NCBI GenBank assembly: GCA_000381625.1 | Contig: KB906767.1 | Location: forward strand, 1,404,629 to 1,468,628 | Length of the DNA stretch: 64,000 nucleotides | Origin: Bryobacterales bacterium KBS 96 | Lineage (GTDB): Bacteria; Acidobacteriota; Terriglobia; Bryobacterales; Bryobacteraceae | Direction: 5' to 3' | Shown here: positions 1 through 64,000 of the stretch, one piece after another | Numbering within the stretch: position 1 is the first letter of the stretch | Layout: every line of letters begins with the position of its first letter | Made by a program: the position numbers and the translations under genes | The notes under the pieces: generated by a model | Seen by the model: the letters and a program-made list of their open reading frames with translations, nothing else | What the model was told of the DNA's origin: nothing | The model's database searches: none

Positions 1-2
1 CG

Positions 3-113
3 ATGAGAAAAGGGAGCACTAGTTTCACATCGATTCTCCTTGTTGTTGGCGGTTTCTTGCTCGCCTGTCTGGTATTTGCCTGCAGCGCCTGGCTTGTGAC
101 AGGATACGAATGA
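3..113 (+). CDS. Very small single-span membrane protein, uncertain
   Basis: A 36-codon open frame runs from an ATG two bases inside the window edge to TGA. It encodes one hydrophobic stretch (about residues 10-33) rich in Leu, Val, Ala and Cys, so it would be a single transmembrane peptide. It lies just upstream of the sigma-factor gene. The ATG may be internal to a longer gene cut by the window edge, so this could equally be the C-terminal membrane anchor of a larger protein. No family recognised. Confidence 0.3.
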   Translation: MRKGSTSFTSILLVVGGFLLACLVFACSAWLVTGYE

Positions 114-171
114 TCAATTTCTTGCGGGAAACCGGTCACAAACGCGGCTCGCGCGGCAAAGAGTTATAAGA

Positions 172-726
172 GTGAGCGAAGGAGATCAGGAGCTTCGCGC
201 CCTGATGATCCGTTACCAGGGCGGATCATTGGAAGCATTTCAGGAGATCTATATCCAGCTCGCACCGGGAGTGCGCCGGTACCTGAAGCATCTGGCAGGC
301 GGGTCCGAAATCGCGGATGATCTGCTTCAGGAAACCTTTCTTCAAATGCATCGGTCGAGAGCCGCATACAATCCGAAATATGCAGTGAAACCTTGGGTGT
401 TCGGTTTGGCGCGAAACGTTTTTCTGATGCATCGTCGTGCGGCCCGGCAATGGGCAAAGGTTCATGAGTCGCGCGAGGATTTGCCTGAATTCTCCGTGCT
501 TCCGGAAGCGGACAGGCTCGGCTCGAAGGACGAGATCCGCAGAGGCATTGCGCGTTTAGCCTCGGACCAAGCTGAAGCGCTGCTGTTGCACCACGAGTGG
601 GGGTTCAGTTTCGAGGAGATCGCAGGGATGCTGGGCATCAGTGCCGCAGCGGCTCGCGCGCGTGCCAGCCGGGGCATGGCAGACCTGCGCATGGCGCTGA
701 AAAGTATTCAAAGGGCTCGTGCATGA
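172..726 (+). CDS. ECF-type RNA polymerase sigma-70 factor
   Basis: A 184-residue sigma factor of the extracytoplasmic-function group. Region 2 is at about residues 15-90: the core-binding stretch with IADDLLQETFLQMHRS, then AVKPWVFGLARNVFLMHRR, which matches the -10 recognition segment. Region 4 is at about 125-178, with the helix-turn-helix FSFEEIAGMLGISAAAARARASRG. There is no region 1 or 3, as usual for ECF factors. The start is GTG. The stop overlaps the ATG of the next gene (ATGA), so the two are translationally coupled; that partner is a multi-span membrane protein of the NrsF/DUF1109 type, a known class of ECF anti-sigma factor. It therefore probably works as a membrane-controlled stress regulator; the signal is unknown. 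Confidence 0.93.
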   Translation: MSEGDQELRALMIRYQGGSLEAFQEIYIQLAPGVRRYLKHLAGGSEIADDLLQETFLQMHRSRAAYNPKYAVKPWVFGLARNVFLMHRRAARQWAKVHESREDLPEFSVLPEADRLGSKDEIRRGIARLASDQAEALLLHHEWGFSFEEIAGMLGISAAAARARASRGMADLRMALKSIQRARA

Positions 727-1445
727 TGGATCGTTCACCCAAATTACCGGAAGCCCTGATGCGGGCGATCGCCCAGGATCTCAGGCCCGTCAGACCATCG
801 CCGCAACCGCTCCAACTGGCTTTGCGAATGGTTCCTCTCGCCCTGCTGATTTCGTCGTTGATTCTACTCGCGATTGGCCCCCGTCACGACTTGAGCGTGT
901 TGGGACCGCCCTTGACATGGGGGGCGTCTTCCGCGCAGTTCGTGTTGGCGATCACTCTCGTATGGATTGCCGCGCACGAAAGCACACCGGCCGGTAGGCT
1001 CCCAAGACAGGTAATTTACTTCGCGGCAATCGCGGCATCTTTGGTTGTTGTGCTTGTCACGCTGCTCACCTTCTCGACAAGTCCCGCGCATGAACCGCTC
1101 CTGCGTGTCCCGCCACGGGTCAACGAAATGCTGCGTACCTCGCCATGGATCATGGGCTTCGCCTGTGGGATCGGGAGCACGTTAGCCGGGGGAATCCTGA
1201 TCCTGTTGTTCAGTCGCATCTTTCGAAACTCACTAGCAATCAGGCCAACTGTAGCCGGCGCCCTGTATGGCGCAGGCGCGGGCCTTGCGATCAATGCCGG
1301 TTGGCGCATTGCATGCCCGGTTTCGACCCCATGGCATGCGCTGGGAGCGCACGGAGCAGCGATCATCGCCACAGTGATTTTGGGAGCACTCATCGGGCGT
1401 TTTTCAGGAAGTCGCAGATCGCAGATTGGCGCCAGACGCGCCTGA
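723..1445 (+). CDS. NrsF/DUF1109-like membrane anti-sigma factor
   Basis: A 240-residue integral membrane protein with six predicted spans: about residues 29-48, 60-80, 95-115, 145-165, 177-197 and 208-228. A short basic cytoplasmic N-terminus (MMDRSPKLPEALMRAIAQDL) probably binds the sigma factor. The size, six-span topology and position directly after an ECF sigma gene with an ATGA overlap fit the NrsF/DUF1109 family, which sequesters ECF sigma factors at the membrane. The frame is open further upstream, but the ATG at the sigma stop codon is the sensible start. The assignment rests on topology and gene order more than on catalytic motifs. Confidence 0.8.
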   Translation: MMDRSPKLPEALMRAIAQDLRPVRPSPQPLQLALRMVPLALLISSLILLAIGPRHDLSVLGPPLTWGASSAQFVLAITLVWIAAHESTPAGRLPRQVIYFAAIAASLVVVLVTLLTFSTSPAHEPLLRVPPRVNEMLRTSPWIMGFACGIGSTLAGGILILLFSRIFRNSLAIRPTVAGALYGAGAGLAINAGWRIACPVSTPWHALGAHGAAIIATVILGALIGRFSGSRRSQIGARRA

Positions 1446-1480
1446 GCAATCACGTTTCCGGGCTTCTCCTGAGCAAAGCT

Positions 1481-2317
1481 TTACCTGGTTTCACCGGGGT
1501 GATATCCAGTTTCAGCAGTTGCCAAAGGAATGCTCTTCTCGGGCTTTTCCAGGAAGTGTTTAACGATTGGGACCACCCTCTCCGATTCCGAAAACAGGAC
1601 GAAGTGGCTGCCGGACGGAATCACGGCGAGTTCGGCGTTGGGGATGAGCTTGACGGTTTCAACCGTGTGCTCAAGGCGGACAAAATCGTGATCTCCGAGA
1701 ATTATGAGAATCGGCGCCTTGATTGAAGCCAACTCTTCGTTCGAAAATCCTTCCCACTGAATGCTTCCAAGCTTGTCAAAGATTTTGGGCCAGTAGTTTG
1801 GATCAGGAGCCACTTTCTCGTAGTTTTCTCTCTGAAATTGAATGTTCCTGGAACCGGCGGTAGGCGGGCGGTCAAAATGCGTTGTCTCGGAATTTAAGGC
1901 AATCTGCGGAGGGCCAAAGGTTGCTCCGTAGGTCACCACACGACGGACAAGCTCGGGGTAGCGAATTGCGATCATGGCCGCTGCATTGCCGCCGTAACTC
2001 TCGCCAAAGAAGTCGGCCTTTGAGATTCCAAGATATTTCAACAAACCGACCACGTCTTCGGCATATTGCTCGATGGAGAGCGGACGTTCCGGAATATCCA
2101 GCGTGCGACCATGCCCTTGGAGATCGACGGTAATGATCCTATGGCTTTGCATCAGCGCGGGGTACGAATTGAGTCCGGCGTATCCAAAGGCGGGAGGGAT
2201 ACAAACCAGCGGATCGCCAGTTCCCTGAATTTCGTAATACATCTTCAGGCCGTTAACAGGCGCGTATCCCTGGGCTGCGGTGGTTTTGATGTTGAGCCTG
2301 ATTTCGTGAGTCGCCAG
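1481..2317 (-). CDS. Alpha/beta hydrolase, probable CTG start
   Basis: An alpha/beta-hydrolase-fold enzyme. The nucleophile elbow is GESYGG (Ser in FFGESYGGNAA), the acid is the Asp in ILGDHDFV and the catalytic His is in PSGSHFVLF. The oxyanion region is near CIPPAFGYAG. The first ATG (2242) would cut off the conserved first strand: the frame upstream still encodes GYAPVNGLKMYYEIQGTG, typical of this family. No ATG, GTG or TTG lies between there and the previous stop, but a CTG at 2317 sits 8 bases after AAAGGA, so it is proposed as the start (278 aa). It is the last gene of an ArsR-SRPBCC-SRPBCC-hydrolase operon, 18 bases after the previous gene. Substrate unknown. If CTG is not used, the protein is 253 aa. 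Confidence 0.85.
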   Translation of the reverse strand: MATHEIRLNIKTTAAQGYAPVNGLKMYYEIQGTGDPLVCIPPAFGYAGLNSYPALMQSHRIITVDLQGHGRTLDIPERPLSIEQYAEDVVGLLKYLGISKADFFGESYGGNAAAMIAIRYPELVRRVVTYGATFGPPQIALNSETTHFDRPPTAGSRNIQFQRENYEKVAPDPNYWPKIFDKLGSIQWEGFSNEELASIKAPILIILGDHDFVRLEHTVETVKLIPNAELAVIPSGSHFVLFSESERVVPIVKHFLEKPEKSIPLATAETGYHPGETR

Positions 2318-2335
2318 ATTGTTGTTCCTTTCAGC

Positions 2336-2908
2336 TCACCGATTGCGAAATTCAGATTGCTGATACATCATGTTTTGCTTGCTCCAGTCAATCGGGCCAT
2401 CGGTGAATCGCTTCTCAAGCCTGCCCATCAGCTCGCTCCAGCCGCGTTGAAAGTGTGCATACGCCTGGTCCCATTCCGCTCCCTTCTTCCAGCCGAGATG
2501 AGTAATGGCCACATGAGTCCTGTACGAGTCAATCGGACGCATCTCAACAACAACCCACGTGCCGCCGTTTCGCACCTCGGGGAATTGCGGCGGAGCATTC
2601 CATTGGAATGAAATCATCTCCTCGGGCGCGTAGCTGAGGATCTTGAGTCCTTTTGTGCCAGATCGTTCATCATTCGGATCGAACTGGATTTCATAAGATC
2701 CGCCGATCGCAAGTTTGATATCGGCCTTTTGGGCGAAAAACTCCTCTGCGCCTTCGGACGTGGTGAATACGCGCCACACGTCGGACACCGGCGCGTTCAC
2801 GTCGCCTTCCACGCGAACCATTCGCCCGAGGCCGGGTAGCTTCTGCCCAGGCAAAGGAGATGCCAGAGCTACTACTACAAGAAAAGGGACAATATGCGCG
2901 AATCTCAT
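2336..2908 (-). CDS. Exported SRPBCC (AHSA1/START-like) protein
   Basis: A 190-residue protein of the SRPBCC superfamily, Aha1-like branch, which forms a hydrophobic-ligand cavity. After a hydrophobic leader (residues 1-21, MRFAHIVPFLVVVALASPLPG) the domain starts with VRVEGDVNAPVSDVWRVFTTSEGAEEFFA and continues through GGSYEIQFDPNDERSG and FQWNAPPQFPEVRNGGTWV to a C-terminal helix HFQRGWSELMGRLEKRF. The leader sets it apart from its neighbour and suggests a periplasmic location. It lies 9 bases after the preceding SRPBCC gene, in the operon headed by the ArsR-type regulator. Ligand unknown. Confidence 0.88.
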   Translation of the reverse strand: MRFAHIVPFLVVVALASPLPGQKLPGLGRMVRVEGDVNAPVSDVWRVFTTSEGAEEFFAQKADIKLAIGGSYEIQFDPNDERSGTKGLKILSYAPEEMISFQWNAPPQFPEVRNGGTWVVVEMRPIDSYRTHVAITHLGWKKGAEWDQAYAHFQRGWSELMGRLEKRFTDGPIDWSKQNMMYQQSEFRNR

Positions 2909-2917
2909 ACGTTCTCC

Positions 2918-3370
2918 TCACTGCTTCAAAACGATCTCCCCGGTTTCGAGTAAGGACTTCAGATTGGAGAGAATACGCGGCCAGCCGCCGGACACTGCCT
3001 GAATGAGCTTTGACTCCGTGCGATCCATGGTGTGTGTGATCGTGAGTTTGACGGCATCCGATACCGGCTCAACCTCGATCGTGCAACGCGCAAAGCCTTC
3101 AGCCTTCAATTCCGGCCTGAGTTCGTGGCGCCACTTAAGCACAATCCGCTGGGGCGGGTCGAATTCGACAATTTCTCCGGCGTCCGTAACGCGCCCATCG
3201 GGATAAAGCATTTTCCATGGCGCTCCCGGTTTCCATTCGGTCTCAAAGTGTACGCCGAACCAGTATTCCTTCATGAAATCCGGATCGATCAGCGCCGACC
3301 ACAACCGCTCCGGGGTTGTGCGAATGAACGTCACATACACAAAGGTGCTTTCGTCCTTTTTACTCTGCAT
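2918..3370 (-). CDS. SRPBCC (AHSA1-like) domain protein
   Basis: A 150-residue cytoplasmic SRPBCC protein of the Aha1/START-like group. Motifs: FVYVTFIRTTPERLWSALID at the N-terminus, FMKEYWFGVHFETEWKPGAPW, YPDGRVTDAGEIVEFDPPQRIVLKW, and a C-terminal helix ending GGWPRILSNLKSLLETGE. Members like this are almost always encoded next to ArsR-family regulators; here the start overlaps the ArsR gene by 11 bases, so the two are translationally coupled. Exact ligand or reaction unknown. Confidence 0.9.
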   Translation of the reverse strand: MQSKKDESTFVYVTFIRTTPERLWSALIDPDFMKEYWFGVHFETEWKPGAPWKMLYPDGRVTDAGEIVEFDPPQRIVLKWRHELRPELKAEGFARCTIEVEPVSDAVKLTITHTMDRTESKLIQAVSGGWPRILSNLKSLLETGEIVLKQ

Positions 3371-3689
3371 CTTGTTTTTCCAACCTCTTCTTGAGTTTTG
3401 AGAGCGCGCTCAGGCGCGGCCGTTCGAACTTGCTGATCCAGCGTTCCGCGATGTCGTTGATGGGCACGGGATTGATGAAATGACGTCTCTCGCGGCCCTG
3501 GCGCTTCCACGACACTAAATTTGCCCGTTTGAGAATCGCGAGGTGCTTAGCGACAGCTTGACGCGTCATATCGAGGCCCTCGCACAGCTCTCCGAGTGTT
3601 TGCCCATTTTTCTCGTGCAGGCGGTCAAGGAGTTTTCGACGGCTTCGATCCGCCAATGCCTTAAAAACGGCGTCATCTTGCATCTCCAA
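3360..3689 (-). CDS. ArsR-family winged-helix transcriptional regulator
   Basis: A winged-helix repressor of about 109 residues. The DNA-recognition region is LGELCEGLDMTRQAVAKHLAILKRANLVSWKRQGRERRHFINP, typical of the ArsR branch paired with SRPBCC proteins; no metal-binding ELCVCD motif is present, so it is probably not a metal sensor. It heads a four-gene operon. The start is ambiguous: TTG at 3689, or ATG at 3683, which has GGAG touching it. A very good sigma-70-type promoter with a palindrome in its spacer lies just upstream, which suggests autoregulation. Confidence 0.9.
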   Translation of the reverse strand: MEMQDDAVFKALADRSRRKLLDRLHEKNGQTLGELCEGLDMTRQAVAKHLAILKRANLVSWKRQGRERRHFINPVPINDIAERWISKFERPRLSALSKLKKRLEKQDAE

Positions 3690-3719
3690 TAGAGAACCAC
3701 GCAGTTACCTATAAGTCAA

Positions 3720-3749
3720 ATTATATGGAACCTTTTGGTTCCGTGTCAA
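3720..3749 (-). promoter_or_regulatory. Promoter with palindromic operator for the ArsR operon
   Basis: Read on the minus strand, a consensus TTGACA (3744-3749) and TATAAT (3720-3725) are separated by 18 bases. The spacer contains the palindrome GGAACC-AAAA-GGTTCC (3727-3742), placed where a bound repressor would block RNA polymerase. It lies 31 bases upstream of the ArsR gene and also just upstream of the divergent HxlR remnant, so either regulator could be the binder. Confidence 0.75.
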
Positions 3750-3844
3750 GTGATTTGTCGAAGGATGGCCTCTGTGTGTATGACTTTCCCGGAGAGAGTT
3801 TCCGACGACGGTACGTGGCGAACTCAAGCGACCATGGAAGGCAT

Positions 3845-4233
3845 ATGCCGGTTTCCCAAAAAAAGAGGTTTCGCCTTCCGATCGACTCGATGCTGTCGAT
3901 CATCGACGGGCGCTGGAAAGGCTCGATCTTATGGAGGCTGCTTAGCAGCCCGATGCGAACCAGCGAATTGAGGCGAAGCATATCAGAGATCACGGAGCGG
4001 ATGCTGATCCGCCATCTGCATGAAATGGTGGAAGACGGGATCCTTTTGAGGCACGACAAAAAACAGTACCGCCGCACGTCAGGTATTCGATCTCACCATA
4101 TGGCATGACGTTCGCGCCGGTGCTGGAGAAGATCTGTGAGTGGGGGCGGAAACACCAAGCCCGGGTCAAAACGAAGACGAGCAACAGGACACAGTTGCCT
4201 GTCCCACGCGGTTGGGGTTCGATATTGATTTGA
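3845..4233 (+). pseudogene. HxlR-family regulator, frameshifted
   Basis: The frame from ATG 3845 (further ATG at 3725) gives LPIDSMLSIIDGRWKGSILW, SSPMRTSELRRSISEITERMLIRHLHEMVEDGILLRHDKK, the winged helix of HxlR regulators. At about 4060-4072, near the run cgacaaaaaacag, the family sequence jumps to another frame: VPPHVRYSISPYGMTFAPVLEKICEWGRKHQ, ending at TGA 4231-4233. A single-base indel in the A-run therefore splits an otherwise well-conserved gene. It faces the ArsR operon across the palindromic promoter region. A sequencing or assembly error in the homopolymer is the main alternative. Confidence 0.8.
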
Positions 4234-4387
4234 ACGCCGAGCTTAGTTCACAATATCCTTATGCTTACCGGGGCATCCCGTCCGCGGAAATGGGCTCAGC
4301 CCACCGGCCATCTCTTTCCTCAAAGATTGAACCTCACTTCCTGCCCGACATGATGCGGACAACGGGCACATTACAGGAGGTAAGGTT

Positions 4388-5644
4388 ATGCCTACAGTAT
4401 CTCGGAGGTTGCCTGAGCGACCTCATCTCGAAGTCCCGAAGCGCGAGGCGCGCGAACTTCTCAACCAATGGCGGAATGGCAAACGGGAGGCGTTTGAACG
4501 AATACGCCGCCGGCATCCAAGATTCGCGAACGGCGACGACTCAGTCCTGGCTGCGGGTCCCTTTCGTCTCAGCGACGCTCAACTCGTCATCGCGCGCGAG
4601 TATGCTTTCGCCCACTGGGCCGAACTGAAGCAGCGGATAACCGCCAACTCATTGGCGAGGGCATTGGAAACGGCAATCCGCGCGAACGATCGGGACGCCG
4701 CCGTACGGTTGATTCAAATGCGCCCCGAACTGCTGCATCTCCCCGTCATCAGCGGAAACTGGGGACCACCGATGAGCCACGCGGCCAACCTCGGCCGGTT
4801 GGAAATCGTCCAGGCCATGGCGGCGCTGGGTGCGCGAGATTTCCAGCACGCCTTCGACCGCGCCTTGCTTCAGGGGCGGATCGAGTGCGCGCGCTGGCTC
4901 CATGGACATGGCGCTCGAGTCGCGCCGGGTCTAATCATGGGAGCATGTGAAACGCTGAATCCCGCCGGCGTCCGTCTTCTGGTCGAGTTGAATGCGCCGC
5001 TCACTGATGGGCGCGGCGATCGTCTCGCTCCACTAACGCTGGTGCTGGAAACCTACGCCAGGAATCCCCGGGGGAAGCACGAGATTCTCGAACTCTTCGC
5101 GCAATGCGGCTATGACCTGCCAGACACACCGATGATGGCGTTTCATCGCGGAGACGTTTCGCAATTGGAAAAACACCTTCGGCGCGACACGAAGTTGCTC
5201 GAGCGCAGGTTTACGCTGGGCGACGTTTATCCATCGGAGTGCGGCTGCGCGAACGATGGCCGGTCCGGCATGCACTGGACTCCGATTGACGGGTCCACAC
5301 TGCTCCACCTCGCGGTCGATTTCCGGGAGCGCGAGATCTTCGATTGGCTACTCGCGCGCGGCGCGGATGCCAATGCGCGTGCCGCACTCGATGGCGATGG
5401 CTTCGGCGGACACACGCCGCTGTTCAATGCGATCGTTTGTGGCCCATGGCCCGACATGGGGATGACCGGCACGCTGTTGCAGCGCGGCGCGAGGAGAGAT
5501 GCCCGGGCGAGTTTACGAAAGTTCCTCGACTGGATTGCGAATCCGCATTGGTATGAAGCTCGCGATGTGACCGCCGCCGAGTGGGGCCGCGGATTTCCGG
5601 AAGCAGGTTGGGTCAACACGGAGGCCCTGCGGCTTTTCGATTAG
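4388..5644 (+). CDS. Ankyrin-repeat protein
   Basis: A 418-residue protein with a strong ribosome site (ACAGGAGGTAAGGTT before the ATG). The N-terminal 80 residues are basic and helical (KREARELLNQWRNGKREAFERIRRRHP, then FAHWAELKQRI). From about residue 85 to 400 there are ankyrin-type helix pairs: PMSHAANLGRLEIVQAMAALGA, FDRALLQGRIECARWLHGHGA, STLLHLAVDFREREIFDWLLARGADANAR, TPLFNAIVCGPWPDMGMTGTLLQRGA. No signal peptide or membrane segment, so probably cytoplasmic. Ankyrin domains bind proteins; partner unknown. It has no clear operon partner. Confidence 0.85.
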   Translation: MPTVSRRLPERPHLEVPKREARELLNQWRNGKREAFERIRRRHPRFANGDDSVLAAGPFRLSDAQLVIAREYAFAHWAELKQRITANSLARALETAIRANDRDAAVRLIQMRPELLHLPVISGNWGPPMSHAANLGRLEIVQAMAALGARDFQHAFDRALLQGRIECARWLHGHGARVAPGLIMGACETLNPAGVRLLVELNAPLTDGRGDRLAPLTLVLETYARNPRGKHEILELFAQCGYDLPDTPMMAFHRGDVSQLEKHLRRDTKLLERRFTLGDVYPSECGCANDGRSGMHWTPIDGSTLLHLAVDFREREIFDWLLARGADANARAALDGDGFGGHTPLFNAIVCGPWPDMGMTGTLLQRGARRDARASLRKFLDWIANPHWYEARDVTAAEWGRGFPEAGWVNTEALRLFD

Positions 5645-5659
5645 TCAAGCTGTTCCTTA

Positions 5660-5992
<333 letters not shown>

Positions 5993-6122
5993 TAGGTCTC
6001 AAGTGTTTGCAGCGTTGCTCACGGTTGCGATAAATTGCTCGTTATCAATAGCCTTCGGCAGCACCATAGCGAGAGCGAAGTGCATGAACGCTCAGGATTG
6101 CGCATTGTTTTGAAGCAGAGTA

Positions 6123-6140
6123 CCCACAAAAGTCCCCACA
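6123..6140 (+). repeat. 18-bp repeat shared by both ends of the island
   Basis: CCCACAAAAGTCCCCACA, also present at 21843-21860, near the other attachment copy. In one frame both copies encode VPTKVPT inside otherwise different short open stretches (here VPTKVPTLVPPEAGW). I infer both come from the tail of related integrase genes, but an integrase arm-binding site is possible too. Confidence 0.5.
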
Positions 6141-6160
6141 TTGGTCCCGCCTGAAGCGGG

Positions 6161-6690
6161 GTGGCCCACCCCAAATCGAGCAGCCCCGACTACACGGCAA
6201 TCATCGACGCTGTCGCAAGACGAGAAAAAGCCCGATTTCTTTCGGATGGAATTACAGTGGCCAGCCAACTAGGGCTTACCGATGCAGTGCCGGCGAAGGT
6301 CACTGTTCACATTGATGCCCGGCTGCGCCCATTCACCTTGACAGACTCACAATCGACTTCAAACCGACCGCTCCGAGCCGCCTTTATTGGGCGGGCCGGC
6401 CGGCTATGCGCATCATTCAGGCGCTTCATTGGCTTCACGACATGCTTCCGGCAGACGACGATTCAATCCTCAAGCGGATCAGGAAAATTCTGGATGACCC
6501 AAAACAAGGAAAGGCGATTCAGGACGATCTTCGCAGCGGTCTCGATGCCTTACCAGTGTGGATGCGTGACCTGGTGACCAGACTTCTTCGCAGTGCGGAC
6601 CAATCGAATGCCGCCACTCGTAAAAACGTCTCCTCATCTACGTGTACGACGAGATCAGTCGCGGATGATCACTTAACCAGGCGGCCGTGA
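6161..6690 (+). pseudogene. DUF6088 / AbiEi-like antitoxin, truncated and frameshifted
   Basis: Remnant of a DUF6088 protein, the antitoxin-like partner of AbiEii nucleotidyltransferases (type IV toxin-antitoxin or abortive-infection system). Frame 1 gives SPDYTAIIDAVARREKARFL, then SDGITVASQLGLTDAVPAKV; at about 6340 one base is missing and the protein continues in another frame as DRLTIDFKPTAPSRLYWAG, RPAMRIIQALHWLHDMLP, KAIQDDLRSGLDALPVWMRD. The N-terminal DNA-binding half is absent, cut by the island edge. The next gene is the matching toxin remnant. Confidence 0.72.
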
Positions 6691-7194
6691 TGAATCCCGG
6701 TTTCTCTGAGTTTCTTAGAGCTGCACCGCGGGACCGCCGTGACGTGTTCCTCGGCGCTGCAACTCGACTCGGAGCCCCGGCACAGAACGTCGAAACAAGA
6801 CTTCTGGGTCACTTGGACGCTCAATGCACTTTTCAATGGCCTCCCCGCTGGCCATCCGCGTTTTCTCTTCAAGGGAGGAACCTCATTGTCGAAAGCCTAT
6901 GGGTTGATCTCTCGGTTTTCTGAAGACATCGATATTACTGTCTTTATTACTGTCTTTCGCGAGGACATCGGACAAGCAGCTTCCGTAAAGGAACTCGAAT
7001 CTCTGAGCCGAAAGAAGCGCCAAGCAAGACTGGATGCAATTAAGGATACTCGCCGCCGGTATATCCAGAACACGCTGGCGCAGCAATTTGAGGAGCTTGT
7101 TCAAAGTACGCTCGGCGAATTGAACATCGAGATGAACGATCCTAGCGTGGTCGTTGACCCTGCGGGAACAACGATCTCGCCATCCCGTTCGTAG
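6690..7194 (+). pseudogene. AbiEii-like nucleotidyltransferase toxin, degraded
   Basis: The diagnostic AbiEii motif is present: FLFKGGTSLSKAYGLISRFSEDIDIT, i.e. the nucleotidyltransferase GG-T/S-x-K core plus the catalytic D-x-D. The N-terminus (MNPGFSEFLRAAPRDRRDVF) is in a different frame, so one base has been gained near 6793. A 12-bp tandem duplication (6934-6957, attactgtcttt twice) inserts ITVF right after the catalytic DID. The C-terminal half ends abruptly after NIEMNDPSVVVDP. With three independent lesions the toxin is surely dead. It follows the DUF6088 remnant, as in intact AbiE operons. Confidence 0.75.
6934..6957 (+). repeat. 12-bp tandem duplication inside the AbiEii remnant
   Basis: Two perfect adjacent copies of ATTACTGTCTTT. 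It keeps the frame and adds four residues beside the catalytic Asp pair, so it looks like a replication-slippage event. Confidence 0.9.
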
Positions 7195-7305
7195 TTGTAT
7201 TCGATGGCCGCTACGACGGGCGCTTTGACCGCCGTGCTGGCAGCCCGTAGGGTCAAAAAACTCGTAAGGGGTTCAGAACTGCTGATTTGAGAAGATGCAA
7301 CGTGG

Positions 7306-8375
7306 ATGAAGGGTCGTCAATGGGCACGGGTTCTGGCGTACGTGAGTGGGCTGGTCAATCAGGAGTTGCTTCTGCAGGTCGAGTATCTTGCCGCCGAGAA
7401 TCGAATCCTTAGGGCACATTTGCCAGATCGCCTACGGCTGACCAACGAGGAGCGCTCCACGCTCGCGGAAATCGCCAGACGTCTCGGCCGAAAAGGTCTC
7501 GAGAAAGTTGCCGCTGTCGCCCGACCGGATACGATTCTGGGCTGGTTCAGGAAGCTCATCGCTCAGAAGTTTGATGGCTCGAAGTATCTCCTATCCAGGC
7601 AAGCCGGCTACGAGTCCTGAACTTGTCGGCCTGATCGTTCGCCTTGCCCGGGAGAACTCCAGCTGGGGATACGATCGCATCGCTGGTGCGTTGAGCAATC
7701 TCGGCCACAAAGTCTCAGATCGATCTGTCGGCAGCGTTCTTCGCCGGCACGGCATCGCCCCGGCTCCCAAGCGTACCAAACCACCGCATGGAAGGACTTC
7801 ATCGCCGCGCACATGGCTGTGATTGCAGGCATGGACTTCTTTACGGTTGAGATCCTCGCCTGGCGAGGGCTGATCACCTATTACGTTTTGTTCCTCATCC
7901 AACTGGAGACAAGAAGAGTCATGCTTGCCGGCGTTACTCGACACCCTACAGAAGAATGGATGGAACAAGTTGGGCGCAACCTGACGGATTCCGAATCCGA
8001 CACACTCGGTCACCAACGGTTTCTCCTGCATGATCGTGATGCGAAGTTCTGCTCGGGCTTCAGATCCATCTTGCTCAACTCAGGGTTGCAGCCACTCACA
8101 CTTCCGGCCCGTCCCCGAATCTGAATGCGTTTGCCGAAAGATGGGTTCGATCCGTGAAACAGGGGTGCCTGTCGAAGCTGATCTTATTCAGCGAGGCATG
8201 CCTGAAGAAAGTTCTAGCTGACTATCTTGCGCATTATCACGCTGAACGAAATCATCAGGGCAAGCGCAACCTCCTCCTCTTCCCTGTCCCGGCTGATGCA
8301 GGTCCACGCGGTTCACCGGTTGTTCGCAAGCAGCGTCTCGGCGGCTTGCTCAAGTACTACACAAGGGCTGCATGA
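7306..8375 (+). pseudogene. Integrase-core (DDE) IS transposase, multiply frameshifted
   Basis: A transposase of the integrase catalytic-core type (about 350 aa when intact) is spread over several frames. Pieces in order: MKGRQWARVLAYVSGLVNQE with ENRILRAHLPDRLRLTNEER (7306-7617); SPELVGLIVRLARENSSWGYDRIAG (to about 7800); AGMDFFTVEILAWRGLITYY and FLLHDRDAKFCSGF (7813-8120), which carry the first and second Asp; then the Glu-containing region and ADYLAHYHAERNHQGK at the C-terminus (8154-8375). At least three frame changes make it inactive. It separates the AbiE wreck from a PQQ-enzyme fragment. Confidence 0.8.
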
Positions 8376-8535
8376 TTTCTTTGACCAAACGGGCACAACC
8401 GGCGACATATTATGGTGCTTCCAGACAAACCAAAGCTGGAGAGCCTCGCCCATGAGCTACGAATTTGATGGGCAGCAATACATCGCGGTGACAGCCGGCG
8501 CAAACATCATGTCGTTCGGTCTGGCGCCTCAGTAA
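8376..8535 (+). pseudogene. C-terminal fragment of a PQQ-dependent dehydrogenase
   Basis: The last 50 or so residues of a quinoprotein beta-propeller remain: TGDILWCFQTNQSWRASPM followed by SYEFDGQQYIAVTAGANIMSF and a stop. This matches the final tryptophan-docking blade of PQQ alcohol dehydrogenases (usual length 550-700). Everything upstream has been replaced by the transposase remnant, so this is debris. Confidence 0.7.
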
Positions 8536-9166
8536 ACGGGTACTAATCCTCATCCCGGGCACGGGCGATCGCAGAAAGGGCGGCTGACGTGGGTGCCGCG
8601 AGCGCGCGATCATCCCGTTCACCATAGAAAATAACAAGTCCTTCCAAGTCTCATAGCCAGAGCCAGATACGTACCTGGTGCCTGTCGCTATGAGTCAGAT
8701 TCACACCAGCCGTCGTCCTGAGCTACGTCCAGGCAAACAAAGGGCTTAGCAGTACAAGAAGTTGGTGGCAGGGACCGCCGCACGGCCGAAAAAGAGGAAG
8801 ACTTCTCTGGCACGCGGATTGCTCTGCGGTTAGCAAAGGGGCAAACGGTGCGTACGCCTGCTGTTCTGTGCGCTACCGGGATATGCCGCGTCTTCGCCCG
8901 CGGGCATGAGGCTATTGCTCGCGAGCCCATAGCGCCATCGTCTGATCGATCTCGGATTTACCACAAGGCGAGATACTTACTTTCCCAGATTCACCCCACA
9001 GCCGCCCAGCGTGCGTCCTCGCACAAGCCGTGTTCGCTTGCTGATGGCCGGGTCGCCGGAAGCATTCGCGCCTCTCGCTTTTGTGCTGGGAATGGATCGG
9101 AAATTCGCATGGCGGGAATGCTCGCAAGAGATAAGTCGGGACAAGCCGGTTTAAGGGGGATAAGTT
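8536..9166. other. Non-coding stretch before the TonB receptor
   Basis: No convincing gene. Open frames here lack family-like sequence and ribosome sites. The end carries the leader of the TonB-receptor gene, with an AAGGGGGATAAGTT ribosome-site-like stretch just before its ATG. Confidence 0.6.
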
Positions 9167-12100
9167 ATGACCAGGTTGTTGATGCGACTGCTGCTGATCG
9201 CAGTCGTCTGTCTCCATTTCTCGCCAAGGTTACTAGGCCAGGCAACGAGCGGTGATGTTACCGGTACGGTAGTGGATGCGTCCGGCGGCGCAATAGTCCA
9301 TGCCACCGTTACGGCCGAAAACACCGAAACCGGTGTCAGAACCGAAGCAGCGACAACATCGACCGGTCAATACCGGCTGAGTAATCTGCCTGTAGGTGTT
9401 TACAATCTCACCGCTACCGCACCGGGATTTGCGACCGCCTCGCTGAAAGAGTTGCGCGTGGAACTGAATAAAGTGCTCACTGTAAATGTGACGCTCACAG
9501 TGGGCACGGTATCTACAGCAGTGGAGGTGTCTGAAGCGGCGGTCGCAATCGACACCACAACCGCCCACATTCAAACCGCGTTTTCGTCGGTTCAGTCGCA
9601 GGAATTGCCGATGACGGGCGCTGGCGCACCGGGCACAACCTTCGGCGTCTATAACCTTTCGCTTTTGAGTGCTGGCGTCGCCAGCAGCGGAGGAATCGGT
9701 GTTGGAATCGGTCCATCCGTCGGAGGCCAACGTCCCCGAAACAACAACTTCACCATCGAAGGAACGGATAACAACCGCAAGGATGTTACTGGACCGATTG
9801 TGTATGTGCCAAAGGAGTCGGTTGCCGAATTCACGTTGCTGCAGAACCAGTTTTCGGCCGAGTATGGTCACTCTTCCGGTGGGCAGTTCAATCAGGTGAT
9901 CAAGAGTGGCACCAACGAATTTCACGGGCAAATTTACGAGTATTTTCAGAACCGAAATCTGAACGCGATGGACCAACTCTACAAGAACCAGGGTTTCACA
10001 GAAAATCCCCGGTACGATCAGAACCGGCTGGGCGCCAATTTCGGCGGTCCGTTTGTCAGAAACAAACTGTTCTTTTTCGGCAGCTATGAGTACAATCCCC
10101 TGGGTCAGGCGAGTACCCCTCCAGCCGGGATTTTTGCCCCGACGGCAGTGGGTTACGACACGCTGGGCAGAATACCGGGCGTTCACCAGGTAAACCTGGA
10201 TATCTTGAAGCAATACTTGCCAGCGGCTGCCGCAGGAACCGATGTAACGCCTGTGAACGGTGTCAATATTCCCATCGGTATCATCCCATTGGCCTCGGCG
10301 AACTATGCAAATCAGTACGCGTGGCTATATAGCATGGACTACAACATTTCGGAAAAGGATAAGTTGCGCGGACGGTACGTGAATAACAAGGTCGACTTGA
10401 TTGACAATATCCCCAATCTGCCGGCATTCTTCAGCCTGCATCCGACTCGATACCATCTGTTTTCGTTGGCTGAGTATCACAATTTCTCGCCAATGGTCAT
10501 CAACGAATTCCGATTTGGCTACAACAGATTCAACGACGATATTCCGGTTCCGACTCCTCCTTATCCGGGACTTGACACGTTCCCGAATATCATGATCGAT
10601 AACGACCTGCACCTGCAGCTTGGTCCGGACCCGAACGGCCCACAATACACTATTCTGAATACCTATCAACTGAATGACAACATCAGTTGGGTCAAGGGTA
10701 ACCACTCGTTCAAGTTTGGTTTCGACGGGCGCAAGCTCATTGCGCCGCAGCAATTCACACAGCGGGCGCGCGGCGACTATAACTACACAAACTTGAATCA
10801 GTTTCTGCTGGACCTTTCTCCTGACGATCTTTCGGAGCGGAGCATCGATAAAACGCCGTATTATGGCGATCAGATCGCAACTTACTACTTCGCGAACGAC
10901 GACTGGAAGATTCGGCCGAATTTGTCGTTGAGCCTCGGGCTGCGCTACGAATACACAACGGTCCCGTTCGGCGAACGCTTGCAGAAGTTGAACGCAATAT
11001 CCAACGTACCAGGAGTGATTGATTTCCACGAGCCCAGAACGCAGAAGACGAACTTTGCTCCGCGTATCGGCATCGCGTACTCGCCGGGGAGCAGCGGAAG
11101 GACATCGATTCGGGCGGGGTTTGGCATGGCGTACGACGTGTTGTTCGACAATATCGGCACCCTTTCGAAGCCACCGCAATTCTCGACCACTATCGACACG
11201 GATCTGAACGCGAATACTCCGAACTTCCTGCGGAATGGTGGGATCAAGCCCATCTACTCGCCGCCGACAAATGCGGAAGAGGCTCGCGCGCTGACTGCCA
11301 ACTTGGTTCAGGACCAGGTGCTGCCCTACTCCATCCAATGGAATTTTGGGGTCCAACACGTGTTTGGCCAGCACTATACGTTCGAAGCGAGATACCTGGG
11401 CACGAGAGGTGTGCATCTCGTCACGCAGACGCGCATCAATGCGATCTCCGCCGTGACGCCTGACCGCCACTTGCCTACCTACCTGCAGCGGCCTTCGCAG
11501 GCGCAGTTAGACGCGCTGCCCTTGACGCTTAATGATCTGCAAGCAGTCGAAACAAACACGCTTGCCCAGTATGGATTCCTGCAGAATATCGTTTCCTTTC
11601 CGGACCGAGGAAATTCAACCTATCACGGAATGGCGCTGCAGTTAAACCGCCGCTTCTCGCGGGGTCTCCAGTTTATTGGCGCCTACACCTGGAGCCATAA
11701 CATCGACGACAGCGCCGCGGAGTTCTTTTCCACGTTCCTCACCCCGCGCCGTCCTCAGGATTTCCAGGATCTAAAATCGGAGCGAGGATCTTCGGCGCTG
11801 GACCGCCGGCACCGGTTCACGTTAAGCAGTGTCTGGGATGTTCCGTTCTTCAAGAACTCTTCCAACTGGTTTGCAAAGAACCTGCTTGGTAACTGGTTGT
11901 ACACGAACACGTACACGTTCGAGTCGCCCGAGTACGCGACAGTGCAGTCCGGGCGCGACTCGAATCTGAACGGCGACAGCGCCGGCGATCGCGCGATCAT
12001 CAACACGGCGGGAGATCCCAATCGGGGCACCGACGTGACTGCTCTCAGAAACAGCTCGGGGAGGACGGTCGCCTATGTAGCAAACGATCCTACGGCCCGG

Positions 12101-12418
12101 TATATTCGAACCGGGGTCGGCGCCTACGCAAACGGCGGCAAGAACACGCTACCCGTCCGGCGCATCAATAACTTCGACATGTCGCTGTACAAGAGATTTT
12201 CAATTACCGAGTCCAAACGCATTGAGTTCGGCGCAGGTGCGTTTAACGTGTTCAACCACGCCCAGTTCGTTCCGGGTCAGGTCAACAACATCAACCAGAC
12301 GTCACAGATCTCGACGCGGAGCTTTCTGATTCCTGGAACCTCGGACTTCAACAATTTCGAGAGCGTCTACTCGAGCAGCCCTCGCACTCTGTCGCTCGTC
12401 GCTCGATTCGTGTTCTAA
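9167..12418 (+). CDS. Oar-like TonB-dependent outer-membrane receptor
   Basis: A 1083-residue outer-membrane protein of the acidobacterial Oar/CarboxypepD_reg type. Signal peptide at 1-25 (LLMRLLLIAVVCLHFSPRLLG). Carboxypeptidase-regulatory-like beta domain at about 27-110 (SGDVTGTVVDASGGAIVHA, GQYRLSNLPVGVYNLTATAPGF). Plug domain at about 120-245 (VGGQRPRNNNFTIEGTDNNRK, SAEYGHSSGGQFNQVIKSG). The rest is the 22-strand barrel, with blocks such as LSLGLRYEYTTVPF and TSIRAGFGMAYDVLFDN, and the C-terminus ends in Phe (SLVARFVF) as barrels do. It imports or senses a substrate using TonB energy; substrate unknown. Intact, with a ribosome site before ATG 9167, inside an island otherwise full of broken genes. 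Confidence 0.95.
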   Translation: MTRLLMRLLLIAVVCLHFSPRLLGQATSGDVTGTVVDASGGAIVHATVTAENTETGVRTEAATTSTGQYRLSNLPVGVYNLTATAPGFATASLKELRVELNKVLTVNVTLTVGTVSTAVEVSEAAVAIDTTTAHIQTAFSSVQSQELPMTGAGAPGTTFGVYNLSLLSAGVASSGGIGVGIGPSVGGQRPRNNNFTIEGTDNNRKDVTGPIVYVPKESVAEFTLLQNQFSAEYGHSSGGQFNQVIKSGTNEFHGQIYEYFQNRNLNAMDQLYKNQGFTENPRYDQNRLGANFGGPFVRNKLFFFGSYEYNPLGQASTPPAGIFAPTAVGYDTLGRIPGVHQVNLDILKQYLPAAAAGTDVTPVNGVNIPIGIIPLASANYANQYAWLYSMDYNISEKDKLRGRYVNNKVDLIDNIPNLPAFFSLHPTRYHLFSLAEYHNFSPMVINEFRFGYNRFNDDIPVPTPPYPGLDTFPNIMIDNDLHLQLGPDPNGPQYTILNTYQLNDNISWVKGNHSFKFGFDGRKLIAPQQFTQRARGDYNYTNLNQFLLDLSPDDLSERSIDKTPYYGDQIATYYFANDDWKIRPNLSLSLGLRYEYTTVPFGERLQKLNAISNVPGVIDFHEPRTQKTNFAPRIGIAYSPGSSGRTSIRAGFGMAYDVLFDNIGTLSKPPQFSTTIDTDLNANTPNFLRNGGIKPIYSPPTNAEEARALTANLVQDQVLPYSIQWNFGVQHVFGQHYTFEARYLGTRGVHLVTQTRINAISAVTPDRHLPTYLQRPSQAQLDALPLTLNDLQAVETNTLAQYGFLQNIVSFPDRGNSTYHGMALQLNRRFSRGLQFIGAYTWSHNIDDSAAEFFSTFLTPRRPQDFQDLKSERGSSALDRRHRFTLSSVWDVPFFKNSSNWFAKNLLGNWLYTNTYTFESPEYATVQSGRDSNLNGDSAGDRAIINTAGDPNRGTDVTALRNSSGRTVAYVANDPTARYIRTGVGAYANGGKNTLPVRRINNFDMSLYKRFSITESKRIEFGAGAFNVFNHAQFVPGQVNNINQTSQISTRSFLIPGTSDFNNFESVYSSSPRTLSLVARFVF

Positions 12419-12671
12419 GGTTTTGGCAAGAAACGCCCGTGCGGCAGAGAATCCGGTGGCTCTCGCAAATTCAAGCCGAGAAGGAAGAGCCCCGGAGGAT
12501 AGATGCTGCTTTCCGGAGCCAGCCTGCTTTCGAGCACAAATCGCGCCAAGGGAACTCAGCAGTTCTGACGGGAAGTGCCGCTGCACGTCACGTGCGCAGG
12601 TTGGCAGAGTTGGTCAAAACAAATTCGAGGACCGTGCAATCGCGTTGAACAGCCGTGTTACGTTTTAGGCA

Positions 12672-12792
12672 GCCCGGTGCTCGTAGCGATGGTGCAGACC
12701 ACCAACCTCCGGTATCGAAACAATCGGGCCCACTCCGAGCGATTGCACAGCCCGCGCTTGAGGACAATCTTTGTCGTGAGTTTTCGGCAAGC
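12672..12792 (-). mobile_element. Deletion derivative of the IS found at 20.5-21.4 kb
   Basis: Bases 12672-12775 match 20508-20611 with one mismatch; in the other copy they are the 3' end of an integrase-core transposase (minus strand). They are followed directly by GTGAGTTTTCGGCAAGC (12776-12792), the exact reverse complement of 20491-20507 at the outer end of that copy. So this remnant is the transposase 3' tail joined to the opposite terminal repeat, i.e. an internally deleted, non-autonomous copy. Confidence 0.75.
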
Positions 12793-12853
12793 ATGCATGA
12801 CGCTCGATAGGGTTTGCTGATAAGGTCGGGCGAGGGCGGAGGAGGCCTGCACC

Positions 12854-13255
12854 ATGGCATCAGAGGCAAACGCAATTCCCGACGATCTGGAGCAACTGGG
12901 GCGCCGATTCGAAGAGTTTCGAGCTGGGCGATCGGGACGTTCACGATTCCCGGAGACGTTATGGACGGCGGCTGGAGAGATGGCCAAGCGCTATGGGGTG
13001 AACCGGACAGCACAGGTATTGCGGCTGGAGTACGGAGGTCTGCGGAAGCGCGCAGAGAATCAGGTTCGGCCCAAAGCGAAGACTCAGAAAACGGAACCGG
13101 CCGGTTTTTTGGAGTTTCTCGCGCCGGGCGCCAAGCCGGTGACCAACTGCAGCGTAGAAGTGGAGTCGGTGCGAGGCGGCAAGCTGCGGCTGGAACTGAA
13201 GTCCATTGCAACAACCGAGCTGGTAGATCTGATCCGTGCATTCGTGAGCCAATAA
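12854..13255 (+). CDS. IS66-type accessory protein (TnpA-like)
   Basis: A 133-residue protein at the head of an IS66-type cassette. N-terminal half: LEQLGRRFEEFRAGRSGRSR, PETLWTAAGEMAKRYGVNRTAQVLRLEYGGLRKRA, a helix-turn-helix-like segment. C-terminal half: GGKLRLELKSIATTELVDLIRAF. It occupies the usual tnpA place, four bases before the tnpB-type gene. Its role in transposition is not established; probably DNA binding. Confidence 0.7.
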   Translation: MASEANAIPDDLEQLGRRFEEFRAGRSGRSRFPETLWTAAGEMAKRYGVNRTAQVLRLEYGGLRKRAENQVRPKAKTQKTEPAGFLEFLAPGAKPVTNCSVEVESVRGGKLRLELKSIATTELVDLIRAFVSQ

Positions 13256-13258
13256 GGC

Positions 13259-13606
13259 GTGCTACAGATTACGCCGCAGATGCGCATCCTGGTCGCTGTG
13301 GAAGCGGTGGACGGGCGGAAAGGCATAGACTCGCTCGTGCAGTTATGCCGGGAGAAACTGGATACCGATCCTTTTTCCGGCTGCCTGTTCGTGTTCCGTA
13401 GCCGCAGTGCGACATCGATCCGCATCTTGACCTATGATGGCCAAGGGTTTTGGCTGGCGCAGAAACGGCTTTCTAAAGGGCGTTTTGTCTGGTGGCCGAA
13501 GGCAGACGGGGCCGCACGCGTGATCGAGGCATATCAGGCGCAGTTACTGCTTGCGGCAGGCAATCCGGATACACAGGCTGCGCCGATGTGGCGGCGAGTG
13601 AGTTAG
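13259..13606 (+). CDS. tnpB: IS66 family accessory protein TnpB
   Basis: A 115-residue IS66 Orf2 (TnpB) protein. It has the conserved start RILVAVEAVDGRKGIDSLVQ, the block FSGCLFVFRSRSATSIRILTYDGQGFWLAQKRLSKGRF, and W-P at FVWWPKA. TnpB is required with TnpC for IS66 transposition, though its biochemical role is unclear. The start is GTG 13259, with an in-frame ATG at 13280 as alternative. It sits between the TnpA-like gene and the DUF4338 gene. Confidence 0.85.
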   Translation: MLQITPQMRILVAVEAVDGRKGIDSLVQLCREKLDTDPFSGCLFVFRSRSATSIRILTYDGQGFWLAQKRLSKGRFVWWPKADGAARVIEAYQAQLLLAAGNPDTQAAPMWRRVS

Positions 13607-13658
13607 AGCATTGTAAAAAGGGCTTGCGTTCGAAGCCGGTTTCTGTAACACTGCTGCT

Positions 13659-14531
13659 GTGGCATTCGAGTTTCGCTATCGCAGTCGCACGATAGGCGAG
13701 GCAGAGCTTGCGTTTCTGCGGGAGTTCATTACAGCGCATCCGGAGCTGAGCCGCTGTGCCCTGTCACGCCGGCTATGCGAACTGTGGCAATGGAAGCAGC
13801 CCAACGGCGCACTACGAGAGATGGTGTGCCGCGGTCTGATGCTCGAACTGGAGCGAGCCGGGCATATTCAGCTTCCGCCCATCCGCTTCAAAGTGCGGAA
13901 CAATCTGTGCGAGCGGGAACGGCCTGAACCTGTGGTGCCGGACAATCGACCGGTGCGCGGTCCACTCCGTGGGTTACTGCCACTGGATATTCAGCAGGTA
14001 CGGCGTACCGAGCAGGAAGCACTGTTTAACAGCTTGATCGAGCAGTATCACTATCTCGGTTATGAACAGCCGGTAGGCGAACACCTGAAGTATCTGGTTT
14101 CAAGCAACGGCCGGGCCATCGCGTGTCTGGCGTGGTGTTCGGCGCCACGGCATCTGGCGAGCCGGGATCATTTTATCGGTTGGAGCGCAGCAACGCGGCG
14201 GCAGAATCTTCATCTGCTGGCCTACAACACACGGTTTCTGATTCTGCCCTGGGTTGAGGTGCCGCATCTGGCGTCGCACGTTTTGGGCCGCATGGCAAAA
14301 CTGGTGGTACAGGATTGGCAGCGGCTCTACGCACATCCGATTTATTGGCTGGAGACGTTCGTGGATCCAGCTCGCTTCCAAGGTACTTGCTATCGCGCGG
14401 CGAACTGGATTGCGTTGGGTCACACAACAGGCCGCGGGCATAATGCGCGCACAAAGAAGGCAACGCAACCGGTAAAGGAGTTGCTTGGACTGCCATTGAC
14501 GCCGCGTTTTCGCGAGCTATTGAGCCAGTGA
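13659..14531 (+). CDS. DUF4338 (DruA-like) protein carried in the IS66 element
   Basis: A 290-residue DUF4338 protein. Recognisable blocks: LSRRLCELWQWKQPNGALREMVCRGLMLELERAG (N-terminal DNA-binding-like region), ALFNSLIEQYHYLGYEQPVGEHLKYLV, LVQDWQRLYAHPIYWLETFVDP, GTCYRAANWIALGHTTGRGHNA. DUF4338 is the family of DruA from the Druantia anti-phage system; related copies are carried between tnpB and tnpC of some IS66 elements, as here. The gene ends two bases before tnpC. Whether it helps transposition or serves as cargo is unknown. Start is GTG. Confidence 0.82.
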   Translation: MAFEFRYRSRTIGEAELAFLREFITAHPELSRCALSRRLCELWQWKQPNGALREMVCRGLMLELERAGHIQLPPIRFKVRNNLCERERPEPVVPDNRPVRGPLRGLLPLDIQQVRRTEQEALFNSLIEQYHYLGYEQPVGEHLKYLVSSNGRAIACLAWCSAPRHLASRDHFIGWSAATRRQNLHLLAYNTRFLILPWVEVPHLASHVLGRMAKLVVQDWQRLYAHPIYWLETFVDPARFQGTCYRAANWIALGHTTGRGHNARTKKATQPVKELLGLPLTPRFRELLSQ

Positions 14532-14532
14532 G

Positions 14533-15831
14533 ATGAAACGCACCCGGCCACACGTCGACATCAATCTGCAGGAACTCGATCAGGTGCTCGACCAAGCACG
14601 GCAGGCGCCTCTGAGCGAACCCGATTATCAGAAGATCAAGGACACGCTCCATACGCTCGTCCAGTTGCTGGCCCCGGTGCGCAACACCGAAAAGACCAGT
14701 GCGGTGCTGCCGGAGTTAGTCGAAGGCGGAGGCCAACAACCTGCCACTGCTGACACACAGCCGGCAAAACCTGGACACGGTCGCAACGCTGCGGCCACTT
14801 TCAGCGGCGCTCGCAAAGTGGTGGTCCAACATGCGGAACTGAAGTCTGGCGACCGTTGTCCGGATTGTGAAAAGGGCAAAGTGTATGTGCAGAAGGAACC
14901 GAAGCCGCTGGTCCGCATCATCGGGCAGGCGCCGTTAACGGCTACGGTGTATCAGCTCGAACGGCTGCGCTGCAATGCTTGTGGGCAAATCTTCACGGCG
15001 CAAGAACCGGCCGAAGTGGGACCCGACAAGTACGACGAAACAACCGGCGCGATGATTTCTCAGCTGAAGTATGGCAGCGGCGTTCCGTTCCATCGGCTGG
15101 AGAAACTGCAAGCGAGCCTCGGCATTCCGCTGCCGGCAACCACGCAGTGGGAGATTGTCGAAGAAGTAGCGGAGGTGATCAGGCCGGCGCTGGAAGAACT
15201 GATCCGGCAGGCAGCGCAAGGAGAAGTTCTGCACAATGATGACACCAACATGCGTGTCCTGCGGCTGGCGCGCGAACCATCCGACAAACGCACCGGCGTG
15301 TTTACCAGCGGCATTGTGGCCACGAAAGAAGGCCGCAAGATCGCGCTGTACTTCACGGGCCGTCAGCATGCGGGCGAGAATCTAGCTGGCGTGCTACGGC
15401 ATCGTGCGGCGGAGTTATCGCCGCCTATCCAGATGTCCGATGCTTTGTCGCGGAATGTCCCTAAACTCGCCTCTGGAACGGAGATTATGATCGCAAACTG
15501 CCTAGCCCATGGACGAAGGCAGTTTGTCGATATCGTGCAGAACTTTCCGGCCGAATGCCGTTACGTTCTCGAGATGCTGGGCCGGGTGTATGGCTTCGAA
15601 GCGGAAGTGCATGAGCGCGGCCTGAAGGCCGCCGAACGGCTTCAGTTTCATCAGCAGCACAGCGGTCCAGTGATGGCGGAGCTACATCGCTGGCTGGAAA
15701 CTCAGCTCGCACAGAAGAAGGCCGAGCCGAACTCCGGCTTGGGTCAGGCGATCACATATTTACTCAGGCATTGGCGCGGTTTGACTGCTTTCCTGCGAGA
15801 GGCCAACGCCCCCTTGGACAACAACGCCGCA
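14533..15831 (+). pseudogene. tnpC: IS66 transposase TnpC, 5' part (split by RIT element)
   Basis: The first 433 codons of an IS66 transposase: a leucine-rich N-terminal region (LQELDQVLDQARQAPLSE), a zinc-binding region (CPDCEKGKVY, RLRCNACGQIFTA), and the DDE catalytic domain (VLHNDDTNMRVLRL with the first Asp; DALSRNVPK with the second; the last Glu region is C-terminal). The coding sequence stops matching after LDNNAA at 15831, where a 3.4-kb RIT element begins; the missing C-terminus resumes at 19264. The native protein would be about 509 residues. Insertion makes it inactive. Confidence 0.9.
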
Positions 15832-15849
15832 ACTGCCGCTGGCGGCAGT
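15832..15849. repeat. 18-bp palindrome at the left end of the RIT element
   Basis: ACTGCCGCTGGCGGCAGT is a perfect inverted repeat: 8-bp arms around TG. It is absent from the uninterrupted tnpC reading and absent at the right end, so it came with the element or marks its crossover site. Confidence 0.85.
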
Positions 15850-15851
15850 TC

Positions 15852-15881
15852 AAAGGTTATGCCGACTCCCGGATTATGCCG
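15852..15881 (+). repeat. Left 30-bp terminal inverted repeat of the RIT element
   Basis: Starts AAAGGTTATGCCGACTCC and is the perfect reverse complement of 19232-19261. The match stops sharply on the inner side (TATGAAACGG here, unrelated on the right). Confidence 0.95.
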
Positions 15882-15987
15882 TATGAAACGGATTCCGAGG
15901 CCTCCAGTGGCTTTTAGGACGATGTTCAGCGCGGCATAATCAGATCGCCTCTCCCGAATGGCATCCGTGCCAAGCCAGGAGAGCAAA

Positions 15988-17223
15988 ATGACATCAGCTA
16001 CAAACGAAGGTGGAGCACTACAACGCATTCTTGAGGATGAGATTGAACCTTTTCTCCAACGTCTTCGAGCCGCTCGCTATACCAATGAAACGCTGCAGCG
16101 CAAGCGCACGATCACGAAAGAGTTTGCACAATGGGCACAGCAACGTCTGATCGTTGCTGACAACATCGACCGCAACACCGCTGCCGAATTCGTGGCGCGC
16201 TTGCCTGAAACAACGAAAACTCGCGCAGCGCTGGAACGCGCAACGGTGCGCCTATTTTTGAAACATCTGTATGAGGAAGGCCGACTCCGGTGCATAACTC
16301 CGAAAGAAACCGAATCAGTCTGCGCCAACTACTTGCGGCGATATGAGGAATATCTACGCAAAGACCGTGGCCTCGCCGAAAATTCGGTGCACGTATATGT
16401 GCCATTCGTTCGCGACTTCCTCAGCAGCCAAGGCATCAAGGCCGGCTCTCTGAGCGCGACATTCGAAACACTACAGATTCGGAGCTTCCTGATAACACAA
16501 ACCAAAGGCCGGTCTGACGAGTATACCCGGCTTCTGGCTGTATCGCTTCGCTCATTCCTCCGTTTTCTGTTCTTCGCCGGCGAGACTGACCATGACGTCT
16601 CCGGCTCCGTTCCGACGGTCCGGAAATACCGTATGTCGAGGCCGCCATCGTTTCTTTCCGGCGAGCAAACCGAATTGGTTCTGGCAGCGACGGACAGATC
16701 CACATCGACCGGACGACGGGACTATGCGGTGCTGCTCCTATTGGCCCGGCTGGGCCTCCGGGCCGGAGAAATAGTCTCGCTTGAACTGGACGATATTCAG
16801 TGGCGTTCCGGCGAGATCGTCATTCGTGGCAAAGGCCGACTGGTGGACCACTTGCCTCTGGTCTGTGATGTTGGTGAAGCTCTGGCCGCCTATATTCACG
16901 ATGACCGTGGCGCGAGCTCATCCAGGCGTGTCTTTCTACGAACCTGGGCGCCCCGCAGCGGTCTGACCGGACCGGCGGCGATTGGACACATCGTGAGAAA
17001 GGCGCTGGTGCGAGCCGGGGTTCAGCGCAGTGGCCGCGGCGCAGCTCATCTTTTCAGGCATGGTTTAGCGACCAACATGATTCGGCAAGGTGCTTCGATC
17101 GCTGAGATTGCCGAAGTGCTTCGGCATCGATCACAGAATACAACTGCGATCTACAGCCATGTGTCCTTTGAGGCTCTTCGGATGGTTGCCCAACCGTGGC
17201 CGGCTACGGGAGGTATTCGATGA
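15988..17223 (+). CDS. RIT tyrosine recombinase A
   Basis: A 411-residue tyrosine site-specific recombinase, first of three. An N-terminal SAM-like core-binding region spans about 110-215 (YLRRYEEYLRKDRGLAENSV). In the catalytic domain the first Arg is in LARLGLRAGEIVSLELDDI; the His-x-x-Arg box is HLFRHGLATNMI; LRHRSQNTTAIYSHV holds the second His and the Tyr nucleophile. The start chosen is ATG 15988, 5 bases after AGGAGA; an in-frame ATG at 15958 lacks a ribosome site. The stop overlaps the next gene by ATGA. In RIT elements the three recombinases are thought to act together. Confidence 0.92.
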   Translation: MTSATNEGGALQRILEDEIEPFLQRLRAARYTNETLQRKRTITKEFAQWAQQRLIVADNIDRNTAAEFVARLPETTKTRAALERATVRLFLKHLYEEGRLRCITPKETESVCANYLRRYEEYLRKDRGLAENSVHVYVPFVRDFLSSQGIKAGSLSATFETLQIRSFLITQTKGRSDEYTRLLAVSLRSFLRFLFFAGETDHDVSGSVPTVRKYRMSRPPSFLSGEQTELVLAATDRSTSTGRRDYAVLLLLARLGLRAGEIVSLELDDIQWRSGEIVIRGKGRLVDHLPLVCDVGEALAAYIHDDRGASSSRRVFLRTWAPRSGLTGPAAIGHIVRKALVRAGVQRSGRGAAHLFRHGLATNMIRQGASIAEIAEVLRHRSQNTTAIYSHVSFEALRMVAQPWPATGGIR

Positions 17224-18167
17224 GTGCCTTGCACGATGCTCTCGCTCAATATGTGGCGCTCCGGCGGGCGCTTGGCACGAAGCTCGAAGAATCTGCCAGA
17301 ACACTGGAGCACTTTGTAGAGTTCCTGGAACATCAAGGATCCGAATTCATCACGTCAGAACTGGCACTCCGCTGGGCTATGGAACCCCAAGGTGTCCAGC
17401 GCGCCACGTGGGCGCGGCGGCTTGGCATGGTGAGACGATTTGCCGCCTGGCTCATTACGATCGATGGGCGCACAGTGGTACCGCCACACCGGCTCCTTGC
17501 TCCCCGCCGAATACGGAACAAGCCACACATTTTCACTGAACAGGAAATCAGTCAGTTGATGGCAGAGGCTGCGCGGCTCGGTTCGCGCACGGGATTACGG
17601 GCTCTGACTTATACAACGCTGATAGGGCTGCTTACTGCCACGGGGCTCCGGCCTGGCGAAGCCCTTGCGCTCGACAGATCCGATGTGGACCTCGAAAACG
17701 GCATTCTCTCGATTCGCCAGACAAAGTTCGGAAAATCGCGCTTCGTGCCCGTTTCGGATTCGACGCGCGTGGCTCTTCAGGAGTACGCCAACCAACGTGA
17801 TTCCCTGCGTCCTTCCAGTCGGACCAATGCCTTTCTTGTCTCCGAGTGTGGTGATCGGGTGCACGGCTGCGCTGCCCGCCGCACGTTTGCCAAGCTCTCC
17901 TGCACCATTGGTTTGCGCACTGCCGTGGGAAGCCACCGCTGCGGGCGTGGCCCAAGGCTACAGGATTTCCGACACTGTTTTGCAACGCGGAGACTGATTG
18001 AGTGGTATCGAGCCGGCGTTGACGTGGCGAGGGAGATGTCAAAGCTGACCACTTATCTCGGACATGTCGAGGTCGCCCACACCTATTGGTACTTGGAAGC
18101 TGTTCCGGAACTTTTGCAACTCGCCACCGACCGTCTGGACGCGCGGGAGCCCGGAGGTGAGAAGTGA
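17220..18167 (+). CDS. RIT tyrosine recombinase B
   Basis: A 315-residue tyrosine recombinase, second of the trio. Core-binding region at about 1-95 (HDALAQYVALRRALGTKLEE). Catalytic domain: TGLRPGEALALDRSDVDLENG with the first Arg; LQDFRHCFATRRLIEWYRAG with the His/Arg box; YLGHVEVAHTYWYLEAVPEL with the second His and the Tyr. ATG 17220 overlaps the stop of the first recombinase. The end overlaps the third gene by GTGA. All catalytic positions appear present. Confidence 0.92.
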   Translation: MSALHDALAQYVALRRALGTKLEESARTLEHFVEFLEHQGSEFITSELALRWAMEPQGVQRATWARRLGMVRRFAAWLITIDGRTVVPPHRLLAPRRIRNKPHIFTEQEISQLMAEAARLGSRTGLRALTYTTLIGLLTATGLRPGEALALDRSDVDLENGILSIRQTKFGKSRFVPVSDSTRVALQEYANQRDSLRPSSRTNAFLVSECGDRVHGCAARRTFAKLSCTIGLRTAVGSHRCGRGPRLQDFRHCFATRRLIEWYRAGVDVAREMSKLTTYLGHVEVAHTYWYLEAVPELLQLATDRLDAREPGGEK

Positions 18168-19162
18168 ACTCCAGTCTGCAATCACTCATTCAACTTTTCT
18201 TCACGGATCGATTGCTGAAACAAATGGGAGTAAGTCCTCACACGATAGCGGCTTACCGCGACGCCTTCCGCCTGCTGCTCCAATTCGCGTCGGAGCGTCT
18301 CGGCCGCGCACCTTCCAAGTTGCGGATTGAGGACCTTGACGCACCCTTCTTGGCGAAATTCCTTGACTACCTGGAAGAGACTCGTGGCAACTGTACGCGG
18401 ACACGAAATAATCGTTTGGCAGCCCTACATGCCTTTTTTCAATATGTGTCGATCAGTGAACCAACACTTGCGTTGCACTGCCAACGCGTTCTGGCGATCC
18501 CGTCGAAACGGCACGAGCGCGGCCCGGTCTCGTTCCTCACAGAGGAAGAGAGCGCAGCTCTTGTAACAGCACCCAATCTCGACACATGGATCGGAAGACG
18601 CGACAGAGCACTTTTGCTCCTCGCCGCTCAAACGGGCCTTCGCAACACTGAACTCACCTCGCTCCGGCGCCAGGACGTGGAGTTTGGCACCGGTGCGCAC
18701 GTACGCTGTTTTGGAAAGGGCCGCAAGATGAGGTGTACACCGCTACGCCCGGATGTGGTCGCAGTGCTCAAGGAATGGTTGTCCCGTGATGAGCGCAAGC
18801 ACAAGCCAGACGATCCTGTGTTTCCGAGTTCAAATGGAGGGCGAATGAGTGCCGACGCCCTGCAGCGACTGGTCGCCAAACATGTCGGAACTGCTCGCAA
18901 AAAATGCCCATCCCTTTCTGCTAAAAAGGTCACGCCTCATACGCTGCGCCACGGTGCAGCCATGGCCTTGCTTCGTCGTGGCGTGGATCTCAGCGTCATT
19001 GCTCTTTGGCTTGGCCATGAATCAATCGAAACGACCCAGATCTACCTCCACGCAGACATGCAACTCAAGGAGAAAGCCTTATCGCACATCACGCCGTCGA
19101 GCGCTGTGGCTCCTCGCTTCCGGCCAACAGACTCACTGCTAGCCTTTCTGGAGCACTTGTAA
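18164..19162 (+). CDS. RIT tyrosine recombinase C
   Basis: A 332-residue tyrosine recombinase, third of the trio, starting at GTG 18164 behind GGAGGTGAGAA. N-terminal region LIQLFFTDRLLKQMGVSPHT and TRTRNNRLAALHAFFQYVS. Catalytic region: AQTGLRNTELTSLRRQDV (Arg), TPHTLRHGAAMALLRRGVDL (His-Arg), LWLGHESIETTQIYLHAD (second His and Tyr). Closest in style to XerD-like enzymes that use SAM-like arms. Intact; the right terminal repeat follows 69 bases later. Confidence 0.92.
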   Translation: MNSSLQSLIQLFFTDRLLKQMGVSPHTIAAYRDAFRLLLQFASERLGRAPSKLRIEDLDAPFLAKFLDYLEETRGNCTRTRNNRLAALHAFFQYVSISEPTLALHCQRVLAIPSKRHERGPVSFLTEEESAALVTAPNLDTWIGRRDRALLLLAAQTGLRNTELTSLRRQDVEFGTGAHVRCFGKGRKMRCTPLRPDVVAVLKEWLSRDERKHKPDDPVFPSSNGGRMSADALQRLVAKHVGTARKKCPSLSAKKVTPHTLRHGAAMALLRRGVDLSVIALWLGHESIETTQIYLHADMQLKEKALSHITPSSAVAPRFRPTDSLLAFLEHL

Positions 19163-19231
19163 TTATGCCGCGTCACACAATCAACAAAATCAGAGATCCT
19201 TCGTGTCTGGACTGCTTGCACCAATGCTGCT

Positions 19232-19261
19232 CGGCATAATCCGGGAGTCGGCATAACCTTT
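19232..19261 (-). repeat. Right 30-bp terminal inverted repeat of the RIT element
   Basis: Perfect reverse complement of 15852-15881; begins CGGCATAATCCGGGAGTC on the plus strand. Two bases later the interrupted tnpC frame resumes. Confidence 0.95.
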
Positions 19262-19263
19262 GT

Positions 19264-19494
19264 GAGCGTGCCTTGAAACGTGTCGTACTGCATCGCAAGA
19301 ACGCGCTGTTCTATAAAACGATGAACGGCGCGCAGGTTGGCGACCTCTTCATGAGCCTCATCCACACCTGCGAGCTGTGCGGGGCAAACTCTTTTCACTT
19401 TCTGACAGAGTTGCAGAAACACGCAGCCGAGTTGGCGGCTGAACCCGGCAAGTGGATGCCATGGTTGTACCGTGAGACGTTGAACGCTCATTAA
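19264..19494 (+). pseudogene. tnpC: IS66 transposase TnpC, 3' part
   Basis: Continues tnpC after the RIT insertion: ERALKRVVLHRKNALFYKT, then NGAQVGDLFMSLIHTCELCG and a C-terminal WMPWLYRETLNAH. The first residue is the catalytic-region Glu of the typical LDNNAAERALK motif, so the insertion removes the last DDE residue from the 5' part. Joining 15831 to 19264 restores one uninterrupted frame, which shows the event was a clean insertion. Confidence 0.92.
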
Positions 19495-19560
19495 CATACG
19501 ATGGATTCCTGGCTGGCAGGAAAGGACAAGCCGGCGAAAACAAAACCGGAACAATACGAA

Positions 19561-20445
19561 ATGCCTAAAGGGAGCAGCACAAGGATTTTCGCTTTACTTG
19601 CAAGCAGCGCGCCGATAGGCGTCATTCTAAGACGCGGGCCATCCAAGCACGTCTTGGTCCTCAAATGGCACCTCGAAACCGATGCACTGGAGCAGGGGCA
19701 ATGGTTTCACGGGCGGATTTATGAGCGGCGGTGTGATCTGTCCCCTTCCGGTGAGCTGCTCCTGTATTTTGCGGCAAGCTATAAAGAGCCTCTCCGTTCA
19801 TGGACCGCCATCAGCAAGCCACCATATCTGACGGCCCTGGCATTATGGCCCAAAGGGGATGGCTGGGGCGGCGGCGGGTTGTTTGATAGCGAGCTATCCA
19901 TTCAGCTGAATCATCGCCCCGGTGAGGACGTGCTTGCAGATGGATTTCGACTAAAGAAGAACATGCGAGTTCGCTTGTTCGGGGACCGGCCGGGATGGGG
20001 AGAAGATTTTCCAATCTATCACTCTTCGCTGCTACGAAATGGCTGGAACGTTGTGGCTCAGAGCGACGACGCAAAACCCGACTGGAAGGCACAGGTCGTT
20101 TGGAGATTCAAGGAGCCCATCCTTTACGAAAAGACTGCGAATGGTAGCCAACGCTTGCAGATGCTGATTAAAGGAGTGAATCAGAAGAACGACGCCTGGT
20201 ATTGGCTGGACTACAACGTACTGGATGAGCACGGCGCGGTCCTGTTTTCACTGCCGCGAGCCGATTGGGCCCACTGGGACGGTAGTGGGGATCTGCTGTT
20301 TGCGAAAGATGGGAAGCTATTCCGGTTGAAGAAGGACTCTCTGACACTCCAAAGCGCAGTTAGTGGGGCGTCGAAGCAAATCGCTGATCTCAACGCCCTC
20401 AAATTCGAAGCAAAATCTGCTCCCGCCGAGGCAATCAAATGGTGA
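19561..20445 (+). CDS. Conserved protein of unknown function
   Basis: About 294 residues from ATG 19561 (an in-frame ATG at 19501 would add 20 residues). Motifs: APIGVILRRGPSKHVLVLKW, GQWFHGRIYERRCDLSPSGE, PYLTALALWPKGDGWGGGG, LNHRPGEDVLADGF, WAHWDGSGDLLFAKDGKLFRL. I recall similar proteins scattered across soil bacteria, without an assigned function. The final block looks like a WD/PQQ-like propeller strand. No signal peptide or membrane segment. It lies between IS66 and another IS remnant at the right end of the island, so it may be cargo. Confidence 0.75.
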   Translation: MPKGSSTRIFALLASSAPIGVILRRGPSKHVLVLKWHLETDALEQGQWFHGRIYERRCDLSPSGELLLYFAASYKEPLRSWTAISKPPYLTALALWPKGDGWGGGGLFDSELSIQLNHRPGEDVLADGFRLKKNMRVRLFGDRPGWGEDFPIYHSSLLRNGWNVVAQSDDAKPDWKAQVVWRFKEPILYEKTANGSQRLQMLIKGVNQKNDAWYWLDYNVLDEHGAVLFSLPRADWAHWDGSGDLLFAKDGKLFRLKKDSLTLQSAVSGASKQIADLNALKFEAKSAPAEAIKW

Positions 20446-20490
20446 CTGGCGGCTTCGAGTCGCCGACCCTGATGTCTTCTGAGCACGCAG

Positions 20491-20507
20491 GCTTGCCGAA
20501 AACTCAC
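20491..20507 (+). repeat. IS terminal repeat
   Basis: GCTTGCCGAAAACTCAC, the exact reverse complement of 12776-12792. It overlaps the transposase stop codon, so it marks the outer end of this IS copy. Confidence 0.65.
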
Positions 20508-21384
20508 GCCCGGTGCTCGTAGCGATGGTGCAGACCACCAACCTCCGGTATCGCAACAATCGGGCCCACTCCGAGCGATTGCACAGCCCGCGCTTGAGGA
20601 CAATCTTTGTCCAGAGCCAAGTGAGTTCGGGTCCGATGATAGTAATCGGCATAAGTTCGCAGATGGCGTCTCAAACTGTGTTCGTTAAACACGATCAAAT
20701 GGTCCAAGCACTCCCGGCGAATGCTGTCAATCAGGCGCTCAATATGCGCCCTTTGCCAGGCGAACGTGGCGCTGATAGCACTTGCTCGATGCCCATCGCC
20801 TTCACCTGCTCGACGAACTCATGGCCGAAGATACGATCGCGATCACGCAATAAATAGCGCGGTGCACTCTCCCACGGAAACGCCTCTCGAAGCTGATGAG
20901 CAGTCCACTCCGCTGTGGGATGTGCTGTGACTGCGAAGTGAACGATGCGACGCAGCTCGTGCGCCAGCACGAGGAACACGTATAAGATTTGAAACCGAAT
21001 GGTCGGGACACTGAAAAAATCTACCGAAACCAAGCTCTCGAGATGGTTCTCCAGGAACGTTCGCCAGGTTTGTGAGGGTGGCTTTCGGCTGCGCACCAGG
21101 TACTTGCTCATGCTCGTTTCGCTGATGTCGATACCAAGCTTCAGGAACTCTCCGTGAACATGCGGTGCGCCCCAGCCAGGATTTTCTCTGCTCATGCGGC
21201 CGATGAGTGCGCGAAGCTCCGCTGATATCGCGGGCGTCCCGGCTTGCCTCGCCGCACTTTCCAGGTCCAGAACCTCCGGAGTGCATTCCGATGCCAGGCA
21301 ATAACCGTGTCGGGCTTGACGATCTTCAATGCCGAGCGCCACTCCGCCCAATGTCGAACGAAACAGCTTATGGAACGTGTGCAA
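20504..21384 (-). pseudogene. Integrase-core IS transposase, frameshifted
   Basis: Minus-strand transposase in two frames. 20731-21384 holds the N-terminal part (LRALIGRMSRENPGWGAPHVHGEF, VSVDFFSVPTIRFQILYVFLVLAHELRR with the first Asp, YLLRDRDRIFGHEFVEQVKAMG with the second). 20504-20707 holds the C-terminal part (DHLIVFNEHSLRRHLRTYADYY, GGLHHRYEHRA). The catalytic Glu region (IGSIRRECLDH in intact relatives) falls at the frameshift near 20710-20740. The sequence GCTTGCCGAAAACTCAC at 20491-20507 looks like the terminal repeat of the element. Confidence 0.85.
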
Positions 21385-21910
21385 CCTTCATCATCTCAAT
21401 CAGTTCGACTTTTACGAGAACGACAGTTGTTTCGAATAGCAGGGCAACCCGGAACTGAACTCAGCCGAGCGTCAGGTCGCGGCCGGCTATAGTCCTTTTT
21501 CTCAAACTAACGTGACGTAATGGAGTGCTCGCGTAATCAGCCGCGCTCATACATCCAGTTCACGAAGTGCGGTGCAACGTTGAAATATTCATGGCAGGAA
21601 TAACTCGATGGTGCCGATCCTTTACAGCCGCGTCTGACTGTCAGCACCTGCATTGGGCCCTCCCATATATTGCAAGCGACATACGCCCGCTTCCATTCCG
21701 CTGTGCATCAAGCCAGGTATTTGCGAGCCACAACCCCAGGTTTTCGGTCGTCGGCCGAAAGGTTGAACGGAACAGGTTCGCGATGCATTGTGCGGCAGCG
21801 CTCTTGATAATGATGCATTGTGCAGCGTTGCTATCCGTTTTCCCCACAAAAGTCCCCACAGTGTGCAAAAAATGGCGAGAACACGCACTCGCAAGCTGTT
21901 GAAAACAAAG
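21385..21910. other. Right edge of the 16-kb island, no intact gene
   Basis: No recognisable intact gene. The right part encodes, on the plus strand, VFPTKVPTVCKKW (near 21836-21875), which resembles the tail of the integrase genes that sit beside tRNA sites; the 18-bp repeat of 6123-6140 recurs at 21843-21860. This looks like integrase debris abutting the second attachment copy. Confidence 0.45.
21843..21860 (+). repeat. 18-bp repeat, second copy
   Basis: CCCACAAAAGTCCCCACA, identical to 6123-6140 and in the same orientation, 50 bases before the second tRNA-Asn fragment. Confidence 0.85.
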
Positions 21911-22458
<548 letters not shown>

Positions 22459-23553
22459 TTGCCCGAACTCGTAAATAACAAAAATACCAGTGTTGAGGCC
22501 CATATCGAGCTGGCTGAAGCGAGATTTCTTCAATGGAACAGGGCGGAATTTCGGGATGAATACGATCGCAGAGCCAGAGAGCTGGAATTCAAGCACTGGG
22601 ACACTGCTAGTACCGGCCGAGCGCTCCCAAGTATCCAACTCCACTGCGAGCTTCTCGCCAACCAGTGCAGGAAGCGAATTGCCTTCTACGCCGACATGGC
22701 GCGAACGACACGCAATTCCGAGATGCTTTCGAAAGAGCGGTTGGATCAATTCAGACAGCGCATCAGAACGTCAGTTGGCGCCTCGATCGGATCACTGCGA
22801 GGTCGTATGTTGCGTGCAGCAAATGCATCCGCCTCCCATATGCCGAACGAGCGAAGGTTTACGCAATTGAGATCGGAAATTCTCGACACCGTCACGACCG
22901 AATTGAGCGTACTCGCAGCGGAGGCTAAGCTAATGCACGCCCTGAGCGGTAGCGCGGCGGCTGGAGTTGGAGATGAGGAGAAAAAATGTGCGCGCGATCA
23001 GAACTCAGACGCATCCTCGTCGGAAGCCGACGCGTCGAGCTCGCGGTTCAATGAGCAGAAAGCGGCGAACTGGCCCGCTTCTCAGACCGGCGCTCAAATG
23101 TGCCCACCTAAGCAAGAGGGGAGCAGCCCAAGCGCCGCGACTGGCCCCGCTATGCTGCTTACGGCCGATGATGAGGCGACAGTAGCTGCAGACGCTCAGA
23201 GTCTCCCCTCGCGTTCTTTTGAAGCCACCGAACCGGACTCGCCCATTCTTCACAATAGTGGCGCAACTAAATCGGCAGAGCCGAGCTGCCCTAAACGAAG
23301 ACGCGGCGCCGGGAGGATCGAGCGAGTCGGGCAGCGGTTGTCAATGCGAGTTTACGCCCCGCTTGCCGCCCGTCGTGTAGAAGAATATCTGCAATCGAAG
23401 TCCATCTACCAAAGCGAGTTTGCGACCCAAATCGGCACAACGGACCGGACCCTTCGTCGCTTCCGGGCGACAGGCGAGATCAACCGAAATCTGCTCGATA
23501 AAATCGCAAGCGCGATGGGCACTACCAGGGAAGAGCTCATAAAACCGGATTAG
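22459..23553 (+). CDS. HTH-tailed protein of unknown function
   Basis: About 364 residues. Proposed start is TTG 22459, 8 bases after GGAGG; GTG 22426 is an alternative without a ribosome site. The N-terminal 175 residues are helical (AEARFLQWNRAEFRDEYDRR, CRKRIAFYADMARTTRNSEM). A low-complexity Ser/Ala/Glu linker follows at about 180-295. The C-terminal 70 residues hold a Cro/XRE-like helix-turn-helix: YAPLAARRVEEYLQSKSIYQ then SEFATQIGTTDRTLRRF and NRNLLDKIASAMGTTREEL. It leads a plus-strand gene set with primase-like functions, so it may be a regulator or initiator. Confidence 0.75.
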   Translation: MPELVNNKNTSVEAHIELAEARFLQWNRAEFRDEYDRRARELEFKHWDTASTGRALPSIQLHCELLANQCRKRIAFYADMARTTRNSEMLSKERLDQFRQRIRTSVGASIGSLRGRMLRAANASASHMPNERRFTQLRSEILDTVTTELSVLAAEAKLMHALSGSAAAGVGDEEKKCARDQNSDASSSEADASSSRFNEQKAANWPASQTGAQMCPPKQEGSSPSAATGPAMLLTADDEATVAADAQSLPSRSFEATEPDSPILHNSGATKSAEPSCPKRRRGAGRIERVGQRLSMRVYAPLAARRVEEYLQSKSIYQSEFATQIGTTDRTLRRFRATGEINRNLLDKIASAMGTTREELIKPD

Positions 23554-23573
23554 GAGTCGCTCGTTCCCCCTGA

Positions 23574-23629
23574 ATTTGTCCGAAATTTGTCCGGTTCTCT
23601 TCCGAAATTCTTCCGAAACATTTCCGGTC
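23574..23629 (+). promoter_or_regulatory. Cluster of TTTGTCCGAAA / CTTCCGAAA repeats
   Basis: Five short related units occur in 56 bases: TTTGTCCGAAA, TTTGTCCGGTT, CTTCCGAAATT, CTTCCGAAACA, TTTCCGGTCA. They are spaced about one helical turn and lie between the HTH gene and the AlpA-like gene. They look like operator sites or short iterons. Confidence 0.5.
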
Positions 23630-23672
23630 ACTTGTGTTTCGCGGTCTCCCCTTCCGCCGGCAGACTGTAAAC

Positions 23673-23909
23673 ATGATGAAAAAAGAGCAGCCCTGCCAGC
23701 TCGGGAGCGCGGCATATTCGGCTATAGAGCACCTTCTCACCGAGAATGAAGTTGCCCGGATCCTCGGCGTCTCAGTCGCAACTATCAGGCGGCGCCGACT
23801 ATTCCGCCAACCTCCTACCTTTATCAAAATCGGCGCTGCCGTCAGGTACCACCCGAAATCCGTAGAACTCCTGATACAAAGCAGCGAGCAGAAAGTAAAG
23901 GAGCGGTAA
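23673..23909 (+). CDS. AlpA/excisionase-like helix-turn-helix protein
   Basis: A 78-residue protein from ATG 23673 (ATGATG). The MerR/AlpA-type winged helix is clear: EHLLTENEVARILGVSVATIRRRRLFRQ then PPTFIKIGAAVRYHPKSVELLI. Such proteins regulate integrase or excision in P4-like and PICI satellites, or act as excisionases. It precedes the zinc-finger gene by four bases, in an operon-like run. Confidence 0.85.
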   Translation: MMKKEQPCQLGSAAYSAIEHLLTENEVARILGVSVATIRRRRLFRQPPTFIKIGAAVRYHPKSVELLIQSSEQKVKER

Positions 23910-23913
23910 CCCG

Positions 23914-24252
23914 ATGTTCGAACCGCAGATTCGACTCACCGAGCGCGAAGTCTCCTGCTACTATCACGCTCGCGTACCGAAGTTGAAACGTTCCCCGTCC
24001 CGCTGGCGAGGGCCATGTCCCATTCACGCCGGGAAAGACGACAATTTTGCCGTTGATCCCAAAACCGGTTTGTGGTTCTGTCATTCGCAGTGCAGCCGCG
24101 GCGGCGACATCTTTGACCTTGAGGCTCACCTTTCTGGCGGTGATTTCCGAGCTTGTAAGGCTCGCGTTTTCTCGCTTGTCGGCCGGGCCGAAAGGGCCGC
24201 AAATGCCGCATTCCGCCGGAGCGTAAGAGGTAATCGCAATGGCTGGCTCTGA
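23914..24252 (+). CDS. CHC2 zinc-finger protein (primase-type)
   Basis: A 112-residue protein whose C-P-I-H (C35, H38) and FCHSQC (C56, C60) residues form a DnaG-like CHC2 zinc site: RWRGPCPIHAGKDDNFAVDP, then GLWFCHSQCSRGGDIFDLEAHL. It is the DNA-binding half of a primase, encoded apart from its TOPRIM partner: the next gene, overlapping by 14 bases, supplies the TOPRIM domain. Together they likely form a two-chain primase for element replication. Confidence 0.88.
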   Translation: MFEPQIRLTEREVSCYYHARVPKLKRSPSRWRGPCPIHAGKDDNFAVDPKTGLWFCHSQCSRGGDIFDLEAHLSGGDFRACKARVFSLVGRAERAANAAFRRSVRGNRNGWL

Positions 24253-26506
24253 CAAGAGAGCGCAGCCTTGGCGCGAAGTTGCCCGGTACGCTTACGTTGA
24301 CGAACACGGCGCTCTACTTTCGGAGGTGATTCGACTCCAGCGGGCCGACGGCACTAAACGTTTTATCCAGCAACGGCCCAGCGGAGTGGAGGCCGCGGGT
24401 ACGACGGATTCATCGGTTGCTGGCGGAGTGCCCACCGGCGGTATTGTGCTTGGGCTGAGTGCAGGGAAATACTCCCGAGATAAGAACGCCGAGCGCCGGA
24501 CTGGAAAGCCTATTTTCAAACGCGTAGAAAACGAGGGGGCAATCGAGATCGGCGAACCAGTATATTCCTTTCGCGAGTGTCGCCGGGTTTTATATCATCT
24601 GGACTCACTACTCTCCGCCGATGTGGTTTACCTCCCTGAAGGCGAAAAGGACGTTCATACGCTCGAGGCCTGGGGCGTAACTGCTTCATGCAATTCCGGC
24701 GGCGCCGGAAGTAGCGAGCTGTACGGAGAATGGGGCCCTGTTTTCAACGGAAAACACGTCAACATTCTCCCTGACAACGACGAACCCGGACGAAAGCATG
24801 CGCTCAGAGTGGCTGAAATCTTGTTGCCGGTCGCCGCAAGCGTTCGAATTGTTGAATTGCCCGACCTGCCCGAGAAAGGCGATATTAGCGACTGGCGGGA
24901 TCAGGGTGGCACGCCCGAAAACCTTCAGGAGTTAGTGAATGCGTCGCCGGCCTTGGATGTAAACGCTATCCAGGAATTGCGCGCGAGATGGGGCCTGGAG
25001 GATAAAAAGCATAACTCCGGCGCGAGCGCCGGGGATGAAAGTTGGCCAGCACCGGCTGCATTGCAAAGCGAACTGCCGCCCGTGGAGCCATTTGTTGAGG
25101 ATCTGCTCCCTGTTTCCTTTCGTGACTTCGTTCGAGATGTCGCTTACCGCATGCAGGTCGCTATCGATTTTGCGGCAGCCATCATGATTCTTTGCCTTGC
25201 CGGAGTTGTAAACCGGCGAGCAGTCATACAGCCGAAAGCGCTCGATTATAGTTGGAGGATTGTTCCCAATCTCTGGGGCGCGATCATTGCGCCTCCGGGC
25301 CTGCTCAAGAGCCCTTTGATCCACGCTATTACTCGGCCATTAATTCAGATTCAAGCTGATTACCTGAGTGAATACCAAAACCTCCGAACTGCGTTCGCGC
25401 TCGCGAAAGAGGCGTTTGACTTGCGGGTCGCGGCCTGGAAGGAACTGTACAAATCATCTGCCAAGATGAACAGGGCTATCCCGCCTCGGCCAGACGGCGA
25501 ACCTGTCGAACCGAAATTACGACGACTCGTACTGAATGATGCCACATTCGAAGCCACACACGTCACGATGAGCGAAAACCCGGCAGGCATTCTGGTTATC
25601 CGCGACGAACTTCCGGGCTGGTGGGCCCAGCTCGACCGCCCCGGCCGTGAGGGGGAGCGCGCCTTTTGCCTCGAGGCCTGGAACGGCAACACAGGGTTCA
25701 CGACGGATCGTATCGGCCGCGGCATGATCCACGTTCCGGCGTGCTGCATGTCCATGCTAGGGGGCATTCAACCGGCACGGCTGCGGTCTTATCTGGGCGA
25801 TGCGTTAAGGGATGGGCCGGCTAACGACGGCCTTATTCAGCGCTTTCAGGTGATTGTTTACCCAGACACGAATCTCGACTGGGAATACGTGGATCAGCAA
25901 CCACGCTCCACGGCAGAAAACATAGTAGGACAAGTACTTCGAACCCTGGTGGATCTCGATCCTCTATATCCCGTGCAACTCCGCTTCGCCGCTGATGCAC
26001 AATCTTTATTCGTAGAATGGCTGGCGGAATTAGAACATGAGTTGCGCAGCGACGATCTGCATCCAGCAGTAATTGCTCATCTGAGTAAATACAGAAGCCT
26101 GATGCCAAGTTTGGCGGCGCTTTTCGAGTTGGCTGACTGGGCTGCCGTCGGCAAAGGCAAACTGGAGTGCGTTTCGCTCGAGAATACGAAAAGAGCCGCC
26201 GCAATGTGCGCTTACCTTGAATCGCACGCTCGGCGTGTTTACTCATGCGTTACAACGCCGCAAATGCGATCGGCTCAAGAGCTGGCCGAGAAGATTAAAA
26301 AGCGGAAAATTGGCACTGAAGGGACGTTCTCATGCCGCGAGGTCTACCTGAAGGGCTGGGCCGGTCTTGACACGCCGGAGCTCGTCAGGCAAGCGGCGGA
26401 AGTGTTAACCGACGCTTACTGGATTCGGCCTGTTGCCGATGAACCGGGACCCATGGGCGGGCGCGCCAGCGAGCGATTCGAGATTAATCCGGCGGTGCGG
26501 CCATGA
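24239..26506 (+). CDS. TOPRIM and DUF3987 helicase-like replication protein
   Basis: A 755-residue protein. Residues about 125-220 form a TOPRIM fold: VVYLPEGEKDVHTLEAWGV (the Glu), NSGGAGSSELYG, and HVNILPDNDEPGRKHALRVAE (the D-x-D pair). Residues about 290-740 match DUF3987, a virus/plasmid-type P-loop helicase-like domain, with APPGLLKSPLIHAI as the likely nucleotide loop and LVIRDELPGWW as the acidic (Walker B-like) stretch. With the CHC2 protein it would prime and unwind DNA of the resident element. It overlaps the next gene by ATGA. Intact; no signal of decay. Confidence 0.88.
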   Translation: MAGSDKRAQPWREVARYAYVDEHGALLSEVIRLQRADGTKRFIQQRPSGVEAAGTTDSSVAGGVPTGGIVLGLSAGKYSRDKNAERRTGKPIFKRVENEGAIEIGEPVYSFRECRRVLYHLDSLLSADVVYLPEGEKDVHTLEAWGVTASCNSGGAGSSELYGEWGPVFNGKHVNILPDNDEPGRKHALRVAEILLPVAASVRIVELPDLPEKGDISDWRDQGGTPENLQELVNASPALDVNAIQELRARWGLEDKKHNSGASAGDESWPAPAALQSELPPVEPFVEDLLPVSFRDFVRDVAYRMQVAIDFAAAIMILCLAGVVNRRAVIQPKALDYSWRIVPNLWGAIIAPPGLLKSPLIHAITRPLIQIQADYLSEYQNLRTAFALAKEAFDLRVAAWKELYKSSAKMNRAIPPRPDGEPVEPKLRRLVLNDATFEATHVTMSENPAGILVIRDELPGWWAQLDRPGREGERAFCLEAWNGNTGFTTDRIGRGMIHVPACCMSMLGGIQPARLRSYLGDALRDGPANDGLIQRFQVIVYPDTNLDWEYVDQQPRSTAENIVGQVLRTLVDLDPLYPVQLRFAADAQSLFVEWLAELEHELRSDDLHPAVIAHLSKYRSLMPSLAALFELADWAAVGKGKLECVSLENTKRAAAMCAYLESHARRVYSCVTTPQMRSAQELAEKIKKRKIGTEGTFSCREVYLKGWAGLDTPELVRQAAEVLTDAYWIRPVADEPGPMGGRASERFEINPAVRP

Positions 26507-26943
26507 GTCAGCGATCCAGCGTGATGCGATGGCTTGATTGGCAGCTCCCGATCTCTCGAAAAAACCCGGAAGTCGAGCCTACAAAACCATCAAAACCGGG
26601 TTTTGAAGGTTTTGATGGTTCCATTCCGGGAGATTCTGAAAAGATGCGGCCCGCAGGAGCCACCATGCAGCCGGCCGAGAACCCGCTACATCCAGGGCCG
26701 AAGCTTGGTTCTGTAGGTTTTGATGGTCCCCACCAACGACAATTCCCAAAGATAGCGGGATCGAAAGTATCAAAGCTGCCGGACGTGACGCCATTTCAAA
26801 AATCGTTTTTCGATGAGCTTGCTCAAATTCCGGCTGAGACCCTGCCCGAACTTCACGAAAAAGCTCGGGGGAAACCTCGAGAATGTATTGAGGCTTATTG
26901 GCGTTGGAAATTGGCAACTCAGAGCGATGCTCCTGGTGAGTAA
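26503..26943 (+). CDS. Small protein with embedded inverted DNA repeat
   Basis: A 146-residue protein, function unknown. The middle part is poor in structure (EPTKPSKPGFEGFDGS); the C-terminal 50 residues are helical (PFQKSFFDELAQIPAETLPE then LHEKARGKPRECIEAYWRWK). The start overlaps the stop of the helicase-like gene. The DNA coding the PSKPGFEGFDG part is a perfect 13-bp inverted repeat (26585-26597 and 26608-26620), and a third copy of the same motif lies at 26712-26727, so this stretch may have been shaped by DNA function rather than by the protein. Confidence 0.65.
   Translation: MSQRSSVMRWLDWQLPISRKNPEVEPTKPSKPGFEGFDGSIPGDSEKMRPAGATMQPAENPLHPGPKLGSVGFDGPHQRQFPKIAGSKVSKLPDVTPFQKSFFDELAQIPAETLPELHEKARGKPRECIEAYWRWKLATQSDAPGE
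26585..26620. repeat. Inverted repeat AACCATCAAAACC inside the 146-aa gene
   Basis: Perfect 13-bp arms (AACCATCAAAACC at 26585-26597; GGTTTTGATGGTT at 26608-26620) with a 10-base loop. Related motif copies: TGTAGGTTTTGATGGT at 26712-26727 and a second hairpin at 27357-27401. Confidence 0.85.
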
Positions 26944-27356
26944 CATTCGCTAATCAGTGCCCGATTTCCGAAACCGACAATACTGCTGTCGATGGAGTGG
27001 GATCTCAACGCGCCTGGCGTACGGTTGGAAATGCGTATTGCTTACAAGCATGTGCGCATCACAGGCTATTACGATCCCACTCCTTCGTGAGTTACCGATG
27101 CGGAAGCGAGATCGGCCGCCTCATTTTAAAATAAGACTATGTTCTGGCCGTCGTCCGTGGCTGTCAGCAACAGTATATAACCGATTGAGCCGACGACGCA
27201 CGACAATGATCGTGGCTGCGCGCGGCTGATCACGTATGTGTCTAATTTGAGCTGGTCAGGCACAAATGCCGACGAGAATCGACTTCCATCAGCGCCGTCC
27301 ATGCGGTGATGAAAGACTCTCGGTAGCACGTATCTTTTGAAAGCACGCATAGGGGA

Positions 27357-27401
27357 TACCTACAAAACCATCAGAACCACCCTTTGTAGGTTTTGTAGGT
27401 A
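27357..27401. repeat. Second hairpin of the GGTTTTG(A/T)(T/A)GGT motif
   Basis: TACCTACAAAACC (27357-27369) pairs with GGTTTTGTAGGTA (27389-27401) over a 19-base loop. The inner loop also contains ACCATCAGAACC-like sequence, so the motif is repeated again. Same family as 26585-26620. Confidence 0.85.
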
Positions 27402-27594
27402 CTTGCGCAAGACGATCTCGCTTAATTCGGCGCATTGCGGCCGACCGGCGGCCTACGGACGTCGACGGACTTTACTCGCCAGGCAAAAGACTTGACTTTA
27501 TCAATTGCGTAGCTAATTCAGGAACGGCACGCGTGATATTTCGCCAGAACTCTTTAATGTTTCCTGAATTCGTGTCACGATAATTTACAAACGT

Positions 27595-27609
27595 CCTTTA
27601 CAGTAAAGG
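27595..27609. promoter_or_regulatory. 15-bp palindrome before the 127-aa gene
   Basis: CCTTTACAGTAAAGG, perfect with a single central base, 9 bases before the ATG of the next gene. Placed for a repressor or for a ribosome-site-occluding structure. Confidence 0.5.
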
Positions 27610-27618
27610 CGAACGTAA

Positions 27619-28002
27619 ATGGCCGATAGCTACGCGAACAAGCTTGACATGCATCCGACGATCGATGAGATCACCGATGCTCTCCATGCGGGCCAGACTC
27701 CTCGCGAGGTTGCCGCCTGGGCCGTTCCGCGCGTTAGTCACACAACGATCTGGAAATTTCAGAAGCAAGCTGTCGAGCCACTCCAGAACGAGATCACCGG
27801 GGCCATTGAGAAATTCGCGGCCGAACATGGTCACTTACCAGTGCTTGCCAACGATGACGATATTTCCGAGGCCGAGTTGGCATGCGATGAATGGCTCCGG
27901 GCGGTATGGGAGTTTAAGGAGAAACGCGTAAAACCGGCGGTCGAGATAGCACGCCGGAAAGCTGCGCTGGAAACAGTGCGATCGAACGGGAGCGTCAAGT
28001 GA
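27619..28002 (+). CDS. Small HTH-like protein of unknown function
   Basis: A 127-residue protein. HTH-like segment: TIDEITDALHAGQTPREVAAWAVPRVSHTTIWKF (residues 14-48). A long acidic/basic helix follows (LACDEWLRAVWEFKEKRVKP). The arrangement is like small terminase-type or replication regulators but I do not recognise a family. It overlaps the next gene by GTGA, so the two are co-translated. Confidence 0.65.
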   Translation: MADSYANKLDMHPTIDEITDALHAGQTPREVAAWAVPRVSHTTIWKFQKQAVEPLQNEITGAIEKFAAEHGHLPVLANDDDISEAELACDEWLRAVWEFKEKRVKPAVEIARRKAALETVRSNGSVK

Positions 28003-28427
28003 AGGGTGTGTTTACAGGCACGCGCGGCATCTTATGGGGTCCCGAGTCTAAGGTCCAGCGGTGCCTGGCTCGCACGCGCCGCGGGACTCCCTGCCAGAGG
28101 CCGGCCGAGATTAATCCGCTGACCGGCAAACGCAAGCGCTGCCGATTCCACGGAGGATTGGCTGGATGCCGAACCGCGGAAGGCAAGGCCAGAATCGGTG
28201 CGGCCAATACGAAACACGGCAGGTTTACGAAGGCCGCGAAAGAGAAACGGAAAGCAGAACTGGAAGTAAAACGCGATGCGCTGGCTACCCGCCGCATGGA
28301 ACTGGCATACCTTCAGGCCGAGGGTATGCGGTTGAAGAGAGAGTTGGCACGGGAACGCCGGCCGGCGGAGCTGGTTCCTAACCGAAATAGGCCGCTCGTA
28401 GTCTCCCCCGTAAAGCTAGACGATTGA
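27999..28427 (+). CDS. HGG-motif zinc-ribbon-like small basic protein
   Basis: A 142-residue very basic protein starting at GTG. The conserved stretch is RCLARTRRGTPCQRPAEINPLTGKRKRCRFHGG, a possible Cys/His metal site, followed by GKARIGAANTKHGRFTKAAK. This HGG-x-GPRT-like motif is common in small proteins of phages and genomic islands, whose function is unknown; DNA or RNA binding is likely. The gene ends 12 bases inside the convergent decarboxylase gene, so the island meets chromosomal genes here. Confidence 0.7.
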   Translation: MKGVFTGTRGILWGPESKVQRCLARTRRGTPCQRPAEINPLTGKRKRCRFHGGLAGCRTAEGKARIGAANTKHGRFTKAAKEKRKAELEVKRDALATRRMELAYLQAEGMRLKRELARERRPAELVPNRNRPLVVSPVKLDD

Positions 28428-29759
28428 CGCCTGTAAGATTGCAGCCACGCTCCGTTCTACATCCTCATCACGCGTCGCCCAAGACGATAGACTGATGCGC
28501 ATCGCTGTTCGGCCCTGCCATTCTGTCGGGCCACACCAGCAGGTGCCATCGCGCTGTACCCGTTCGATTACTTCCCGAGTGCGGGTGTCATCGCCGAAGG
28601 AAACCAAAACTTGGTTGAGAACGATTTCGTTCAGAATCTGGCAGTCACCTCGCTGCAGCCCTTCAGCGAAACGACGCGCAAGGCAACAGTTCCGTTCGAT
28701 CAGGTCCGCCAAACCGGTGCGTCCTAGCGATTTCAAAGCTGCCCAGATCTCTACACCCCGCGCCCGCCTGGAAAGCTCCGGCGTATATTGCGAGGGCTCG
28801 CGATGCTCCCCCTGCGGCAGGTATGCGGCTGTCAGGGACATCGCATTCTTCAAGGCCGCCGCATCTTTAACGAAAGCCAGACCGCTGTCATACGGCACAT
28901 TCAGCCACTTGTGTGCGTCAGTTGCCCAGGAATCGGCGCCGGCGGCCCCTTCTATTAGGTGCTCATACCTCGGGCTCGCCGCAGCCCAGAGCCCGAACGC
29001 ACCATCGATGTGTACCCATGCCCCCGAGGAGTGAGCCCGCTCGCAGATCTCCTCCGCCGGATCGAACGCACCTGTATTCACGTTTCCAGCCTGCATGCAG
29101 ACGATCGCCGGTTTGCTCAGGGGCGGCATCTCACTGGCGAGCATACGCCCCTGACGATCCACTGGAACGCGCTTTATCCTGGATCGCCCCAAGCCGAGCA
29201 TTCCGAGCGCTTTTATTAGCGACGGATGCGACTCGTCTCCAACCACTACCGTAATCGGCGGTGCACCGAACAACCCGTCGGCCTCGACGTCCCATCCCGC
29301 GTTTGCAAGTACCCGATGCCGTGCTGCCGCTAGGGCGGTGAAGTTAGCCATCGTGGCGCCAGTAACGAATGCTCCGCCGCAATCCGCCGGAAGTTTCAAT
29401 ACGTCCAGCAGCCAGCGCAGCGAAACCTCTTCCAGAACGGCGCCGATTGGTGAGGCCGCGAACAGGCCTGGGCATTGATCCCACGCGCCGGCCAACCAGT
29501 TCGCCGCTAGGGCGGCCGGAAGCGAGCCACCGATCACGAACCCGAAGTATCGAGGTCCGGCCATGGCCATTGTTGCTGGCGAACCGATACGATCCAGCGT
29601 TTCCAGGATTCTATCGGCTTCCGTTGGCAGTTCGGGCATGGGCTCCTCTAATTCCGTGAGTTGCTCCAGTGCCTGCGGCGACGGCGCCACGCTGCGTTCC
29701 TTGAGGTTCTCCAGATACCGCGCGGCCGTCTCGGCCGTCAATTTCAGCAAGGCTCTCAT
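28416..29759 (-). CDS. PLP-dependent group II decarboxylase family protein
   Basis: A 447-residue pyridoxal-phosphate enzyme of the aromatic-L-amino-acid/glutamate decarboxylase group. Key blocks: GGAFVTGATMANFTALAAAR (cofactor phosphate loop), SHPSLIKALGMLGLGRSRIK, AGNVNTGAFDPAEEICERAH, WVHIDGAFGLWAAAS (Asp binding the pyridine N), and DSWATDAHKWLNVPYDSG with the Schiff-base Lys. It would decarboxylate an amino acid or a related amine donor; substrate unknown. Start is ATG 29759; in-frame codons to 29855 lack a ribosome site. It converges with the last gene of the replication module. Confidence 0.9.
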   Translation of the reverse strand: MRALLKLTAETAARYLENLKERSVAPSPQALEQLTELEEPMPELPTEADRILETLDRIGSPATMAMAGPRYFGFVIGGSLPAALAANWLAGAWDQCPGLFAASPIGAVLEEVSLRWLLDVLKLPADCGGAFVTGATMANFTALAAARHRVLANAGWDVEADGLFGAPPITVVVGDESHPSLIKALGMLGLGRSRIKRVPVDRQGRMLASEMPPLSKPAIVCMQAGNVNTGAFDPAEEICERAHSSGAWVHIDGAFGLWAAASPRYEHLIEGAAGADSWATDAHKWLNVPYDSGLAFVKDAAALKNAMSLTAAYLPQGEHREPSQYTPELSRRARGVEIWAALKSLGRTGLADLIERNCCLARRFAEGLQRGDCQILNEIVLNQVLVSFGDDTRTREVIERVQRDGTCWCGPTEWQGRTAMRISLSSWATRDEDVERSVAAILQASIV

Positions 29760-29941
29760 TTTGAGATGGTAGCGGCTGATGGGCAGGATGGGTCTCGTTC
29801 TCACAACCGCACGAAGAAAGCATCCAGTCGAACTCAGAGTTAAGCCTTTAGCCACCGCGTCGGGGCGTTATTCCAGTTCTCTGCTGGAACGTAAATTACG
29901 GCGCGGCAAGATTCTCAGTTCTAACGTTCCTATGCTTTGCA

Positions 29942-31339
29942 CTACGCCCCGACGACCGAGGCGGGTGCGATGTTCAGGTTCATTCGGAACAGATTGGCTG
30001 GGTCGAACTTCGCCTTGAGCGCCGCAAGGTGCGCGAGCTTTGCGCCGTAAGCTGCCTTGAGTCCATCCGCGCCTTCGTCACCACCGAGGTAGTTCACGTA
30101 CGCACCAGGCGCCGCGAATGGACGCATAGCATCGAAGAAATCGCGCGTCCACGTGACGTTTCGTTCCGCGTCCTTTGGATCGGACCAGGCGGAGGTCACC
30201 ACGAAGTTGTACGGCCAGGTGCGATGGCCGAATGCTGTGGCCGAGTCCGGCACGCGGTCCCACGCGCTGTCGCCATTGTGCTCCAACACGATCACCGTCC
30301 GCCGCGACGGAACCCGCGCGAAGAACGCGACGACAACATCAATGGCATCGTCGCTTAGCGGTTTCAGATAGCTCGATTTCCAGTAGCTATGCAGGCCGGC
30401 AGGCCAAAGGAAATCCGCCATGCGCTGCGCAGTATTGTACGGCGCCGGCTGGAACATGTCGACGAGAGGAGGTCCGTATTCACGCAGCGGCCGCAGGACC
30501 CTCTCTCCCTCTTCCACGGCTCCTGCGTAGACACCGCCGAGCCCGACGATCGGTGCGCCGCGCAGTGGCTCCGGCGTAGATGGGTCGTCTGGCATATGGA
30601 ACAGAAGCGCCCCTTGGGTGGATTCATCCGGCGCCATGGCTTCAAGGTCGCGCCAGCGACGAATGGCGCCTGCCGCCGCCGCAGCCGGATGAAGGACGAT
30701 GCCGGCCAGCACTGTGCCGACGGAGTGTGCCTGGAATTTAAAAGAAGTGACGACGCCAAAGTTGCCCCCGCCACCGCGTATCGCCCAAAAGAGATCGTCG
30801 TTTTCGCGAGCACTGGCCGTGACGAGGCGGCCATCGGCAAGCACCACATCGGCGGAGAGCAAGTTGTCCAGTGCGAGACCATGTTTCCGCACGAGCCAGC
30901 CGAGGCCGCCGCCGAGGGTAAGGCCCGAAACGCCGGTGACCGAGACGAAGCCGCCAGTAGCGGCAAGACCGTAGGCCTGGAGCACGTCATTCACCTCGCC
31001 CCAGTTGCAACCAGCTTCCGCACAGACCGTGCGCGCTGAAGCGTCGACCGTTATGCCTTTCATGCGCGACAGGTCGATCACGATGCCGTCATCGCATACA
31101 GCAAAGCCCGCAACATTGTGACCCGTGCCGCGAATAGAAGCGATCAACTTCTCCTGGCGCGCGAAATTCACGGCCTGGATCACATCGTCCGGGCTGGCGC
31201 ACCGGGCGATGAGTGCTGGCCGCCGGTCGATCGCGACGTTAAATACGCTGCGTGCAGCGTCGTAGCGTGGGTCGCTCGGGAGGATCAGCTCGCCGCGAAA
31301 GTGGGATTTCAGCTTGTCCGCAGCAGAAGAGGTGATCAT
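29942..31339 (-). CDS. FAD-linked oxidase, berberine-bridge type
   Basis: A 465-residue flavoprotein of the VAO/BBE family. FAD-binding blocks: RRPALIARCASPDDVIQAVN, IASIRGTGHNVAGFAVCDDG (His likely linked to the flavin), VDASARTVCAEAGCNWGEVN, GVSGLTLGGGLGWLVRKHGL, AIRGGGGNFGVVTSFKF. The C-terminal BBE domain ends AAYGAKLAHLAALKAKFDPA then NLFRMNLNI. The second covalent Cys of two-point-linked enzymes is replaced by Ser-Val-Thr, so a single His link is expected. It oxidises a small alcohol or sugar-like substrate using O2. Stands alone on the minus strand. Confidence 0.93.
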   Translation of the reverse strand: MITSSAADKLKSHFRGELILPSDPRYDAARSVFNVAIDRRPALIARCASPDDVIQAVNFARQEKLIASIRGTGHNVAGFAVCDDGIVIDLSRMKGITVDASARTVCAEAGCNWGEVNDVLQAYGLAATGGFVSVTGVSGLTLGGGLGWLVRKHGLALDNLLSADVVLADGRLVTASARENDDLFWAIRGGGGNFGVVTSFKFQAHSVGTVLAGIVLHPAAAAAGAIRRWRDLEAMAPDESTQGALLFHMPDDPSTPEPLRGAPIVGLGGVYAGAVEEGERVLRPLREYGPPLVDMFQPAPYNTAQRMADFLWPAGLHSYWKSSYLKPLSDDAIDVVVAFFARVPSRRTVIVLEHNGDSAWDRVPDSATAFGHRTWPYNFVVTSAWSDPKDAERNVTWTRDFFDAMRPFAAPGAYVNYLGGDEGADGLKAAYGAKLAHLAALKAKFDPANLFRMNLNIAPASVVGA

Positions 31340-31813
31340 CGGGCTCTCTCCCTTTATAGCGTCGCTAATCTCGTGAGCGTCCGCTCATACCGCAGAGGTT
31401 CCAACGGCTCGGAGCCAGCTCTAGGCGATGTCTTGCAATTCGCCAGCATATCAAAAGTTGAGAGGGCGTTGCGCACAGAGTCGTGAAGAAAGTCAGTGCC
31501 GGGTTTTGGTCACGCGAAGCACTCTTTCTGGTCACACTTGCCCATTCGCGTGTCGGCAAACCAGAAAAATGGTTCCGTTACTTCCGTATCGCTCGTCGTT
31601 CGGGAAGAATCCGGAAGGTGACCTGAACGCGTCAATCCGTACATCTGCCAATCCGATTCCATATTCGCGCCACGTCGGACAGTTCGCGTCGACGACTTGT
31701 GGCCTGCACATCGGCTTCGTTAAATGGTGTCCGCAGCGCCGCACCTGTCCTGTTTACATTGGTTGTCGAACGTGCTGCCTTCGCGTAATTCTCCCATGCT
31801 GTACGCATGAGGT
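31340..31813. other. Intergenic stretch, no gene seen
   Basis: Contains only weak open frames without family resemblance. Nothing recognised besides the upstream region of the FAD oxidase. Confidence 0.5.
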
Positions 31814-33001
31814 TCAGTCCGCTGAAAGGATCGCCACGTCGTGAACCCCCTCGCCCGCGGGATGAACATCATCACGAGACGGAACAAAAGTGAATCGTCC
31901 TTTGAGACGAAGAAATGGACGCTCATATAGCTGATAAGAAAGATGGGCAAGAAGAATCGTAGTGCCCAAGGCGATTGCCGTCCCGACACCACCGGTCCAC
32001 TTGGCCAAGTGCAGAAACTCGCTGAGCCGCACAGCCGGCGCCTTCCACACGTGGAAAACGAGTGTGTAAATGAGTTCATGAAACAGATACAGCCCGTAGG
32101 AGATTCGCCCGAGATAAACAATCGACTTTGGAAGATAGCGCGCAGGGGTTCCAAGTAGGCTGAGAAAGAACAGTATTGTTCCCGCAAGCACGAGCGCCCA
32201 TCCGAGAGGCGCCTGCGGGACCGTGGAACTTGGAGTATCGGCTTGCACGCCGAGGTACACCGATGCAACAAACAGGCAGATGATGCCGGTCAAGATACCG
32301 AGTAAGCGACGGCCGAGGCTCCATTGCGGAGTGCGGCCTTTCAGGGCGATAGAAAGTAGGGTTCCCGCAGAGAAAAACTGGAACTGAACAAAACTGTTCG
32401 TCCACTGGCTGCTAAAGCCATGCCAACCTTTCCAGGCGTACCAGGTCACAATTACATAGGAGAGGGCCATGAGCGTGAACGACACGATGCTTAAGCCAAA
32501 GCGGCGACCATACAGAGCGATTAGTGGAATGGCGATATAGAACTGTTCCTCCACGGAGATGCTCCACATAGGGTTAACAGGAAACGCGTGAATCCAGCCG
32601 TGACTACAGATGTACCAGTTGCCTGCAAAGAACGTGAAAGCCACCCACGAGACGGGATCGGCAGCACCGGTATGCGGAATGAAATGATTGAGCAGAATGA
32701 GCCCGTAGAAGACCGCAAAATATAGAGGCCAGATTCTGAGAATGCGACGCATGTAGAACGAGCGAATGTGGATCGTTCCAAAGCGGTCGTCCTCACGCGC
32801 CAGCAGTTCCGTGATGAGGAATGCGCTGAGCAGAAAAAAGACCGGCACGCCAAAATTGCCGAGAAGACAGATGTTGTAGAACCAGAAATGCTTGGCAGGA
32901 TCAATGGGCAGATGATCCATGCGATGAACGGTGAAGACGCTGAGAAACGCAAGAAAACGCAAAGCGTCCAGTTCCGGACGATAGTACCGATCTGTTTTCA
33001 T
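31814..33001 (-). CDS. Acyltransferase-3 family membrane protein
   Basis: A 395-residue multi-span membrane protein of the acyltransferase 3 (OafA/NodX-like) family. It starts with the typical YRPELDALRFLAFLSVFTVHR, then FFLLSAFLITELLAREDDRF, FYMRRILRIWPLYFAVFYGL, MWSISVEEQFYIAIPLIAL; the C-terminal spans include YLGRISYGLYLFHELIYT and ends LSYQLYERPFLRLKGRF. About ten membrane segments are expected. It transfers acyl groups to cell-surface carbohydrate or other substrates. No glycan-cluster genes are next to it, so the substrate is unknown. Confidence 0.93.
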   Translation of the reverse strand: MKTDRYYRPELDALRFLAFLSVFTVHRMDHLPIDPAKHFWFYNICLLGNFGVPVFFLLSAFLITELLAREDDRFGTIHIRSFYMRRILRIWPLYFAVFYGLILLNHFIPHTGAADPVSWVAFTFFAGNWYICSHGWIHAFPVNPMWSISVEEQFYIAIPLIALYGRRFGLSIVSFTLMALSYVIVTWYAWKGWHGFSSQWTNSFVQFQFFSAGTLLSIALKGRTPQWSLGRRLLGILTGIICLFVASVYLGVQADTPSSTVPQAPLGWALVLAGTILFFLSLLGTPARYLPKSIVYLGRISYGLYLFHELIYTLVFHVWKAPAVRLSEFLHLAKWTGGVGTAIALGTTILLAHLSYQLYERPFLRLKGRFTFVPSRDDVHPAGEGVHDVAILSAD

Positions 33002-33466
33002 TTACTGCCATACTCCTCTGTTGAGTGGCAGCGCGTGCCGGGTAGCTGCCTTCTCAAAGATGAGCTTCACGGGAGCCGCTTCGCGTGCCGTCCGCGGAGA
33101 TCCGACCTCGATAGTCTTCGCGATCTCATCAGGAATGGCATGCAGCGAAAACCGGATGCCACCAGTCTCGAAACGTAACCCATGATCAGTCCAACCCTGA
33201 CGGCTACAATCGGCGCAAGCCTTTCGCTCATGCGTTCCAGATCTTTGACATAGATTACCGCACTACACGTTGCATGTTTCCGGATGATAGCGGAAACACG
33301 TTCCTGTCAACCGGAAGATAGTCGGCAAGCCGGAAGTTGAGAAGGCCAGCCAGACTCAACAACGACACGAACTGCAAGCCTCTCGTTGTGCGCACACGCG
33401 GGGGATTGGAAGAGTAGCGAGGATGCGCAGAAAAGAGGTCTTATCTGCGCGGCCGTTCGACGTCGT
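33002..33466. other. Intergenic stretch, no gene seen
   Basis: No convincing frame on either strand; it holds the upstream region of the acyltransferase gene and the sequence beyond the recombinase stop. Confidence 0.5.
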
Positions 33467-34129
33467 TCATGCCACTTGTTTGCTTGCGATTTTCTCCGTG
33501 TCTGAAGAACGGTTTTCTGCGCACCTGGACCGAATGGTTGCTTCCGGCACGCCGAGCTGTTTGGCGATCTTGCGCCAGCTTAGTCCTTCCCCACGCATCC
33601 GAATCGCTTCATCAACGCGGAAGATGTTCTTTGGGCGACCGATTGGAAGATTCTTTCCGGACTTGCTCCGGGCGCGGCCCGCGGCGTGTTCTGCTTGGTA
33701 TCGCTTTACACCGGCATTTACCCGTTCGTTGATCATGTCTCGCTCAAACTGAGCGAAGACCTGCAGCATTCCGAGCATCGCCCGCCCCATTGGGTTAGAG
33801 TCGTCCGTGTCGAGTCCCTGCGTTGTGCAGATGAAACGAACACCGGCAGATGCGAGCTCCTGCATCGTGATCACGCTATCTGCCAGGCTTCGGCCCCATC
33901 GATCGAGTTTCCAGACGAGGACTGCATCGACATGACGGGCGCGGACATGATTCATCAGCTTGTCCCGGCCAGGGCGTGAGGACTGCGTCCCAGAAATCGT
34001 ATCAATATACTCGCCGAAAACATGCCAGCCTCGGGTGGCGCAATATTGTCGCAGCTCGGCGACCTGCATCTGGCAATCCTGATCGCTCGTCGAGACACGT
34101 GCGTAAATCGCTGCCCTGATTGTGCTCAC
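33467..34129 (-). CDS. Serine recombinase (resolvase/invertase type)
   Basis: A 220-residue small serine recombinase. Catalytic N-terminal domain with the nucleophile Ser in AAIYARVSTSDQDCQMQ, LVWKLDRWGRSLADSV (conserved Arg), DSNPMGRAMLGMLQVFAQFERDMINERVNAG (long E helix). A short C-terminal HTH follows: SWRKIAKQLGVPEATIRSR. It could resolve cointegrates or invert DNA. The upstream small gene overlaps it by four bases, so the two form one unit. No flanking resolution sites were identified by eye. Confidence 0.93.
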   Translation of the reverse strand: MSTIRAAIYARVSTSDQDCQMQVAELRQYCATRGWHVFGEYIDTISGTQSSRPGRDKLMNHVRARHVDAVLVWKLDRWGRSLADSVITMQELASAGVRFICTTQGLDTDDSNPMGRAMLGMLQVFAQFERDMINERVNAGVKRYQAEHAAGRARSKSGKNLPIGRPKNIFRVDEAIRMRGEGLSWRKIAKQLGVPEATIRSRCAENRSSDTEKIASKQVA

Positions 34130-34329
34130 TTGTCCTTACCCTCCGCTCTTCGTTTGCGCCGGTATTCCCGCTGGGCACGACGCTTCTCAGCGATGCTTCT
34201 ATTCGCCGCCGGTTTGATTTTGTATTCGCGCCTCGCTGCCGACCGCTTCGCCCACCAGGATCTCAATAGGTCGTCCGGTATTCCCTCAAACGGAATCGAT
34301 GTGAGATCCCAATTTTTCCTGTATTTCAT
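34126..34329 (-). CDS. Small basic partner of the serine recombinase
   Basis: A 67-residue basic protein (MKYRKNWDLTSIPFEGIPDD, then a Lys/Arg-rich tail ending RREYRRKRRAEGKDK-like). It precedes and overlaps the recombinase gene by four bases. I recall that small WDLTS-x-PF proteins often accompany resolvase genes, but no function has been assigned; it may stabilise the synapse or bind DNA. Confidence 0.65.
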   Translation of the reverse strand: MKYRKNWDLTSIPFEGIPDDLLRSWWAKRSAARREYKIKPAANRSIAEKRRAQREYRRKRRAEGKDK

Positions 34330-35556
34330 CGAGCTCGATTACTGGCCTCAAAAGTACATGCTTGTATGTACCGTTGTCAACGTCAAGTCCACATGCTCGA
34401 ACTCGCGACTCGGGAACTTGGCGGATGGTGCCGAACATCGCCATCTAGATTGTGATGCGGCAGTAGGTCCGAACCACGCAGCGGACGGAGAGCCGAATCC
34501 GGGCGAAATAATCGATATCACGCCTGTGAAGCGCAAAGTTTCCGGGGATCAGGACCATTAGGCGAGGTCCGATCGTGGCTCGTAGAGCCTGTATTCAGGC
34601 TGGTTTTGCTCATTCTCGGCCCAAAAGCGCGTTTTCTGTCATATTTTGTTTCCGCCATGACAAACCTTCAATCTGAAACTTGGTCTCAGCCGATTCGACC
34701 ACAACCAAAGCCCCAGATCGCAAGCCCGGCAGGACTATTGGACCGGCTTGGCGCCGCGGCCCGCGGTAGACCAGGCGCTCAAGGTGCAAACTCCTTTAGG
34801 AGACCCCCCACCCACCCCACCACCCTAAAATTCAGGAGTCCCAGTCCAACCGGCTAAAGCTCTAATTCTGAAACGCACACCGCGGCCTCCGCAGGCAAGT
34901 ACACGGTCCGTTATTTTCGTCGGCTTGCAAGTCCGAAGTTTGACAGGCGTACGCTACCGATTTGCCCGGTTGAAAGCACTCAGCCGCGCATTTGCAATCG
35001 AAGCCGAATTGAATGCCGAGTAGCGGCCCTCCTATAGATTGAATAACGAATGATCCCTGTGCACTCGGCCCTTCTGTGTATTCGAGTATGCCGGGAGCGT
35101 GTGTGACGGGATCGGCTCATTGCTGCGATACAAGCACCGACGATCAAACGTCCTCCGTCACGTTTAGCCAAGCCCTTCAGAATGTTAAGCCGACTAAGAT
35201 CTGGCCTTCGTTGTCGATTCCGGCAACATTGGACCGTTCCTTACGAATTCTGCAAACAACAACTCTGTTGTTGATGGTCCTTCGGTCGGCTTCGCCGTCG
35301 CCAGCCGGCTTGCAGTTCCGCGCGGGCCGCTACACATCAGTCCCGAGATCCAATACACACATTGGGGTTCGAGCCAGATCTCAAATGCGTTCAACAATGT
35401 GATTCGCACGAATGAGTGCTTACGTCACGCACTTCTTTTTGGCAAACAAACATGCCTGAATGAGAATTAGCTAAATTTATTGCGGATAACAGATCGTTAC
35501 TATATCTTATTCAGCCGTTCGATTTTCAATACGCAAAAAATTATTTTGCTTCCCGG
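34330..35556. other. Long stretch without a recognisable gene
   Basis: No family-like frame on either strand. It contains a C-rich tract at about 34805-34835 and an AT-rich end (35460-35550). Probably eroded DNA between recombinase and protease loci. Confidence 0.5.
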
Positions 35557-35870
35557 TTGCGTGATGAACGGAAAGTCGACGCCGCGACCGACCTTTACAG
35601 CGCTCTACGTCGTGTAGGTCGGATTAACGCGGAGCTTATTGGCCGGAGCTTTGTCCTAAGTTTGATTGCTGATCTTGCGGAGGCGAGCGGAGCACGGAGC
35701 CCGTCGCACTGCCTGAGTCGACTCCCTTTGACCAGCCCGCAACGAATCACTCTTGCCGATATCGGCAAGCGACTAGGCCGGCAGGCGCTGAACCAGATAG
35801 CTTCGATGGCGAGACCACCGATACGTGTTATCTTTCTACGAAAACTCCGGCAAGACGGCGGACGAAGCGT
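35557..35870 (+). pseudogene. Possible N-terminal remnant of an integrase-core transposase
   Basis: The stretch RLPLTSPQRITLADIGKRLGRQALNQIASMARPP is aligned by eye with the N-terminal region of the transposase at 7306 (RLRLTNEERSTLAEIARRLGRKGLEKVAAVARPD). Nothing recognisable follows. It seems a highly eroded fragment of the same IS type; the open frame to 36087 is likely accidental. Confidence 0.45.
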
Positions 35871-36264
35871 GCAAGACTGTTGGAATCGTCAGGAGGATCT
35901 TCTTTGCATACCTCGCTCTACAGCAAGATCAGACATCAACGCCCTTCACGGTCAATTAGATCTTTTCGAGGGGTTGGGCAAAAACAACCATAATTATTTC
36001 GATCTGACTGTGAGCTGCGCGTCTATTAGAAATGACTGCCCATTCGATTTAAACAAAGTCCTTGCCAAACAACCGAACAGGAGGTAGTCTAGCATGTGCC
36101 CGAGGTAGATAATCCCCTTGGTTGTGATTGGCTATGGGTAATAAGAGAAGAAGAGACACGAAACGGTACTTCGACTGACGGACGAGAGTTTTATACCGCC
36201 AAAAAGAATCGCTAACTGGCGGCTTGTCAGTTTGCAGCAACAACACGATTAGATTGGCGGTCGA

Positions 36265-37131
36265 TTGGTGGTCCCCTTGGAATTAGTTAGGCTTACGGCG
36301 TTGACGACTCGCACCAAGGGAAATCCTGATGTGCGCATAGGTCTCATAGATGGGCCTGTGTTTGCCGAACACTCCGATCTAGCGGGCAGTCGCCTCAGCT
36401 ACGTCAGCGCAACGGACGGAGCCACATGCAGACGGACCAGTAGTATGGCGTGCGCGCACGGTACGTTTGTGGCGGGCGTATTAGCCGCCAATCCGAGTTC
36501 TGTCGCGCCTGGTATTTGCCCCGGCTGTACTCTCCTGATTCGCCCCATTTTTCCCGAGACGACTTCCGATCGCAATCACATGCCCAGCGCTACGCCAGAG
36601 GAGCTTGCTGCGGCCATCCTCGAGTGTGTTGATGCCGGCGCGCGAGTTATCAATTTAAGCCTTAACCTCGCGCAACCTTTCTCCAAAGGCGAACAGGCGC
36701 TGGAAGACGCGTTTAGTCAGTGCGTCAGGCGCGGCGTCATCATCGTTGCGGCTGCCGGTAATCAGGGTGCCGTAGGCAGCTCCGCGATTACGCGTCATCC
36801 TTGGGTGATCTCGGTTGTCGGATGCGACTCGCAGGGCAGACCCACCGCGGAGTCAAACCTCGGCAGTTCCATTGGCAGATACGGGCTGGCCGCGCCGGGG
36901 GAAAACATCGTGAGTCTCGGGCCAGACGGGAAGCCCGTAACATTTAGCGGCACCAGCGCCGCCGCGCCGTTCGTAACGGGGGCGATCGCGTTGCTCTGGT
37001 CGGAGTTCCCCAGAGCCACCGCTGCTCGAATCAAATTAGCCGTCACGCAATCGGCAAAGCGGGAGCGCAGGACCATCGCTCCGCCCTTGCTGGACGCTTG
37101 GTCGGCATATGCGGCCATGAGCAGGAATTAG
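36265..37131 (+). CDS. Subtilisin-like (S8) protease, PatA type
   Basis: A 288-residue S8 serine protease without signal peptide or propeptide, so probably cytoplasmic. Catalytic triad: D29 (VRIGLIDGPV), H65 (CAHGTFVAGVLAANP), S231 (SGTSAAAPFVTGAIALLW); oxyanion N166 in VAAAGNQG. The compact form beginning LELVRLTALTTRTKGNPDVR resembles cyanobactin-maturation proteases of the PatA/PatG family rather than secreted subtilases. It heads a plus-strand cluster with a small CxxC protein, a PatG-like protein and a Cys-rich protein, so it may cleave the leader of the Cys-rich protein. Start is TTG 36265 or GTG 36268; no strong ribosome site. Confidence 0.88.
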   Translation: MVVPLELVRLTALTTRTKGNPDVRIGLIDGPVFAEHSDLAGSRLSYVSATDGATCRRTSSMACAHGTFVAGVLAANPSSVAPGICPGCTLLIRPIFPETTSDRNHMPSATPEELAAAILECVDAGARVINLSLNLAQPFSKGEQALEDAFSQCVRRGVIIVAAAGNQGAVGSSAITRHPWVISVVGCDSQGRPTAESNLGSSIGRYGLAAPGENIVSLGPDGKPVTFSGTSAAAPFVTGAIALLWSEFPRATAARIKLAVTQSAKRERRTIAPPLLDAWSAYAAMSRN

Positions 37132-37148
37132 TTTCGGGAGACAGAGCT

Positions 37149-37361
37149 GTGAAGAAATACAGCGCAGTCGAAAAAGACAAGAGTGCAGGCCCGGATCATC
37201 GCGTACGGCTTCCGGGATTTTTGATCGAAGAAGAGGTCGGCCTCGGAGACCTCATCAAGAAGACGACCTATGCTATGGGCGTCAAGCCGTGCAGCGGCTG
37301 TGAGAAGCGAGCTGCTGCGCTAAACCGCTGGATGACCTTCTCACGTCGACCACAGAAATGA
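37149..37361 (+). CDS. Small CxxC protein of the protease locus, copy 1
   Basis: A 70-residue protein with GTG start behind GGGAGACAGAGCT. The core is VRLPGFLIEEEVGLGDLIKK then TTYAMGVKPCSGCEKRAAAL and NRWMTFS. The CxxC pair in KPCSGCEKRA could bind metal or serve as a redox pair. A second copy (40604-40810) is 60-70% identical by eye and lies beside the second Cys-rich gene. The gene sits between the S8 protease and the PatG-like gene. Its LPGF sequence echoes the LPxFS leader of the Cys-rich proteins, but I cannot show a link. Confidence 0.75.
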   Translation: MKKYSAVEKDKSAGPDHRVRLPGFLIEEEVGLGDLIKKTTYAMGVKPCSGCEKRAAALNRWMTFSRRPQK

Positions 37362-37382
37362 TTTGGTTCCAGGAGGAACACA

Positions 37383-38330
37383 ATGGACCAACCGCAGAAC
37401 AGAATTCAAGAGCAAACCGTAATCGCATCTCCGGTTCAGGAGGATCGCCCTGCGCCCGTTACGTCTTCGGTCGAGTCGGCGGCCCATACCGTTTTCCCTC
37501 AGTCTTGCGGTGCGGCCGCCGCCGCGACCGCGCCGGTCGCCAACGGAGGAGCGCCACGCTCGCCGTCCTGGATCTATGCCATCGGCAAAATTGAGGCACG
37601 CTTCCCCAGCGTCTCTGTAGAGAAGGAATTCGCCCAAGCAGCAGGGCGGGCCGACACCAAGACTCAAACCGATCGCCAGGCATTCCACGCCACACTCTCC
37701 AAACCGGAGAACCGCTACCTGGGCCGCCAGCTTTGTTTCGTCATGACGATCGAGGGAATGGAGACCTATATCGTGGTGCCGCGTGATGCGTCCGACTTGG
37801 GCCTGCTGATCGACGCCGTTCGGCCCAATCCCAGCCCGTTGGACCTTGACGTGTTGATCGGCATAAAGGGGCCTGTGGCCCCGCCTCAGATGTGCAACGG
37901 TTTAATGGTTCCCATTGTCGTTTTCGACCAGATTTACTCCTTCGATCGCGAGGCTCTGATTAAGGCGATTCCTAAGCCCGAGAAAGCTTCTGCTCAGGAG
38001 TTCGTTCCCGCGGCCGAAGAACTGTTCGATCGCATCATGCAGATGACCGACAACGCTGGGGCCACGAATGAACATCGCGCGTTGAATTACTTGGCAGTCC
38101 GGTATCAGGCCATTTATGCAAAGGCTGCCGAGGCCTTCGCCAACAACGCTTCACTCACTGCGGTGGATGTTGTCCCCTCGTCCATGAACGGCACGCGCAA
38201 CATGGTTAATGTCATTTTCTCCTACACCAACCGTAAAACGGATGTGACGGAGAAATTCTTCTGTCGGGTTGACGTGACCGACGAGTTTCCATTCATGGTG
38301 AAAAAACTTTCGCCGTACTACGATCGATGA
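37383..38330 (+). CDS. PatG-like C-terminal-domain protein
   Basis: A 315-residue protein behind an excellent ribosome site (CAGGAGGAACACA). The first 60 residues are low complexity (Ala/Pro/Val/Thr). The rest resembles the non-protease C-terminal region of PatG-type cyanobactin proteins: PSWIYAIGKIEARFPSVSVE, RYLGRQLCFVMTIEGMETYI, VVPRDASDLGLLIDAVRPNP, MVPIVVFDQIYSFDREALIK, then a helical and beta C-terminus (NEHRALNYLAVRYQAIYAKA). It lacks the subtilase domain, which the upstream S8 gene provides separately. Its biochemical role in cyanobactin pathways is not settled, perhaps scaffolding or substrate handling. Confidence 0.7.
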   Translation: MDQPQNRIQEQTVIASPVQEDRPAPVTSSVESAAHTVFPQSCGAAAAATAPVANGGAPRSPSWIYAIGKIEARFPSVSVEKEFAQAAGRADTKTQTDRQAFHATLSKPENRYLGRQLCFVMTIEGMETYIVVPRDASDLGLLIDAVRPNPSPLDLDVLIGIKGPVAPPQMCNGLMVPIVVFDQIYSFDREALIKAIPKPEKASAQEFVPAAEELFDRIMQMTDNAGATNEHRALNYLAVRYQAIYAKAAEAFANNASLTAVDVVPSSMNGTRNMVNVIFSYTNRKTDVTEKFFCRVDVTDEFPFMVKKLSPYYDR

Positions 38331-38397
38331 TTGCTAAAGCCTGGTTGGGCTCTCACCCTGCCCTGAGCGGTTCGGCTAACGAGAAAGGATTTGGAAC

Positions 38398-39249
38398 ATG
38401 GCGCTTCCGAGATTTTCCGGCGAGGCTTCGCTTTACAAGACGAATGCATTCTACAGAGGCCATGCCTCAGTCCCACAAGGGCCGCCGCCGAGTGGATTGG
38501 TCGTTCCCGCATATCGCCCTCTCCCTGTTACTCAAGCAGATTGTGATTATTGCAACGAGGGGTGTGACAACGGTTACGAGGGCTGTAATGCACTACTCAC
38601 ACCACTTACGTTCGCTTGCCCCTTTTTCCCTCCGGCATGTGCTGCCCTAGCAGCGGGGCAATTGGTATGCGATGGTGAGTACGCTGGATGCCGTTCGTAT
38701 TGCTTGCTAGGGCATTGTTGTCCCAAGGTCTGCGGCTTTCCAGATCCGTTGCATCCGGGTTTAGGTTGCTGCGAAAGTGGAGAGCACTGTGTGGACGAGA
38801 ATGATCCCAATTCACGCTCTGGGTGCTGTCCGAGTGATCGATCCGTATGTGGTGGCAAGTGTTGCAATTCAGGAGAAGTCTGCGTTGGGGATTTCTGCTG
38901 TCCTGCTGACGCGACAACGGTTTGCAATGGAGTCTGCTGCACCGGCTCCTGCACTCCGGGAGGAGAGTGTTGCCCATCTCCGAGCCATGTGTGTGGCAAT
39001 GACTGTTGCCCTCCCTTTAACAAGTGCTGCAACGGACAGTGCTGCGGAGCTTACCAGCAATGTGATCCGACGCTTGGAATATGCACGAATCCGCCTCCAC
39101 CGCCGCCGGCCAGTTGCCCACCCGGGTCTGCGCCCTGCGGTATCCCTGACAACACTGGGGTGATACGAACTTGTTGTCCTCCTGGATTGATGTGCTGTAA
39201 CTATACGCCTGAATTTGGACCAGAATGCAAGACATCGTGCCTGCATTAG
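38398..39249 (+). CDS. Cysteine-rich protein with leader-like N-terminus, copy 1
   Basis: A 283-residue protein with about 46 Cys (16%). The N-terminal 45 residues lack Cys and start MALPRFSGEASLYKTNAFYR; the rest is built of CC-x-CC knots such as CCPSDRSVCGGKCCNSGEVC and CCPSPSHVCGNDCCPPFNKC. No typical signal peptide, so the leader is not a Sec signal; it shares LPxFS-x3-SLY-x-T-x-N with the second Cys-rich protein at 39474. Probably a substrate of the nearby S8/PatG-like protease pair, or a disulfide-rich surface protein. The ribosome site is AAAGGATTTGGAAC before the ATG. Confidence 0.8.
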   Translation: MALPRFSGEASLYKTNAFYRGHASVPQGPPPSGLVVPAYRPLPVTQADCDYCNEGCDNGYEGCNALLTPLTFACPFFPPACAALAAGQLVCDGEYAGCRSYCLLGHCCPKVCGFPDPLHPGLGCCESGEHCVDENDPNSRSGCCPSDRSVCGGKCCNSGEVCVGDFCCPADATTVCNGVCCTGSCTPGGECCPSPSHVCGNDCCPPFNKCCNGQCCGAYQQCDPTLGICTNPPPPPPASCPPGSAPCGIPDNTGVIRTCCPPGLMCCNYTPEFGPECKTSCLH

Positions 39250-39299
39250 TATCAAGCGGCAGAGGATCACGTTACAATTCGAATGGCGACAGCCGAGTG

Positions 39300-39473
39300 A
39301 CTTGCAGGTCGGGTGCGCTGGCCTTGTTATGGTCCGGATTTCCCGCGGCAACAGCGGCGCAGGTCAAAGCCGCCGTGATAGATGTCACGCGTCCCAGGCC
39401 TCCCACGATAGTCCCTCCGCTTTTAAATGCGCGGCCAGCATATCAGCTTCTGCTTGCAAGGAGCCGCGGGTAG
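39300..39473 (+). pseudogene. C-terminal fragment of a second S8 protease
   Basis: The plus strand encodes SGALALLWSGFPAATAAQVKA then PPTIVPPLLNARPAYQLLLARS and a stop. This aligns with the end of the S8 protease at 36265 (TGAIALLWSEFPRATAARIK; RTIAPPLLDAWSAYAAMS). The nucleophile Ser and all catalytic parts are missing. It shows that a second protease copy existed here and was destroyed. Confidence 0.8.
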
Positions 39474-40358
39474 TCAACATGGATTACAAGCCTTGTCGCG
39501 GCAGTACCAGCCTTTTGGACATGTACCGACAAAAGCGCCCTGTTGATATTTCTTGCAATTTTGGAGACCAGGGATCTTAGTACAGTCGCAGAAACCGCCG
39601 GTGCAAACCGCCCCTTGCCTGCACACCTTGCCGCAAGAGCCGCAATTCCCGGGGTCCGAGTTCAGGTCGGCACACTTATCCCCGCAATCCGTTAAGCCGG
39701 CCTGGCATTGACACACTCCGTTGATGCATTGCCTTTTGGCGGGGCATACGATTCCGCATGCACCGCAATTAGCGGAGTCCGAACTCAGGTTCGCACAGTA
39801 TCCGGAGCACCCCGCTTCCCACGGTGCGCAGCAGAGGCCACGATCGCAATGAAAACCTCTTGGGCAGGGCGGAAGCTGTTGGCAGTCAATCTGGTCCAAG
39901 TAATGGTAATAATCGGCACGGCTCATGCAAAGTCCATACGCACCGAAATCTTGAGGACTGGCACCAACAGAAAGGCTGATCGTGCAAAGTTCACGCATTC
40001 TAGAATAGGTCTGGTCGGCGCGGGTCAAGCATTCGAATTTTATGTCGTCGCACGCGAGGGTCTGAGCCGCCGGCCCCTGAATCGGGTTTGGCCGCGTGAA
40101 CGCTAGCGTAACGGCTATCCCGGTTTTCCAATCGTTCGTGGAGGCACCAGTGAAGTCGTATTCGACCGCTTCCACGATGTGACTATGCGGGACCGACCGC
40201 GGTTCATCAATTCCTGCTGGCTCAAGGTGCAAATGGGGAGCGACTGCAGGAGGATCACCTCGGCGGGGAGCATTCATCATTGCGCCAGGTAACGTAGCCA
40301 GATAAGAATTTTTCGTTCGGTACAGCGAACGGAGAGCGGAAAATCCTGGAAGACCCAT
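39474..40358 (-). CDS. Cysteine-rich protein with leader-like N-terminus, copy 2
   Basis: A 294-residue protein with about 30 Cys. Start is ATG 40358, 9 bases after GAGAGG (a TTG at 40364 is also in frame). The leader reads MGLPGFSALRSLYRTKNSYL. Residues about 60-150 form a beta-rich globular part (DWKTGIAVTLAFTRPNPIQG); the C-terminal half is a Cys-repeat region (CSGYCANLSSDSANCGACGIVC, DCGDKCADLNSDPGNCGSCGKV). The leader matches copy 1 and the upstream bases are conserved too. Convergent with copy 1 on the other strand. Function unknown. Confidence 0.8.
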   Translation of the reverse strand: MGLPGFSALRSLYRTKNSYLATLPGAMMNAPRRGDPPAVAPHLHLEPAGIDEPRSVPHSHIVEAVEYDFTGASTNDWKTGIAVTLAFTRPNPIQGPAAQTLACDDIKFECLTRADQTYSRMRELCTISLSVGASPQDFGAYGLCMSRADYYHYLDQIDCQQLPPCPRGFHCDRGLCCAPWEAGCSGYCANLSSDSANCGACGIVCPAKRQCINGVCQCQAGLTDCGDKCADLNSDPGNCGSCGKVCRQGAVCTGGFCDCTKIPGLQNCKKYQQGAFVGTCPKGWYCRDKACNPC

Positions 40359-40531
40359 TTCCAAATACCTCTCAAATCGGCAATCGCAACGACGGTTGGT
40401 ATGAATTCATTCCTGGTTGCTCTGGTGCCGGCAGACGTTACGCTGATCGACGTGTCCTTATCCGCCTTAGAACCGGTGTTGGGGGCAGCGCCCTCGGCGG
40501 CTGTCGCCCCCTTCAAATCCGTGTGCTCCAT
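40277..40531 (-). CDS. Short Ser/Ala/Thr-rich frame before Cys-rich copy 2, doubtful
   Basis: A frame of up to 84 codons from ATG 40531 begins MEHTDLKGATAAEGAAPNTG and overlaps the Cys-rich gene by over 80 bases. It stands where the PatG-like gene would be in the plus-strand copy of the locus, and its first 50 residues have a similar low-complexity character, so it may be the stump of a deleted PatG-like gene. No ribosome site of quality. Confidence 0.3.
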   Translation of the reverse strand: MEHTDLKGATAAEGAAPNTGSKADKDTSISVTSAGTRATRNEFIPTVVAIADLRGIWKWVFQDFPLSVRCTERKILIWLRYLAQ

Positions 40532-40603
40532 AAGAATCTTCGCCCTTCCCTTAAGGTCACTTGCGGATGCGGACAAACGAGTTCTTGTCCCACGCGATTG
40601 GAT

Positions 40604-40810
40604 TCATCGCGAGAAGACCGTCCAGCGGTTGAGAGCGGCAGCACGCCTCTGGCAGCCAGCGCAGGGTTTGATCCCCATCGAGTAGGTGATCCGCTTGATG
40701 GCATCGCCGAGACCGACCTCTTGTTCTCTATCAATCAGGAACCCGGGGAGCCGAACCACATGGGGCTGCCGTTCGGTACTCTCCGGTCGCGCTTCATTCT
40801 TTTTTCCCAC
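40604..40810 (-). CDS. Small CxxC protein of the protease locus, copy 2
   Basis: A 68-residue protein, GTG 40810 behind AGGAGGTCCTGGCC. Core: VVRLPGFLIDREQEVGLGDA, IKRITYSMGIKPCAGCQRRA, AALNRWTVFS. It is a clear paralogue of 37149-37361 and has the same CxxC and LPGFLI blocks. Here it is upstream of the second Cys-rich gene, in the reverse orientation, so the locus contains an inverted partial duplication. Confidence 0.78.
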   Translation of the reverse strand: MGKKNEARPESTERQPHVVRLPGFLIDREQEVGLGDAIKRITYSMGIKPCAGCQRRAAALNRWTVFSR

Positions 40811-40990
40811 GGCCAGGACCTCCTGGGCTCGGAATTCTGTCTTAAAACAGCCCTGGGCATTTATCTTACCCCTTGGTGGAGGTGGCCGCAAGCGCGAGTC
40901 TTGTCCAATGCAAGGGGAGCCTGAAGAAGCAGTATGTTTCTAAACGCAAGATGAGCCTGAAAGGAGGAGGAGGGTTCTGCATGCTGAGGA

Positions 40991-41602
40991 TTGAACGTCA
41001 GCGTGAGAAATGGGGAACGGTTAAGCGTGGAACAGATCCGGGCGTTTCTGGAAGCAACGGATGAAGTGCAATTTGAAGCGGCAAACCGGGCCGAGGTATA
41101 CGGCTGGGTGAGCCGGACATTATGCGAGCAGGAGTATTGGAAACAGAGCAAAGCGACCAAGCGGCTATTGCGGCGCTATCCGGAGAAGATGACCGGGCTG
41201 AGCCGGGCGCAGATGACACGATTGATCACAGCCTATGTAGAAACGGGTGTGGTGGAAGCACGGCGCTACCGGCGGCATCGCTTCGCGCAGCATTACAGCA
41301 ACGCGGATGTAGCGTTGCCGGCGGAGGTAGATGAAGCGCGCGAAACGCTCAGCGGACCCTGCGGTGTACCGGAGATCTCAACGGATAAAAAGGGGAAACA
41401 GCGGCGCCTATATCGACGCTACGCCACACCGTGGGAACTGCTGCGCCAAGTGCCGCAGTTCACTGGTCACCTAAGGCCGGAATTCAGGCCGACGGAACTG
41501 GAGCGCCAAGCCAACCAGCTCAGCGACACGCAAGCCGCTCGCCAGATGCAGGAGGCTAAGCGCAAGCTGTTCGCCGGACTAAAAGAAAAACGGAGCGCAT
41601 GA
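40991..41602 (+). pseudogene. Internally deleted integrase-type transposase
   Basis: A 203-codon frame starts like a large IS transposase of the integrase-core type: LSVEQIRAFLEATDEVQFEA, EVYGWVSRTLCEQEYWKQSK, MTGLSRAQMTRLITAYVETG. After ARETLSGP it jumps to what looks like the C-terminal end (LYRRYATPWELLRQVPQFTG, RQANQLSDTQAARQMQEAKR). The DDE core, about 200 residues, is missing, yet the frame is preserved. It cannot transpose itself but could still bind its IS ends. Confidence 0.65.
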
Positions 41603-42176
41603 AAACGGCTGGGGAAATGACAGCCTATGGACACAACGGGCGGTGGAAAATTGGAAGGCCAACCACCGGCTTCCCACTTCCCACCGCTCCACGATTGCCC
41701 TGAATAAGAATTTAAAACCACAAACAAGGAGGCCTCCAGCGCGGAACTCCGTTCCCCGCTTCAGGCTCATTCTTCGATTAGAAAATGCTCAGAAACATGC
41801 GCAGAGTCACATGCCCGTTTTCAGCAAGTTAGAAGTGCGAGTTTGATAGACGTTTTTGACAACACCTTGAAAATGAACGAACGCCCACAGTTACGGTACT
41901 AACCGACTTAGGTTACTCGGACGAAATGTTGAGGTAATCCGGTTTCCGGGATTCAGATCCTCTGCCGCGGAAGAGATCGCCGAGGTCATGCCAGACTTTA
42001 GAGCCCGGCCAGTTCGACCTGGAGGCCAGCGCGATTGCGGGCGTGCTCAACCAAGCCCACGACGAATGTGCACATGCTCGTGTCGCCACTGAGGAGATCG
42101 AGCAATCCGCCGAACATCGCCATAAAGTTCGTGACGCCGCAGGCCGTCACACGTCAGGCTGTCGAGAGCCGGAAGC
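41603..42176. other. Stretch of IS tail and eroded sequence
   Basis: The first 150 bases continue the tail of the deleted transposase. A frame at about 42010-42140 reads FDLEASAIAGVLNQAHDECA, with no match I recognise. No intact gene. Confidence 0.4.
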
Positions 42177-43088
42177 GTGAGAGCGTACAGCGCATCCAGC
42201 GAAGAAGCTCTGCGCGCCCGCAATCTACTGAACGACTGGGCCGGCGAAGGTTTCCTCACTGAAGCGCAGTACCAGCGCATGGAACAGGAAACAGTCTGTG
42301 AACTCCACTGCACCAACATTTTCCTGCGGCTCGTCTTGTTCCTCTTTACCCTGATCATCGTGGGCGCCGCCGTCGCGCTGTTTTTTGTGGTTTTTGTCTC
42401 GCAACCGGCGGCGCAAACCACAGGCATTTTCCTGCTGATCTTCGCTGCCATCTCATATGCGACCGCCGAATTCGCTGTTTCGCGGGCCCGGCTCTATCGC
42501 TACGGGATCGAGGAAGCCCTCGCCGCCTGCTCGGTTGGCTTTCTCTGCGCGGGAATGCAGGCCGCTTTGTTCAGCGGTCGCCCTTATTCGCCGAAGCCGG
42601 ACGGAATGGAATTCCTGGTTCCCACCGCCGGCGCCATCATTTCGCTCTGGATATGGCGTCGCTTCGGGCTCCCCTATGCCTTTCTCGCCGCGATGATCTT
42701 CGTCCTCTGGGCGCCAGGCTACTGGACGTCGTCCCATTCGCTGCAGCATCTGATCGTCGCGGCGTTCTACGCAGCCGGCCTGATAACCGTGGCCGCAGTA
42801 CGCTCCCGCAACCGGTTCGCGTACCTCAACGACGGGTATTCGATGGTCGAAGCGCTCCTCTGGATCGGCATCTACCTGGCGATCAACCTCCAGCTTTCGT
42901 CGGTGGACCTGCTTGGGCGGTGGTGGGGTGGCCCTCGGACCACCACCGGATTCTCGAGGACGTTCTACTGGGCCACCTGGCTGCTGATCTGGTGCCTGCC
43001 ACCCGCCGTACTGTGGGCACATCCCGATCGCGTGCCCCTTTGCCCTGGCGCACGCGAATCACCATGCGTTGGCTGTCAATATCACTAA
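42177..43088 (+). pseudogene. DUF2157-like multi-span membrane protein, C-terminus lost
   Basis: From GTG 42177: a soluble start (RARNLLNDWAGEGFLTEAQYQRMEQETVC) and then about eight membrane spans (FLRLVLFLFTLIIVGAAVALFF, TGIFLLIFAAISYATAEF, FLVPTAGAIISLWIWRRF, AMIFVLWAPGYW, AFYAAGLITVAAV). This layout is that of DUF2157-type inner-membrane proteins. At about 43018, after PPAVLWAHP, sequence similarity ends and the frame runs antisense through a recombinase fragment, so the C-terminus has been replaced by an insertion or deletion junction. Confidence 0.65.
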
Positions 43089-43498
43089 CCTTGAGACGAA
43101 CGACCTCGGCACGGCGCAACCCTGTGCCGTATAGAATCATCAAAATCGTTCGATACAGCAGATTCGGCGCCGCTTCGATTAGTTGAGTGACTTCTTCATG
43201 ACTCAGCACGACGGGAGTTTTTTCGGCGTCTTCGGAAACACCCGATCGTCGAACACCAGATCGCGCCGCTTCAAAACCTTCTTGAAGAGAAAGCGCAAAG
43301 CCGAAATCCGAATCTCGACCGTACCGGGCGCCAACTTTTTTGGAGAAGATGGACTTGATAGTGCCGCAATTCTTCGGCACTCATCTGCTCTGGAGACTTG
43401 TTGTAATGTTCGGCAAACTCTCGCACAGCGAAAATGTAGCCGGGAATCGTTTCAGAAGAATAATTTCGACGCTGAAGTTCCTCCAACATCGTCGGCAA
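43018..43498 (-). pseudogene. Tyrosine recombinase (integron/XerC-like), broken
   Basis: Minus-strand recombinase pieces in several frames. The N-terminal core-binding part is MLEELQRRNYSSETIPGYIF then AVREFAEHYNKSPEQMSAEE; the middle KKLAPGTVEIRISALRFLFKK; the catalytic start TPVVLSHEEVTQLIEAAPNL, ILYGTGLRRAEVVRLKVSDI (first Arg), ending at GKGARDRDV. The His/Arg box and Tyr are missing. Its cut end coincides with the cut end of the membrane-protein gene at about 43018. Confidence 0.75.
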
Positions 43499-43716
43499 TT
43501 CGCTATTAGGTATTCGATCCTGACGGCTCCCGGTTCGGGGAAAGCCATCGGTTTTTAGAAATTCCTTGGACTACCCCACACCCCTTTCAGAAAAGCATTC
43601 TTTTCGTTGGGCTGGAAGTCGAATTTTGAGGCGCACTCGCTCGCCATCTTACGAACACTTTCGCCGCGTATGCGTGGAATCCACGGGATGCCGAACACAA
43701 GGGCGTTTAGCGGGAC

Positions 43717-44154
43717 CTATTCCGCTTCTCCCCATTCACTTTCTTCCGGTGCGTCAGTGGGGCTCGAAAATTCAAGTCGATAGCCGTCAGGATCGGTAAG
43801 CGGTACTACCCACAGGCCGTTTCCTACAGAGGGCCGATTCCGAGCATCAACACCGCGCGATTTGAACTCGCGATAGAGAGCGAGTGAGTCTTCGCACATA
43901 AAGACAACGGAAGCGCCAGTTCCGAGCGGTTCACTTGGCCGACGTTGCGGTGGGAATTCTTGCAGCATGATCGCGGCGTCACCAAGCTCAAGCCAGCACC
44001 AACGAATTTTTCCATCAGAAGGATAGTGTTCGTCGCACTTTGGAACCCACCGGCGCTTGATTGTGAACCCAAGCCCGTCGATGTAGAACCGCAGAGAAGA
44101 TTCCATGTCCACTACGCCAAAGAAGGGCACTGCCTGTTTGACACTTGCGCTCAT
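43717..44154 (-). CDS. VOC-family (glyoxalase/bleomycin-resistance-like) protein
   Basis: A 145-residue vicinal-oxygen-chelate protein: two beta-alpha-beta-beta-beta modules. First module KQAVPFFGVVDMESSLRFYIDGLGF and WCWLELGDAAIMLQEF; second VVFMCEDSLALYREFKSRGVD and VVPLTDPDGYRLEFSSPTD (metal-ligand Glu in the final LEF). Substrate unknown: members act as dioxygenases, isomerases or resistance proteins. Single gene on the minus strand. Confidence 0.92.
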   Translation of the reverse strand: MSASVKQAVPFFGVVDMESSLRFYIDGLGFTIKRRWVPKCDEHYPSDGKIRWCWLELGDAAIMLQEFPPQRRPSEPLGTGASVVFMCEDSLALYREFKSRGVDARNRPSVGNGLWVVPLTDPDGYRLEFSSPTDAPEESEWGEAE

Positions 44155-44506
44155 AGTGGTCGCTCCAACGCTGAATCCATGGTGAACGAATCATATGCCA
44201 TATTGATCGGAGCTAATCAAGTCTACGAGCTGTAAACGATCACTCCTCCGCCAGTCAGAATGCAATCTGAAATGCGCGTTAGCGGTACCAATCCGGTCCA
44301 CAGAGCTTGAGCAAGTGCTCGATGAGTACATTGCCCCGATACGGTCAACTGACGATCACACACTGACAAACCACGACGGTCGCCGAGTTGATAACGGCAA
44401 CCCGTCGACCGTCGTAGGCCCGTTCGGGGCATAGATCAAACAGTGATTCTCCGGCCCTTGCACGCCCAGCCATTGAAAAGGAAAGAGGCGGAAAGTAAAA
44501 GCCCTA
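44155..44506. other. Intergenic stretch, no gene seen
   Basis: No recognised frame. Only short accidental open frames. Confidence 0.5.
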
Positions 44507-45136
44507 CTAAATCGCAATCGCGCCCAGGCCGAACCAGACGCCGACTGACGGATAACCGAAGCTGGTCATTTTCCGCTCTAAGGGCGTCAGAATTTGTACA
44601 GGCTTCAACCATGTGTAGGGAACCGCCCCGAGTTGCCCCTCCGTCTCCCTCATGATCTTTGCACACAGATTATCCGGAGCAATACGGAAACCGACCTTAT
44701 CGGTTTTAGTCTTTTTCCGGGGGCAATCTGATGAAAGGCAAGCCAAGTGAATCAGGCCGACAGCCGGGGTGGTTGGACACTGCCGTTTTGCTTCTTGGAT
44801 TTGTTCGATCAGGCGATGTAGCTGTTTCTTTCTATGGTCAGCCGAATCCCTGCGGAAAAAGAGTTTCGCTTCGATAACGAACGCAACGCTTTCGTCTGGA
44901 GTGTAACCAACGATGTCTGGAATGCGGGTTCCAGCGACACATCTAGGTATATTCGCGTAGCACTGCTCGCCGTAGATGGTGAAGGTTTCAGTGGTGGAGA
45001 TAGCGCTTAACGCCACGAAGGATTCAGCATTGAACCACCCCTCGCGTCTTGGTCCAGCAAGGATGTCTACTACTTGCTGCTGCTTGGCAGTGAAGTGTTT
45101 GAAGATTGCTTCAATCGCTTCACGTTCAAGTGCCAT
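44507..45136 (-). CDS. Unknown protein with PD-(D/E)XK-like nuclease motif
   Basis: A 209-residue protein. The stretch VAGTRIPDIVGYTPDESVAFVIEAKL carries Asp74 and Glu89-x-Lys91 in the spacing and beta-strand setting of PD-(D/E)XK nucleases; Glu38 in the helix NAESFVALSA could be the fourth active-site residue. The rest is helical and basic (RLIEQIQEAKRQCP). No partner methylase is adjacent. It may be a restriction-like enzyme or a solitary defence nuclease; fold assignment from motif only. Confidence 0.6.
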   Translation of the reverse strand: MALEREAIEAIFKHFTAKQQQVVDILAGPRREGWFNAESFVALSAISTTETFTIYGEQCYANIPRCVAGTRIPDIVGYTPDESVAFVIEAKLFFRRDSADHRKKQLHRLIEQIQEAKRQCPTTPAVGLIHLACLSSDCPRKKTKTDKVGFRIAPDNLCAKIMRETEGQLGAVPYTWLKPVQILTPLERKMTSFGYPSVGVWFGLGAIAI

Positions 45137-45415
45137 TGCTTCCCCCTAACGACGATCATAGGCGAACCCGTAACGGGAAGTCCCCTTGGATCAGGGGGCT
45201 ACTCTTGAGGCTCAAGGCCGATGTTGTCGTTGACGGCATTCCTCAGTCGCTGTTTGCAGCAGGTACCGTTCGGTTGTTTGGACGCTGAGACATGCTTGCA
45301 CGTCAGAAGATGCATGCTGTAGAGATCAAGAATACGCCGCGCTAGAGAACGGAATTTGAGGGAAGACGGCGACCTACATTGGAAGGCCGATGGCGTATTC
45401 GTCAGGCAAGCAATG
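45137..45415. other. Intergenic stretch, no gene seen
   Basis: Nothing recognised between the nuclease-like gene and the esterase gene. Confidence 0.5.
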
Positions 45416-46561
45416 TCACTCCAGCGCCTTCGCCAAGAACGGCAGCCCTTTCACTCCGTGAAATTCGTGTACGCCTTCGAAGATTTCCTGCTGTGCCAGA
45501 TCGGACGCGTCGAACACTTCGTAGACCTTCTTCACGCGCATGAAGCTCTCGCGCGTAGCCGCTACGGGAAAGATCGGATCGCGCGTGCCGCCTTCCGAAA
45601 AGAACGGTCGCGGCGCAATCAATCCGGCAACATCATAGTTCTCCGCCCAATTCAGAATCCCTGGAATGTAGTTGTCGATGCAGTGCGAGACGCTCATGAT
45701 ACTGTCTCGGAATGTGTTCAGATAGCCGCTCACGAAAGCCGCTTTGATGCGGGTGTCGAGAGCCGAAGAAAACTGCGTGCACGTGCCACCGCCCGATATT
45801 CCCATGCACCCGACCCGTTGAGCGTCCAAGTCCGGCCGTGTCTCAATCCAGTCAATCGCCCGCATGACGTCCCATACCCGCCAGCCAATCATCGTTTGCC
45901 CCATCAGCAAAGCCGATCCGGCCGCTGGTTGACAGGCGGCGGCGCTCGGTCCTTTGGCAATGGTGATAGGGTCTCGGCGATGACCGAACGCCATCGGCTC
46001 AATCGCCACTGCTGCGAGCCCGTGTTCAACGGCTTGGATCGCAAAATCGTGCTGATATCCTGGCTTGCCGGTCCGGTCCTTGCCGTTTTCGTCGATGCCC
46101 ACGATGTCATCGACCCCGCGGCCATGACCGGGAACGCAGATAACCGTCGGATGAGGCGTGGGAGAGCCGGCCGGAAGCAACAGATAAAGAATGACTCCGT
46201 TTCCCGGCCGGCTTTCGAAAAAAATCTTCTCACGCGTGTAACCTGGCAGCTCGCGTTTATCGAGAGTTTGCGCTGTGAGAGCCGTTCGTCCCGGGAAGCC
46301 TCCCAGCAACTCCGTCAGCTTGGCCCGGAGCTGCCGTTGCCACTGCTCCGCTTCAGCCCGGGTAGTGGCCCGGAAAGTCAACTGTAGCGGCGCGGATCGA
46401 TACCGGTTTAGCGTCCATTCGACCGGATCAAGCTCCTGAACTTCGGATTCGTTTCGGACTCCCGCCGGGTGCACCTCGGGAGCTGCTGCAACGACCTTGC
46501 TTGCCAACGCCGCTGCTGCCGCCGCTTGCCCTAATTCGCGTCGTGTCATCTTCATTGCCAT
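45416..46561 (-). CDS. Secreted alpha/beta-hydrolase (acetyl-xylan-esterase-like)
   Basis: A 381-residue hydrolase. The start chosen is ATG 46561, giving a Tat-type leader (MTRRELGQAAAAAALASK, twin Arg). Catalytic features: HPTVICVPGHGRGVDDIVGI (oxyanion loop region), DLDAQRVGCMGISGGGTCTQ (nucleophile in GISGG), GTRDPIFPVAATRESF (acid loop), EIFEGVHEFHG (catalytic His). This is the dienelactone-hydrolase-like/abhydrolase-7 style of secreted esterase common in soil Acidobacteria. It probably removes acyl groups from plant polysaccharides; exact substrate unknown. Confidence 0.88.
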   Translation of the reverse strand: MAMKMTRRELGQAAAAAALASKVVAAAPEVHPAGVRNESEVQELDPVEWTLNRYRSAPLQLTFRATTRAEAEQWQRQLRAKLTELLGGFPGRTALTAQTLDKRELPGYTREKIFFESRPGNGVILYLLLPAGSPTPHPTVICVPGHGRGVDDIVGIDENGKDRTGKPGYQHDFAIQAVEHGLAAVAIEPMAFGHRRDPITIAKGPSAAACQPAAGSALLMGQTMIGWRVWDVMRAIDWIETRPDLDAQRVGCMGISGGGTCTQFSSALDTRIKAAFVSGYLNTFRDSIMSVSHCIDNYIPGILNWAENYDVAGLIAPRPFFSEGGTRDPIFPVAATRESFMRVKKVYEVFDASDLAQQEIFEGVHEFHGVKGLPFLAKALE

Positions 46562-47028
46562 CGACGCAATTATATGGTTACAGCATCGAAATAAACTATC
46601 CTCTGGAAGTCGAACGCCTTCTCTCAATCAACTCCGCACGTCTGCGGGCTATCGCGCTGAACACAAGACTGGACGACGCGCGCCATGGGGCCCAGTGACA
46701 TTTCAAATATGCGCCCCCAGTTCGAAACGCCTGAAAAACCTGATCCCGAGTGATGCACCATCCGGAACTTGCGCTACTCGCGAGAAACGCGCACGCCGCC
46801 GACGTGCGGCGCGCACATTCAATCAGCGCAATGCCGATGTTGCGCTCATGTGGATTGATTCCGGATCGCCGGCGATTCGGAATCCCCAGTGACGAGCCCA
46901 GCGTGATAGCAAAAAACCCTCCGGTATATCGGCTGGTTCTTTATTCTTGCGTTTGCAGCGGGGGCTTTGCAGGCTATGGGCAAGCCACCATTGATCGGGA
47001 CCGTGTTTGAAGTGCCGGTGCGCACAAT
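46562..47028. other. Intergenic stretch, no gene seen
   Basis: Upstream region of the esterase and eroded DNA; no family-like frame. Confidence 0.5.
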
Positions 47029-47616
47029 TTAGAACCTGAGCAAGCCACGAAACCCCTGGCGGCATAGTAGGACTCCGCGCCGTTGTGATAGACGAAAACA
47101 GTGTCGTAGCGGCGATCACAAAAGAGGGCGCCGCCGAGTTTTCTGATTCGCGAAGATGTTCTGACCCAACTCGAAGTTTTCGTATCGAACTCTCCGAGTG
47201 TCTGCAACTCTCGATACTGCTCTTCCGTTAAGAGCTCGATGCCCATAGCCGCTGCCATATCGAGTGCATTATTGTCTGGCTTATGTTGCTTTCTCGACTC
47301 CAGCGCTTCGCGGTCATAGCAGAGACTTCTGCGGCCCTTCGGACTTTCCGCTTAACAATCGTAAAAGATGTATTCGCCCGTCCTTTCATCGTGGCCGACA
47401 ACCTCCGGTTCACCCCCGGTTCGTTCCATTTCATAGAGTGACCAGAGCTTTTCAGCGCTAGCTTCCAGCTTTGCTTACTTGAGCCCATACGAGACCTTCA
47501 TGACGATTCATGTGTTTCTCGAAACGGATCTTCAACGCTCTGAGTAGTTGCTCCGTCTGTTCTGGCGACAAGTTCTTTTTGCCGCTGTTGGCGCTTCGCG
47601 GTGTTGTTGCCTTCAT
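47029..47616 (-). pseudogene. DUF4256 protein, frameshifted with an internal stop
   Basis: Reading from ATG 47616: KKNLSPEQTEQLLRALKIRF then EKHMNRHEGLVWAQV; after about 47475 the next part is in another frame: KLEASAEKLWSLYEMERTGG, HDERTGEYIFYDC, then a TAA stands where Ser is expected, followed by AESPKGRRSLCYDREALESR and DMAAAMGIELLTEEQYRELQ. The end GALFCDRRYDTVFVYHNGAE then YYAARGF needs a further single-base change to finish as GLLRF-stop. So three lesions disable a DUF4256 gene of unknown function. Confidence 0.8.
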
Positions 47617-48035
47617 CAGCCCATCACCCGTCTGCTACACGAAAAGCCGTCAATTCAGGTGCGCAAGAGCGCATCCAACTCCCGGCGCCTCGCGTGCATG
47701 AGAGAGTATCTCACGATCGTTGGATCATGGATGTACGCTGGCCCGGGCCGATGACGCTGACAGGAATTTGGCAGCGCGGGATCACGTTGACGGGAAACGC
47801 GGGACGATTCCCTTCAATTTCCATAAATCTGCGATATGAGGATATAGCTTTTCTCCTCTCAGTCGAATGCCGATAGGCGGACACACCCGTGCGATCGCAC
47901 GAGCCCCGATTTCATCTGCGGAACCTATTAATCCGGCTCGCTACAATCGCCGAGCCGCTGAGCTGAGATGGAGAGCGTGTCAAGTTTAGCGGTCCCGATC
48001 CTCACAGCAGCCGGCGAGTTACCAGCTTCCATGGC
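47617..48035. other. Intergenic stretch, no gene seen
   Basis: Nothing recognised; upstream of the DUF4256 remnant and downstream of the DUF4091 gene. Confidence 0.5.
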
Positions 48036-49724
48036 TTACTGCCTTCGTGTGAGTTGCTCAATCCGCCGCGCCATTTTTTGCCGCGCTGCATAGAGCCGAT
48101 CGGGCTCCCGTGAGAAAGCGCCGACCGTCGCCACCATGCTGTGAACGACCTCGTCAGCGAAAGCCTCGTCACCGAGCGATTTCAACATCCAGAGATATTC
48201 GTAGTCCTCGATACCTTCTCGCAGCAACTCGAAGCGGATGGATGATACGGGCCCATCCACATCTCTTTGTCCGGTATGGCGGCGAACTTCACTGCCGGGG
48301 TATAGAAGCGAGCCTTCACCATTCAGATTTCGGCCGCCGCTACATAGGTATCCGGACAGGTACGTCGTCGGGTTCAACCACGGGTCCACTGTCTGTGACC
48401 AGAACTTCAAATCCCAGTAGAGGATGCCCTGCAAACCGTACCTCCACGTGATCCATGGAACCATCACAGGATCCATCGCGGGCGCATCAATGAAATAGTT
48501 CGGCTGAGGATAGGCTTGATCGCAGGAGACGTACCACGTCAGTTCGCCCTTTCTTGAGCGTTCAGCAGCTATGGCCGGTTCGATGCGGATATCGTTCAGA
48601 TCGTTGCCGTGGATCGAAAAGTCATTGACATAGCCGCTCAGGGTACCCCATGCCGGATTTTCGGGAACCGGCGTTTTGGTCGCGAGGAAGTGAACGCCTG
48701 GAGCGGCTTCGTGCACCACTGTCGCCCATTTGCGCGTCTCCTCGAAAGCCTGCGCGGAAGCAGGTTCGTCGATGGGGCTGTTCAGTACGAGCCGGTCGAG
48801 CCAGCCGTGTTTGCGGTAGTATTCGACCACCTGTTGCACGTAGGACCTGACCATCTGCGGGTCCGCTGCAAGTTCGTGCGGGACTGCTTGGAGAATTACG
48901 CGCTTGGTCTTCCAGCGATTCATATAGAGGTCGTACGCCTCCTCATCGAATTGGAGAGCGACGGAAGATCCCGTTCGTGTAATCCGCGGCTGGAGCGCTT
49001 CGTTGAACCACGGCTCCATCCGGTTTGCATACAAAAACGCGTGATACTTGCGCAGTAGCACCTGGGCCGCCGAGGGACTCACTTTATGAAATCGCGCGAG
49101 TTGGTCGGCGCCTACTCCCATGTAGGTGATCAAATGCGTATCCTGCGGCAGTGCGAAATCATAAAGAGTCACGCGGACGTTCAACTCGGATACCGGGTGA
49201 CCGTTCTGTGTGACCTGGACCGTTCCGGTGTAGATACCGGTGTGCGCGTCGGTGGGCGTAACGATGTCGATCCAGATGGGCCGGTTCTTGACCGTGTGCC
49301 GGAATGCCGCCGCCATGCTGAACGTGTCGGTGAGCGGAGCCAGGGCGTCGGGCCAGAACCCGCCGGCGCCAACAGGGCTCGAGGCGGCCTGGCACAGGAT
49401 GTAGTGTTCGAAGTAAAGCTTGATCTGCGAGGATGGGATGCGGCCTGCCGGCGCCACCAGGTCGGATGCGGTGACGAATAGGCCGGAGGCGGGAGGATCA
49501 ATTCGATTTTTCGGCGGCTCCGTCGAGATCACGACTTGAAAGGGTACGTGTTCATTTTTCGCGCCGGCCAAGGAGATGGTGCGAGAAGCGCCGTCCCACA
49601 CCGCATTCCGCGACTGTGCGGGGTCGTCCGGCCGTACCTTCTGGATGCTAGGTACCGCCCACACCTCAATATCTGCCCCGAATGCGCACATCGAAACGGC
49701 CAACAGCAGGAGTGCGACCTTCAT
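48036..49724 (-). CDS. Secreted DUF4091 (glycoside-hydrolase-like) protein
   Basis: A 562-residue exported protein. Signal peptide at 1-17 (MKVALLLLAVSMCAFGA). N-terminal beta-sandwich (SLAGAKNEHVPFQVVISTEP, HTGIYTGTVQVTQNGHPVSE); C-terminal DUF4091 part resembling a TIM-barrel glycosidase (DRLVLNSPIDEPASAQAF with the likely acidic residues Asp-Glu; VPWITWRYGLQGILYWDLKF; SIRFELLREGIEDYEYLWML). The last motif is the hallmark of DUF4091. It presumably acts on polysaccharide outside the cell. The start at 49724 fits the signal peptide; a longer frame to 49778 would bury it. Confidence 0.9.
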   Translation of the reverse strand: MKVALLLLAVSMCAFGADIEVWAVPSIQKVRPDDPAQSRNAVWDGASRTISLAGAKNEHVPFQVVISTEPPKNRIDPPASGLFVTASDLVAPAGRIPSSQIKLYFEHYILCQAASSPVGAGGFWPDALAPLTDTFSMAAAFRHTVKNRPIWIDIVTPTDAHTGIYTGTVQVTQNGHPVSELNVRVTLYDFALPQDTHLITYMGVGADQLARFHKVSPSAAQVLLRKYHAFLYANRMEPWFNEALQPRITRTGSSVALQFDEEAYDLYMNRWKTKRVILQAVPHELAADPQMVRSYVQQVVEYYRKHGWLDRLVLNSPIDEPASAQAFEETRKWATVVHEAAPGVHFLATKTPVPENPAWGTLSGYVNDFSIHGNDLNDIRIEPAIAAERSRKGELTWYVSCDQAYPQPNYFIDAPAMDPVMVPWITWRYGLQGILYWDLKFWSQTVDPWLNPTTYLSGYLCSGGRNLNGEGSLLYPGSEVRRHTGQRDVDGPVSSIRFELLREGIEDYEYLWMLKSLGDEAFADEVVHSMVATVGAFSREPDRLYAARQKMARRIEQLTRRQ

Positions 49725-50104
49725 CAGCCGCAGGCGCTCGAAATTGAGAGCTTTCGGAGTGAGTTCGTGGAATATCAATTTGACTGGTCTCGCTTCGGCC
49801 TATTACAGCATGCCGGGGCTGCCGTTCGGATCCAGCGGGCGGCCTTGCCGCCAATGAAGTTCACGACTGCCAATTCTTCGACGGCCAAGCGAATACGTCG
49901 CAACCGAACTCCGGGTTCATGCCGGCGGGTGATCCGGTTCTTCAGGCGTAACCGCTGCCGCAAGCGAACAAATGGATTACTAGACACTCCGTCATCGGCG
50001 ATCTATCCTGGTCGGCGGCAGCACACGGACACGAATAGCCTACCAGCTGACAATTCGTCCTCACCAGATCTGGGATGTTTATAAGCCGCTGCGCTAGCCT
50101 TCCC
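49725..50104. other. Intergenic stretch with eroded coding traces
   Basis: A minus-strand frame ends PLDPNGSPGML at about 49800 and might be the tail of a lost gene; I do not recognise it. Nothing else. Confidence 0.35.
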
Positions 50105-50500
50105 TCAGCTGGATTGGTGCTGGTGAGGGCGCCTTGCCGGCGACTCGGCTCCCGGTGGTTCACGGAACGGCTCCACAACAATGCGCTCGTAAGACACTTC
50201 CAGCACTGTGAGATGTTCTGTACTGCCCGGTGCTTCCAGAACAACACGATCACCCGCCGCCGACTTCATCAACGCGCCCCCAGAGGAGACACCCAACTGA
50301 TGTGGTTGCGGTCAAGATCGACCTCGTCCGTGCCTACGATGCTCAACACCCGCTCCGTTCCCGCTGCATTGAGATAGCGCACTGTCGCCCCAAAGAATGC
50401 CCTTGCCGCCGACTGACCCGACCTCGGAGTTTCCGGGTCGACCATCTCCGCGGCTTCGATTCGCTGATGAATGCCATTTTGGGTCGCGTTCTTCGTTGCT
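50105..50500 (-). pseudogene. GreA/GreB-type transcript-cleavage factor, C-terminal remnant
   Basis: Frames on the minus strand encode HQRIEAAEMVDPE, FFGATVRYLNAAGTERVLSI, VGTDEVDLDRNHISWVSPLG and, after a frame change, ALMKSAAGDRVVLEAPG then EHLTVLEVSYERIVVEPF. This is the C-terminal domain of GreA/GreB factors, which rescue backtracked RNA polymerase. The N-terminal coiled coil is not intact. A functional copy presumably exists elsewhere. Confidence 0.75.
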
Positions 50501-50577
50501 CAGTATCCATATCCGAATGCGATCTCGTCATTCGAGAGATCTCAAAGGAGAAATAATGAGACTTTCTTTTCGCGCAA

Positions 50578-51027
50578 TTCCTACTGTCATCTGCCTGGCG
50601 GCATCTCGCCGCACGTGATCACCTGCTTCAACAGAATCCGAAGTTGCGTTTAGTTGGCGCACATCTCGGTAGTATGGAGACCGACGTCGATGACATCGCC
50701 CGGCGGTTTGATCGCTATCCGAATTTCGCCGTTGATATGGCGGCTTGCGTACCATATTTCATGCTCCAGCCGCGCGACAAAGTACGGGCGTTCCTGCTGA
50801 AATACCAGGACCGCGTGCTCTACGGTACGGATCTGGTGGTTCTTCCCCGATCCAAAACCACAGATGCGGTTGCTGAATTCCGCAAGACTTATGCGCGCGA
50901 TTGGAAATTCTTTTCGACCGACCAGAATGCCGAGTACATGGGCCACACCTACCGTGGCTTGGCGCTGCCTCCATCTGTCCTGCGCGGGCTATTTCACCAT
51001 AACGCCGTACGTTGGTTTCCCGGCCTT
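50578..51027 (+). pseudogene. Amidohydrolase (TIM-barrel) 3' portion, truncated and IS-interrupted
   Basis: From about 50578 the plus strand encodes ARDHLLQQNPKLRLVGAHLG, SMETDVDDIARRFDRYPNFA, YQDRVLYGTDLVVLPRSKTT, LPPSVLRGLFHHNAVRWFPG, the last third of an amidohydrolase-2 type enzyme (metal-ligand Asp in YGTDLV). The N-terminal two thirds are missing. At Leu 51027 an IS256-family element interrupts it, and the final codons GTC AGC AAA TCA AAC TAA follow at 52467-52484, so the gene ended ...PGLVSKSN. Confidence 0.85.
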
Positions 51028-52458
51028 GAGGATGCCCGGAATTTAGTTGAAACGCGCGACTCTCGCCGGAGCGGTGATAGGCTCCGGCAAATGTGTTTGC
51101 AAGGAGAGTCGCAGATGAAGAAACGATACCAGATTGACAAACAACGTGCGGTACAGAAATTCCGTCAGTTCGCTGCCGAAGAGAACCAACCGATCCAACT
51201 GGTGATTCCACTCAAAGAGGTTCTTGATCTGATCCAGCGTGGATTGATGAACGTGGCGATGGCCGCTTTCACCAAGCTGGCCGAAAGCGTGATGGGACAC
51301 GAAGTGACGGCATTGGTGGGAGAGAAGAACCGAGCCAACGCGGCGCGGATGAACAATCGCTGGGGCAGTGAACCTGGCTATTGCCTGGTGGGTGGGCAGA
51401 AGATTCCGCTGCAGAGGCCGCGAGTGCGCGACACCAGAAAACGAGAAGTGCCGCTGGGCAGCTACGAGTTGCTGCAGCGCGCCTCGCTGATGGAGGAGTC
51501 GGTATGGCAAAAGATGATGCACGGGATCACGACCCGCCGGTACAACGCCGTGGTCAAAGAATTAGAACAGGCGTATGGGATCCAGAAGTCCACCATCAGC
51601 GAGCACTTTATTGAGGCCAGCCGGGAACGTTTGGACAAATTGCTGGCGCGACCGCTCCGCGAATATGCGTTCTGCGCGATGATGATCGACGGAACGAACT
51701 TTGACGACCAACAGTTGATCACCGTGTTAGGCATCACGGTGCACGGCCAAAAGCTGGTGTTGGGGCTGCGGCAAGGCGCCACCGAGAACACCACGGTGGT
51801 GAAGCAGCTATTGGACGAGTTGCGGGAGCGAGGCGTGGATTTCGAAGTTCCACGGCTGTATGTCTTAGATGGTGGCAAGGCGCTCTCGGCCGCGGTCCGG
51901 CGGACCGCTGGGAAGGCAGGGTTCATCCAACGTTGTCAAGTCCACAAGGTCCGAAACGTGGTCGATCACCTCACCGAGGAGCACCAGGCGCACGTCCGGC
52001 AAAAGCTGCTCAGTGCTTACGGGACGCGCGAGTATATCGATGCCCGACGAGCGTTGCTGCGTCTCCTCCGAGAATTGATGGCTTTGAATCCGAGCGCTGC
52101 CCGAAGTCTGGAAGAAGGTCTGGAAGACACCCTCACGGTTCACCGCTTGCGTGTGCCGCCGCGACTACGGACCAGCTTGGCGAGCACCAACCCGATCGAA
52201 TCTGCCTTCTCCATCGTGGAGACCGTGTGCCGCAATGTGAAGCGCTGGCAGGGCGGCGATCAACATCTCCGCTGGGTTGCCAGCGGCTTGTTATGGGCAG
52301 AGTCCAGATGGAATCGAGTGCATGGTTATCGTGAGATTCCCATCCTCGTCAAAGAATTGGAGCTCGCGGTCATCAAAGGTCTCCCTCTTCGTCACGCCAC
52401 TGTGGCATGATCAGGAGGAAATTCCGTCGCGCGTTTCAACTAGAAAGCGGGCATCCTC
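51028..52458 (+). mobile_element. IS256-family insertion sequence with 8-bp target duplication
   Basis: Imperfect 33-bp terminal inverted repeats: both ends read GAGGATGCCCG, five varying bases, then TAGTTGAAACGCGCGAC (left 51028-51060; right 52426-52458, reverse complement). Immediately outside, the same 8 bases CCGGCCTT occur at 51020-51027 and 52459-52466, a target-site duplication of the length expected for IS256. It carries one intact transposase gene and looks recently inserted. Confidence 0.93.
51115..52410 (+). CDS. IS256-family transposase
   Basis: A 431-residue transposase of the IS256 (Mutator-like) family. The start is ATG 51115 behind AAGGAGAG; the frame is open further upstream because it joins the interrupted amidohydrolase. 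Catalytic DDE: Asp in FCAMMIDGTNFDDQQLITVL, Asp in VPRLYVLDGGKALSAAVRRT, Glu in RTSLASTNPIESAFSIVE. The conserved block GFIQRCQVHKVRNVVDHL is also present. It is intact and the flanking ends are good, so probably active. Confidence 0.96.
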   Translation: MKKRYQIDKQRAVQKFRQFAAEENQPIQLVIPLKEVLDLIQRGLMNVAMAAFTKLAESVMGHEVTALVGEKNRANAARMNNRWGSEPGYCLVGGQKIPLQRPRVRDTRKREVPLGSYELLQRASLMEESVWQKMMHGITTRRYNAVVKELEQAYGIQKSTISEHFIEASRERLDKLLARPLREYAFCAMMIDGTNFDDQQLITVLGITVHGQKLVLGLRQGATENTTVVKQLLDELRERGVDFEVPRLYVLDGGKALSAAVRRTAGKAGFIQRCQVHKVRNVVDHLTEEHQAHVRQKLLSAYGTREYIDARRALLRLLRELMALNPSAARSLEEGLEDTLTVHRLRVPPRLRTSLASTNPIESAFSIVETVCRNVKRWQGGDQHLRWVASGLLWAESRWNRVHGYREIPILVKELELAVIKGLPLRHATVA

Positions 52459-52466
52459 CCGGCCTT

Positions 52467-52484
52467 GTCAGCAAATCAAACTAA
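52467..52484 (+). pseudogene. Last codons of the interrupted amidohydrolase
   Basis: Val-Ser-Lys-Ser-Asn and stop, in the frame that continues the 5' fragment across the target duplication. See 50578-51027. Confidence 0.8.
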
Positions 52485-52912
52485 GTTTTCTGCTTCAGAC
52501 GAGCAGGATAATGCAAGGCGTGTCACGGGAACTTTCACCGTTGTTGACGGAAGCGGCAAATCAGGAACGTGACGCATCTGGGACGCCGCCCGCGCCGAGG
52601 GGCGGACGAGTCCGCTAAGGAGCATACCGCCGCACGCGAGTTCGTAGCCCGACTTCGCGCAACCCTTCCGTCGTGCACGTTGTGCGTCGCGAACACCGGA
52701 TGAGGCACGGGCCCAGTACCTTACTATGAGACACCAGCTTGACGCTTTGAAAGCAGCGAAGGCGCATATATCGGCGCACATATTTACTCGAAAATCTTCA
52801 AAGGTTGTGCAGTTGAAGTTCAAATTGAAAACTATGGACATATTCCATCCCCAAGGGCTTCAATTTTTGTTCACGTGTTCGCTTTCGGGTCGGTTCTGAT
52901 GACCCGTGTTAT
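52485..52912. other. Intergenic stretch, no gene seen
   Basis: No credible gene; sequence after the amidohydrolase end. Confidence 0.5.
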
Positions 52913-53161
52913 GTGAAGCACTACTCCTTCGGCGCTGACAGAACTGAGATTCCGCCAGGAACAGGAAAGTACAGCGTCTCTGTACAACTTGATTTTAATA
53001 GAAGCGAAATTTATCCACTTCGAACTGGTGGACTTAAGCTAGAGCTGTTTATAGTTACTCGCTACGACAACGGGTTCGAAAAGCAGTTCCAAACCGGCTT
53101 CTGTTATGAGTATGCTTCGGGGCCTCCTGGAGGCTGTGCGAGCCCATCTTCATTATCCTAA
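52913..53161 (+). CDS. Short hypothetical frame, doubtful
   Basis: Up to 82 codons from GTG: KHYSFGADRTEIPPGTGKYS, then QLDFNRSEIYPLRTGGLKLE. It reads like part of a beta-rich domain and might be the C-terminal piece of a broken gene whose start lay to the left. No ribosome site and no family. Confidence 0.25.
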   Translation: MKHYSFGADRTEIPPGTGKYSVSVQLDFNRSEIYPLRTGGLKLELFIVTRYDNGFEKQFQTGFCYEYASGPPGGCASPSSLS

Positions 53162-53507
53162 GTCTCCAGGCAGTTAAGGCTATACCGGCTGGATCTGGCG
53201 ATTTCGCCGTAATAAAGTCGGTTCGACGCAATAGATTACACCAATAGTTCCACACTCGGGGCAATCTGATGGCTAAAAGTGTTCCCGGGCTGCGACCTAT
53301 AAATGCATGGAACCCCCTACCCTGTTCTCGACCGCGAGTGTGCTGGTGTTGCCGTTCATTGTCGACCTCTGGCGCCGCACCAAACGTCGCGCCGCGGCGC
53401 AAGACTTAGCTTTCGGGCGGCCGGCGAATCGGACTTCGATTGCGAAATGTGGACAGTCAATAAAATCCGAAGAGATGAATAGACGCTGACTTCCACTAAT
53501 CTCGTAG

Positions 53508-54491
53508 ATGGCAGAGTGGGCCCTGATCGAAGCGAGAGCTAGGAGAACTCCACTGGGAGTTCTCCTAGCTCATCAGCAGCATCTTCATGTGAAAATGCGG
53601 CCGGATTGGCGGCAAGCGATCCCTCAAGAAGATGGCGATATTCTTCGGGACTACGAAACGTATATCCCTGAAATTGCCGATGAGGTGGGAATTGCCCAGG
53701 TTCTTGATTGCTTCGAGGCCAGCTCGACGTTGCCGATCCGGATTGGCGCCAGGCAACAATTCGAGCTAACCGATGCCACTCTAACCGATGCCACTCTTGC
53801 CTTGGAGAATCTATATCGCGAGCGTGTTTTGTTGCGGCCGCCAAAGCCAGCACATCCTGATGTGGACGTAAAGATCACTCCGAGCCGCAGCACCATCCTT
53901 ACCGTCTTCGGCCGGCTCACCTTTTGGCGCTATAAAGTATTTTGGGCCGTCGCTATACCCGTTGTCATGGCGGCTCTTCTTCTAGTACAACGGCATTTTC
54001 TGTTGCAGCGATATTCTCAGATCAGCAAGCCTTCTCTAGCTCACCAAGTTGAGCTGCCGAATGCAGTGGATGTGTCCGACTTGCCACTCACTTCTCTCGT
54101 AAAGATTGAGCCGCAGTACCTGAACGACTTGGTTCTATTGCGTCATCCGGTAATTCACGCCCGTCGGGAAAAAACTCCCGCCCGGCGCCAGTTCGACGGT
54201 GGCGTGACCATAGACGTACCGCCGCCAGCCTCACAGCCTGCTTTCCTGCCCGCGGCGCCTGCACTGGGCAGTATCGGCAACACCAAGCCGCAACCGCCGC
54301 TGCCAATACCGCTACCGGCAGCCGCTCCATATCCCGCAAAGCAGAACCGATTTCTTCACTTCTTTTCGACGCTCTTTCACGACCCTCCTCAAAAGCGCCG
54401 GGCTGACGACGAACACAATCAAAAACATAACGGGCAGGAAATCGAACGCACTACTGGCTCGACGGGCCGGGCGATTCAAGGGTTGAGATAG
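53508..54491 (+). CDS. Single-span membrane protein of unknown function
   Basis: A 327-residue protein. One transmembrane segment at about 140-160 (VFWAVAIPVVMAALLLVQRHF), after a soluble N-terminal part with an acidic helix (IPEIADEVGIAQVLDCFEAS). The C-terminal 160 residues are Pro-rich (PPPASQPAFLPAAPALGS, PQPPLPIPLPAAAPYP), with a basic tail. Such layouts suit an envelope-spanning or TonB-like linker, but I do not recognise a family. An ATG at 53595 is a possible later start. The early codons coincide with a perfect DNA hairpin. Confidence 0.65.
   Translation: MAEWALIEARARRTPLGVLLAHQQHLHVKMRPDWRQAIPQEDGDILRDYETYIPEIADEVGIAQVLDCFEASSTLPIRIGARQQFELTDATLTDATLALENLYRERVLLRPPKPAHPDVDVKITPSRSTILTVFGRLTFWRYKVFWAVAIPVVMAALLLVQRHFLLQRYSQISKPSLAHQVELPNAVDVSDLPLTSLVKIEPQYLNDLVLLRHPVIHARREKTPARRQFDGGVTIDVPPPASQPAFLPAAPALGSIGNTKPQPPLPIPLPAAAPYPAKQNRFLHFFSTLFHDPPQKRRADDEHNQKHNGQEIERTTGSTGRAIQGLR
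53537..53570. repeat. Perfect 15-bp hairpin near the start of the 327-aa gene
   Basis: AGCTAGGAGAACTCC and its perfect reverse complement GGAGTTCTCCTAGCT flank a 4-base loop ACTG. It lies 29 bases into the frame, so it would form a stem in the mRNA just after the start codon, or act as a protein-binding site. Confidence 0.85.
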
Positions 54492-54505
54492 TTCCAATCT
54501 CGGAG

Positions 54506-54760
54506 CTATCGACCGAATCGTCTGAACGAGATTTCAGCCGTGGTGCCGCATTCATCTGAGCAGGCGTGCCCAGGCGCTAGGCGCTCGAACGATTGCATCA
54601 ACAATCTGTTTGCTTCGGGGACGGACTTAAAGTGGCCGACAGCGATTTTCACACCGCAAAGCACGGCATTCCAGCCGCCGGTCCTATCGCGATATGTCAC
54701 AAGTGAGACAACACCATCGGGCGTCGTGTGAACGAATTCTAATGGCGGCTCAGTAAGCAT
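54506..54760 (-). CDS. Small protein of unknown function
   Basis: An 84-residue protein (LEFVHTTPDGVVSLVTYRDR, GWNAVLCGVKIAVGHFKSVP, EANRLLMQSFERLAPGHACS). Overlaps the PilZ-like gene by 22 bases and follows it on the minus strand, so it is probably its partner. Family unknown. Confidence 0.55.
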   Translation of the reverse strand: MLTEPPLEFVHTTPDGVVSLVTYRDRTGGWNAVLCGVKIAVGHFKSVPEANRLLMQSFERLAPGHACSDECGTTAEISFRRFGR

Positions 54761-55047
54761 TCGCTCCTCCTGATCCGATGCTCGATCTTCACATCCAATA
54801 CCCAGGCATGCATTTGGGGCGCGCGGCGAATGACTTCGCCTAGGAAAAACGCAGATCGCGTTTTAATCTCGAAGAGCACACCTACGTCAATGGGTGTTGC
54901 CGTTTCGACTTGATAGCCGAGATCCGTGGGGGCGAGTAGACGACCGCTGATGGGTCGATCACCGCGTTTCGCCAAGTTGACTATACCTACCGGTCCCAAA
55001 ATGCTCTCTTCAGTTTGTTCCACCGTTAGAGATAGTGCCGAGAGCAC
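54739..55047 (-). CDS. PilZ-domain-like protein
   Basis: A 102-residue protein. The core is SGRLLAPTDLGYQVETATPI then DVGVLFEIKTRSAFFLGEVI and RRAPQMHAWVLDVKIEH: the six-stranded barrel pattern of PilZ domains, which bind cyclic-di-GMP. The classical RxxxR and D/N-x-S-x-x-G motif is partial (a basic stretch precedes, NLAKRGDRPI), so nucleotide binding is uncertain. Confidence 0.6.
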   Translation of the reverse strand: MLSALSLTVEQTEESILGPVGIVNLAKRGDRPISGRLLAPTDLGYQVETATPIDVGVLFEIKTRSAFFLGEVIRRAPQMHAWVLDVKIEHRIRRSECLLSRH

Positions 55048-55130
55048 GCTACTTCTCTCATCGCTGCAAATACAGTCTCGGATTTATCCGGCTAACGATT
55101 CTGTCCCGAACTGACGACTCTCAACTATAT

Positions 55131-55322
55131 ATGCCCGATTTATCGGACCTCAGAGTAGAGCTTACGCCAAAAGGCTGGTGTTACCAAGCCTTTCGTAACC
55201 TTGAAAAGGCAAGTCGCTGTCCCGATGCCGACGAAGCCACTGTTCTTAAACAAAGAGCACTCGACGCTTTAAAACTGGCTGCCCAAGGGGGGCCGCAACG
55301 AGTCAGGCCAAGCAGCCGTTGA
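55131..55322 (+). CDS. Short hypothetical frame
   Basis: 63 codons from ATG 55131: LSDLRVELTPKGWCYQAFRN, SRCPDADEATVLKQRALDAL. Codon use looks coding-like but there is no ribosome site and no family. Confidence 0.3.
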   Translation: MPDLSDLRVELTPKGWCYQAFRNLEKASRCPDADEATVLKQRALDALKLAAQGGPQRVRPSSR

Positions 55323-55356
55323 GGCCCTCGGCCCGACATGCGCTGCAACACAAGTC

Positions 55357-56427
55357 TCACCGCGACAGAGAGGGACGGGCAAAGGCAACCTTCGAAATGG
55401 AATCCGTATTCGTCAAGGCGTCAGGGGGCGGACTGAGCAGCGACGCAGCGCCCAGCCAGTGAAAACAAAGTATGTGGTGCCAAAGTGCATCGTTATCCGG
55501 CATCGTGCGTGGATCGGATATCACTCCCACGGCTTGCTGTCCCTTTGCGACGGCTACTTTAATCCTCCAAACAGAATCCGCCGAAAGTTGCGTGGCCGGG
55601 CTAACTTCGAGGTCACTTGATGGCGGTAGGGCGATGTGCTCGACTGGCATCTTGTGCCACACATAGTTACTTAAATCGACTCCAATTTCTTTAGGCGATT
55701 TATCGTACACCTGACGCAAAGCTTCGTCCGAAGCCTCTCCACCGTTGAGGAGGTCAAGCAACTGCGTAAATCCATAGGCGTACTCAGGTGACAGCATCAG
55801 CATATGCACCAAGGTGCAGGCGTCGGCCCCGAAGCCGTCGCTGCCAGTGCTCATTTGGGCCTTGGATGGGCGACTGGTTGAAAGCAAGTTTGGCACGTCA
55901 GCGCCGTCAAACCTGTTTGGATTCGCGGCCATTAACCCAAGGTCAATGCGCAGCTTTCCGATGACAGCCGTATCACCTTTGACAGATGATGTCGAATATA
56001 AGTTCGACAGCCCTTCTTCGAGCCACCAAGGCAGATGATACGCATGCGAGAGAACAAAATGCGCGTATTCGTACCGAATAAGATCCTTTCCTTGATATGT
56101 CAGATCGGTGACGACCATGGCATCCTCGCCGCTGGGCAAGTTGGTTGAGAATGCGGCAGTCTCGCGGTAGCCAGCGAGGGGGAAATACTCCCAGTTAGAT
56201 TTGACCGCTACCACCACCGCCGACGTAAGGTTCGTTTCGCCGACTTTGAACGCCCAGTATCGTCGCGCATCCTCCAAGCTCTGAAGGATGGAATGGTTGG
56301 TTTTTTCATCATATGAACTGTAGAGTGTGAAATGTGGGCTCGACTCTTGTACCCAATGAGTTGCCGCCCTGACATTAGAGGCCACCGAAATCTGTAGCAG
56401 AATTGCAATCACAAGTTTTATGTTCAT
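55357..56427 (-). CDS. Exported peptidase_MA-like (DUF1570) protein
   Basis: A 356-residue exported protein from ATG 56427, with a signal peptide (MNIKLVIAILLQISVASNVRA). The pattern HFTLYSSYDEKTNHSILQSLEDARRYW and LIRYEYAHFVLSHAYHLPWWLEEGLSNLYST is that of DUF1570/peptidase_MA proteins. Where active members have HExxH (often HEYTH), this has YEYAH: the first zinc His is Tyr, though the Glu, the second His and the downstream EGLSNLY Glu remain. It may be inactive or bind metal weakly. The gene follows the sigma-factor and kinase genes on the minus strand. Confidence 0.75.
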   Translation of the reverse strand: MNIKLVIAILLQISVASNVRAATHWVQESSPHFTLYSSYDEKTNHSILQSLEDARRYWAFKVGETNLTSAVVVAVKSNWEYFPLAGYRETAAFSTNLPSGEDAMVVTDLTYQGKDLIRYEYAHFVLSHAYHLPWWLEEGLSNLYSTSSVKGDTAVIGKLRIDLGLMAANPNRFDGADVPNLLSTSRPSKAQMSTGSDGFGADACTLVHMLMLSPEYAYGFTQLLDLLNGGEASDEALRQVYDKSPKEIGVDLSNYVWHKMPVEHIALPPSSDLEVSPATQLSADSVWRIKVAVAKGQQAVGVISDPRTMPDNDALWHHILCFHWLGAASLLSPPPDALTNTDSISKVAFARPSLSR

Positions 56428-56951
56428 GTGTATCACCGTTCAGTGAAACTAATCGGCTGGCAGCCCACACGAAATACTAAGACAATTCTGATGTCTGTAG
56501 AGCGTCGTGGAACTTTGTCGCTAAATCCCTACCGACGAAGAAGCAGTCACAAGAATTTCGCAACTTTATCTCTTTTGGCATCATCCACTTACGCTGACTG
56601 CCCCCCTTTATCCCACGTGTTGACTGCTATTTTTCTCGTAGGCGAGAGGGAAGCCGACGCATTCTTCTCATACCTGCCACGTCGATGGCAGTAATAAACG
56701 AGATGAAGGGAAGGAAGTCAATTGTATGAATATGCAACATAGACAGTTCCGTCGACACTATGGTCATGTGACTGGTAGAAGAAGAAGAAGAAGATGTCAG
56801 CGGTGTGGCCTATTGGAGCCACCGAACCGCATATCGCTGCTCGTCGAGCGATGCGATCGCGTGCGTCACTTGACCGATGAGGAAAGAGTAAACATCCACA
56901 CTACTCTCGAAGAGATATGGGCGGCTCGTCCTCACCGCTTGCGGCGCCGGT
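56428..56951. other. Intergenic stretch with a doubtful short frame
   Basis: A basic 83-codon frame at 56726-56977 (RRRRRRCQRCGLLEPPNRI; AAG-AAG repeats in its DNA) might be a small DNA-binding peptide, but it overlaps the sigma-factor 3' end antisense and lacks support. Confidence 0.3.
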
Positions 56952-57563
56952 CTAAACGGCGAGCCTATCGCGATTGACGGAGCGTGGCTGACCGGAGCGC
57001 TGTTCTGGCTTCCGGATGAGTGCGAGGAGTTTCTTACAAGCACGAGTTTTGACGCTGTAGAACCGCGCTTCGGTCAGCCGCATATCACCCTGGATCTGCT
57101 TCGGGGATTCTGCCGAGATGTAAAGACGCACAATCAGTTCGCGTTCCTCAGGCGTCAGTGCCGCTAGAGCGCACTCCAGCCTCTGCCTTTGTTCGCGGAG
57201 TAAAACCATGTCCAAACCATTCAGAGCGCAATCAGCAATCTCAACTATGGCCGTTTCAGGTTCCATGCAAATTTTCCGACCTCTGTAGGTATTTGCGATC
57301 TGCCTACGGAGAATTCGATAGGCAAACGCCGGTAGAGCTTCCGGGTTCTTGGGAGATCCTCGCCGCACGGCCTGGGCGAGCGCAATGAATGTGTCGTGGA
57401 GTTTGTCCTCTACGTCCTGACCCGGGATACGCCGCGCGAGAAGGTATCGGAATCCTCGTGCAAAGACCCGATACAACTCCTCTTCACCTCGTATATCGCC
57501 GCCTTGAATTAGTTCTATGAGACCGGCGAAATCGACAGAGTCATTTGCGGCTTCCTCACCCAT
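56952..57563 (-). CDS. ECF-type sigma factor
   Basis: A 203-residue sigma-70 factor. Region 2 at about 25-95 (LYRVFARGFRYLLARRIPGQDVEDKLHDTF, LPAFAYRILRRQIANTYRGR). Region 4 at about 125-180 (LAALTPEERELIVRLYISAE, SPKQIQGDMRLTEARFYSVK). The ribosome site GGGGACTTATGA precedes the ATG. A zf-HC2 type gene and a HipA-like kinase lie just upstream on the same strand, so the cluster looks like a signalling unit. Confidence 0.92.
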   Translation of the reverse strand: MGEEAANDSVDFAGLIELIQGGDIRGEEELYRVFARGFRYLLARRIPGQDVEDKLHDTFIALAQAVRRGSPKNPEALPAFAYRILRRQIANTYRGRKICMEPETAIVEIADCALNGLDMVLLREQRQRLECALAALTPEERELIVRLYISAESPKQIQGDMRLTEARFYSVKTRACKKLLALIRKPEQRSGQPRSVNRDRLAV

Positions 57564-57733
57564 TCATAAGTCCCCAAGAGGTTGAGACAGCAGTTCAGCG
57601 GCGAACCGTGTCTCGATGACTACTTATAGCAATTACTTGGTAGTTTTGACAAGGTAGGTAAAATCTGCTCGGGTAGGTGCCGACTAGTTAACGGCGTAGC
57701 TTGTCATAAACTCTCAGATCTTTCTGAAGTAGT
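57564..57733. other. Intergenic upstream region of the sigma factor
   Basis: Holds the likely promoter of the sigma gene; no consensus motif identified. Confidence 0.4.
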
Positions 57734-58006
57734 TTATGCCGGGCCTATGCGATTGTTGGCGGGCTTGCGGGACGGGAAGGGCAAAATGGAAGGTGACGAT
57801 GGTTGTACGTTTGAACGTTTGGCATTAGCCTTCACATGCCACAACGCAGCTTTGAGGAGCGAAATATTACTCTCAAGTACTTCAAGCCGCGAAAGACATT
57901 CGGCGCAGGTCAGAATATGAATCTCTAGGACTTTTGCCTGTTCTGCACAGGCACGGCCCAAAATGTATTGTTCCAATTGATCATCTGATAGATGCTGTAA
58001 GTACAT
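57734..58006 (-). CDS. zf-HC2 (anti-sigma-like) small protein
   Basis: A 90-residue protein with EIHILTCAECLSRLEVLES, the H-x3-C-x2-C zinc site of anti-sigma ZAS/zf-HC2 domains (usually H-x3-C-x2-C). An N-terminal helix (LSDDQLEQYILGRACAEQAKVLE) completes the domain; no membrane segment follows, so it is a soluble anti-sigma-like protein. It lies between the kinase and the sigma factor, which is probably its partner. Confidence 0.75.
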   Translation of the reverse strand: MYLQHLSDDQLEQYILGRACAEQAKVLEIHILTCAECLSRLEVLESNISLLKAALWHVKANAKRSNVQPSSPSILPFPSRKPANNRIGPA

Positions 58007-58038
58007 TCTGGGAAATAGGCTGGCACTTTAGCGGCCAC

Positions 58039-58854
58039 TCATGCCCCTTTCGTTTCGACACGGGTATAGGCATAACTTTTCAATGCGACCAGCCATTCTT
58101 GGGTTCGTAGAAATATTTTGTCGCTGCGAGCGACTAATTGCTCCGCCATTTTCCAGAAGGCATCCTTCTTGCCGTCGAACCATTCATCTGGAATCGATGT
58201 GAGCGCCTCCTCAATGTCTGACAACGCCCAACCGCGGATAACCTCAATAGCCTCATCCGCCAGTTCATGCAGGTCATGTCCTCGATACAGTGCTCGATGG
58301 AAAGAACGGCAAAAGCCCGGAACAGTCCACAAGTCCCAGTCAGGCCCCCCGAATAATTGTCCGTTGTCGATCAAGGTCGCTTCAAACTGTTTTCGGCGGT
58401 TTCGATAGAAAACAGCCTGACGCTTATCCCGGTGTCCAGCCCAGCAATCGAATATAAAAGCGGTGACAAAATCACGGCCATTTACGAGCTTGTGAAGGAG
58501 TGTATCGGGTATCCAGTCATAGATCGAAACGAGGTCGGGGTTCACTGGGCATAAGGAGCCAAGGTGAAGACCTGAGGTGATTTGTCGTCGGTGATTGCCA
58601 ATAGAAAAGAAAAGGTCGTCGCTTTCGAGGTGCTCCGGCAGGCGTAATATCCGCAACGTGGCGGTGGTGACGCCTAAACGTCCTAAAAGAGTACCACCGA
58701 TCCACTCGTTGACCAATGTTCGATTCCCCTGCGGATTCTTTTGGAATTTTGCGACATAGAACTGTCCATCGTCGCAAAGCACCAAAAATGATTGCGATCC
58801 GCCGCGCATTCGACGGACGACTCGTTCAATTGTGACCGGCACACTGCTCTGCAT
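58039..58854 (-). CDS. HipA-like kinase
   Basis: A 271-residue protein of the HipA-like kinase fold. N-lobe: GGSQSFLVLCDDGQFYVAKF (ATP loop and Lys), NEWIGGTLLGRLGVTTATLR. Catalytic region: FIFDCWAGHRDKRQAVFYRN, with the HxD-like pattern, and FEATLIDNGQLFGGPDWDLW, the DFG-equivalent. HipA toxins phosphorylate tRNA synthetases; this stand-alone short form (no HipB antitoxin gene beside it) is more like the HipA-like regulators found with sigma genes. Immediate downstream gene is the zf-HC2 protein. Confidence 0.8.
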   Translation of the reverse strand: MQSSVPVTIERVVRRMRGGSQSFLVLCDDGQFYVAKFQKNPQGNRTLVNEWIGGTLLGRLGVTTATLRILRLPEHLESDDLFFSIGNHRRQITSGLHLGSLCPVNPDLVSIYDWIPDTLLHKLVNGRDFVTAFIFDCWAGHRDKRQAVFYRNRRKQFEATLIDNGQLFGGPDWDLWTVPGFCRSFHRALYRGHDLHELADEAIEVIRGWALSDIEEALTSIPDEWFDGKKDAFWKMAEQLVARSDKIFLRTQEWLVALKSYAYTRVETKGA

Positions 58855-59364
58855 TCAGTGTGAACAGTCGTCCAAATCGTTTGAAACCTTGACAAAGATT
58901 ATTCGGATAGGGTGTATACAACTGAATGCAGAAATGAATCAGCCTGAAATAAGCCAAGCTCACGAAAGCCAACGCGCAACTGGTTTGAGACTCGAAGCTA
59001 TCAGTTAGGTCGAAATGCCTCACCGGGTCACATCGCCTCTGGCCGGTTCACGATTACATGCGCCGCAACCAGAAGTCAATTATTATCGGATCTTGTAAGC
59101 GTGTTGCCATATTTTGTTGTGCGGATCTGCTTCAGCTATTCTCAGTATGGTATCATCGCTGATAATCACCGTTCCGTATTGTGACGACGTGTTGTCGCGG
59201 AATTCGTATTCAGACTTGAATTGTGCGGCAAACATCCTTTCGCAATAATCTGATCGTGTCGCCCCGCAATAAGGTCTGGCAAGACGTCACCACCAGCCCG
59301 GTCGAGAGTTTTAATTGCCGCCAATCATTTGTTAGGTTGCGGAGGAGTAGCGCGCCATCCGGAA
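58855..59364. other. Intergenic stretch, no gene seen
   Basis: No family-like frame; contains the upstream region of the kinase gene. Confidence 0.5.
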
Positions 59365-59870
59365 ATAATCCATTTGTCGGCGTCGTGTACCCGAAGCCGA
59401 AGCCTCGCGGATTTGACAAGCTTGTTTATCTTTCCCGATACTTCGATGCGATTGAGATCAACACGTTGTATTACGGCGCGCCGCGCGCCACGACAGCGAG
59501 GAAATGGATCGAAAGCGTTTCCGGAAACAGGTCTTTCCGATTCACCGCACAAGCTATTTCACTCATTCACGCATGAGCGGAAACCGGCGCCGAACGATCA
59601 GAAGGATTTCAAGGACGGAATTGGTCCGATCGCCGAGGCCGGCCGCCTCGGAGCGCTATTGATTTAATTTCCGTGGTCTTTTAGGTCATCGCCCGAGAAT
59701 TGCCGATACTTGATTGGACTGCAGCGGCGCTTTTCCGAATATCCGCTGGTGGTGGAAGTACGCCACGCAAGCTGGCTTGAGGAAGGTCCTGGATTTATTG
59801 GGCGGACTCGGCATTGGCATTTGCAATATCGACCAGCCTGTGTGCGGCGCTTGCCTCAGGGATTCCACGT
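59365..59870 (+). pseudogene. DUF72 protein, frameshifted
   Basis: Pieces in order: GVVYPKPKPRGFDKLVYLSR then YFDAIEINTLYYGAPRA; then in another frame KLFHSFTHERKPAPNDQKDF and GIGPIAEAGRLGALLI; then RRFSEYPLVVEVRHASW and, after another shift, GGLGIGICNIDQPV. This is the DUF72 barrel, a common protein of unknown enzymatic role. At least three frame changes and no proper start make it a pseudogene. Confidence 0.8.
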
Positions 59871-60558
59871 CTCTCGTTGCTTATGCAGCGGGAATCGGCG
59901 CTGCTGCTGACCATTTGAAATCTCTGGATCATGATGGGCCGGGTTTAAGGTGCTCTTCACTATGGCGGCAGCGGTGCACGCGGGACAAGGCGCGTCGTCC
60001 GATGTCGTGTTCTGCGTGGGGAAGGATGTCGCGCACTTCTTCGAGCTGCTCGCGGCGAGCCCTATTGGCGTTCGCATAATATAGTGGGCGCTAAAAGGAG
60101 AGAGAGGATTGCTGCGAAAAGGCGAGAAGTAACGGATTGCGGCGGCGCATGCGTTTAAGCTTGCTACGTGTGAAGTCGCCCAATCTCCACAATTCTTGGC
60201 CAGATATTGGGCAGTTCGCGCCGCTTCAGGTGAGCCCCGACATATTTTACCGGGTTGACGATTTCTCCGGTGTTCCTCCCTAGGAGCAGCTTGCCTTTGA
60301 GGAGGTACTCCTCACCGCATCGACGAGGTTCGACGGATTTCTGCCGAGTCGCCGATTGCGCAATCATGGGCCAGAAGTCCTTCCGGAACGTTGATCGTGG
60401 TGGCGAAAGACGAACACGCAGAACCGCGTTCTGCTTCGCAGTTCCAACCGCCATCCTCGTGTTGCTCACCAAGAAGGATCTTTACATTGTAGCCCTGCTC
60501 TCGCAGAATACACCCGAGAGAACCGCTGCAGGCTTCAATACGGGTGTCTCTTCAAAAT
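59871..60558. other. Eroded region, no intact gene
   Basis: The first part continues from the DUF72 remnant. Frames from 59950 to 60080 (SSDVVFCVGKDVAHFFELLA) might be the tail of a further lost gene. Nothing else recognised. Confidence 0.35.
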
Positions 60559-62784
60559 TCAATGGACCCCTTTAGGTTGAACCCAGGCGCCATTTCCTGC
60601 CGAATCCCAAACCGCAAATCGCACCCACTTTTTACCGGTCGCATCAAACGGAATCACAAAGTCCTTAGTTCCGAATGGTGTCGTATCAGTCAAATTGATA
60701 ATCTTGCGGTCGATTTTCTTTCCATCGCTCCAGACCAACTCCGCAAATTCCAACGGGAACGTGTATTCAATGCTTGCGGTGTAGATCGCTTTCGCGCCCG
60801 AGCCTTCGATACCCCAATCGTGAAAGAGAATTTCTCCTGTCGTGCCGAAGAAGTTGCCTGCGCGGATGCTTTCCACGATGGGAGCCCAGCTCTCGTTGTA
60901 CAGAGATACGCGATCCAGTTTCAGATAGTTCACAGCCAGTTGTGGGTACGTCTCGTCACTCGGCCATTTCGTGTAAGTGTCCCCTTCGGCGATCATGAAC
61001 TTCGGTTTTGGAGCCCAGTTACTCATGTCGTCCATTGTTCCAAAGCAGCGAATTGGGCAAAGTCTCTTTTCCGAAAGATCGACAGGTAACGATTCCCAGG
61101 AGGCACCAATAAACCGGTCGCTTTGAAAGAAATCCATATCTTTATATGCTTCCGGGTAGCCTTCCGAACTCTTCGTACGCGGGTGAGCGGTCCAGATAAT
61201 GCCATGCTCGCGATTCACCATCTTCAAAACGTCTTCGGCCGAACCGAGATGGTAAACCTGACCATAGAGGGGATCGTTTTCGATGAACTGTTGATTGGCA
61301 GGTCGTGGCGTCGCATGAGAGAAGTAGACCGGCTTTGGCGTCATCAGGTACCAGTGGCCGCCTAGATATGCGTTCGGTTCCTCAGCCGGAATCACTAAGA
61401 AATCCTTATCCGACATTCTGCGCGAACCCTCAAAGTAGACCTTTTCCTCTGCGAATCGCTTGGGGCCGGAATCTCGCGGGTCCGAGTCATCGTGAAAGTC
61501 ACCCAAATACACGATGTTGATGCCGAGCCCTCGAAACACCGGAACCCAGCCTGGCTGGTAATCGATAGTGTGCCGGTCGCGCAGCATCTCGTTAAAGTCC
61601 AGGTGATAGTGGCCTGTGAGGACTTTGAAGCCGGGCACTGGTTTGAAAACGTCGCCGTGTGTATAGGTAAGCACCGCTTGCTGCGTCGCATCGCTGCGCT
61701 TTACGCTCAGGTAATAGTAAACCGCCATGTGCTGCAGCGTGCCCGGCGGCGCGTTGTATAGAGCGTAATTGTCCCATTCGCCGCGAGAAGTCCCGGTGCG
61801 TCTCTTCCATTCCGCATCGGTGACACCCCACGGCAAATAACCTTCTCCCCGCTCCGGCTGCATCACGCCTAGCGAAAAGCTCTTCTCGTTGTCCTTTCGG
61901 TAGTAGACATAGCCGAGGTTGATCTCATTTTCGCGTGCGAAAAAGAATTTGTGGGGCGGTGGAAAAATTGCGAGCGATCCGATGCCGGTTTCTAGAATCT
62001 CGAGCCGGTTACGGGCGCGCAGATTGATTGGCGCACTATTGGGCGCTCCTCCAAATGCATATTGCTGCCATTGCCGCGCCGTATCCCGCCAGACAAGCTT
62101 CGTATTGTTATTGATGGCGAAGCCTTTCAAGCCGGCTTTGTAAATATAGGCCACAGATGGGTGTTCTGTCTTTGCGATCGCTTCCTGGCGCAGCAGGTTC
62201 GATCCTTTATATGCCGTGAACTTGAGATAGCCGGAAAACAGGCCCAGAGTCAGGCCGTCAAATGCCACGCTGACGCGTGCCCCGTCGCTGGATACGCGGC
62301 ACGTGCGGGTGTCGTAACTGACGGAGCCCCGCTGAATTTCATCGGCCGTACGCGGAAGGTCCGTGGTGTCACCGCCGCCGGGAATTACCAGCGGCGCATC
62401 CCAGAAGGTATTCCATTTTCGAACCTCTTCCTCGGCGGGCGTGTCGATGCCAAACCCCTTCAGCAGCTTACGTTGCGTTCCCGAGATGCGGCGCCGCCCG
62501 GTCGTCACTTGAAAATCGGGAGTCAAATCTCTTCCGAGAATCTCCCAGGTGCCGCCACTGCGCGCTGCTAATTGTTCGATTAGCGGACGCCCGTCGCGAA
62601 TAGCGAACTGTGCCTTTAGCTGTTGTCCCACTTCGCCCCGCCAAGTTATCTGAAGGACGCCATAATTCATTTCCGCGTGGAATCCTTCGACAGGCTTGAA
62701 GTCGTCAAAACTGCACTGCGGTGTCTGAGCTGCTGCTACCGTGGACAGCACCGCCATACCCAGCCAAAATCCGCCAGCTTTCAT
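60559..62784 (-). CDS. Secreted PHP-like metal-dependent hydrolase family protein
   Basis: A 741-residue exported protein (signal peptide MKAGGFWLGMAVLSTVAAAQ). The N-terminal 340 residues form beta-rich domains (SVAFDGLTLGLFSGYLKFTA). From about 380 on the pattern GHYHLDFNEMLRDRHTIDYQ, GINIVYLGDFHDDSDPRDSG, FLVIPAEEPNAYLGGHWYLM, GIIWTAHPRTKSSEGYPE is that of PHP-type metal-dependent hydrolases (His, Asp and Glu ligands). The C-terminal part (GTTGEILFHDWGIEGSGAKA) is a beta domain. Likely acts on an outer-surface or extracellular phosphate or sugar substrate; uncharacterised in Acidobacteria. Confidence 0.75.
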   Translation of the reverse strand: MKAGGFWLGMAVLSTVAAAQTPQCSFDDFKPVEGFHAEMNYGVLQITWRGEVGQQLKAQFAIRDGRPLIEQLAARSGGTWEILGRDLTPDFQVTTGRRRISGTQRKLLKGFGIDTPAEEEVRKWNTFWDAPLVIPGGGDTTDLPRTADEIQRGSVSYDTRTCRVSSDGARVSVAFDGLTLGLFSGYLKFTAYKGSNLLRQEAIAKTEHPSVAYIYKAGLKGFAINNNTKLVWRDTARQWQQYAFGGAPNSAPINLRARNRLEILETGIGSLAIFPPPHKFFFARENEINLGYVYYRKDNEKSFSLGVMQPERGEGYLPWGVTDAEWKRRTGTSRGEWDNYALYNAPPGTLQHMAVYYYLSVKRSDATQQAVLTYTHGDVFKPVPGFKVLTGHYHLDFNEMLRDRHTIDYQPGWVPVFRGLGINIVYLGDFHDDSDPRDSGPKRFAEEKVYFEGSRRMSDKDFLVIPAEEPNAYLGGHWYLMTPKPVYFSHATPRPANQQFIENDPLYGQVYHLGSAEDVLKMVNREHGIIWTAHPRTKSSEGYPEAYKDMDFFQSDRFIGASWESLPVDLSEKRLCPIRCFGTMDDMSNWAPKPKFMIAEGDTYTKWPSDETYPQLAVNYLKLDRVSLYNESWAPIVESIRAGNFFGTTGEILFHDWGIEGSGAKAIYTASIEYTFPLEFAELVWSDGKKIDRKIINLTDTTPFGTKDFVIPFDATGKKWVRFAVWDSAGNGAWVQPKGVH

Positions 62785-64000
62785 TTGTTATCTCATTTGC
62801 TCCGGCTCCAGTCTACAAAAAGCGCGGCGGACAACGATTACGAATCCGCCGCCTTTTGCGGGCGGCATCGCCGGAGCTCTGCATAGCCTTTCAGCAGCGG
62901 GGTCACGTAAGGGTGAGTCAATGATTTTCTGCTACGTGCCACACCGGTCGCGTCGAAGAAGGCGCGCCACTGGCGGAGGAGTCACCACATTGGGCGCTCT
63001 CCGCCTGCACAGAAGCTTTTGTCGTCGCGCGAAATCTGGGCGATCTGGATCACCAGCATTTTCTGCATCGTGAGAATCTGTAGCGGCTCCAATCCGTGCT
63101 CGTCACCTTGCCCCTGTCAAAAGTGACTTCTTCTTTGAACTTCCGGAAGGCGACGGATTTCCAGTCAATGCCGTTGTTCCTCGATGCACTGCCGGCAAGC
63201 CTTCAAAAAAACTGATCTCAAGGGCTTGTTGGCCGATCTTCGGTTCCCAGTTCCGCAACCCGGCCTTCCGACGAGCGATGCTTCCCTTGCGGAGAAACAC
63301 GTCAGCCCGCCCGGCATGAAATTCCCGTGCCCTTTCGAGGCGAGTCAACGACCGGCTCACAGTCGAGGTAGGAATCTACAACTCTTGGGCGGCAGCGCTC
63401 AGCGTACCGGGCGGCGCATCGACAAAAGTACTTACGTCGTTGAAATCAGGTGTATTCATAAACGCTCTAATCGTGATCAAACACCGAATTGGATTGCGCC
63501 CTTGCAAGACCACGTCCCGGCCGTGACGAAGATAAAAAGCGCAGCATTTCGGCGCAAGTCACAGTTCATGGCTATATCCGCCAAAGCCGGACCGCATTCT
63601 CGCCTGGATGAAAGAACAGGAATTTCCCATCTGTGACACCGCGGAGCAGGGTAAGGACACCTGCAACGTTTATAAATCACTGAAGTTTCCACCCGAAGTG
63701 TACGAGCGCATTGCGAGCTACTATGAAGGCTCGCGCTGACCTCACCGATCAACGGGTTTTTAGTGGCCGGAATTTGCCGTTTCAAAATCAACCCTGACGG
63801 ACGAAAGCGGGCGACGGGCCGGATGGACATCTCTAGATACACGATATTGTCCGCCTCGGCAGATGTTTGCTGACCCGGTATTGAAGCGTGGCTCGCTGTC
63901 CAGCAGCTAATAGGAAGCTTCCGTTTAGGACGTGACGCCTTGCCAATTCCAATGAACCTTTCGCTATCAGGCTGTTGCTGCTGGATGGGCTCCTTCGTCA
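62785..64000. other. Right end of the window: eroded DNA with a gene-tail fragment
   Basis: No intact gene. On the plus strand about 63560-63739 one frame reads WLYPPKPDRILAWMKEQEFP then TAEQGKDTCNVYKSLKFPPE and ERIASYYEGSR-stop, clearly protein-like and probably the C-terminus of a larger lost gene. The rest has only accidental frames. Confidence 0.4.

What the first reader, a model, noticed from the sequence alone, without database searches (positions are those of the whole stretch)
36265..40810. Candidate PatA/PatG-type protease locus acting on cysteine-rich proteins
Seen: an S8 protease with triad D29/H65/S231 and no signal peptide, a separate PatG-C-like protein, two copies of a 70-aa CxxC protein, and two proteins with 46 and 30 Cys. 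Known: cyanobactin PatA and PatG are S8 proteases that cut leaders from precursor peptides; PatG also has a C-terminal region like the one here, but in cyanobactins the protease and this region are fused. Inference: the split set matures or exports Cys-rich proteins in a soil bacterium. I am not aware of a described system with this combination.
Basis: partly seen in the sequence, partly recalled or inferred. Interest (0 to 1): 0.88.

Follow-up and report, generated by a model that had tools for sequence, protein, structure and literature searches.

The report
Split PatA-type protease and tagged precursors
A soil bacterium carries a three-gene protease cassette related to the enzymes that make cyclic peptides in cyanobacteria, and in most of the many bacteria where we found this cassette it sits beside small cysteine-rich proteins that share one N-terminal 'address tag', which points to an undescribed, mobile system for trimming a changing set of secreted-type mini-proteins.

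Summary
[quoted passage not shown] AF2 model matches PatG-DUF 4uvq). Two Cys-rich proteins follow. The S8-CxxC-DUF trio recurs in about 10 phyla with tandem or remote ORFs bearing the tag (M)xPGFTAEASLYKTxxxY, a second box VxPQ/A at a fixed distance (P to P 30-32), then a variable body with usually an even Cys count. In the own genome the tag occurs only in these two proteins. Over 666 genomes, 27 of 30 with the split DUF have the tag against 3 of 636 without (p ~ 1e-41); cyanobacteria with only the fused, cyanobactin-type protein have none. No YcaO, oxidase, macrocyclase or transporter is conserved. Best reading: a split PatA-type leader protease recognises the tag, cuts after VxPQ (RSII-like) and releases disulfide- or metal-rich mini-proteins. 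Cleavage, the DUF's role and the cargo's fate are inferred. It is not a cyanobactin pathway.

The parts
36265..37131 (+). S8 subtilase, PatA-like, 288 aa, triad D29/H65/S231, N166; no prodomain or signal peptide seen; start TTG 36265 or GTG 36268
   Evidence: PF00082 1e-30; nearest solved structures PatA/cyanobactin N-terminal proteases 3zxx, 3zxy, 4h6v, 4h6w; D/H/N/S kept in relatives, D-H spacing 36
37149..37361 (+). 70-aa CxxC protein, 'RLPGFLIEEEVGLGDLIKKTTYAMGVKPCSGCEKRAAALNRWM'; probable partner or adaptor
   Evidence: lies between S8 and DUF in most relatives; P22, F24, GLGD, PCxxCxxR invariant in 29 sequences
37383..38330 (+). Stand-alone PatG/PatA 'DUF' protein (PatG_D + PatG_C), 315 aa; residues 1-52 predicted disordered
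   Evidence: PF18047 1e-30, PF18065 8e-34; AF2 pLDDT about 95 for 60-315; Foldseek top hit 4uvq PatG DUF E 4e-14, TM(target) 0.75; ribosome site AGGAGG before ATG
38398..39249 (+). Tagged cargo 1: 283 aa, 46 Cys
   Evidence: tag E 1.1e-7, one of only two significant tag sites in the genome
38404..38454 (+). Box A (tag) of cargo 1: LPRFSGEASLYKTNAFY
38500..38511 (+). Box B of cargo 1, VVPA: presumed cleavage motif, P to P spacing 33
   Evidence: sequence; box B statistics
39309..39443 (+). Remnant of a second S8 gene (C-terminal part only, no catalytic residues)
   Evidence: tblastn 55% identity to S8 residues 238-282, E 5e-11
39474..40358 (-). Tagged cargo 2: 294 aa, 30 Cys, STIG1/MXAN_6577-like body
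   Evidence: tag E 4.0e-7; PF04885 3e-6; NF041328 6e-18, below cut-off
40302..40352 (-). Box A (tag) of cargo 2: LPGFSALRSLYRTKNSY
40236..40247 (-). Weak box B candidate of cargo 2, AVAP (P to P spacing 37, longer than usual)
   Evidence: sequence only
40604..40810 (-). Second CxxC protein, intact, 62% identical to the first; beside the S8 remnant it suggests a decayed second cassette
33470..34129 (-). Serine recombinase (resolvase) flanking the cassette
   Evidence: PF00239 1e-43
42886..43498 (-). Broken tyrosine recombinase (integrase) flanking the cassette
   Evidence: PF00589 4e-14 and PF13495 1e-10 in two overlapping frames

Best explanation
A split, PatA-type leader-processing cassette. 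The cytoplasmic S8 protease works together with the separate PatG-DUF protein and the CxxC protein. They recognise a family of otherwise unrelated precursors by an N-terminal tag (box A, xPGFTAEASLYKTxxxY) and cut after a second box about 30 residues further on (VxPQ/A, in the place and form of the cyanobactin RSII site G(L/V)E(A/P)S). This removes a leader of about 35-40 aa that lacks Cys and frees a variable body with usually an even number of Cys, probably a disulfide- or metal-stabilised secreted-type mini-protein. One cassette serves precursors next door and elsewhere in the genome. SHOWN: homologies, conserved trio, shared bipartite leader, genome-wide co-occurrence, specificity for the split over the fused form. 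INFERRED: cleavage and its site, DUF and CxxC acting in recognition, disulfides, release outside the cell.
For: S8 nearest PatA proteases (133 bits) rather than PatG macrocyclase (62 bits). DUF by HMM and fold. 62 named loci, S8 upstream in nearly all. Neighbour clustering finds only S8, CxxC, DUF and tagged ORFs broadly conserved. Jack-knife: a tag matrix trained on Acidobacteriota finds 104 tags within 5 kb downstream on the same strand in 47 other loci (41 positive), 0 on the opposite strand, 9 elsewhere. Own genome: two significant tag sites, both here. Co-occurrence: Terriglobia 8/11 vs 2/288, Nitrosomonadaceae 16/16 vs 1/109, cyanobacteria 3/3 vs 0/239, pooled p 1.8e-41. Tagged genes far from the trio in Nitrosospira. 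Box B in 56/84 non-redundant leaders vs 11 in shuffles, spacing mostly 30-32; Cys 0.4% in the first 30 aa vs 12% after 40; even Cys in 69/84, p 1e-9. Out of sample: tagged, unannotated ORFs beside the trio on Sinorhizobium, Mesorhizobium and Streptomyces plasmids. PatA cuts after G(L/V)E(A/P)S: PMC10885120.
Against: No cleavage product, expression or phenotype data. Isolated PatG-DUF did not bind PatE by ITC/NMR (PMC4259220), so a leader-docking role is not supported in the cyanobactin case (PatA-DUF was not tested there). One third of leaders lack a clear box B, and the box in cargo 2 here is weak. No exporter or oxidoreductase is linked. Three split-positive Terriglobia genomes have no tag at E <= 0.01 (two of these, G181 and G084, have tag-like ORFs by eye right after the DUF gene).
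Confidence: 0.74

Rival explanations
1. A protein-export or sorting system: the tag is a non-Sec export or localisation signal, and the S8/DUF/CxxC set is its signal peptidase and chaperone, working with a host exporter encoded elsewhere.
For: One tagged body is a phospholipase A2 (PF00068 2e-9), a normally secreted disulfide enzyme. A related Cys-rich body in a genome without PatG_C starts with a Sec-like signal (L181). Tagged proteins mostly have even Cys numbers.
Against: No transporter is conserved beside the trio. S8 and DUF carry no signal peptide. Not exclusive of the best explanation.
Confidence: 0.35
2. A protease-activated toxin or defence/competition system: the leader keeps toxic bodies inactive until the protease cuts.
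For: Hypervariable tandem cargo, patchy mobile distribution on plasmids and beside recombinases, and a phospholipase A2 cargo whose animal relatives are made as zymogens (own knowledge).
Against: No immunity genes seen; PADLOC gives only generic subtilase matches and nothing for DUF, CxxC or cargo; most cargo have no known family.
Confidence: 0.2
3. A divergent cyanobactin pathway giving heterocyclic or macrocyclic peptides.
For: Shared S8 and DUF homology.
Against: No YcaO in the genome; no PatG-type S8 or oxidase in the locus (D-H spacing 36 leaves no room for the macrocyclase insert); split S8 form their own 100/100 group apart from PatA and PatG types; no tagged protein matches TIGR03678 or TIGR04446, though control cyanobactin precursors do.
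Confidence: 0.04
4. Tagged proteins are not substrates: they are partners or regulators co-transcribed with the protease, and the tag is a binding site without cleavage.
For: No cleavage data; the CxxC protein also holds an LPGF box with invariant P and F and could bind the same surface.
Against: Bodies are hypervariable while the leader is constant, a precursor pattern; tagged genes also lie remote from the trio; box B matches the PatA-site form at a fixed distance.
Confidence: 0.15

Closest known systems
Cyanobactin maturation proteases PatA / PatG (TIGR03895) and the PatG DUF (PDB 4uvq)
   Same: S8 domain closest to PatA; DUF of the same fold and Pfam families; precursor with N-terminal recognition motif, fixed-distance cleavage-type box and variable core
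   Different: S8 and DUF are separate genes, with a CxxC gene between them; separate 100/100 S8 group; other tag; Cys-rich bodies, whole precursors 60-440 aa; no YcaO, oxidase, prenyltransferase or macrocyclase conserved
Stand-alone fused S8-DUF proteins with 'LPxQxxPVxR' small proteins (seen here in cyanobacteria and Acidobacteriota)
   Same: Same protease and DUF parts; small, often Cys-rich proteins with an N-terminal LPxQ box and a G(V/I)x(P/A)S box at fixed spacing 23
   Different: Fused protein, no CxxC gene seen, different tag; the PGFTAE tag was not found in fused-only cyanobacterial genomes
RiPP leader-peptide proteases of the S8 family (NisP, ElxP, AmyP; review PMC10885120)
   Same: Subtilases that remove leaders from ribosomal precursors
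   Different: Those act on lanthipeptides with known modification enzymes; no DUF or CxxC partner and no such tag described
MXAN_6577-like Cys-rich proteins (NF041328) and STIG1-like proteins (PF04885)
   Same: Body of cargo 2 resembles them
   Different: Score below the NF041328 cut-off; homologues in genomes without the trio have no tag
Type VII secretion mycosins (TIGR03921)
   Same: S8 similarity, 145 bits
   Different: Below cut-off 278.75; no T7SS genes seen, no signal peptide, no membrane anchor

Membership tests
Cyanobactin biosynthetic cluster | PatA-type S8 protease | tested here: met
   nearest structures are PatA proteases; TIGR03895 S8 part 114 bits, below the whole-model cut-off 421
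Cyanobactin biosynthetic cluster | PatA/PatG C-terminal DUF | tested here: met
   PF18047, PF18065; 4uvq fold
Cyanobactin biosynthetic cluster | S8 and DUF fused in one protein | tested here: not met
   separate genes here and in the relatives of the split group
Cyanobactin biosynthetic cluster | PatG-type macrocyclase S8 | tested here: not met
   single intact S8 with D-H spacing 36, split group apart from PatG type at 100/100
Cyanobactin biosynthetic cluster | YcaO heterocyclase (absent in some prenylated cyanobactins, so not strictly required) | tested here: not met
   no PF02624 match in the whole genome; control genomes ring
Cyanobactin biosynthetic cluster | Precursor leader of TIGR03678/TIGR04446 type | tested here: not met
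   none of 60 tagged proteins match; cyanobactin controls L157, L158 do
Cyanobactin biosynthetic cluster | RSII cleavage site G(L/V)E(A/P)S | tested here: inconclusive
   related box VxP(Q/A) at fixed spacing; cleavage not tested
RiPP (general) | Leader plus core in a ribosomal precursor | tested here: met
   constant bipartite leader, variable Cys-rich body
RiPP (general) | Enzymatic post-translational modification of the core | not testable with these tools
   no conserved modifying enzyme nearby; needs mass spectrometry
T7SS mycosin | TIGR03921 above cut-off | tested here: not met
   145.5 vs 278.75 bits
Anti-phage subtilase systems (PADLOC) | System-specific partner proteins | tested here: not met
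   only generic subtilase/IetS S8 matches; nothing for DUF, CxxC or cargo
MXAN_6577-like Cys-rich protein (NF041328) | Score above the curated cut-off | tested here: not met
   65 vs 100 bits

The most novel reading that the evidence does not exclude
A new, widely transferred class of leader-directed maturation for disulfide- or metal-rich mini-proteins without Sec signals, in which a stand-alone PatG DUF is the tag reader. By extension this gives a first function for the DUF that has been unexplained in cyanobactin enzymes: reading the N-terminal LP-x-(F/Q) box of precursors.
Probability: 0.4. Interest if true: 0.9.

Novelty: new variant of a known kind. Interest (0 to 1): 0.83.

Why it matters
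It would extend the PatA/PatG protease family from cyanobacterial cyclic peptides to about 10 phyla and to a new kind of product, with a tag that finds the products in any genome, including remote, unannotated small genes. It provides a natural separated DUF whose loss or mutation can be tested, making the open question of the PatG DUF's role (PMC4259220) directly testable. The cargo are diverse, unnamed Cys-rich proteins (one a phospholipase A2), candidates for new bioactive proteins.

Tried and rejected
Cyanobactin pathway: rejected (no YcaO, no macrocyclase, own S8 group). T7SS mycosin: strong S8 score but below cut-off. Defence system: only generic subtilase matches; no phage record holds the DUF protein. 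CxxC fold: AF2 only moderate (pLDDT 70) and Foldseek found nothing. Conserved transporter or modifying enzyme: none by clustering ORFs within 10 kb. Literature: no held paper contains the tag strings or the Pfam/TIGR accessions, and among the papers listed for PatG/cyanobactin none mentions Nitrosospira; subscription papers and preprints are not held, so prior description cannot be excluded. The alternative that the 'tag' is chance was tested by strand, jack-knife and genome-wide controls and rejected.

Full report
WHAT IS IN THE WINDOW. The window lies in a 6.69-Mb genome. The cassette reads S8 (36265-37131), CxxC (37149-37361) and DUF protein (37383-38330), closely spaced on the + strand, then a 46-Cys protein (38398-39249). 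Behind it come an S8 remnant (39309-39443), a 30-Cys protein on the - strand (39474-40358) and a second CxxC gene (40604-40810, - strand). The S8 has all four catalytic residues. The 315-aa protein matches both Pfam models of the cyanobactin DUF (PatG_D 1e-30, PatG_C 8e-34). It is modelled at pLDDT about 95 over residues 60-315, and its only significant PDB match is 4uvq, the PatG DUF. A serine recombinase and a broken integrase flank the region. The organism is inferred to be an acidobacterium of class Terriglobia, because sampled genomes of its class are named so in the public records.

THE MISSED CLUE. Both Cys-rich proteins begin alike: MALPRFSGEASLYKTNAFY and MGLPGFSALRSLYRTKNSY. Their bodies are only weakly similar (26% over Cys-rich stretches).

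THE SYSTEM ELSEWHERE. PatG_C is found in 14 of 299 genomes of the class, 11 of them split. A scan with the DUF alignment gave 62 named loci from Acidobacteriota, Nitrosomonadaceae, Gallionellaceae, Methylococcaceae, Acetobacteraceae, Nitrospirota, Planctomycetota (Brocadia), Cyanobacteriota, Chloroflexota, Actinomycetota, Thermodesulfobacteriota, Myxococcota, Zixibacteria and a Methanoperedens MAG (a MAG contig may be misbinned). S8 lies just upstream in nearly all and the CxxC gene in between in most. One to seven small ORFs with the tag (M)xPGFTAEASLYKTxxxY follow on the same strand. Actinomycetes have variants such as LPGATADYSLYRTRRHYR on proteins with 40-48 Cys. Clustering all ORFs within 10 kb shows no other broadly conserved gene.

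IS THE TAG REAL? (i) A matrix trained only on acidobacterial tags found 104 sites in the 5 kb downstream of the DUF gene in 47 other loci, all on the coding strand, against 9 in the remaining, larger sequence; 41 of 47 loci were positive. (ii) In the window's own genome, six frames, only the two Cys-rich proteins match (E 1.1e-7, 4e-7; the next is 1.5). (iii) Terriglobia: 8 of 11 split-positive genomes have the tag, 2 of 288 others do, both weakly. (iv) Nitrosomonadaceae: 16 of 16 against 1 of 109. (v) Cyanobacteria: 3 of 3 split-positive, 0 of 239 others, although 14 of those carry fused PatA/PatG-type proteins; one further genome, G438, shows only a truncated open frame at a contig end and is counted as negative. 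Pooled Fisher p 1.8e-41; genomes are related, so this overstates independence, but the three clades agree. (vi) Out of sample, plasmids of Sinorhizobium mexicanum (2 ORFs), Mesorhizobium (2) and Streptomyces (1) carry the predicted tagged ORFs beside the trio, which is annotated only as 'S8 family serine peptidase' and 'hypothetical protein'. One row of the tag alignment A3 is a consensus that I wrote; the other 62 are natural.

ANATOMY OF THE CARGO. After removing near-copies, 84 tagged proteins show a second box V/I-x-P-Q/A in 56 (shuffles: 11 on average, at most 20), with the two prolines 30-32 residues apart in most. Cys makes up 0.4% of the first 30 residues and 12% after residue 40. The Cys number is even in 69 of 84 (p 1e-9). 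Bodies are almost all unknown to Pfam and NCBIfam; one is a phospholipase A2. In Nitrosospira and Nitrosovibrio, tagged genes with up to 24 Cys sit alone, far from the trio, among unrelated genes, so the cassette probably acts in trans. A homologous Cys-rich body in a genome without PatG_C has a Sec-like signal peptide instead, which fits a secreted-type cargo.

RELATION TO CYANOBACTINS. The S8 is nearest to the leader-removing PatA proteases, not to the PatG macrocyclase. Split S8 form one group apart from fused PatA and PatG types at 100/100; the tree is unrooted. Within the group, organisms are intermixed, which indicates horizontal transfer. While looking at fused proteins I found that stand-alone fused S8-DUF genes in cyanobacteria and Acidobacteriota lie beside small proteins with another N-terminal motif, LPxQxxPVxR, and a box G(V/I)x(P/A)S at a fixed distance of about 23 (15 of 19 hand-listed leaders; shuffles 0.3). 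The first motif is also in cyanobactin precursors (L157, L158; NILPQQGQPVIR of PatE, used in PMC5108345). The second has the form of the known PatA site G(L/V)E(A/P)S (PMC10885120). The VxPQ box of the split system has the same place and a similar form, and this is the basis for proposing it as the cut site.

MECHANISM. Shown: a conserved trio, a shared two-box leader, and strong genomic co-occurrence specific to the split form. Inferred: S8 cuts after box B; DUF and CxxC help recognise the leader (the CxxC protein itself has an LPGF box with invariant P and F); bodies fold with disulfides or metals; mature proteins act outside the cell. Against a simple leader-docking role for the DUF stands the lack of binding between isolated PatG-DUF and PatE (PMC4259220). 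PatG acts after the leader is removed, and PatA-DUF was not tested there.

NOVELTY. No held paper contains the tag or discusses these Pfam/TIGR models, and the genes are annotated as hypothetical. I file it as a new variant of a known kind (PatA-type leader processing), not as a cyanobactin.

Noticed in passing
L152, L154, L159-L162, L165 (cyanobacteria); L016, L017, L022 (Acidobacteriota): Stand-alone fused S8-DUF genes outside canonical cyanobactin clusters lie beside small, often Cys-rich ORFs starting M(K/R)LPIQAQPVxR with a G(V/I)x(P/A)S box at spacing about 23; L165 has about eight. They look like a second, fused branch of the same kind of system; the seven tested match no NCBIfam model.
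   Followed up: partly
L166 (G613) near 5358-6211 -; L059 11248-11655 +; L075 6457-6918 +: Fragments of the DUF gene lie just before individual tagged genes, as if [DUF 3' end + tagged gene] had been duplicated as a unit to multiply cargo genes.
   Followed up: no
L185 (Streptomyces NBC_01568 plasmid), 1497-8469: The S8-CxxC-DUF-tag cassette lies between a recombinase and a Tn3-family transposase; together with recombinase genes flanking the window cassette this suggests carriage by mobile elements.
   Followed up: partly
L079 10979-11575 +: A tagged protein in a Zixibacteria genome is a phospholipase A2 (PF00068 2e-9) with a Cys-rich C-terminal repeat (PCGVKxC).
   Followed up: partly
G410:C13:18373-18432 -: The only Nitrosomonadaceae genome with a tag (E 3e-5) but no PatG_C match; possibly a left-over cargo gene or an assembly gap.
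   Followed up: no
L088, L089 (Telluria, Massilia): Distant DUF proteins (35% identity) without S8, CxxC or tag nearby; they may be a further branch with another partner.
   Followed up: no
window 37149-37361 and 40604-40810; phrog_32048: The CxxC protein matches a phage protein family of unknown function (1.5e-6), so a related small PCxGC domain exists in phages.
   Followed up: no
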